A stretch of DNA of 23,297 nt from IMG/VR virus record IMGVR_UViG_3300025585_000173, positions 1 to 23,297 of that record, one strand, 5' to 3'. The stretch comes from a virus. This document shows, piece by piece, positions 1-23,297 of the stretch (position 1 is its first letter; each line of letters starts with the position of its first letter). The notes beneath the pieces were generated by a model. It saw nothing but the letters and a program-made list of their open reading frames with translations, was not told the DNA's origin and made no database searches. Made by a program: the position numbers and the translations under genes.

Positions 1-1057
1 GCATAATAGACTGCCCTTGAGGTGTAAGGTTCGCAACATTTACTGATGTAGCACCTGTCTCAGACGCAACTTTATCAATGTCAGTCTGTAACTTCTTGTT
101 TGCAAGCCGCTTATTTTCTAGTTCGTAAACCGCAGCTTGCGCTGCATTAGGGTCTGACAGATACTTAGACAATATAGAATATGCCTGATTTATATCACCA
201 GAAGCAAGTGCTGAGTTTACAACTGACTGAGGAGGTGGATTTGCTGAGTTTTGTGCCGCCGCACCTACAAGTGCATATATTGCTTGTTTATCTTCGCGTC
301 TTTCAGTCAAAATCCTCTCCCTTTCCGCTATAACCACACTCAACTTATCCGCAGTTTTCTTATCTGCACGCTCAAGGTCTGCTCTATTCTGGTCTAAAAA
401 GAGTTTTTGAAACTCAAGTACCTTCTCTAAAGGTTTGAACTCTGCATCGAGTGCGCGTTGTATGTTGTCCTGTGCAAGTGCAATGTTACCCTGTAGGGTT
501 TCTGCTACTGCCGCGAGTCCGTAGTTCTTTACTGCTCTCTGACGTTCAATCTGAGCCTGAGTGCCTTGAATAGCAAATGTAGGAGCAAGTCTGTCCTCCT
601 GTGTCTGTGTTGCACTAAAAGCACCCGCGTTATTCTGGCGAATCTGTCCAAGTGTCTCATTAAGTTGCTTCTGTATGTCTGGGAGTCCTGATGCTGTCTC
701 TAGCTCTGCCTTTTTAGCTCCCTCACTAAAGAGTTTTGTCATCGTTTCCTGAATAGACTGCAACGTAGACTTCTGAGCCTCTTGTGCCTTGGTCTGTTCA
801 GGACTACCCGCCATTAAGTCAGAAATGAGCTTATCGTAGCCTGTAGTATCAGGTGTTGGAGGTGGAGTGTAGGTAGGGACTTGGTATGGACTCTGTGTGC
901 CTGTGAGAGAGGATGGAGTAATGGCGGTAGGTGCTGCAACGGTCTGCGTCTGACCATTGTTCGTTACCTGTACACCACTACCAAGTGAAGCTGCTTGTGA
1001 AAAAAGACGCTTTTGCTCGTCTGTAAACCCTGAAATATCTGCTGTGGGGAGAGCCAT
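1..1057 (-). CDS. Long helical virion-associated protein, partial (runs off left edge)
   Basis: An open frame of 352 codons starts at the ATG at 1057 and is still open at base 1, so the C terminus is missing. Residues 43-69 form a Pro/Thr-rich linker (contains TPPPTPDTT). From about residue 85 onward the protein is rich in Gln, Glu, Lys and Ala with few aromatics, as expected for long helices or a coiled coil. No catalytic motif is visible. It is the most distal gene of the structural block seen here, so an internal virion (ejection) protein or a tail-associated helical protein is possible; this is inference from position and composition. An extended -10 box (TGGTATAAT) lies 9 nt before its ATG, which suggests its own promoter and a very short leader. 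No Shine-Dalgarno sequence is present. Confidence 0.8.
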   Translation of the reverse strand, partial: MALPTADISGFTDEQKRLFSQAASLGSGVQVTNNGQTQTVAAPTAITPSSLTGTQSPYQVPTYTPPPTPDTTGYDKLISDLMAGSPEQTKAQEAQKSTLQSIQETMTKLFSEGAKKAELETASGLPDIQKQLNETLGQIRQNNAGAFSATQTQEDRLAPTFAIQGTQAQIERQRAVKNYGLAAVAETLQGNIALAQDNIQRALDAEFKPLEKVLEFQKLFLDQNRADLERADKKTADKLSVVIAERERILTERREDKQAIYALVGAAAQNSANPPPQSVVNSALASGDINQAYSILSKYLSDPNAAQAAVYELENKRLANKKLQTDIDKVASETGATSVNVANLTPQGQSIM

Positions 1058-1066
1058 TTTGTTCTA

Positions 1067-1075
1067 ATTATACCA
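1067..1075 (-). promoter_or_regulatory. Extended -10 promoter (TGGTATAAT) for the leftmost gene
   Basis: TGGTATAAT reads on the minus strand, ending 9 nt before the ATG at 1057, in the short gap after the upstream gene. The same 9-mer occurs before the scaffold and portal genes. A transcript starting about 7 nt after the box would have a leader of only a few bases. Confidence 0.6.
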
Positions 1076-1588
1076 CTAACTAAGGGTTAATATAAAGTTC
1101 ATACCTGTGTTTGCAAGTGCGCCAGTGGCTCTGTCTACTGCCAAAAGTTCAAAAGATGTGGAACCCCGCGACGCTACTTGCACAATGTTATACGCTCCTA
1201 ATGGAGTAGCCACAACCGAGTAGGACGCTGTGCCTAAATTGTGCGTAATGACATATGAACCAGTACCAGTCTTATTTAATGACCACCCTGTAGGGAATGG
1301 AGTGCCAGTGTTTCCTGCTGAGTCAAACGCACCAGCATACCCGTTACGAATACACCTCCAGACACTATTCGCGGTGTCGTAGAAGCAAATACTGCCATCA
1401 GCACTGTTTATCTTCACCTGTCCATATACGTCTCGTGGTGAGCCTGTGGGGGTAGCACTAACAGTCTCAAACACACCGTCAAGGTCTATAAGGTGAACAC
1501 CTGTGTCTTCTGTAGGCTTAGTATCAGCGTACTGTACTATTATAGCCGACTTATCGTTCTCTACTTTGACTGGTGTTTCATCTGCCAT
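1076..1588 (-). CDS. Tail-fibre-like structural protein
   Basis: 170 residues. The C-terminal half holds a Gly/Thr/Ser-rich beta pattern with the string ITHNLGTASY at about residues 113-122. That kind of H-N-L-G-T motif is common near the C terminus of phage tail fibre and tail spike proteins. No signal peptide or membrane segment is seen. It follows the 504-residue protein by one base, so the two are probably co-translated, and it ends just before a promoter for the next gene. A receptor-binding or fibre-tip role is plausible but is inferred from sequence style and position, not from a recognised domain. Confidence 0.65.
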   Translation of the reverse strand: MADETPVKVENDKSAIIVQYADTKPTEDTGVHLIDLDGVFETVSATPTGSPRDVYGQVKINSADGSICFYDTANSVWRCIRNGYAGAFDSAGNTGTPFPTGWSLNKTGTGSYVITHNLGTASYSVVATPLGAYNIVQVASRGSTSFELLAVDRATGALANTGMNFILTLS

Positions 1589-1589
1589 A

Positions 1590-3104
1590 TTAGATAGTCA
1601 CGGGCTCTCCGTAGACTGATATTTTCTTAATCTTCACATTGCCACCGTTAAAGTTGAAAATCATCTTTAGGTTTTCTGCGGTGTAGCGGTTTGTCATAAC
1701 CATTGTGCGTTTCGCACCAAGTGCTGAGTACGCCATAGTGCCGAAGTCTGACGCGCTCGTGTCCTCGTCTGACTGTAGGTCAATGTTTAAAGAGTCACCT
1801 GACGCTAATGGTTCACCGAGAGTGACTTCTATCTTTAGAATGTTGTACTTCCGCTCAAGTGGGATGTAGATAGTCTCTGCCGTGAGTCCTGTCTGACCAC
1901 CTGATATGTTAGAGAGTTCGCCGAACTTGTCACCATCTGCGACATAGGTAATAAACTTACCCACTGACATAATAAAGGTTGGAGTAGACGACGCGCCACC
2001 GTTCATAGCCTTAAATGGCTTGAAGAAGCGTGGTTGCATGCCTGGAAGTGGTGAGCCATACGCACATACGTCTGCGTTACCTGGTACACCAGCAGAAAGC
2101 CAGTAGAGAACACCATCTTTAACAGTAGCGAGGTGGGATGTAGGGTTTACACCACCAGTACGAGCTGGACCGTCTGCATTAGCAAGAGGGATGAGTAGGG
2201 TAGGTGGGGTGTTGAACGAGAACGCATACAGTCCATCAGCGCAGAGCGCGTACATAATGCCACCCATCTTATGGATAGACGAAATAAATGGAGTATTGAT
2301 AGTCCACTCACGAGCCCATGAGTTGGACGCAGTGTCCCAAAAGTATATCTTATTGAGCGTGTTTATCTGTCTATTGCCAGTAATCTGGTTCTCAGTTGCC
2401 GCAATAACGAGGTAAAAACCGTCATCGTCTATGTCTACTGCGGTCATTGTCTCTGGTAGGTCAAGGAGTTGTGACTGTATACTAGGCTCTACTCCAGCTC
2501 CTCCATCATCGTCAATAATTCCTCCAATGTATGACTTGTCGGTAAAATATACATTCCCCACAAAGTGGTGGAAGTTCCGAATAGTTGTTGACTGGAGTAC
2601 TATAGCAAACCCTGACCCAGCAGAACCAGCAAATGTATCTTCCCATCCATCACTATTAACATTTGGGACACCGAAGACACCAGTTAAATCCCATCTACCA
2701 ATGAAAGCCTCACGCGCGTAGTACATATACTTAGTACCACCTGGTACTTGGTAGATAGTCATGCCTTCACCTGGAGTAGCAATAGCGTTCCCAGAGCGCA
2801 AGTTCGTAGGAGTGCCACTGGTAGTATCTACAGAATATATATGCCCGTCATCGTCTATAAGGTATGCAGTATATGCTGAGCCGAGTAGTGTACCGCCCAG
2901 TATCGCCCCTGTAACCACTCCACCCGTGCGGTTAGTCGCAGCTGCCGATGTCTGTAGAAGCCCGAACTCATTGCTACTTGTAAATGGTAGGAGGAACGGG
3001 TTTATGCCAGACGCTTCTGCAAAGATACCTGTAGATGGGTACTGACTAGAAATAGCAATACCCTTCATCCAGTCCTGCGATTTTAGTTCAAAGATTTTCT
3101 GCAT
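1590..3104 (-). CDS. Beta-rich tail protein, possible tail nozzle or beta-propeller
   Basis: 504 residues, beta-rich throughout, with spaced hydrophobic blades and three acidic DDDG turns (LIDDDGHIYSV near residue 83, IIDDDGG near 197, DIDDDGFYLV near 226). This pattern suits a propeller or repeated beta-sheet fold. The tail nozzle proteins of short-tailed phages (P22 gp10, T7 gp12) are beta-propellers of similar size and lie near the adaptor gene, so a nozzle role is a reasonable guess. The start follows the previous stop by one base in the context TAACATGCA, also seen at two other stop/start junctions in this operon. I see no enzymatic motif. A receptor-binding propeller is an alternative. 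Confidence 0.6.
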   Translation of the reverse strand: MQKIFELKSQDWMKGIAISSQYPSTGIFAEASGINPFLLPFTSSNEFGLLQTSAAATNRTGGVVTGAILGGTLLGSAYTAYLIDDDGHIYSVDTTSGTPTNLRSGNAIATPGEGMTIYQVPGGTKYMYYAREAFIGRWDLTGVFGVPNVNSDGWEDTFAGSAGSGFAIVLQSTTIRNFHHFVGNVYFTDKSYIGGIIDDDGGAGVEPSIQSQLLDLPETMTAVDIDDDGFYLVIAATENQITGNRQINTLNKIYFWDTASNSWAREWTINTPFISSIHKMGGIMYALCADGLYAFSFNTPPTLLIPLANADGPARTGGVNPTSHLATVKDGVLYWLSAGVPGNADVCAYGSPLPGMQPRFFKPFKAMNGGASSTPTFIMSVGKFITYVADGDKFGELSNISGGQTGLTAETIYIPLERKYNILKIEVTLGEPLASGDSLNIDLQSDEDTSASDFGTMAYSALGAKRTMVMTNRYTAENLKMIFNFNGGNVKIKKISVYGEPVTI

Positions 3105-3105
3105 G

Positions 3106-3915
3106 TTAGCTTTCTAGCATTAGGTAAAAAGTCTCACCTGCCGAACCGCCACTCCCTGGACAATCGCCAGTTGGTACGTCTGCACCGAATGTAGCTGAGC
3201 CGTTATTTGCGAGTGTAAAGCCGTTGCCTGAGTTGTCTGTAAGTACGTTATCAAGTGTCCACTCACCTGTGAGGTTTGTAGTTGCTCCAAGTACACAAAA
3301 GCGATTAGCTGCAATCTGTGCTTCTGTACGTGCTACCTGCCATACTCTACAGAGTGCCATTCGTCCACTAAAGAAATCGCCAGGAGTGCCAGAGATATTC
3401 TCTGCGCCGAAACCTATAGCACTTGTTGAGTTAAAGAGTGAGGAAATAGCTGAGGTTTGGTTTGCGCCCATCTGCACACCATCGACAAAATACTGCTCAG
3501 TAGAGCCACTCATTACCCATGCAACGTGATACCATGTATCGTTTGATGGGGTAGCTGACCATGAGACCGATGTCCCACCGTCATAGAGTGATCCTGCTGA
3601 GCTTGTCTGTGTTGAGAGTGTAATATTATTTGCGCCATCGTTGCTGATTTTGAACACGAAAGAACGCTGTGCTCCCGTAGATGTACCTTTTGAGGCTATA
3701 ACATACGCCGCCGCACCTCCACCAATAACACTTGTGAGTTTGATGTGGCACTCGACAGTAAACGCTGCGCCTGGTTCTAGGAGAGCATCGTCAGACTTAG
3801 AAAGATACTGACTAGAAGCTCTTGTTAGTTGAACTGATTGTGTAGTAGGAAAGGCAAACGCTACGTATGGCGAGAGCACTGCAACTATTCCAAGTACTGC
3901 GAGTATTTTTTTCAT
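3106..3915 (-). CDS. Secreted LamG/concanavalin-A-like lectin domain protein
   Basis: 269 residues. Residues 1-22 are a classical signal peptide: MKK, a hydrophobic core, then AFA before the likely cleavage site. The rest matches the LamG/concanavalin-like jelly roll: an FTVECHIKL strand near residue 55, WYHVAWVMSG near 127, YFVDGVQMG, the FSGRMALCRVWQVARTEAQI block near 185, and a closing GEWTLD...DNSGNG element. LamG domains bind glycans or surface polymers. The C-terminal tail is short and Gly/Ser-rich. It overlaps the upstream gene by 4 nt (ATGA). A signal peptide on a tail-operon lectin is unusual: either the protein is exported to the host surface or the leader has been kept on a virion protein. 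Confidence 0.75.
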   Translation of the reverse strand: MKKILAVLGIVAVLSPYVAFAFPTTQSVQLTRASSQYLSKSDDALLEPGAAFTVECHIKLTSVIGGGAAAYVIASKGTSTGAQRSFVFKISNDGANNITLSTQTSSAGSLYDGGTSVSWSATPSNDTWYHVAWVMSGSTEQYFVDGVQMGANQTSAISSLFNSTSAIGFGAENISGTPGDFFSGRMALCRVWQVARTEAQIAANRFCVLGATTNLTGEWTLDNVLTDNSGNGFTLANNGSATFGADVPTGDCPGSGGSAGETFYLMLES

Positions 3916-4256
3916 GGTGTCGATGTTGCAAAGTCACTAATCTTTATCCAGTCAAAAGAACGCTCTACTGCCTCTGGTCCTTCACCGTATGAGCGCATGT
4001 ATGTCCCGTCTACTCGTAGGTCATACTCTAAAACTTGATAGCCAGCTTCTTTGTCTGTTTTGTACTCAATCACGCGCGTATTAGGCTTCCACTCATCTTT
4101 TGCATACTGAGTATATGAGCCGTCCTCTTTAATGGGTACTACTTCTGTTTTAAGTTCAGGTGGACGTGTGTCTAGCTTTCCACCAAACACAGTAGACGCA
4201 GTGATGGCAATAATTGCCGCTATAAGTGATGGAATTGAGTACTTAATCAGCTGCAT
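3912..4256 (-). CDS. Small membrane-anchored protein of unknown function
   Basis: 114 residues from the ATG at 4256. A longer reading starts 33 nt upstream, but it would extend further into the preceding gene and put polar residues before the hydrophobic segment. Residues 4-23 form a transmembrane helix or signal anchor (IPSLIAAIIAITAS). The remainder is hydrophilic and beta-prone (DGSYTQYAKDEWKPNTRV, then YDLRVDGTYMRSYGEG). It overlaps the preceding gene by 14 nt and the lectin gene by 4 nt, so it is translationally coupled on both sides. The function is not recognisable. It is one of five consecutive or near-consecutive products with an N-terminal hydrophobic segment. Confidence 0.65.
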   Translation of the reverse strand: MQLIKYSIPSLIAAIIAITASTVFGGKLDTRPPELKTEVVPIKEDGSYTQYAKDEWKPNTRVIEYKTDKEAGYQVLEYDLRVDGTYMRSYGEGPEAVERSFDWIKISDFATSTP

Positions 4257-5127
4257 AGCGATATGAGAATCTACACCCCCCAGCAACATTTATATTTGCG
4301 CTTGTCGTAGTACCCACATCCACGCGGATTGATTCACCCATGTTGAAAGAATTGTTTGTAGAAAAGGTGGTGGTACCGATTGTAGACGAGGCGATGATGA
4401 AGTTTGCGCGGTTTGTGCCGTCGTAGAGTGATACTCCCATGTGCTTAGAGAAATCACACAGTGCGTCTACAAAGGTAATCTGTCCACGGGCTGGTCCCAA
4501 ATACAGAGTCGTAGTCGAAGTATGGAGTGATGTCGATGCAAAGCTGAACCCCAGCGTGAGCAAGGATGGTATGACACGCTCTGCTGAACCTGAGTCAAAG
4601 CGAAACTGACCAGATGTATCGTCTGCGGTAATCTCACCGTCAGTACCTATCACCACGTTTAATGGGATATAGAGACGACTTGAGAATGAGGCTTGTGTGG
4701 TTGAGGCGTAGTCTACCGTGAGTTTATTGAGCGATTGGTCATAGAGGAACGCTGCCTCAGAGACAAGGGTATCTGCGGCACTGGTGTAAAGGATACGATT
4801 CGTACCACCAAATGTCGAAACCCCTGTACCTCCATACGCGACACCTAGGTCAGTGCCGAGTGCAAGGGTACCGATGGTACTGGATGTAATAGTGAGCGCG
4901 GCAGCCGTAGACCCACTTTCCAATTTATCTGTGTTTAGGTTAGAAAAGTTTGTGTTTATGACTGAGCGTGACGCTGCGATTGTGTCACTCCCGTTAATAG
5001 TAGTGATCGTGGAGCCGAGGTTCTGTGCGGTAAGGTCAAGCCAGTCTGCGGGTACATAGTTCCAAATAACCAACGTCACCACAAGTGGTGCAAGGAGCGT
5101 CCAGCAGAATGTAAATAGGTGTTTCAT
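4243..5127 (-). CDS. Fibre-like protein with N-terminal membrane anchor
   Basis: 294 residues. Residues 4-23 are strongly hydrophobic (signal anchor). Residues 50-75 contain SVINTNFSNLNTDKLESG, a phrase typical of phage tail fibre N-terminal repeats, followed by the GVAYGGTGVSTFGGTNRIL type of repeat at about 100-118. The C-terminal third is a beta domain rich in ST(T)T strings (STTTLYLGP, YDGTNRANFI, ESIRVDVGTT). From memory, very similar C-terminal domains occur in proteins from Patescibacteria assemblies. The start overlaps the previous stop by one base (TAATG). The mix of fibre repeats and an export signal makes it a candidate surface-displayed adhesin or virion fibre. Confidence 0.65.
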   Translation of the reverse strand: MKHLFTFCWTLLAPLVVTLVIWNYVPADWLDLTAQNLGSTITTINGSDTIAASRSVINTNFSNLNTDKLESGSTAAALTITSSTIGTLALGTDLGVAYGGTGVSTFGGTNRILYTSAADTLVSEAAFLYDQSLNKLTVDYASTTQASFSSRLYIPLNVVIGTDGEITADDTSGQFRFDSGSAERVIPSLLTLGFSFASTSLHTSTTTLYLGPARGQITFVDALCDFSKHMGVSLYDGTNRANFIIASSTIGTTTFSTNNSFNMGESIRVDVGTTTSANINVAGGCRFSYRYAAD

Positions 5128-5288
5128 TAGTTTTTCGCTTGATTAGTTACGCCTTCAAACTTTCCCTCCCATGTACCAGGTGTAGTGTCCCATGAGGTAA
5201 CTGTTTCGTCCCACGTTCTACCAGCAAGAGCATAGTCCTGATTCGTTATCGTCGTGGCGTTCTTTGCTTGGTTTGAAAGTGTAGCCAT
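5127..5288 (-). CDS. Small 53-residue structural-region protein
   Basis: An ATG at 5288, one base after the TAA of the upstream adaptor-like gene, opens a 53-codon frame whose own TAA overlaps the next ATG by one base. The protein is polar and Thr/Asn-rich. It carries two spaced tryptophan motifs (TWDETVTSW, then TPGTWEG), suggesting a short repeated beta hairpin. It begins MATLSNQAKN and ends with a related VTNQAKN, so the two ends echo each other. No function is recognised. Stop/start coupling on both sides supports it as a real gene despite its size. Confidence 0.6.
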   Translation of the reverse strand: MATLSNQAKNATTITNQDYALAGRTWDETVTSWDTTPGTWEGKFEGVTNQAKN

Positions 5289-5289
5289 A

Positions 5290-6036
5290 TTATTCGCAAC
5301 TCTCTACGTTAGGCTTCATAACGCGGTGTGTACGGTGTCTCTGGTCATTCATGTCTCTCAACTCATTCTCACGGCGTGCAATCTGTGCCTCAATACGAGA
5401 GATAAGCGATGTGTTTTCTGGTTTAAAGACCAAAAGCCAGTCATGCGCTGGGTATAGTGCTAGGAGTTCATGTGAGTACTTAGGAATACCAGGCTCTTTG
5501 GTCGTGTCTGACGAGGTGAAGTATGATGGCTCACGCTCAAAGAACACTTTTACTCCACTAGTAGCAGAATAGTTAGGCTTTGGGTTAAAGAATACTGAGT
5601 TTCCCTTAATAAGGGCGCGTGTAGGGATACCAGTGTCTTGCGAATTAGGTGAAAGTGCGTCAAAAGCCTTGTCGTCATCGAGTGTGATGATGTCTATGTC
5701 TGTGTACTGAGTCGCAGAAGATGAGTTTAGTATGCGTACCTTGAGGATATTGAGTACATCGAGGCTATTGTCGTCCTCAGAAAGTGTGTAGTCTGCCTGA
5801 CCAGATACCAAGTTAAACGTGGCAATAGGAAAGTCTGGATGATTGATGTCATCCCACTTAACATTGTGAGTATTCGATAGGACTAGAGGAAGTATGCGGT
5901 CAAATGCTGAGTTTACACGAGCAGTAAAACGCTTGAGTTCGGTAGTATCACCACTAATCTGTGCGTCTGCCATGCCACACCACCACTCTATGGTCTGTAT
6001 GATTCCTGACTTGTTAGAAGTGTCGCTAAATTGCAT
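5290..6036 (-). CDS. Probable head-tail adaptor / connector protein
   Basis: 248 residues. The N-terminal third is helical (residues 7-55). The middle holds a beta segment (ATFNLVSGQADYTLSED), and the end has the pattern NSVFFNPKPNY...VKVFFEREPSYF...PGIPKYSHELLAL followed by a helical tail with paired charges. An FNPxP strand, a VxVFFxREP strand and a P-x-I-P-x-x-Y helix are typical of adaptor proteins that sit under the portal in short-tailed phages (the gp4/gp11 type). Position in the structural operon fits. The start lies in the TAACATGCA junction context. This is pattern-based recognition without a search. A tail-completion protein is the main alternative. Confidence 0.6.
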   Translation of the reverse strand: MQFSDTSNKSGIIQTIEWWCGMADAQISGDTTELKRFTARVNSAFDRILPLVLSNTHNVKWDDINHPDFPIATFNLVSGQADYTLSEDDNSLDVLNILKVRILNSSSATQYTDIDIITLDDDKAFDALSPNSQDTGIPTRALIKGNSVFFNPKPNYSATSGVKVFFEREPSYFTSSDTTKEPGIPKYSHELLALYPAHDWLLVFKPENTSLISRIEAQIARRENELRDMNDQRHRTHRVMKPNVESCE

Positions 6037-6037
6037 G

Positions 6038-6343
6038 TTATCTGCTTACGGTTCTTATGATTTCATCTAGCTTTCCTGAGTTACCAAGCTCTAGGTCATT
6101 ATGTCGGTCTATCTTTGTCTCGATTCGGTCAAGTTTTGCGTGCGTAAGGTCATGCTGAGCCGTAGTATCATGATTGAAATATTGCTGAAGTTCCCGAGCC
6201 CACCCAGGCACATCCTCAGTACTTCCACCTTTCCACAACTGTGGCACTACTCCCTGCTTTGCTAATACAAGATACAACATCACGACTAAGAGTATGTTGA
6301 GTGGTGTAAAACCTAGTTCAACTAGTATCGTGATGAGGTCCAT
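6038..6343 (-). CDS. Single-span membrane protein, holin-like candidate
   Basis: 101 residues with one hydrophobic helix at about residues 12-30 (PLNILLVVMLYLVLA), then a hydrophilic tail ending in a helix with heptad-like spacing (LTHAKLDRIETKIDRHNDLE). One short transmembrane segment plus a charged coiled tail is a layout seen in some phage holins and antiholins, and in membrane-anchored virion factors. No lysin was recognised next to it, which weakens the lysis reading. It follows the upstream stop by two bases with no Shine-Dalgarno sequence. Confidence 0.55.
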   Translation of the reverse strand: MDLITILVELGFTPLNILLVVMLYLVLAKQGVVPQLWKGGSTEDVPGWARELQQYFNHDTTAQHDLTHAKLDRIETKIDRHNDLELGNSGKLDEIIRTVSR

Positions 6344-6345
6344 AC

Positions 6346-6618
6346 CTATGCTGAGGTGTAGAGAACTGTGTAATCAATCGTGCCGCCTACAGTAATGAAG
6401 AGTCCTGTGTAGAAGCTCACACCCATTGGGATGAGTATGGTCTGTGGGCCTGCGGCAAGCGTGATGGTGTTTAAAAGAACTGTGCCTGAACCTGCGGTGT
6501 TGTCCCAAAACTTCACCGTTCCTGACGTATGAGAGTTGACTACTAAACCGAAGAACGTACCTGCCCCAGAGCGTACTGCCTGAGAGGTCGTCCCGTTAAG
6601 ATATTTTGCTGGGGGCAT
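6346..6618 (-). CDS. Small beta-sandwich structural protein
   Basis: 90 residues from the ATG at 6618. An upstream GTG at 6666 would add 16 residues but starts inside a hairpin, so the ATG is preferred. The sequence alternates short beta strands (FFGLVVNSHTSGTVKFWD, then GTVLLNTITLAAGPQTILIP, then GLFITVGGTIDYTVLY). Short proteins of this shape are common in phage structural operons and may be decoration or fibre-associated subunits. There is no signal peptide, unlike its upstream neighbour. Function is not established. Confidence 0.6.
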   Translation of the reverse strand: MPPAKYLNGTTSQAVRSGAGTFFGLVVNSHTSGTVKFWDNTAGSGTVLLNTITLAAGPQTILIPMGVSFYTGLFITVGGTIDYTVLYTSA

Positions 6619-6664
6619 GTTAATGATTAGTGGGCTAAAAGTGAGTGCGAGTTTCGTACCCACC

Positions 6665-6686
6665 ACCTAGCCCACTAGGACTAGGT
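6665..6686. other. Hairpin in the gap between two structural genes
   Basis: ACCTAG and CTAGGT pair across a 10-nt loop that holds a further CTAG. There are three CTAG tetramers in 17 bp, which is unusual because CTAG is often rare. No U tract follows on either strand, so it is not a typical terminator. It could stabilise or cleave the structural mRNA. Confidence 0.35.
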
Positions 6687-6692
6687 TAGGAG

Positions 6693-7208
6693 TTATTGGT
6701 ATACCTCCCAGACTGCGTGACAATGTCCTACTGGCGCACCTCCACCTGCTGTTGGAACCTTCACGTTGAAATACGTGCTAGGAGCAAACACCTGGACTGG
6801 GTCTACACCAAGGCCAAAGGTTGAAGATGCGAGAATCGTACCTTGACCGTTAGCTGTGATGATACCTGTACCCAAGAGGGTTGTGGTTGCGCTGTTCGTG
6901 GTTGCCTTTCCAATCTCTACTAACCACTGCGTCGATGAGGCCGTTGTAAAGCGGATACCGCCAGATACAAGTGTCGATGTAGCGTTAGGAGACTGGAGTG
7001 AGCAGACAGTCGCAGACCCTTGAGTGAGGCTGTTTGTTGCCTGTGCGTAGGTCTGGACTCCACCGAAGCGAATCCAAGGGCTAGGTATGTCTGGCGATGC
7101 GACTGCACCTACTGGACGATCAATCACCTGCGGGGCAGGGGACTGTACCGCCAAGAAAAGTGCGAGCACCGCGACGACTCCTATAGCACCTGTTAGTAAT
7201 TTATTCAT
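6693..7208 (-). CDS. Membrane-anchored Ser/Thr-rich protein
   Basis: 171 residues. Residues 5-22 form a hydrophobic signal anchor (LTGAIGVVAVLALFLAVQ). The exported part is rich in Thr, Ser and Ala with repeated strings (SPNATSTLVSGG, then KATTNSATTTLLGTG, then ILASSTFGLG) and only two cysteines. This style (CSLQSP..ATSTL and TTTLLG) is one I associate with surface proteins encoded in Patescibacteria assemblies; that is memory, not a search. It starts two bases after the stop of the 109-residue gene in the context AGCTAACCATG. A cell-surface or virion-surface role is inferred. Confidence 0.6.
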   Translation of the reverse strand: MNKLLTGAIGVVAVLALFLAVQSPAPQVIDRPVGAVASPDIPSPWIRFGGVQTYAQATNSLTQGSATVCSLQSPNATSTLVSGGIRFTTASSTQWLVEIGKATTNSATTTLLGTGIITANGQGTILASSTFGLGVDPVQVFAPSTYFNVKVPTAGGGAPVGHCHAVWEVYQ

Positions 7209-7210
7209 GG

Positions 7211-7540
7211 TTAGCTTTTTATAAGCTTATTGTTGAAGGAGATGTTTGTGTCACCACCACGGAGTTTGATGATACCTTCTGGGTCGTGTGCAAGATTCTC
7301 AAGCTGGGCGATCAAGACTGCCTTCTTCTTTGCCCACTTCTCAGGATTCTTGTATGCGTATCCATTCAAGGTTCGTGCAAACTCCTCCTGTGCAGCATTA
7401 GCCCATGAGCCTGACGCTGGTTTAATCACCAACGGAAGGTCGCGTGGTCGAAGAACCTGTGGGTCCTCAACAATAATGTTGCTAGCAGGAGCGGTTTCTA
7501 CAACCTCTTCCTCCTTTTTTAACTCGTCTTTCTTTGCCAT
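7211..7540 (-). CDS. Hypothetical charged protein downstream of the capsid gene
   Basis: 109 residues. It begins with a Lys/Glu-rich helix (MAKKDELKKEEEVVE), then a Pro-containing linker (residues 28-45) and a helical, Lys-rich segment (YAYKNPEKWAKKKAVLIAQ). It ends with a short beta-like stretch (GGDTNISFNNK). No membrane segment or known motif is seen. It sits between the capsid-downstream hairpin and the anchored protein gene, so a head accessory protein is possible. The function is not recognised. Confidence 0.55.
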   Translation of the reverse strand: MAKKDELKKEEEVVETAPASNIIVEDPQVLRPRDLPLVIKPASGSWANAAQEEFARTLNGYAYKNPEKWAKKKAVLIAQLENLAHDPEGIIKLRGGDTNISFNNKLIKS

Positions 7541-7562
7541 TGTGTTTGTGATGCGTCAGCGA

Positions 7563-7605
7563 GTCTGTGGGGAGCTGGTACGACGGAGACCAGAGCCCCA
7601 TAGAC
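7563..7605 (-). other. Strong hairpin just downstream of the major capsid gene
   Basis: Arms GTCT/AGAC, TGGGG/CCCCA and CTGGT/ACCAG pair in order, separated only by one single mismatch and one 2x2 internal loop, with a 9-nt apical loop. No U tract follows in the direction of transcription. It may be a partial terminator, an RNase processing site or a 3' stabiliser that lets capsid mRNA accumulate above its neighbours. A second hairpin with a UUCG loop overlaps its 5' arm. Confidence 0.6.
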
Positions 7606-7620
7606 CCGCCGAAGCGAGTC
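7603..7620 (-). other. UUCG-tetraloop hairpin at the capsid gene 3' end
   Basis: On the minus strand the arms GACTCGC and GCGGGTC (one U-G pair) close a C(UUCG)G tetraloop, one of the most stable RNA loops known. It begins 8 nt after the capsid stop codon and shares three bases with the larger hairpin at 7563-7605, so the two compete or stack. Confidence 0.6.
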
Positions 7621-7627
7621 TAATAAG

Positions 7628-8479
7628 TTATGCGAGCGTGATGTCCACTACGAGAGTAGCCTTCTGCGCCCAGAGCTTAAAGCCGACGAGACCGTACACG
7701 ACGATTTCGCGACCAGTCTTGAGCGTAACTGCCTTCTCTTCGTACTGCATACCGCGTGGTGAGGCGTAGGTAGCGACACCCTTGACACCGAATACACGGT
7801 GACCTGAGTTCGTAACCGTAGTCGTACCAAGCGTTGCAGACACGAACGTACCAGAGCGTACAACGTAGATGTCCACACCCATCCACTGGTTCATAAAACC
7901 GTTGCGGAGGGTCGCGTCTGACATTGAGAATCCGTTTGTAGCACCTGCGATTGCAAAGCCTACAAGGTCGGTGTTTTCGATAACAAGGAACAAGCCCTTG
8001 TATGTGTCCTCATAGCCTGCCACCTTTGAAAGGAGGTTAGCCATGATTTCGTTGATGTTTGCTGATGTCGTAAAGCCTCCTGCTGGAGTCGTGTACGAGC
8101 CAGTAGCATCTTCACAGAGGTTATTCAGCACGAACTTGTCGATACCGAACGCAACTGCGTACATCATGTTATCGATGCGAGAAGCTGCGATGTCAAAGAC
8201 CGCGAAGAACTCTTCGTGGGCAAGGACGTGTTCTGCGTAAATAACTTCGTCCGTCACTGTAAGCGCGTCATCAGTGATGGTCCATGCTGATACTGTGTAA
8301 GTACCAGCAACTGCCTGGATGGTAGCCGTTGGCTGACCACCGTATGGATTCTGGATACGCTTGGTATCAGAATTGTCTACAGAGCAGATTTTCTCACAAA
8401 CGAGTGCGTTACGAAGTACAATGTCGTACTGCGACTGAAAATACTTGTCGCGCTCGCCGTATGTTGATTGAGTTCCCAT
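7628..8479 (-). CDS. Major capsid protein
   Basis: 283 residues, in the place expected for the coat protein: directly after the scaffold candidate and downstream of the portal. Features that fit an HK97-fold coat protein are a helical N-terminal arm (residues 7-35), a long helix-containing middle region (HVLAHEEFFAVFDIAASRIDNMM near 85-107) and a C-terminal beta segment, GREIVVYGLVGFKLWAQKA. That last element is typical of the last P-domain strands of many coat proteins. The length is close to the usual 280-400. No protease domain is visible. Upstream on the minus strand a TATAAA box lies about 15 nt before the ATG, and no Shine-Dalgarno sequence is present. Two stable hairpins follow the stop codon. 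Confidence 0.85.
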   Translation of the reverse strand: MGTQSTYGERDKYFQSQYDIVLRNALVCEKICSVDNSDTKRIQNPYGGQPTATIQAVAGTYTVSAWTITDDALTVTDEVIYAEHVLAHEEFFAVFDIAASRIDNMMYAVAFGIDKFVLNNLCEDATGSYTTPAGGFTTSANINEIMANLLSKVAGYEDTYKGLFLVIENTDLVGFAIAGATNGFSMSDATLRNGFMNQWMGVDIYVVRSGTFVSATLGTTTVTNSGHRVFGVKGVATYASPRGMQYEEKAVTLKTGREIVVYGLVGFKLWAQKATLVVDITLA

Positions 8480-8522
8480 TAGGGGTAAGTAAGTTTATAT
8501 TCCGTCTACCCCGTCGTTTTTT

Positions 8523-9089
8523 CTAGCGTTTCCCGCCGCGCTTGGCCCAGAATAAGTCTTCTGCTTCCTGAGAACCCTTTTCAGGAATCTCACCTTGCGA
8601 TGCTTTCCTAAGAATCTCATTAGGGTCTGGCTTTTTCTGACTAGGACGGGCGGGCTTGGTTGAGGTTGCTTCAGCAGTCTTTCGCTCATCAGCCTTAGCT
8701 GAGAGAATTCCTTTTACTACTGGGTGCTTTAAGGCATCCGCAATAGGCATTTTTAGGAGTCGTGCTGCCTCTACAACTTCATCAAGGTCGTCAATGTGCA
8801 CTTGTGCAGAGGTGAGAGCGTACTGGTCTTTAAGTGAAAGTGTATCGCCAGACTGTTTAGCCTGCACAACTTCCTTTCTCTGGACTACGGGAGCCTGTGG
8901 CTTAACCCATCGTCCATCTTTAAACACGTATCCCTCCTTCTCAAGAAATCTATTCGTAGCGTTTAATTTGCCACGGTAGTCTTCCTGTTCATCTGCCTGC
9001 TCTTCGGTTTCAGTAGTTTCTGTTACCTCTGAGACTTCACCGTTTGTTGTCTGAGCTTCGGTTTGCTCGTTTGTTTCGTCTGTTGACAT
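8523..9089 (-). CDS. Probable scaffolding protein
   Basis: 188 residues from the ATG at 9089. A GTG 24 nt upstream is possible but less likely. The N terminus is extremely rich in Glu, Thr and Gln (residues 1-35). The middle has a helix-turn pattern (LDEVVEAARLLKMPIADALKHPVV), and the C-terminal third is basic with Pro and Lys (KPARPSQKKPDPNEI). Acidic N terminus, helical core, basic C terminus and a place immediately upstream of the coat gene are the usual marks of a phage scaffold. An extended -10 box at 9146-9154 lies in the gap before it, so it probably has its own promoter with a leader of about 50 nt. Confidence 0.7.
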   Translation of the reverse strand: MSTDETNEQTEAQTTNGEVSEVTETTETEEQADEQEDYRGKLNATNRFLEKEGYVFKDGRWVKPQAPVVQRKEVVQAKQSGDTLSLKDQYALTSAQVHIDDLDEVVEAARLLKMPIADALKHPVVKGILSAKADERKTAEATSTKPARPSQKKPDPNEILRKASQGEIPEKGSQEAEDLFWAKRGGKR

Positions 9090-9145
9090 AGTGACGTAAC
9101 TAGGTTTATGCACTTTTGTCAGAGAGTGCTACTCGGTTAATAAGA

Positions 9146-9154
9146 ATTATACCA
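9146..9154 (-). promoter_or_regulatory. Extended -10 promoter (TGGTATAAT) ahead of scaffold and capsid
   Basis: TGGTATAAT is read on the minus strand in the 79-nt gap between the 185-residue gene and the scaffold. It is identical to the 9-mers at 1067-1075 and 11581-11589. Transcripts would begin near 9139 and cover scaffold and capsid genes. Confidence 0.6.
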
Positions 9155-9168
9155 TGTGGACAATACAA

Positions 9169-9726
9169 CTACTCAACTTCGTTCTTGTGGATACGCTCTG
9201 CACGTGCGGTGGGTTTTTCCACTTCTGTGTTAGCGATAACCCAAATGAACAGTAATTGCTGTTCTACATGACGAATGAATTGGTTTCGTGCCAAGAGCCC
9301 GATAGCAAGTGGGTCGAGTGGGCTTGGCTTGAAGTCCAGCTGCATTGCAGGTTTATCTGGGTCTTCGAGTAAGCCGAGTGCGTGGCGAGTCATTTCGACT
9401 GCACGCTCTTTGTACTCTAACGCTTGCTGGATAGTGTCTCTTGATTGAGAGAACACCATCTGCTCGGCACCGAGCCATACATCCTGCACCTGCCCAATCT
9501 TTGACGTGCGGTCAAGTGCTGGGGCGAGGCGACGGGAGAATATAGCCCGAAGCTCTGGGTTCTGAAACACGGTCCTAATCTGCTCGCGCTCTGCTGGGGT
9601 TGTTTCTAACCCAAAAAACAGTGCGCGGATGGACTGAAGAAAACCCTCATTGTCTTTGAAGGTTACTTGCAACAGGTCTTTTTCTTCTTCAGAAAGGTTG
9701 ACCCGCTGTTCTTGTGGTTCCGCCAT
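9169..9726 (-). CDS. Hypothetical helical protein between portal and scaffold
   Basis: 185 residues, almost entirely helical and charged (SEEEKDLLQVTF, then TPAEREQIRTVFQNPELRAIFSRRL, then QQALEYKERAVEMTRHALGLL). No membrane span or catalytic motif is seen. It begins inside the end of the portal gene, with a 38-nt overlap, so the two are coupled. Genes at this place in short-tailed phages can be capsid accessory, portal-partner or maturation proteins, but I do not recognise this one. The last gene of its transcript segment ends 15 nt before the scaffold promoter. Confidence 0.6.
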   Translation of the reverse strand: MAEPQEQRVNLSEEEKDLLQVTFKDNEGFLQSIRALFFGLETTPAEREQIRTVFQNPELRAIFSRRLAPALDRTSKIGQVQDVWLGAEQMVFSQSRDTIQQALEYKERAVEMTRHALGLLEDPDKPAMQLDFKPSPLDPLAIGLLARNQFIRHVEQQLLFIWVIANTEVEKPTARAERIHKNEVE

Positions 9727-11572
9727 TTGGTAATACTAGGTCTTGTAAACCACCTGCCGTCGAATCAACAGGGGCGGGCATCGCACTGGGAATAGCGAAG
9801 TATTCCACTGGTGACATAGTACCCGTCAATTCAAGTATGCGCCCGACAATCGCTTGGGCGCGTTTATTCTGCTCAAAGCCTGGTGTAACCACCAACTTAA
9901 GCGCGGTATTAAGGGTCGTGAGTGCTTCTTGTGCGTTATGTGACTCTCCTGTGATGTCGATTTCTACTTCCCATTCAAGGTCTTTAAACTGTTCTTTCCA
10001 GTTTACCTCGTCAGGACTAAAGAATCTCTGGTTGCCAAGAGGTGAAAGTGTTTCCTTCACTTGCGCAGCGTTCTCTTGTAGCATCTGCGCCTGTTCCTCT
10101 GGTTGTACAATACCTCTTTCTGGATTAGGACCGAATAGGTCAGTGTTGATGATACGGTCTACCATTAAGGAGTTAGTCTTCTTCACTGCCATGTTCTTGA
10201 TGTAGCGTGGGTCAATCTTGTCTATCTCGTGCTGTTCAAGTGTTGCGCCAATTTCATCTGCACCATTGAGCTTAGTACGCTTGATGTACGGAATAATGCG
10301 CTCACGTAGCATGTCCTCAATGTGTAGACCTTTGTTCTCAGTCATTACCTCAAATAGTGAGTATGACTCTTGGAGTAATGCTTCGGTCTGTCTCCATGCT
10401 GTACCAGACTTAGGTTGTGCGCCAAGCATAGCTTCTGACACTCCCACAATCTCATTACCAAGCATCTTCCACTGCTGTGAGTAGTTCTGCCACTCAACTA
10501 CTGAGTGTGGTGCGTTGTTTACCTGAGTTAATGGCTGATTAGGCGCGTGGAAGAATACATCACCTGTATCAAAGTCCTGTAGTACATTCTTAGCTGCGAA
10601 GGCTTGGTCAGACGTCTGGAATAGTAGCTTACTTGCTAGGTCGAGTGAGTCCTTAACCGCTTTCATAGAGTGGTTGGTCATCCACTGTGCCTCAAACAAG
10701 TGCTCTATTGCGCCGATACCAAGTGTGCGATTAGGCTCTTTTATCAAGTGCGTAATCATGTAAGGGTCGTACTTCTCACGTCCTGAGAATAGGGTGAAGT
10801 CCTTATACTCTGTCTTCCTGCCTTTCTTAAGGCCGACAAATGATATGACGTGCATTTGCTGAACGTATGTATCTTCGTCGCTTTCCTTTTGCGTGATGAA
10901 TGAAAGTGGGAGTTTACCGTGTACTTCGTACAGCTTGATGTAACCTGTCTTGTTGTCCTTGCGCTGACCGTCTAGTGTCTCTCGGGTAGTCTGATTGTCA
11001 CAGAGTTCTTCTACCGCCTCGGCGTCATAGCCATGTGTCTCAATACGCGAATAGAGCTGAGCTTCTGTAAGCTCAAGTATCTCTACCTTGATATTGTTGT
11101 CAAAGTCTACAGGGTCGCAGATAATAACACCCCACGGCACTACTGAAATATGTAGCCCGCTAGAGTTCTCTACGAACTTAACGACTGCTGAGCCATACGC
11201 CGCAAGGTAACGTCCCCATTCATTGAGGAACTGTCCGAATCGCTCTCGTACCATCCAGTCACGTAGGTGTACGGTAGCAAGGAATGAGTCCATCCAGTCC
11301 TTCGCCTTTAGCGCACGAATCTTGATGTGCTTTCGGTCAATATCTGTGGCTCTATACCAAACGTTTACTGCCGCAGTTGATATATTGAAAAATGGTTTCT
11401 TTCTGTCCTTTGCGTCCTTCTGACCAGTAATGTGCTTAGAGTTTCTGTATGCGTCTATCTTCTCAAGCGTTTCGTGCATCTGAAAAGACACATGCTTTGA
11501 GATTTGTGTAGTGCCACGTAGATAATCGTCTTCAACACGGCGGACTAATTCGCCGATGGATTCATCCTGCAT
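9689..11572 (-). CDS. Portal protein
   Basis: 627 residues from the ATG at 11572. A GTG at 11578 would add two residues. The length fits large portals of short-tailed phages. The N-terminal part is helical (MQDESIGELVRRVEDDYLRG). Then comes a mixed wing region with conserved-looking aromatics (FFNISTAAVNVWYRATDID and GSAVVKFVENSSGLHISVV), a long stem-like segment near residues 300-400 with Gln/Asn-rich stretches, and the WRQTEALLQESYSLFEVMTE helix near 405 that suits the portal crown/stem junction. It forms the dodecameric ring through which DNA enters and leaves the head. It lies 3' of the large terminase, the standard order. An extended -10 box ends 8 nt before its ATG. Confidence 0.8.
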   Translation of the reverse strand: MQDESIGELVRRVEDDYLRGTTQISKHVSFQMHETLEKIDAYRNSKHITGQKDAKDRKKPFFNISTAAVNVWYRATDIDRKHIKIRALKAKDWMDSFLATVHLRDWMVRERFGQFLNEWGRYLAAYGSAVVKFVENSSGLHISVVPWGVIICDPVDFDNNIKVEILELTEAQLYSRIETHGYDAEAVEELCDNQTTRETLDGQRKDNKTGYIKLYEVHGKLPLSFITQKESDEDTYVQQMHVISFVGLKKGRKTEYKDFTLFSGREKYDPYMITHLIKEPNRTLGIGAIEHLFEAQWMTNHSMKAVKDSLDLASKLLFQTSDQAFAAKNVLQDFDTGDVFFHAPNQPLTQVNNAPHSVVEWQNYSQQWKMLGNEIVGVSEAMLGAQPKSGTAWRQTEALLQESYSLFEVMTENKGLHIEDMLRERIIPYIKRTKLNGADEIGATLEQHEIDKIDPRYIKNMAVKKTNSLMVDRIINTDLFGPNPERGIVQPEEQAQMLQENAAQVKETLSPLGNQRFFSPDEVNWKEQFKDLEWEVEIDITGESHNAQEALTTLNTALKLVVTPGFEQNKRAQAIVGRILELTGTMSPVEYFAIPSAMPAPVDSTAGGLQDLVLPNGGTTRTAGQPF

Positions 11573-11580
11573 TACCACAC

Positions 11581-11589
11581 ATTATACCA
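11581..11589 (-). promoter_or_regulatory. Extended -10 promoter (TGGTATAAT) for the portal gene
   Basis: TGGTATAAT on the minus strand lies in the 19-nt gap between the terminase stop and the portal start, 8 nt before the ATG at 11572. A start of transcription at the usual distance would give a leaderless or nearly leaderless portal mRNA. Confidence 0.6.
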
Positions 11590-11597
11590 AGCACAGT

Positions 11598-13052
11598 TTA
11601 TTCTGCTGAATTTTGACCCTGTGTATTACGGTTCCTCAAAACCAAGCTGTGCATCTCGTCCTGAGTGCGTTTTGACGTGGTGTCTGAGATACCATGAGCA
11701 TCCTTAACCAACTCAAACCACACGCGCATGAGAATGGTGTCGCCTACGTCTGGGGAGTGGCCTATGGTAATCTTCACATCCTCCTTAGACTTGAGACGCT
11801 TTCTCCCTTCACCGTCTGGTTGGTGGTCTCGCAGCATTGCGGTGAGGTCTTCGATTATCTCATCGCGGTAGTCAGGTACCTTAAATGCGATTCTCCTTTC
11901 GTTGATGAGTTCGGCTAGCTTCCACCCGCACTGGGCTTTGACGTTTGAGAAGGTGGTCTTGGGCACAAGGAAGTGGTCGGCTTTGGACTGTCGCTCGCGT
12001 ACCTGTTGGAGTGTGGGTATGGCAGTCGAGTTAGCAGTAAAGCCTTTCACGCCCCACAGCCCGTCTACCACCGCACCACCTATGCCATCCTCGTCCACCA
12101 GGATGTTTGAGTAGGGGATGCGTTCACTTGCAGCGTGGTCTTTGAGTAGCTGGATAATCTTATCGGTAGGTAGTTTTGTGTATTTAATAACATCATAGAG
12201 TTCTAGCCCATGCCAAGATGCAAAGACTGTGCTGTCATCCCCAAGTCGCGCTACGTCTACAGTTAAGTAATTTGCAGGCTCGATGGTAATGGTGTTCGAG
12301 AACGTGTCAGTGAGCGCGTCGAAAGTAATCAAGCTGTCCTGGTCCTCGTCGTAATCCCAGTTCCCTTCCCAGAGACGTTGCCTGCGGACATTGTCTTTTT
12401 CTGAGCGTAGTGTTTCCACGTAGTCACTGGGTAGATAGGTGTTGTCTGTAGCAAACGCCTGTACGTACTTGCGACCTGGGGCCAACACGCCACGTTTTGC
12501 TGGGTCTACAAAGTCTCGTTTCATCCAACCCTTCTTGGGGTTTGCGGTGATGAGCAGTTTCTTTTTGAGTCCGTATATGTCATTCTTCCATCGTCCTATC
12601 GAAAGCCATAGGTTAGACTTGGCGGCCTCTGCGATCTCACCTCCCTCTTCAATCCATCCACGTGTCATTTGCATAGAACCAAAGCGTTCAAACAGTGGGT
12701 CTGACGGTTCTTCTTTACACGCAATAAGAAACACCTTACTGCCATTGGTTAGGTTGAAACAGTTATCCTGTCCGTTATACGAAGCATAGTCGTCTAGTTT
12801 TAGTCCCCAGTTACTAAACACTTCATGGACAGTTGGAATAGTGAACTTACGGAGGTCTATGAGCTCTTTACGAGCAATGAAGTAGTGAGTGCCTGGGTAT
12901 ATGAGAGCATCGCCAAAGATTAGGGATGCACCGAGGTATGACTTACCACCTCCTTTAGCACCGCCGTATAGTATCTCCTCGGTAGATTCATCTACCCAGA
13001 ATGTAGCGGCGTCAATCTGCTTTTGGTTCCTCGTTTTGAACTCTAGTTCCAT
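11598..13052 (-). CDS. terL: Terminase large subunit (packaging ATPase and nuclease)
   Basis: 484 residues. The Walker A loop GGAKGGGKS is at 30-38 and the Walker B-like GWIEEGGE is near 132-139. A coupling motif, LLITANP, is at 166-172. The RNase-H-like nuclease domain follows: first acidic D266 in TVDVARLGDD, second in LVDEDGIGG at 319-326, third in HSPDVGDTI at about 432-440. All expected catalytic acids are present. The enzyme translocates DNA into the prohead through the portal and cuts concatemers. It overlaps the preceding 68-residue gene by 41 nt and lies directly before the portal. An AGGAGG string is found 15 nt before the ATG, too far for a good Shine-Dalgarno site and inside the upstream gene. 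Confidence 0.95.
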   Translation of the reverse strand: MELEFKTRNQKQIDAATFWVDESTEEILYGGAKGGGKSYLGASLIFGDALIYPGTHYFIARKELIDLRKFTIPTVHEVFSNWGLKLDDYASYNGQDNCFNLTNGSKVFLIACKEEPSDPLFERFGSMQMTRGWIEEGGEIAEAAKSNLWLSIGRWKNDIYGLKKKLLITANPKKGWMKRDFVDPAKRGVLAPGRKYVQAFATDNTYLPSDYVETLRSEKDNVRRQRLWEGNWDYDEDQDSLITFDALTDTFSNTITIEPANYLTVDVARLGDDSTVFASWHGLELYDVIKYTKLPTDKIIQLLKDHAASERIPYSNILVDEDGIGGAVVDGLWGVKGFTANSTAIPTLQQVRERQSKADHFLVPKTTFSNVKAQCGWKLAELINERRIAFKVPDYRDEIIEDLTAMLRDHQPDGEGRKRLKSKEDVKITIGHSPDVGDTILMRVWFELVKDAHGISDTTSKRTQDEMHSLVLRNRNTQGQNSAE

Positions 13053-13218
13053 CGCTTAGTAGTCCTGCCTCCTTTAGCCTGGTTATTTCTTTTTCAAGTG
13101 CGTCTTGCATTGCTGAGACTAATGTCGCGCCAACATACGTGTCTACATGCATCTCAAACATTGCCTTTGCAAAGGATACCTGCACTATGTGTGCCACTAC
13201 GTCATTAGGCTGGGTCAT
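13012..13218 (-). CDS. Small hypothetical protein between terminase subunits
   Basis: 68 residues with two amphipathic helices (VVAHIVQVSFAKAMFEMHV and VSAMQDALEKEITRLKEAG). It overlaps the terminase start by 41 nt and the upstream small-terminase candidate by 14 nt, an unusually nested arrangement that supports translation coupling. No motif is recognised. A helper of the packaging complex is an inference from position only. Confidence 0.6.
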   Translation of the reverse strand: MTQPNDVVAHIVQVSFAKAMFEMHVDTYVGATLVSAMQDALEKEITRLKEAGLLSDGTRVQNEEPKAD

Positions 13219-13471
13219 TTGTTTTGTCTTCCTTATCTTCTTGGATAATCTTCATACCAGTGATTTGTACCTTGATAGGATTCTCCTCATCCCCACCGAT
13301 AGGTTGCACTGCCTTACCAAATATCTGGTCACCTAACCACTTAGCAAGTTCAGGCTTCTTCTTGTACTCCTTGATAAGCCACTTCGCAAAGTCCTCTATC
13401 TGGTCATGTGTGAGGTACTTCCTTAGCTGTGGACGTGATGTGCTACCAAATGGTCTACCTGCTTTTCCCAT
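13205..13471 (-). CDS. Probable terminase small subunit
   Basis: 88 residues. The N terminus GRPFGSTSRPQ resembles the basic start of many small terminases and homeodomain-like DNA-binding proteins. A helical core follows (DQIEDFAKWLIKEYKKKPELAKWL), then a GKAVQPIGGDEE loop and a beta tail (PIKVQITGMKII). The pattern of helix, GKAVQ and then an acidic tail is one I associate with small terminase or packaging-site recognition proteins. It sits immediately upstream of the large subunit group. It is shorter than usual, and confirmation would need structural comparison. Confidence 0.55.
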   Translation of the reverse strand: MGKAGRPFGSTSRPQLRKYLTHDQIEDFAKWLIKEYKKKPELAKWLGDQIFGKAVQPIGGDEENPIKVQITGMKIIQEDKEDKTNDPA

Positions 13472-13492
13472 AGATATTATTATTATTGACTA

Positions 13493-13918
13493 CTAGACTG
13501 TTTTTATTGCATTATATTTTACGTAGTTTCGTATCTTTGACTTTGCTTCATTGAGGGTGACAAGGTTTCCGTAGGCTTCGTTTGAGAGTTCTCTAGCTAG
13601 GGTTTCGAGGCACCAGTCTCTGATCTGCGGCGGGGCTTTGTTTAGGATGGCTAAACGATACTGCTCACCGTATGCTTCTAGCTCCTGTTGAAGACGAAAC
13701 GCTGGGTCTCGTAGGTATTTATAATACCATACTTCTGGGTTTTCTCCTTGCTGGATGCTGTGGATGTATTCGTGGTGTTCAAAGTCTTTTGTTATCTCAC
13801 GCTTAAATGGGTTGTAGATGGTGTTGCCGTAACAGAATAGCGGGCGGGCTTTTGATACGTCACCGAGGTGGTCAACAATATCTCGGTAGTTTGGGGGGTA
13901 TGCCGTCGATTGTTTCAT
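13493..13918 (-). CDS. Zincin-like protein with HEYIH motif
   Basis: 141 residues from the ATG at 13918. The longer reading begins with TTG at 13924. HEYIH at residues 49-53 fits the HEXXH zinc-binding helix of metallopeptidases, preceded by another His and followed by SIQQ. The downstream ELEAYGEQYR at 79-88 gives a Glu in the place of the third zinc ligand. These three features fit a small gluzincin-type fold. HEXXH followed by ELEAY also occurs in minimal phage and mobile-element peptidase-like proteins. The substrate is unknown. It is the first gene of the recombination block and is not accompanied by a signal peptide, so it would act in the cytoplasm. Confidence 0.65.
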   Translation of the reverse strand: MKQSTAYPPNYRDIVDHLGDVSKARPLFCYGNTIYNPFKREITKDFEHHEYIHSIQQGENPEVWYYKYLRDPAFRLQQELEAYGEQYRLAILNKAPPQIRDWCLETLARELSNEAYGNLVTLNEAKSKIRNYVKYNAIKTV

Positions 13919-13935
13919 TTGCAAGCTTTCTCTGC

Positions 13936-14109
13936 CTAAGGGTTGGCATTTTTATTTTGATATTCTACAGATGTACTAACAGTAAGAAACTGTTCAATCG
14001 ATACTTTTTGTTCGTCCGTCCACCTTTCGTACGGCTCACCACAAAATGTGCTAATTTTTGTAGCAAGTTCGTGTAAATATTCTTGTGAGGATTTAGAAAG
14101 TGTTGGCAT
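13936..14109 (-). CDS. Small hypothetical protein, 57 residues
   Basis: An ATG at 14109, 4 nt after the stop of the Cys-rich gene, opens a 57-codon frame. The product is helical and polar, with an EYLHELATKISTFCGE helix followed by YERWTDEQKVSIEQF. It fills what would otherwise be a gap of about 190 bp, which supports it. No function is recognised. Confidence 0.55.
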   Translation of the reverse strand: MPTLSKSSQEYLHELATKISTFCGEPYERWTDEQKVSIEQFLTVSTSVEYQNKNANP

Positions 14110-14113
14110 AGAG

Positions 14114-14500
14114 CTACTCGGTAGTAAGTATAATACGCTCTGCTCTCAACATGGATTGTTCTATATCACTAGCTTGCATGTCTAGTCGTAGGGAGCGTTT
14201 AAGGTAGGCGTAGTCTGTGTCGTCTTTGAAGATTTCTTTTTCAAGGACTTGTGCGGGGTCGCGTAGTGCTTTGTCTAATTGAGCTTCAGTCATACGGTAA
14301 GTACGAGCTTTGTTTTGGCATGTGATACAACAGTTTCCTCTGATCTCGTATCGTTCTATCCCTCCATCAAGCGGATCACCACACCACGCACACTCGTTCT
14401 CTACTAAACTTGCGTACTCACTACGGTCTACGTGGGCACGCATGTATTTGTTGATGTTCCCCTCTGCTTCCTTTACAGGCATGTATGTTGACCTACCCAT
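14114..14500 (-). CDS. Cys-rich zinc-finger-like protein
   Basis: 128 residues. A four-cysteine module is visible: CAWC at residues 37-40 and, about 17 residues later, CCITC. The spacing suits a zinc ribbon. Around it are basic helices, and the C-terminal half is a charged helical domain (RMTEAQLDKALRDP). Zinc ribbons next to a NinG-like nuclease are common in phage recombination blocks, where they bind nucleic acid or protein partners. It overlaps the nuclease gene end by 8 nt. A TGCTATAAT box 8 nt before its ATG suggests extra transcription of this gene. Confidence 0.6.
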   Translation of the reverse strand: MGRSTYMPVKEAEGNINKYMRAHVDRSEYASLVENECAWCGDPLDGGIERYEIRGNCCITCQNKARTYRMTEAQLDKALRDPAQVLEKEIFKDDTDYAYLKRSLRLDMQASDIEQSMLRAERIILTTE

Positions 14501-14933
14501 ATTTATTTATTATAGCATGTAATTCTTCCTTGGTGAGCTGTTTGATCTTCTTTTTCTCGCGGTCTAAGTCTTGAAGAATGGTGGGGCCGTACTTTTCTTG
14601 AAGCCTTAGCGCGTATACATCCATGTTTCCATGACGAAACACATTACACGAAACGCACTGACAGTGGCAGTTTCGTTCGTCGTATCTTAAAGAGTTGTGT
14701 GCGCGACTCACGTAATGACCATTTTGCATCTGTGATGTTGGCTTCTGAACACCACACGTAAAACACACACCCGAGTCCCTAGCACGCACCCAGAGGCTAA
14801 AAACTGCGTCTGCACGCTTTTTAAGTACGGATATTGAGTCAGATGGCTTCTTGCGTGGTTTCTTGCTTATACGCGAAAACTTTACAGGTGCTTTTTTGTA
14901 TGGTGTCTTACGTTTTAACCAGCTGCGCTTCAT
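14493..14933 (-). CDS. ninG: NinG/Rap-like recombination endonuclease
   Basis: 146 residues. The N terminus is strongly basic (residues 1-30). A Zn-binding HNH-type core follows: CFTCG at 57-61, QNGHYVSR at 70-77, RYDERNCHCQC near 83-93 and CVSCN at 93-97, then GNMDVYALRLQEKYG. That order matches the lambda NinG (Rap) family, which cuts branched recombination intermediates and Holliday junctions. Length is a little shorter than lambda NinG. It is coupled to the upstream zincin-like gene by an ATGA overlap. Role inferred: resolution of branched DNA during replication and recombination, making DNA ready for packaging. Confidence 0.85.
   Translation of the reverse strand: MKRSWLKRKTPYKKAPVKFSRISKKPRKKPSDSISVLKKRADAVFSLWVRARDSGVCFTCGVQKPTSQMQNGHYVSRAHNSLRYDERNCHCQCVSCNVFRHGNMDVYALRLQEKYGPTILQDLDREKKKIKQLTKEELHAIINKYG
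14509..14517 (-). promoter_or_regulatory. Extended -10 box (TGCTATAAT) inside the NinG-like gene end
   Basis: TGCTATAAT lies on the minus strand, 8 nt before the ATG at 14500. The fit to the consensus could partly result from the codons at the end of the nuclease, so this is less certain than the intergenic boxes. Confidence 0.4.
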
Positions 14934-15295
14934 TTTATTTTCTGAAGTATCTGCTTAGTGATGTGTTGGATTTGGTACGCCCATGCTTCACCGCCGTCAA
15001 TAGAATGTACAAGACCAATGCGGTCGAAAAGAAACTCCACTGCATGAAACACCTCATGGGCTAAGTCTTCATAAAAAGACTTAGATTGATTCACTCGCAA
15101 CACAGTTGCCCCATTTGGCATCATCAATGTTCGTCCAACTCCGTTCATAGGAAGCTTGGCCCTACACTCATCATCTAGCACCTGTTTTAATTTTCTCTCT
15201 AAATAATCTATTGTTTCTTTATCAGTCACATTTATACCAACAAGAATATCGAACGGGTATGTACCGTGATTAACAACAAAAAACTGTTTCTTCAT
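14930..15295 (-). CDS. Zincin-like protein with HEVFH motif
   Basis: 121 residues. HEVFH at residues 80-84 fits the HEXXH zinc helix, followed by AVEFLFDRIG and then GGEAWAYQIQ at 101-110, which supplies a Glu in the third-ligand position. The N-terminal half is a beta/alpha lead-in with no signal peptide. Proteins of this layout are found in many phage genomes, often near recombination genes, but their substrate is unknown. It starts with an ATGA overlap after a small CxxC protein and overlaps the nuclease start by 4 nt. It is unrelated in sequence to the other HEXXH protein in this cluster apart from the motif. Confidence 0.7.
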   Translation of the reverse strand: MKKQFFVVNHGTYPFDILVGINVTDKETIDYLERKLKQVLDDECRAKLPMNGVGRTLMMPNGATVLRVNQSKSFYEDLAHEVFHAVEFLFDRIGLVHSIDGGEAWAYQIQHITKQILQKIK

Positions 15296-15411
15296 ACCTC
15301 TGTCTCTGGTTCAAAGTCTTCTAGGCATGATTCACAAAGGAAAAGTCGGGAGCCTACTGGTTTAGTTACTTGGTGTACTTCTGACTGGCATTGGCCGCAG
15401 ATGTAGGACAT
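15292..15411 (-). CDS. Tiny zinc-ribbon protein, 39 residues
   Basis: An ATG at 15411, 4 nt after the stop of the 100-residue gene, opens a 39-codon frame whose TGA overlaps the next start by 4 nt. CGQC at residues 5-8 and CESC at 26-29 with about 17 residues between form a classical four-Cys zinc ribbon. The end is acidic. It is probably a nucleic-acid or protein adaptor; nothing further can be said. Confidence 0.6.
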   Translation of the reverse strand: MSYICGQCQSEVHQVTKPVGSRLFLCESCLEDFEPETEV

Positions 15412-15415
15412 AGAG

Positions 15416-15718
15416 TTATTTTTCGTTTAGTGCGAGCCAGAGGTTAGCGACGGCTTCGAGTGGGGTGGAGCCACGCGGTAAGTCTTCAACCCCGCCATCA
15501 AATCGGCTTTGCATGGCGACCCACTGCTTACCATCGGCAAACTTTTGCTGTTCTGTCTTCTGCAATAGCAACGCATCAAAGCTTTCCCCACACGCATCTA
15601 TGAGTTCTTCGAGGGTGGGTGGTGTCTCTACACTTCCATCGAAGTGTAGTCGCGTAGGCTTATAAGGAAAGCCCGCATCCTTTAATCTCTTTGCTAGGTC
15701 GTAAGATATATTATCCAT
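15416..15718 (-). CDS. Conserved phage protein with TLEELIDACGE pattern
   Basis: 100 residues. It begins with SYDLAKRLKDAGFPYKP, has TPPTLEELIDACGESF near residues 32-47 and ends STPLEAVANLWLALNE. I recognise this style of protein from many phages and prophages (helical, with A-G-F-P at the front and an ALN ending), where it is listed without a function. It starts one base after the stop of the 117-residue gene (TAGTATG). Confidence 0.6.
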   Translation of the reverse strand: MDNISYDLAKRLKDAGFPYKPTRLHFDGSVETPPTLEELIDACGESFDALLLQKTEQQKFADGKQWVAMQSRFDGGVEDLPRGSTPLEAVANLWLALNEK

Positions 15719-15719
15719 A

Positions 15720-16073
15720 CTACGTGTACAGCGGATTTACCCTGACAAACGAGTACACCATTGGGCCATTGGTACCATGTGGTACAGAGCCGATTATTTG
15801 GATTGACTGGCCGTTAAAGGTATAAATCTTTCCAAAGTATTTTATATCTACGTGGTACTGGTCTTGAAGTGTGGCGCATGAGCCTATGGTTTGTACACCA
15901 TTAAACGCTTCGGGGCCGTACGCCTGGTACGCCGCGCCGATGGTTTCCATGTCTTGTAAGTCAGCGCAAAATAGGCCACTAAACCAAGCCATCTCCTCAA
16001 ACTGGACTGTATCAAATACGTTATTAAAAAGGGTCTTTAGGTCTAGGTCGAGAGCGTGGAATGCTTCGAGCAT
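15720..16073 (-). CDS. Hypothetical protein, 117 residues
   Basis: The N-terminal half is helical and hydrophobic on one face (LDLDLKTLFNNVFDTVQFEEMAWF), and the C-terminal half is beta-rich (DIKYFGKIYTFNGQSIQIIGS, then PMVYSFVRVNP). Two Cys residues are too far apart for a zinc ribbon. No family is recognised. It is packed between two other small genes with only a few bases to spare. Confidence 0.5.
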   Translation of the reverse strand: MLEAFHALDLDLKTLFNNVFDTVQFEEMAWFSGLFCADLQDMETIGAAYQAYGPEAFNGVQTIGSCATLQDQYHVDIKYFGKIYTFNGQSIQIIGSVPHGTNGPMVYSFVRVNPLYT

Positions 16074-16080
16074 AGAGAAT

Positions 16081-16266
16081 CTACCTTTCGATGTTTGTTA
16101 TATAATCGCACATCCTTTGGAAGCAGTCTCGGCAAATATCTTTTTCTTCAGAAGAAGCGTGCATGATTTTATTTAGAAGGCCGTAACCGTAACGTATCTC
16201 AACCCATGCTGGTACCCTGTTATCTTCATATGTCATCTTACAAAAATCACATCGAGTCACTTGCAT
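16081..16266 (-). CDS. Small zinc-finger-like protein, leaderless start
   Basis: 61 residues with CDFC at residues 6-9 and CRDC at 45-48, a four-Cys zinc-binding layout around a short beta/alpha insert. A GGTATAAT box ends 6 nt before the ATG at 16266, so the transcription start should fall at or next to the ATG. That makes it a good candidate for leaderless translation. No further function is recognised. Confidence 0.6.
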   Translation of the reverse strand: MQVTRCDFCKMTYEDNRVPAWVEIRYGYGLLNKIMHASSEEKDICRDCFQRMCDYITNIER

Positions 16267-16272
16267 AGATGT

Positions 16273-16280
16273 ATTATACC
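16273..16280 (-). promoter_or_regulatory. -10 promoter (GGTATAAT) with 6 nt to the start codon
   Basis: GGTATAAT on the minus strand, then 6 nt, then the ATG at 16266. It coincides with the small gap after the 114-residue gene. This spacing predicts a transcript with no leader. Confidence 0.55.
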
Positions 16281-16618
16281 TTAGTTTTTAAATCTGGCGA
16301 ATGATAGTTGGGGATTTTGTCTGGGTCACTAGGCCAGGGAATGTGTATTTGAAACTCTTGCCCGAGCCATTTGTTCATAGCTTCATATACGGGGTCAATG
16401 TCTTGCTTGGAAAGTTCGGTGGTAGATTTCTTGGCGTGGATGATTTCCATTAAGGGTCGCCAGACTACTTCTTTGAGCGCGGCCATGGTGGGTCGGATTT
16501 CTGCCCGACGGATGGCCTTGGTTACGTCTTGCATGGTATGCCCTTCTCTAGCTAGGGTTTCCGCTACTTGGGAGAGGTACAGGTGGAGGGCGTTATTCTG
16601 TGATTGTGTTCTTTGCAT
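16274..16618 (-). CDS. Conserved phage protein, NinB-like style
   Basis: 114 residues. It begins MQRTQSQNNALHLYLSQVAE, has RPTMAALKEVVWRPLMEIIH near residues 42-61 and STTELSKQDIDPVYEAM near 65-81, and ends with an IPWPSDP turn. The RTxxQNxALHxY start, the VWRP motif and the ST-x-L-x-x-x-(D/E)I phrase are a recurring combination in phage recombination and replication blocks. From memory it resembles proteins listed as NinB-like or as unknown. It starts one base after the methyltransferase stop, in the TAACATGCA context. Confidence 0.55.
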   Translation of the reverse strand: MQRTQSQNNALHLYLSQVAETLAREGHTMQDVTKAIRRAEIRPTMAALKEVVWRPLMEIIHAKKSTTELSKQDIDPVYEAMNKWLGQEFQIHIPWPSDPDKIPNYHSPDLKTKV

Positions 16619-16619
16619 G

Positions 16620-17870
16620 TTAGAACATTGGGCTGTCTACTGCATCTATACGCGCTCGTGCTATCTCTACATATTCTGCTTCACGTTCTATGCCTATGAA
16701 ATTAAATCCTTCTAGTTTCGCTGCTTTACCTGTTGAGCCTGAACCCATGAAAGGGTCTAAAACTATCCCGCCTTTAGGTGTTACTAGACGACAGAGGTAG
16801 CGCATGAGGTCGGTGGGTTTGACTGTTGGATGAGAATTTCTAACAGTTGCTCCGTTCTTACTACTTTCAGTACTTCCCGAATTATGAGCAAATTCCCCGC
16901 CAGAGTGACGGCGAATTTGCTTTGCCTCAAACCCCTCCAGTCCCTCATCCCTATCCTTCTTGCTTGCCTTCGCACAGTAGAAAAAGCGGGCGGCGGAGCC
17001 TGAGTCTGAGTATGTATTATCACTATTCCAAATAGACCCACCAGCAACAAAGGCATTAGGTTTTGTATTACTGTTTACTTTTGGATTGCTTTTATTTTCA
17101 GGAAACAACCCCACCACCTCCTCACTCCCGTCGTGTATGAGGTTGGCGGGGAAGCGGCCAGCTGGTTGTTCATACAGTCCCTCTTGTCTTTTAAGGCCAA
17201 GTTCTAGTACCTTTCCATCAGTGTCGTACTCACCTTTAGAGTATGCTCCCCCATTTAAGTTATCAGAGGTTTCCACCCTACACCCATCTATATTTATCCC
17301 CCCAGTACCATGCGTCAGTACGTTTTCAGCTACAGTTCCTGTTAGAGGTTTACGGGCTACTGTGATGGGTTCTAGTGCGGGTTTGAGGGCGGTTCCCCAG
17401 CCTTCCCACTGTTTGGCGGCTTCGGTCACTGGTTTAGAAATGTCGGTCATACCATTAGCACCAAGAGCAATATCGCCAGCCTGGTCGGGGTGGTTGCCAG
17501 CTTTGGTTGGCACCATTACTTTTTCTCTTTCTGCCCCTGCCGCCTTGTCGATAGCCTTGCCGATGTTGAGAGACTTAGGAAACCCCGAACCATACACCCA
17601 AGCAATCATATCCCTAATTTCAAACCCTGCGTCTTCGATGCGTACAGCCATGCGGTGTTGAGTGCGGGTTCCTGCAAAGGCGAGAAGGTGCCCGCCTGGT
17701 TTTAGTACACGCAAACACTCACGCCAGACTTCTTCACTTGGTACATCGTAGTCCCACTTCTTTCCCATAAATGAAAGACCATATGGAGGGTCAGTCACGA
17801 TAGAGTCTACGCTGTTATCGTCAAGCTTCTTTAGTTCTTCGAGGCAGTCTCCGTGTATGAGGTTATTCAT
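16620..17870 (-). CDS. DNA methyltransferase, beta class (N6-adenine or N4-cytosine)
   Basis: 416 residues. The catalytic motif VTDPPYGLSF is at 25-34. The AdoMet-binding motif LDPFMGSGSTGKAA comes near the C terminus at about 376-389, after HPTVKPTDLM. Catalytic motif first and AdoMet motif last is the beta-class order. The long middle part (residues 110-330) would hold the target-recognition region and is rich in Gly, Asn and Ser. The enzyme probably modifies phage DNA to block host restriction; no cognate restriction endonuclease was seen. It is the first gene of the long minus operon after the non-coding island. No Shine-Dalgarno sequence is present, and a TAAAGT string close to the ATG is a weak promoter candidate. 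Confidence 0.9.
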   Translation of the reverse strand: MNNLIHGDCLEELKKLDDNSVDSIVTDPPYGLSFMGKKWDYDVPSEEVWRECLRVLKPGGHLLAFAGTRTQHRMAVRIEDAGFEIRDMIAWVYGSGFPKSLNIGKAIDKAAGAEREKVMVPTKAGNHPDQAGDIALGANGMTDISKPVTEAAKQWEGWGTALKPALEPITVARKPLTGTVAENVLTHGTGGINIDGCRVETSDNLNGGAYSKGEYDTDGKVLELGLKRQEGLYEQPAGRFPANLIHDGSEEVVGLFPENKSNPKVNSNTKPNAFVAGGSIWNSDNTYSDSGSAARFFYCAKASKKDRDEGLEGFEAKQIRRHSGGEFAHNSGSTESSKNGATVRNSHPTVKPTDLMRYLCRLVTPKGGIVLDPFMGSGSTGKAAKLEGFNFIGIEREAEYVEIARARIDAVDSPMF

Positions 17871-17946
17871 CTACTTTATTTGTTTTTAAATATTTTGTCC
17901 AAGTATGTCCCCGCTTCCGATATACCGTATCGTTGCTAGTAGTTTC

Positions 17947-17952
17947 TATAAT
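17947..17952 (+). promoter_or_regulatory. Possible -10 box (TATAAT) for a plus-strand RNA
   Basis: A perfect TATAAT on the plus strand lies about 40 nt before the first hairpin of the structured region. No convincing -35 is seen. A second candidate, TAGAAT at 17979-17984, would start transcription just before that hairpin. Confidence 0.3.
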
Positions 17953-17989
17953 CACAAGATAATTAACAGTAGTTAGCATAGAATATCCA

Positions 17990-18170
17990 GTATCTTACAT
18001 TCCGAGATGTAAGCTCTCGCCCTCCGAGGGGCAACCAATATCGACATAGCGTACATTATTGTTCGACGCAATAGCGAGCTATGATTAGTTGCCTTTCGGA
18101 AGGGAGGTGCGCCTGTATGCCTTTAGTGAGCGTTTTTCTTTGGTCGTGCCCCCTAGATGACCTTTTTCTT
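17990..18170 (+). ncRNA. Candidate structured small RNA, plus strand preferred
   Basis: This non-coding stretch has a run of hairpins. Arms CTTACAT/ATGTAAG (17994-18013) and GCCC/GGGC (18019-18032) both close the same loop, TCCGAG. A long stem pairs GGCAAC (18030) with GTTGCC (18093) and CATAGC (18045) with GCTATG (18083). Inside it TATTG/CAATA close a 7-nt loop TTCGACG (18057-18073). A hairpin at 18092-18103 shows TTCGGA, complementary to the TCCGAG loops, so loop-loop pairing is possible. Neighbouring stems share bases and must be alternatives. A terminator with a U tract follows on the plus strand. One long stem pairs slightly better on the minus strand, so the strand is not settled. Confidence 0.45.
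18142..18167 (+). terminator. Intrinsic terminator, plus strand
   Basis: GGTCGT and ATGACC pair (one G-U) across a 9-nt loop and are followed directly by TTTTT. On the minus strand the G-U pair becomes an A-C mismatch and no U run follows, so the signal is directional. Confidence 0.5.
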
Positions 18171-18193
18171 GTGATGTCTAAGAACTAAATACG

Positions 18194-18218
18194 AGAAAAC
18201 CACGCTGTTTATGCGTGG
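18194..18218 (-). terminator. Intrinsic terminator, minus strand
   Basis: CCACGC and GCGTGG pair perfectly across a 7-nt loop and are followed by TTTTCTC on the minus strand. The loop contains the stop codon of the overlapping 32-codon frame. It faces the plus-strand terminator at 18142-18167 across 26 bp. Confidence 0.55.
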
Positions 18219-18307
18219 GTATCAAGTACTTTGTGCGGAGCGCGGCATTCTTGGGCAAGAACACGCGCCACGCTACGCACGGAAAACTCGATTGTGAACT
18301 TGCCCAT
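18209..18307 (-). CDS. Possible 32-residue leaderless peptide
   Basis: The ATG at 18307 lies 6 nt after a -10 box, the same geometry as the gene at 16266. The 32 residues (MGKFTIEFSVRSVARVLAQE and on) include a basic amphipathic stretch. Nearly the whole frame lies in strong RNA hairpins, so the peptide may be an accident of a small RNA. I give the RNA reading more weight. Confidence 0.25.
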   Translation of the reverse strand: MGKFTIEFSVRSVARVLAQECRAPHKVLDTHA

Positions 18308-18313
18308 GCAGGA

Positions 18314-18321
18314 ATTATACC
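18314..18321 (-). promoter_or_regulatory. -10 promoter (GGTATAAT) of the minus small RNA unit
   Basis: GGTATAAT on the minus strand sits in the gap after the zinc-ribbon gene. A weak -35-like TTGAGC occurs 19 nt upstream. Six bases separate the box from the ATG at 18307. Confidence 0.55.
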
Positions 18322-18327
18322 CCACCT

Positions 18328-18651
18328 TTAATCTGCACGCTCAATCGCGCTGTGGAAATCTTTTTCGTGCTGGCCCCGGGCCTTAGCCGCGAATAGCTTC
18401 TCTGACGATATAACGAAACTCTTTCTATGTGTCTTACTCTTGCACCTAAAGTACTTACCCTCTTTCATCACGTACAGGGTATGACCACAGAACGGACACA
18501 AGCCTTGGTTTAAGTTTGACCAGTCTACAAAAAGTGACGGGGCGTTGAGTATCTTAAAGTCTTTCTTGCGTAGTTTTTTGGGTAACAAGGAGCCGATTGG
18601 CTTTCCACCAATAACGTATGTTCGGTTGAATATATCAGAAATAGGCTTCAT
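18328..18651 (-). CDS. Zinc-ribbon protein of the regulatory cluster
   Basis: 107 residues. CPFCGHTLY near residues 52-60 is followed about 14 residues later by YFRCKSKTHRK, so three Cys plus a His can form a zinc ribbon. The N-terminal part is basic (LLPKKLRKKDF) and the C terminus is charged and helical. It starts with an ATGA overlap after the winged-helix gene. A nucleic-acid-binding role is likely from composition; no specific family is recognised. Confidence 0.6.
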   Translation of the reverse strand: MKPISDIFNRTYVIGGKPIGSLLPKKLRKKDFKILNAPSLFVDWSNLNQGLCPFCGHTLYVMKEGKYFRCKSKTHRKSFVISSEKLFAAKARGQHEKDFHSAIERAD

Positions 18652-18923
18652 ACCCTCACCATCCTATCGTTAATGGGGTCGTAGACAAGGGAGGGGGCTT
18701 TTGGTTTTTCAATAGGCGTAGCGGAGTAGTGAGTATGACCCGCACGAATCTCTGCGTGAATCTTTCCCTCCTCTGCCAACTCTTGGAGCCTACGAACGAT
18801 TGTGCGGGGGACGGCGAGTGTACCGTCTTTATTGTGCCATTCCAAACGCTGAAGTGTGCCGCTGGCATGTACACCAGGGTTAGCTTGTAAGTACTCTAAG
18901 AGTTGTTGGCTTACACTTTTCAT
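18648..18923 (-). CDS. Winged helix-turn-helix protein, putative regulator
   Basis: 91 residues. The pattern SVSQQLLEYLQANPGVHASGTLQRLEW, then AVPRTIVRRLQELAEEGKIHAEIR, fits a winged helix: first helix, a helix-turn-helix with recognition helix near residues 38-50, then a wing (HTHYSATPI). The C-terminal tail is short and extended. Placement in the three-gene cluster next to the divergent promoters makes it a candidate repressor or switch protein acting at the GATAGCG repeats; this link is inference. It is coupled to the YopX-family gene by an ATGA overlap. Confidence 0.65.
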   Translation of the reverse strand: MKSVSQQLLEYLQANPGVHASGTLQRLEWHNKDGTLAVPRTIVRRLQELAEEGKIHAEIRAGHTHYSATPIEKPKAPSLVYDPINDRMVRV

Positions 18924-19342
18924 ATGAGTTCTGGGTTCTCGTATATGTTGCCGATGACTTCCAAAACGGTCTTGTCTTTGACGATAGTGAGATTCCCATA
19001 GTTCGAAACGTATTCGCCCTTTTCCTTCTCACACCACCCAACAAGTGGCTGCGGTTCGGTTCTGTAGAGGACGAATTGCCCGTGCTCAAAACCAACCTTA
19101 AAACGTCCGTCCTCGGTTTCTGTGTGTAGCCCACCCAGTGGGTCAACGTATGGCTTCACAACCACATCCCCCTCATATATCTCCTTCCCGTTCTTGTCGA
19201 GGAGGCCAGTGAATTGCATGACATGATAAGAGTCTGGTTCCTGTAAACAATACCCAAGACTCCACTTAACATCTTCCATTTCTAGTCCGTAGCGCATTAC
19301 GCGCTCCACAACGTCCCACGCCCTAAACTTTATTGTTCTCAT
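18920..19342 (-). CDS. YopX-family protein
   Basis: 140 residues from the ATG at 19342. The start MRTIKFRAWD, the middle MQFTGLLDKNGKEIYEGDVV and the ending EVIGNIYENPEL are the hallmark phrases of the YopX family, widely found in phages and prophages, of unknown biochemical role. Longer readings begin at 19348 or 19372, but a TGGTATACT extended -10 box occupies 19349-19357, leaving exactly 6 nt before the ATG at 19342. The longer start would lie upstream of the promoter. First gene of the leftward regulatory cluster. Confidence 0.9.
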   Translation of the reverse strand: MRTIKFRAWDVVERVMRYGLEMEDVKWSLGYCLQEPDSYHVMQFTGLLDKNGKEIYEGDVVVKPYVDPLGGLHTETEDGRFKVGFEHGQFVLYRTEPQPLVGWCEKEKGEYVSNYGNLTIVKDKTVLEVIGNIYENPELI

Positions 19343-19348
19343 ACCCAT

Positions 19349-19357
19349 AGTATACCA
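19349..19357 (-). promoter_or_regulatory. Leftward promoter, extended -10 (TGGTATACT)
   Basis: TGGTATACT on the minus strand, 6 nt before the ATG at 19342. One base differs from the TGGTATAAT boxes of the late genes. It probably drives the YopX, winged-helix and zinc-ribbon genes with a leaderless first message. Confidence 0.6.
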
Positions 19358-19433
19358 TACGCGATAGCGCATTTCTATAGGCAGAAAAGTTATCCACTCC
19401 CATTCTTATTAGATAGCGCGATAGCGTTTTATG

Positions 19434-19442
19434 TGCTAGTAT
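19434..19442 (+). promoter_or_regulatory. Rightward promoter, extended -10 (TGCTAGTAT)
   Basis: TGC then TAGTAT on the plus strand, directly after the tandem GATAGCG repeats. Transcription would start near 19449-19450, about 145 nt before the first supported start codon, giving a long leader with a predicted hairpin. Confidence 0.4.
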
Positions 19443-19449
19443 ACCTATG

Positions 19450-19592
19450 TAGGGCAACGGCGAGGCAGTACAGACTTCGGTCACACTTCCTCCACCGCCA
19501 GTTCTACAGGGTAGAGATAGAAAGGGCGACGGGGAGTGTGGCACAACTGAAACTCACTCCCTCCGAAGCCCATTACAAACTAAAAGAAAAAC
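19450..19592 (+). other. Long structured leader of the rightward arm
   Basis: About 140 nt without a convincing gene. GGGAGTG (19532-19538) pairs with CACTCCC (19555-19561), and CTTCGG (19475-19480) can pair with CCGAAG (19563-19568) just outside it. No terminator U tract follows. A GTG-started frame from 19433 crosses the region but begins upstream of the expected transcript start. Confidence 0.35.
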
Positions 19593-19757
19593 ATGCAAGA
19601 CTTCACCACACGCGCACAAAGAATGAAAAGACTTCCTGAAGTAAAGTTCTCGGACTATCTTAAACCGTTAGGCTACGCGCTCGTCGCGGTTCCTGTACTA
19701 TACGTGTTTATGTTCTTGTACTACGTGATCGCTAATGTACTTGTGGGGATTATATGA
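19593..19757 (+). CDS. Small single-span membrane protein, 54 residues
   Basis: The ATG at 19593 opens a frame that ends in an ATGA overlap with the next gene. Residues 1-24 are basic and polar (RAQRMKRLPEVKFSD), followed by a hydrophobic helix at about 27-50 (ALVAVPVLYVFMFLYYVIAN). Positive residues before the span suggest the N terminus stays in the cytoplasm. First gene of the rightward arm. No family is recognised. Confidence 0.6.
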   Translation: MQDFTTRAQRMKRLPEVKFSDYLKPLGYALVAVPVLYVFMFLYYVIANVLVGII

Positions 19758-19891
19758 AATTCGCTACAACAGCAAAAGAGATACAAGCAGCGTGTAAGGC
19801 TGGACTCACACTCATAGAAGAAAACGGGCATGGAGGGTGGATGGGTACTAACGAACAGTGGGCAGTCTTTACTAAACTTATTTATCCTTAA
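19754..19891 (+). CDS. Small soluble protein, 45 residues
   Basis: Starts in the ATGA overlap with the membrane protein gene. The first half is helical (KFATTAKEIQAACKAGLTLIEE) and is followed by a Gly-rich turn (NGHGGWMGTNEQW) and a short ending. Codon use and overlap support translation. The function is unknown. Confidence 0.55.
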   Translation: MKFATTAKEIQAACKAGLTLIEENGHGGWMGTNEQWAVFTKLIYP

Positions 19892-19893
19892 TT

Positions 19894-19977
19894 ATGTCAT
19901 CACCAAATCCTAGCCAGCCAGAAGAAGAGTACGGAAACCCCGAAGTACCAGAAGTAGAACAAGAAAATGACGACTAA
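19894..19977 (+). CDS. Tiny acidic protein, 27 residues
   Basis: The ATG at 19894 lies two bases after the previous stop, and the frame overlaps the exonuclease start by 11 nt. The product is Pro/Glu-rich and strongly acidic (PSQPEEEYGNPEVPEVEQEN), which suggests a disordered peptide or a coupling leader for the exonuclease. The evidence for it as a functional peptide is spacing only. Confidence 0.4.
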   Translation: MSSPNPSQPEEEYGNPEVPEVEQENDD

Positions 19978-20812
19978 CTTCACATTTGACCCCAAGGCGC
20001 ACGTCTACACACTAGACGGCAAGCCCATGACGGGAATGACTACCATTCTCGGAGTGTTAGGAAAACCAGCACTTGTACCGTGGGCGGCGCGTATGGCGTG
20101 TGATTACATTAGAGAACACTGTACTCAGATTAAGTTTGAAGGAGACCTATTACATTACGAAGTTACAGAAGAAAAGCTAAAGGAAGCCCAAGTTGCACAC
20201 GCAAAAAAGAAAACGGACGCGGCAAGCAAGGGAACGGATACACATGCTTTGGTGGAGGAGTATGTAGAGTTTTGTATCGAATACAAAGGTGGAGCGGCCT
20301 CAAACATAGATGAGGACAGGTACTTACCTATAGCCGACTTTATAGCTTGGGCGATAAAAGAAAACATCCGCTTCCTCGCCTCTGAACTACAGGTATATTC
20401 ACGCTCATTATGGGTAGCAGGCACAATGGACTTCCTGTTTGAAAAGGACGGAAAGAAGTACATAGGAGACTTGAAAACGTACAAGAAGCTATGGGATAGG
20501 GTGCCCATGTTTCAGTGTGCGGGGTATGCGTACCTTTATCAAGAAATGAAAGCAGAAAAGCTAGCAGAAAAAATCTACTCCGAACGAGGGTATAACAAAC
20601 TTTTTTCTGAAGAAGAAGGTAGGAGTCATGCAAGAATTGAATCAAGACAAGAAACTCGGAATCTAATAGCGGGCTATGTAGTCTTCAATCTTCCCAAGGA
20701 ACGCCCACATGACCCATTAGAAGATGTCAAGTGGTCGTTCGACACAGAGGGAGACACCAAAGCCTTCCTCGCATGCGTAGAGCTTTATAGGCAGTTAGCT
20801 AATTGGAAATAA
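19967..20812 (+). CDS. PD-(D/E)XK superfamily exonuclease (RecB/Cas4-like)
   Basis: 281 residues. Nuclease motifs are in order: KGTDTHALVEEY with H93, a helix with E140 (LASELQVY), the AGTMDFLF strand with D155, GDLKT at 167-171 (D168, K170), and QCAGYAYLYQ at 183-192 with the Q-x-x-x-Y motif (Q183, Y187). This is the RecB/AddB/Cas4-type nuclease set. No C-terminal iron-sulphur cysteines like those of Cas4 are seen. Likely role: double-strand end resection for phage recombination and replication, working with the ssDNA-binding-type protein encoded just downstream. No RecT/beta annealase was recognised in the window. Starts by overlap within the preceding small frame. Confidence 0.85.
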   Translation: MTTNFTFDPKAHVYTLDGKPMTGMTTILGVLGKPALVPWAARMACDYIREHCTQIKFEGDLLHYEVTEEKLKEAQVAHAKKKTDAASKGTDTHALVEEYVEFCIEYKGGAASNIDEDRYLPIADFIAWAIKENIRFLASELQVYSRSLWVAGTMDFLFEKDGKKYIGDLKTYKKLWDRVPMFQCAGYAYLYQEMKAEKLAEKIYSERGYNKLFSEEEGRSHARIESRQETRNLIAGYVVFNLPKERPHDPLEDVKWSFDTEGDTKAFLACVELYRQLANWK

Positions 20813-20818
20813 AAAAAT

Positions 20819-21202
20819 ATGCAAGTAACACTAACAAAAGTATCAAGGCAGACCCATAAGAAAGACGGAACGGCATATATCAATAAAAACGGTAAGCCAT
20901 ACACACGCCTTGGTATTCAGACACAAGAACATGGTGCAAAGTGGCTCTCGGGCTTTGCCAGAGAAGATAACGCTTCATGGAAAGAGGGCGACAAGGTAGA
21001 CATCACTGTCGAAGAAAAAGGAGAGTACCTAAACTTCTCGATGCCCGAGAGACAAAAGTCACTAGGTTATGGTATCGAGGACCGCGACAGACTCTTACGT
21101 GTGGAAATTAAGGTAGAACAGATTTACCAGATGGTGAAAGCACTTGTATCAGACCCGAAGAACGTCGCTCCCGAACCAGAAGATATGTACCCTAACTTCT
21201 AA
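20819..21202 (+). CDS. OB-fold-like ssDNA-binding protein candidate
   Basis: 127 residues. The first two thirds alternate beta strands with Gly turns and surface aromatics (TAYINKNGKPYTRLGIQTQEHG, then KWLSGFA, then GDKVDITVEEKGEYLNF), as in a short OB fold. A helical segment follows at about 88-108. The protein ends with an acidic, Pro-containing tail closing in a phenylalanine (EPEDMYPNF), similar in style to SSB C-terminal tails that recruit replication proteins. Its place 6 nt after the exonuclease supports a recombination partner role. Recognition is by pattern, not search. Confidence 0.6.
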   Translation: MQVTLTKVSRQTHKKDGTAYINKNGKPYTRLGIQTQEHGAKWLSGFAREDNASWKEGDKVDITVEEKGEYLNFSMPERQKSLGYGIEDRDRLLRVEIKVEQIYQMVKALVSDPKNVAPEPEDMYPNF

Positions 21203-21204
21203 CT

Positions 21205-21330
21205 ATGTCTAAACTCATTGGCCGCTACTACCGCATAACTAAAGACCACGATACTAAGGTAAAACGTGCGGCGAAAAAAAGAAAGGTAACAGAGAGTGAA
21301 GTTATTAGACAGTTTGCAGATACACTATGA
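21205..21330 (+). CDS. Mini ribbon-helix-helix DNA-binding protein, 41 residues
   Basis: The ATG at 21205 is two bases after the previous stop. A short strand (YYRITKD) is followed by a basic helix (TKVKRAAKKRK), a turn and a second helix (TESEVIRQFADTL), matching the ribbon-helix-helix (CopG/Arc) plan. Such proteins bind operators as dimers of dimers. It ends in an ATGA overlap with the next gene. A regulator of the early arm is an inference from fold. Confidence 0.65.
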   Translation: MSKLIGRYYRITKDHDTKVKRAAKKRKVTESEVIRQFADTL

Positions 21331-21491
21331 CCTACCTCCCCTACCTCCTCCTTACTCCGTTGGTGTGGCTCGGTATTGCATGCTTCATACATGCGTATGC
21401 TACCAAGAATCAAGACTGGATTTTAATTCTTGGTGTTTCTGCAGTTTTGACCGCTGCACTCTGGGGAGTCCTCTTATTAGTTATTAACTAA
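21327..21491 (+). CDS. Small two-span membrane protein, 54 residues
   Basis: Opens in an ATGA overlap with the ribbon-helix-helix gene. Hydrophobic helices lie at about residues 3-22 (LPYLLLTPLVWLGIACFIH) and 31-53 (WILILGVSAVLTAALWGVLL), joined by a polar loop (YATKNQD). A membrane hairpin of this size may act on the host envelope, for example superinfection exclusion or lysis timing, but no family is recognised. Confidence 0.6.
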   Translation: MTYLPYLLLTPLVWLGIACFIHAYATKNQDWILILGVSAVLTAALWGVLLLVIN

Positions 21492-21494
21492 CAC

Positions 21495-21764
21495 ATGGCA
21501 ATAATTCCAATCATCATGCCAGTAGGTAGCCCTCAAGTGAGGGACTGTATTATCGAAGCGGGGAAACGCTACTGTGAGTCAAACCCTGTTGCACCGTCTG
21601 AGTTCGGGTGGTTGTTGCTTGCTTTCTTAGCCATTGGTTTATGGGTCGGACTTTGGCTGTGGATTGCAGACAAATACTTCGATATGCACCCAGGTGTTGC
21701 TCTGGGTGGGAGCTTTGGGCTTCCACTACTGTTTGGCGGGCTGTATTTAATATTACTAACTTAA
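21495..21764 (+). CDS. Small two-span membrane protein, 89 residues
   Basis: A 37-residue N-terminal region with two Cys (RDCIIEAGKRYCE) precedes two hydrophobic helices at about 38-57 (GWLLLAFLAIGLWVGLWLWI) and 68-88 (ALGGSFGLPLLFGGLYLILL). The cysteines could form a disulphide if the N terminus is outside. It is the second of four small membrane proteins in the rightward arm. The function is unknown. Confidence 0.6.
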   Translation: MAIIPIIMPVGSPQVRDCIIEAGKRYCESNPVAPSEFGWLLLAFLAIGLWVGLWLWIADKYFDMHPGVALGGSFGLPLLFGGLYLILLT

Positions 21765-21779
21765 CTAACATAGGAATGT

Positions 21780-21851
21780 ATGGAGATAGAAATTGGAACT
21801 AAATTAGCCCTCGTTATCTTAACAGCTTTGTTCGTTTATTCACTAAAATGA
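21780..21851 (+). CDS. Very small single-span peptide, 23 residues
   Basis: The ATG at 21780 opens a 23-codon frame ending in an ATGA overlap with the next gene. The product is a short acidic start (MEIEIGTK) and one hydrophobic helix (LALVILTALFVYSL). An ATG 4 nt upstream gives only 8 codons. Overlap coupling is the main support; the size leaves real doubt. Confidence 0.4.
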   Translation: MEIEIGTKLALVILTALFVYSLK

Positions 21852-22096
21852 CCATGACAACTAAAAGACCAGTACGAAGGAAGGTGGTTAAGGGATGGGC
21901 TGTTTTGGAAGATAAAAACCTTACCTGTTGGGGTACTTCGATTACACCTAATCTGGTAGACAATGTGTGGCAGTATCCCATATTCTTTTCTCTGAAAGAG
22001 GCGCGAGCTTGGAAGAATACCCTGCATAACGGCAACAGTATAACCCGTTGCACCATCACCTACTCCCTCCCCATTACTCACCGTAAGAAGAAATGA
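21848..22096 (+). CDS. Basic hypothetical protein, 82 residues
   Basis: Basic at both ends (TKRPVRRKVVKGW at the start, THRKKK at the end). Beta-like segments in between (KGWAVLEDKNLTCWGTSI) are followed by a PIFFSLKEARAWKNTL helix. This resembles small phage proteins in which a strand pair is followed by an E-A-R-A-W helix, but I do not recognise a family. It starts in an ATGA overlap. Confidence 0.5.
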   Translation: MTMTTKRPVRRKVVKGWAVLEDKNLTCWGTSITPNLVDNVWQYPIFFSLKEARAWKNTLHNGNSITRCTITYSLPITHRKKK

Positions 22097-22099
22097 TGT

Positions 22100-22414
22100 A
22101 TGACCACCACAAACGTAGATAGATTGGAGGAAAGAGTAAAGAATATAGCCGAAGAAATACAGGGTATGTACTTCGAGGCTGGAGCGAGAATAGGGGCACA
22201 CCACTGGCGTATTCTCTGCGAAAAACTCCGTTCCGCACTCTCACAGGCTAGACAAGAGGGGAGGGAGGAAAGGGATAAATACTGGCTTGGGTATATAGAG
22301 GAAAGGGCTAAATTTGAACTCGAGTCAAGTGTGTACCAGATTGCAGATATGTTGAAAACAGACATTGATGTTGCACGCAGAAAATTATCAGCACTAACTA
22401 CAGAGGGGAAATAG
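22100..22414 (+). CDS. Coiled-coil hypothetical protein, 104 residues
   Basis: Almost wholly helical and charged: DRLEERVKNIAEEIQGMYFE, then HHWRILCEKLRSALSQARQEGREERDKY, then EERAKFELESSVYQIADMLK. Heptad-like hydrophobic spacing suggests a coiled coil. There is no membrane segment. It starts 3 nt after the previous stop. No function is recognised. Confidence 0.55.
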   Translation: MTTTNVDRLEERVKNIAEEIQGMYFEAGARIGAHHWRILCEKLRSALSQARQEGREERDKYWLGYIEERAKFELESSVYQIADMLKTDIDVARRKLSALTTEGK

Positions 22415-22415
22415 T

Positions 22416-22679
22416 ATGGGACCATTAGCATTACTCGCAGGAGCTGTATATGTAACAGGCTACTTATTTGGGTCAGGTTTTAGTGCAGCTTCACAGCCAT
22501 CAGAACCACCGAAGCCAATTGCAGTAGTTCAGTCATACAGACCAAACGGACCATTTATTAGCCAGACCGACGCAATACGAAAAAGTCCCGAGTTTCAGAA
22601 AGCAAAAGAGAACATTGCAAAATGCGGTCACGCAAGTAATTGTAATGTTACAACTTGGGACTTCTTTTGGAACGATTAA
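22416..22679 (+). CDS. Small protein with N-terminal hydrophobic segment, 87 residues
   Basis: Residues 3-22 are hydrophobic and Gly/Ala-rich (PLALLAGAVYVTGYLFGSG), then a Pro/Ser linker (ASQPSEPPKP), then a polar region with two Cys near the end (KCGHASNC). It could be a signal anchor with a periplasmic tail. The start is one base after the previous stop. Confidence 0.5.
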   Translation: MGPLALLAGAVYVTGYLFGSGFSAASQPSEPPKPIAVVQSYRPNGPFISQTDAIRKSPEFQKAKENIAKCGHASNCNVTTWDFFWND

Positions 22680-22691
22680 ACCCCCTCTAAG

Positions 22692-22701
22692 TAACGGTAT
22701 G
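22692..22701 (+). repeat. TAACGGTATG start-context repeat, copy 1
   Basis: Ten bases identical to three other copies at 22849, 23042 and 23247. Its ATG opens the next gene. Five bases further upstream are shared with copy 2. Confidence 0.75.
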
Positions 22702-22851
22702 ACCATAAAAGAACACCACGCAATCAACGCATCCCAATACTTAGTCAGCGGGTCGCTACTTACGTTAGTGTTTGGAATTAACGGTGTGACCTCATTTCTT
22801 CTACTGATGGGGCTAGCGTCTATAGCCATGTCATTATTAGCTCCTAAGTAA
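22699..22851 (+). CDS. Small two-span membrane protein, 50 residues
   Basis: From the ATG at 22699. A longer frame starting at 22615 would overlap most of the preceding gene and ignores the repeated start context, so the shorter form is chosen. Hydrophobic helices cover about residues 13-30 (LVSGSLLTLVFGI) and 31-47 (SFLLLMGLASIAMSLL). The N terminus is polar with paired His. No family is recognised. Confidence 0.55.
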   Translation: MTIKEHHAINASQYLVSGSLLTLVFGINGVTSFLLLMGLASIAMSLLAPK

Positions 22852-22858
22852 CGGTATG
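22849..22858 (+). repeat. TAACGGTATG start-context repeat, copy 2
   Basis: TAA is the stop of the preceding gene and ATG the start of the next, with CGGT between them. Confidence 0.75.
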
Positions 22859-23041
22859 GCAAATGAGTTTACTTGCTGGGATTGTAAGGGTGATGGGACA
22901 CGGTGCGACTGCCACACCAAACGTCCGTACCACCACGTTAAGAGTATTGAGGAGCGAATGCTCGACGCACAGGTAGAGAACGAAATCGAGATAAACAGGT
23001 TGCGAAGAAATCTTGGCTTGCCACCTATTAAACTAATATAG
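22856..23041 (+). CDS. Small Cys-rich protein, 61 residues
   Basis: CWDCKGDGTRCDCHTK at residues 7-22 supplies four Cys and a His in a compact zinc-binding cluster. The rest is helical and charged (SIEERMLDAQVENEIEINRLRRN). The start lies in the TAACGGTATG context. A nucleic-acid- or protein-binding adaptor is likely from composition only. Confidence 0.6.
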   Translation: MANEFTCWDCKGDGTRCDCHTKRPYHHVKSIEERMLDAQVENEIEINRLRRNLGLPPIKLI

Positions 23042-23051
23042 TAACGGTATG
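23042..23051 (+). repeat. TAACGGTATG start-context repeat, copy 3
   Basis: Here the preceding gene ends with its own TAG just before the repeat, so the TAA of the motif is not needed as a stop, yet it is kept. Confidence 0.75.
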
Positions 23052-23249
23052 ACCTATATTGGAGTTCAAACAGATAGCAAATACGAAGTTACAAAATATA
23101 CCAGCGGTGGGACTGTAAGAGATAGACTCACTGGAGAGATTGTTGCAGAGTACACAAACTGGTGGACTAAAGATGGGAGTGTGCACCAAAAAACACAGGA
23201 GCAGTTAGATACTATAAGAGACCAATTAGGAATTAATATCATCGTCTAA
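23049..23249 (+). CDS. Small beta-rich hypothetical protein, 66 residues
   Basis: Short strands and Gly turns (VTKYTSGGTVRDRLTGEIVAEY), then a Trp pair (TNWWTKDG), then a helix (TQEQLDTIRDQLG). No Cys, membrane segment or known motif is seen. The start is in the TAACGGTATG context. Confidence 0.55.
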   Translation: MTYIGVQTDSKYEVTKYTSGGTVRDRLTGEIVAEYTNWWTKDGSVHQKTQEQLDTIRDQLGINIIV

Positions 23250-23256
23250 CGGTATG
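23247..23256 (+). repeat. TAACGGTATG start-context repeat, copy 4
   Basis: TAA ends the 66-residue gene and ATG begins the last, partial gene of the window. Confidence 0.75.
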
Positions 23257-23297
23257 ACAGAACCAAAGAGATGCTGTGAGAAGTGCGAACAGACACG
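23254..23297 (+). CDS. Cys-rich protein, start only (runs off right edge)
   Basis: Fourteen codons are visible, MTEPKRCCEKCEQT, with three Cys in a C-C-x-x-C pattern suggestive of another zinc-binding mini-protein. The start context TAACGGTATG supports it as a real gene. Confidence 0.5.
   Translation, partial: MTEPKRCCEKCEQT

Follow-up and report, generated by a model that had tools for sequence, protein, structure and literature searches.

In the window – the whole stretch of DNA analysed, a viral record of 23,297 bases – genes are read leftward as far as the left end, beginning at about 19544, and rightward from 19593. Among the leftward genes a gap of 457 nt separates a 107-aa gene (18328-18651) from a DNA methylase gene (16620-17870), the latter recognised by its match to Pfam N6_N4_Mtase; genes for the large terminase and a head-tail connector-like protein lie farther left (Table 1). 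A homologue search with the 107-aa protein returned none, and its zinc-ribbon matches are weak and all below cut-off. The methylase gene contains the strongest fold of the minus strand (16801-16950, minus; z -6.0). An earlier note on this DNA had singled out the gap as the only one of such size and as a non-coding island with two converging small RNA candidates. On size the note was right: the gap of 422 nt at 19545-19966 contains gene-like small frames, and the 457-nt gap is the largest without them. The label "non-coding" is accurate insofar as the gap holds no ORF of at least 60 aa, but it is incomplete, because a leaderless frame of 32 codons occupies the minus-strand unit.

Table 1. Features of the gap and genes farther left (window coordinates)
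Feature	Position	Strand	Remarks
Promoter (-10) box GGTATAAT	18314..18321	minus	predicted +1 at 18306-18308
Strand A, putative RNA 5' end TGGGCAAG	18299..18306	minus	covers U and G of the start codon; complementary to own loop; covaries in relatives
Leaderless frame MGKFTIEFSVRSVARVLAQECRAPHKVLDTHA	18209..18307	minus	ATG 18305-18307, 32 codons, stop TAA 18209-18211; codon score weak
Long hairpin	18221..18292 (arms 18267-18292 and 18221-18246)	minus	conserved in L102 and L132; model match; z -5.3
Strand A' CTTGCCCA	18252..18259	minus	apical loop; pairs with A
Intrinsic terminator	18196..18218 (hairpin 18200-18218 and TTTT)	minus	stop codon of the frame in its loop
Second foldable region	17990..18112	not established	z -4.4 plus, -4.8 minus; no homologue found
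Possible 38-aa frame	17863..17979	minus	downstream of the unit; 8-nt overlap with methylase start; codon score ambiguous
Large terminase	11598-13052		farther left than methylase
Head-tail connector-like protein	9689-11578		farther left than methylase

The minus-strand arrangement described in the earlier note – a box, a long hairpin and a terminator – is a real unit, extending over 18194-18321: the box is of an enriched kind and the hairpin is conserved in two relatives. Five copies of GGTATAAT occur in the window against 0.62 expected, a number reached in none of 100 shuffles, and all five are on the minus strand. Three of them have the extended form TGGTATAAT; the box at 18314 is without the TG of that form and its -35 region is poor. 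An ATG follows 6-9 nt downstream in four of the five copies, namely at the genes starting at 1057, 11572 and 16266 and at the ATG in the gap (18307). The boxes outside the gap stand at 1067, 9146, 11581 and 16273 (minus), and three of these lie 6-9 nt before a gene ATG. Leaderless genes have no 5' untranslated region. The spacing from box to ATG, taken with the scarcity of Shine-Dalgarno sequences – absent, as judged by eye, from most genes of this phage – suggests that the genes behind GGTATAAT boxes are probably leaderless and that leaderless genes are probably numerous in this phage. The 18314 box fits in with them, its ATG lying where +1 is expected. Relatives of the 8523-9113 gene are repeatedly preceded by a promoter of the form TGNTATAAT (L092 3333, L133 3817, L134 11417, L130 4772, L132 14338, L128 13933; 9146 in the window). 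Distant terminase relatives are found mostly in Bacteroidetes, and the Bacteroidetes-type promoter TTTG-TANNTTTG occurs once in the window against 0.4 expected.

Folded on the minus strand, 18220-18293 reaches -34.1 kcal/mol (z -5.3), a value matched by none of 200 shuffles. The adjoining stretch, 18194-18220, forms a terminator-like hairpin on the same strand: its stem at 18200-18218 has 6 bp and -9.9 kcal/mol and is followed by TTTTCTCG, the U tract being short. A whole-window scan showed that the gap is matched in folding by several coding stretches (16801-16950 reaches z -6.0), while terminator-like patterns number 18 across the window against 15.6 by chance, which is no excess. Folding alone is therefore no proof, and it is the comparative evidence that carries the argument. 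The Rfam scan proposed in the earlier note gave no family at the gathering threshold of Rfam 15, either in the window or in five relatives, and relaxed thresholds likewise gave nothing meaningful; the structure is absent from Rfam.

Relatives of the phage were fetched by their terminase, their exonuclease and a conserved 283-aa protein whose position makes it the probable major capsid protein. Searched by BLAST against phages, plasmids and the fetched loci, the gap returned chance matches only, and a 20-mer scan across viral contigs found nothing; a gapped-pattern search returned the L102 contig again along with chance matches, and two terminase relatives identical to the window (L082 and L083) stop short of the gap. 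The first candidates were stretches following a TATAAT box in gaps, and in two of these, L132 (+6622) and L127 (+2878), the 5' strand and the loop of a hairpin are complementary. The same pair of strands is present in the window, and a scan for it then added L102 (-4963) and L128 (-7663). The window and L102 share GTAGCGTGGCGC; L102 and L132 share ATATTTTCACAG. The stem of L128 aligns poorly with these three, which are the only members alignable by sequence.

Compensatory base changes, for which the earlier note had looked to homologous contigs, are present in these relatives. The hairpins of the window, L102 and L132 align in a single register of 26 bp, in which 12 of the 26 pairs have changed on both sides. 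So few sequences, three or four, give small counts, yet the contrast with slid registers is large: 84.6% of cells pair in the true register, against 28-49% when the alignment of the three sequences is slid by one to three columns. Nor did any of 500 shuffles reach the covariation score of the hairpin, again computed on three sequences. A model built from L102 and L132 alone and run unfiltered on the window placed its top match at 18220-18307 (minus), at full length and with 19.9 bits (E 0.027), the runner-up scoring 10.9 bits. Under default filters this leave-one-out model missed the window in a search of 1.24 Mb, and covariance model R1 found no further member across 2.4 Mb. A combined scan of all loci yielded three independent real matches at -40 or below (the window, L102 and L132) against 0-1 per shuffle. 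Within the clade, an energy scan for the layout gave eight real matches against one shuffled at -40 kcal/mol and, with a promoter in front, seven rows against none, duplicate loci being counted; unrestricted energy scans for the layout were swamped by G+C-rich loci. Our data thus indicate that the minus-strand unit is very probably a conserved RNA element.

A further property of the element is the pairing between its 5' end and its loop. In the window, L102 and L132 alike, the first 8-12 nt of the predicted RNA (8 in the window) are complementary to the RNA's own apical loop. With L128 included, a helix of seven such pairs is intact in four of four, three of the pairs being doubly changed, and a cross-comparison showed that each 5' end finds its best pairing partner in its own loop. 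Loop pairing had helped to pick some of the members and was therefore retested on sets chosen without it, the unfiltered run of the L102/L132 model on the window being the first such test. For a second, independent test we took all leaderless frames of 20-50 aa lying outside genes in the clade (n=28) and ranked them by folding only. Six – L102, L211, L128, the window, L265 and L132 – have z of -3.4 or lower, a threshold read off afterwards. In five of these six the 5' end is complementary to a downstream site, over 9 nt in L102, 6 in L211, 10 in L128, 8 in the window and 10 in L132, the fraction of shuffles with a pairing as good being 0, 0.046, 0, 0.004 and 0, respectively; the exception is the 20-aa frame of L265. 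Only one of the other 22 frames reaches a pairing of 6 nt. L211 was newly found through this ranking.

The start codon of the frame lies 6 nt past the -10 box in each of the three alignable members (ATG in the window and L102, GTG in L132). The frame spans the whole hairpin, is 32 codons long in the window, 35 in L102 and 37 in L132, and in all three has its stop codon within the hairpin of the terminator (window ...CAC GCA TAA; L102 ...TCG CTT TAA; L132 ...CTC GCT TAA). A start at +1 combined with a stop in the terminator hairpin arises in 0.9%, 1.0% and 0.7% of shuffled sequences for the window, L102 and L132, respectively; when no folding criterion is applied, leaderless frames ending in terminator-like hairpins show no enrichment (12 real, 10-17 in shuffles). 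The 42-codon frame of L128 ends where a primase/helicase gene (Prim-Pol, AAA_25) begins, and the leaderless frame of L211 ends just before a 51-aa frame. Peptides from the several loci have no mutual similarity, and the codons of the window frame are not gene-like, which would suit a leader peptide and also a frame arisen by chance. Together, the unrelated peptides, the stop in the terminator or at the next gene and the non-gene-like codons point to a leader peptide, one for which the act of translating would matter above the product; the tie of the frame to a terminator or to the next gene suggests a leader acting in cis. The small RNA that the earlier note saw on this strand thus stands as a conserved structured RNA but not as a simply non-coding one, given a leaderless frame in each of the three members that align and also in L128 and L211, both recovered by a ranking blind to the 5'-end/loop pairing. 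Two familiar kinds of short frame were tried and rejected: a type I toxin mRNA, the peptide being not strongly hydrophobic (GRAVY -0.43 to 0.47 across the loci, -0.02 in the window) and an antisense unit unsupported; and an amino-acid attenuator of the trp/his or mycobacterial cysteine type, the leader peptides having no run of a single kind of codon that could be regulatory.

The best reading of the minus-strand unit, better than that of a plain small RNA, is as a leaderless leader-peptide attenuator with a start codon maskable by its own loop; we put its probability at about one half. Transcription, leaderless translation and control of read-through are what we infer from the sequence, as follows. 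Transcription would start at or next to the A of AUG, making the 5' end of the RNA itself the start codon; on leaderless mRNAs, 70S ribosomes bind to a start codon located at the 5' end or close to it (PMC9031893). An initiating ribosome would translate the 32 codons, would have to melt the long hairpin in doing so, and would reach the stop in the terminator loop. Its presence there would block the terminator and let transcription continue toward the methylase and the genes beyond. Ribosomes repress terminators near a stop codon almost completely, and in pyrBI the terminator is situated within the leader gene itself (PMC4824070). Should initiation fail, hairpin and terminator would form and an RNA of about 110 nt would be released. 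Pairing of the apical loop with the first 8 nt (more in the relatives) would mask the start codon and so favour termination; it may set, or sense, the loading of ribosomes. Of -33.1 kcal/mol in the window, -25.7 remain when only the upper stem is formed, and the helix of 5' end and loop is worth about -12.6. The masked form probably needs an open lower stem or a second RNA molecule, because a linker of about 6 nt hardly spans 26 bp; this is reasoned geometry, not a computed model. As to the genes downstream, no -10-like site at 17860-18200 in the window is better than 4/6. The next gene in L102 has a TATAAT-N6-ATG start of its own, and read-through is accordingly not needed there.

Tentatively, the element may be a modular switch used throughout the clade, in which the loop masks a 5'-terminal start codon and ribosome loading determines the transcription of replication or packaging operons; since loop and 5' end covary per phage, incoming phages that are related could be shut off by the finished leader RNA as well. 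The control of leaderless translation by RNA structure is an open question to which the element would be one answer, its own loop covering the start codon at the 5' end. It would also be a regulator in a phage most of whose genes have no Shine-Dalgarno sequence, built to a short and testable design on a structured RNA that Rfam does not contain.

A terminated small RNA acting in trans, perhaps an immunity RNA like P4 CI, would pair through its loop A' with strand A at the start of transcripts newly made from the same phage, altering their termination or translation, and the frame would be secondary. The phage-specific covariation of loop and 5' end is in keeping with such an RNA, as is its possession of a promoter and a terminator; pairing between two molecules is attractive on the inference that a 6-nt linker hardly spans the stem, and P4 CI RNA does pair with leader sequences and cause termination (PMC4825925). 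What this leaves unexplained is a frame that in three of three starts at +1 and stops in the terminator hairpin; moreover, the 5'-end sequence has no second target above chance within the window, and we regard a trans-acting RNA, the RNA-based exclusion system suggested in the earlier note included, as rather unlikely. A multimer of the phi29 pRNA kind was also considered as a candidate arrangement. Alternatively, the frame could encode a tiny phage protein (32-42 aa) whose mRNA is heavily folded, either to make it stable or to delay its translation. Its leaderless start has the geometry of known genes of this phage and frames are present in five loci, but mutually dissimilar peptides, a low codon score in the window and a hairpin conserved across codon changes make a small-protein gene unlikely.

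Gene order raises another alternative, namely a late-operon leader of the lambda PR'-6S RNA-tR' kind, in which read-through would depend on an antiterminator protein of the phage or, as with HK022 put, on the RNA. In L102 the unit is followed closely by a 65-aa gene and by those for the small (GP3_package) and large terminases, and the units of L132 and the window are upstream of packaging genes too. In L128, however, the same layout stands ahead of a primase/helicase gene, and no antiterminator was identified, the zinc-ribbon matches of the 107-aa protein being weak and below cut-off; we consider such a leader improbable. That the gap is a chance folded intergenic stretch without function would accord with its want of a BLAST homologue and with coding stretches that fold equally, but is very improbable in the face of compensatory changes in one register and of 5'-end/loop pairing in members chosen without it.

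Several known systems bear comparison with the attenuator that we favour. Lambda 6S RNA (PR' to tR') and HK022 put RNA are also short promoter-proximal RNAs, and some members of the present family lie upstream of packaging and structural genes; lambda read-through depends on the Q protein, and neither a covarying pseudoknot nor a leader frame is known to be part of the lambda or the HK022 system. RydC is likewise a pseudoknotted bacterial RNA with a terminator, but it is much smaller, acts in trans with Hfq and has no frame. With pyrBI-type attenuators (PMC4824070) the unit has in common a promoter, a short leader frame, a terminator overlapping the end of the frame and downstream genes; it differs in its putative leaderless start and in a covarying 5'-end/loop pairing able to mask the start codon, and it has no known sensed nucleotide. 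Mycobacterial leaderless upstream frames, some with cysteine-dependent attenuation (PMC4633059, PMC9031893), also precede operons as small frames, whereas the phage unit is without a cysteine run and combines a strong hairpin and terminator with unrelated peptides. The likeness to P4 CI RNA (PMC4825925) – a phage leader RNA with internal complementary strands (here A and A') around a stable hairpin and a link to termination – is one of organisation, and the P4 leader is described as untranslated, its CI RNA being made by processing, whereas the sequence of the present unit has a leaderless frame.

The converging plus-strand RNA of the earlier note (17994-18167) fared less well, its promoter, terminator and homologues all being unsupported. 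The supposed terminator at 18142-18167 consists of a 6-bp stem with a 9-nt loop, has -7 kcal/mol and is not reported by the scanner. There is a plus-strand TATAAT at 17947, although such boxes occur at chance level overall (13 against 10.7). The run of hairpins at 17994-18103 defines no plus-strand unit, because both strands fold about equally (z -4.4 plus, -4.8 minus); the foldable stretch 17990-18112 may be part of what is transcribed from the minus strand upon read-through. At 18105-18188 (plus) a good Shine-Dalgarno-like GGGAGG precedes an ATG and a 23-aa hydrophobic frame, which is odd for a phage without such sites, and the codon score is unsupportive.

Related arrangements recur at other loci. 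An A-S-A'-S' layout, its 5' strand complementary to the hairpin loop, following directly on a promoter-like box and without a frame, is found ahead of other genes in L259/L260/L262 (+579), L267 (+9116), L127 (+2878) and L136 (-8077); of these L127, L136, L259 and L267 were considered as members and not counted, the layout being present but no frame. A similar layout with a frame of 31-35 codons and a U run is seen in L139 (-354), ahead of a Phage_rep_O gene, and in L084 (-5942), ahead of a 254-aa gene; these two are possible members only, as the promoter spacing differs and in L084 the helix leaves the start codon uncovered. Small hairpins with GGTGGGA in the loop or arm occur at L128 11463 and at L130 2241, in both between the terminase gene and a gene in the portal position, and a GGTGGGA small hairpin is present at L132 15819, after the 283-aa (capsid-like) gene.
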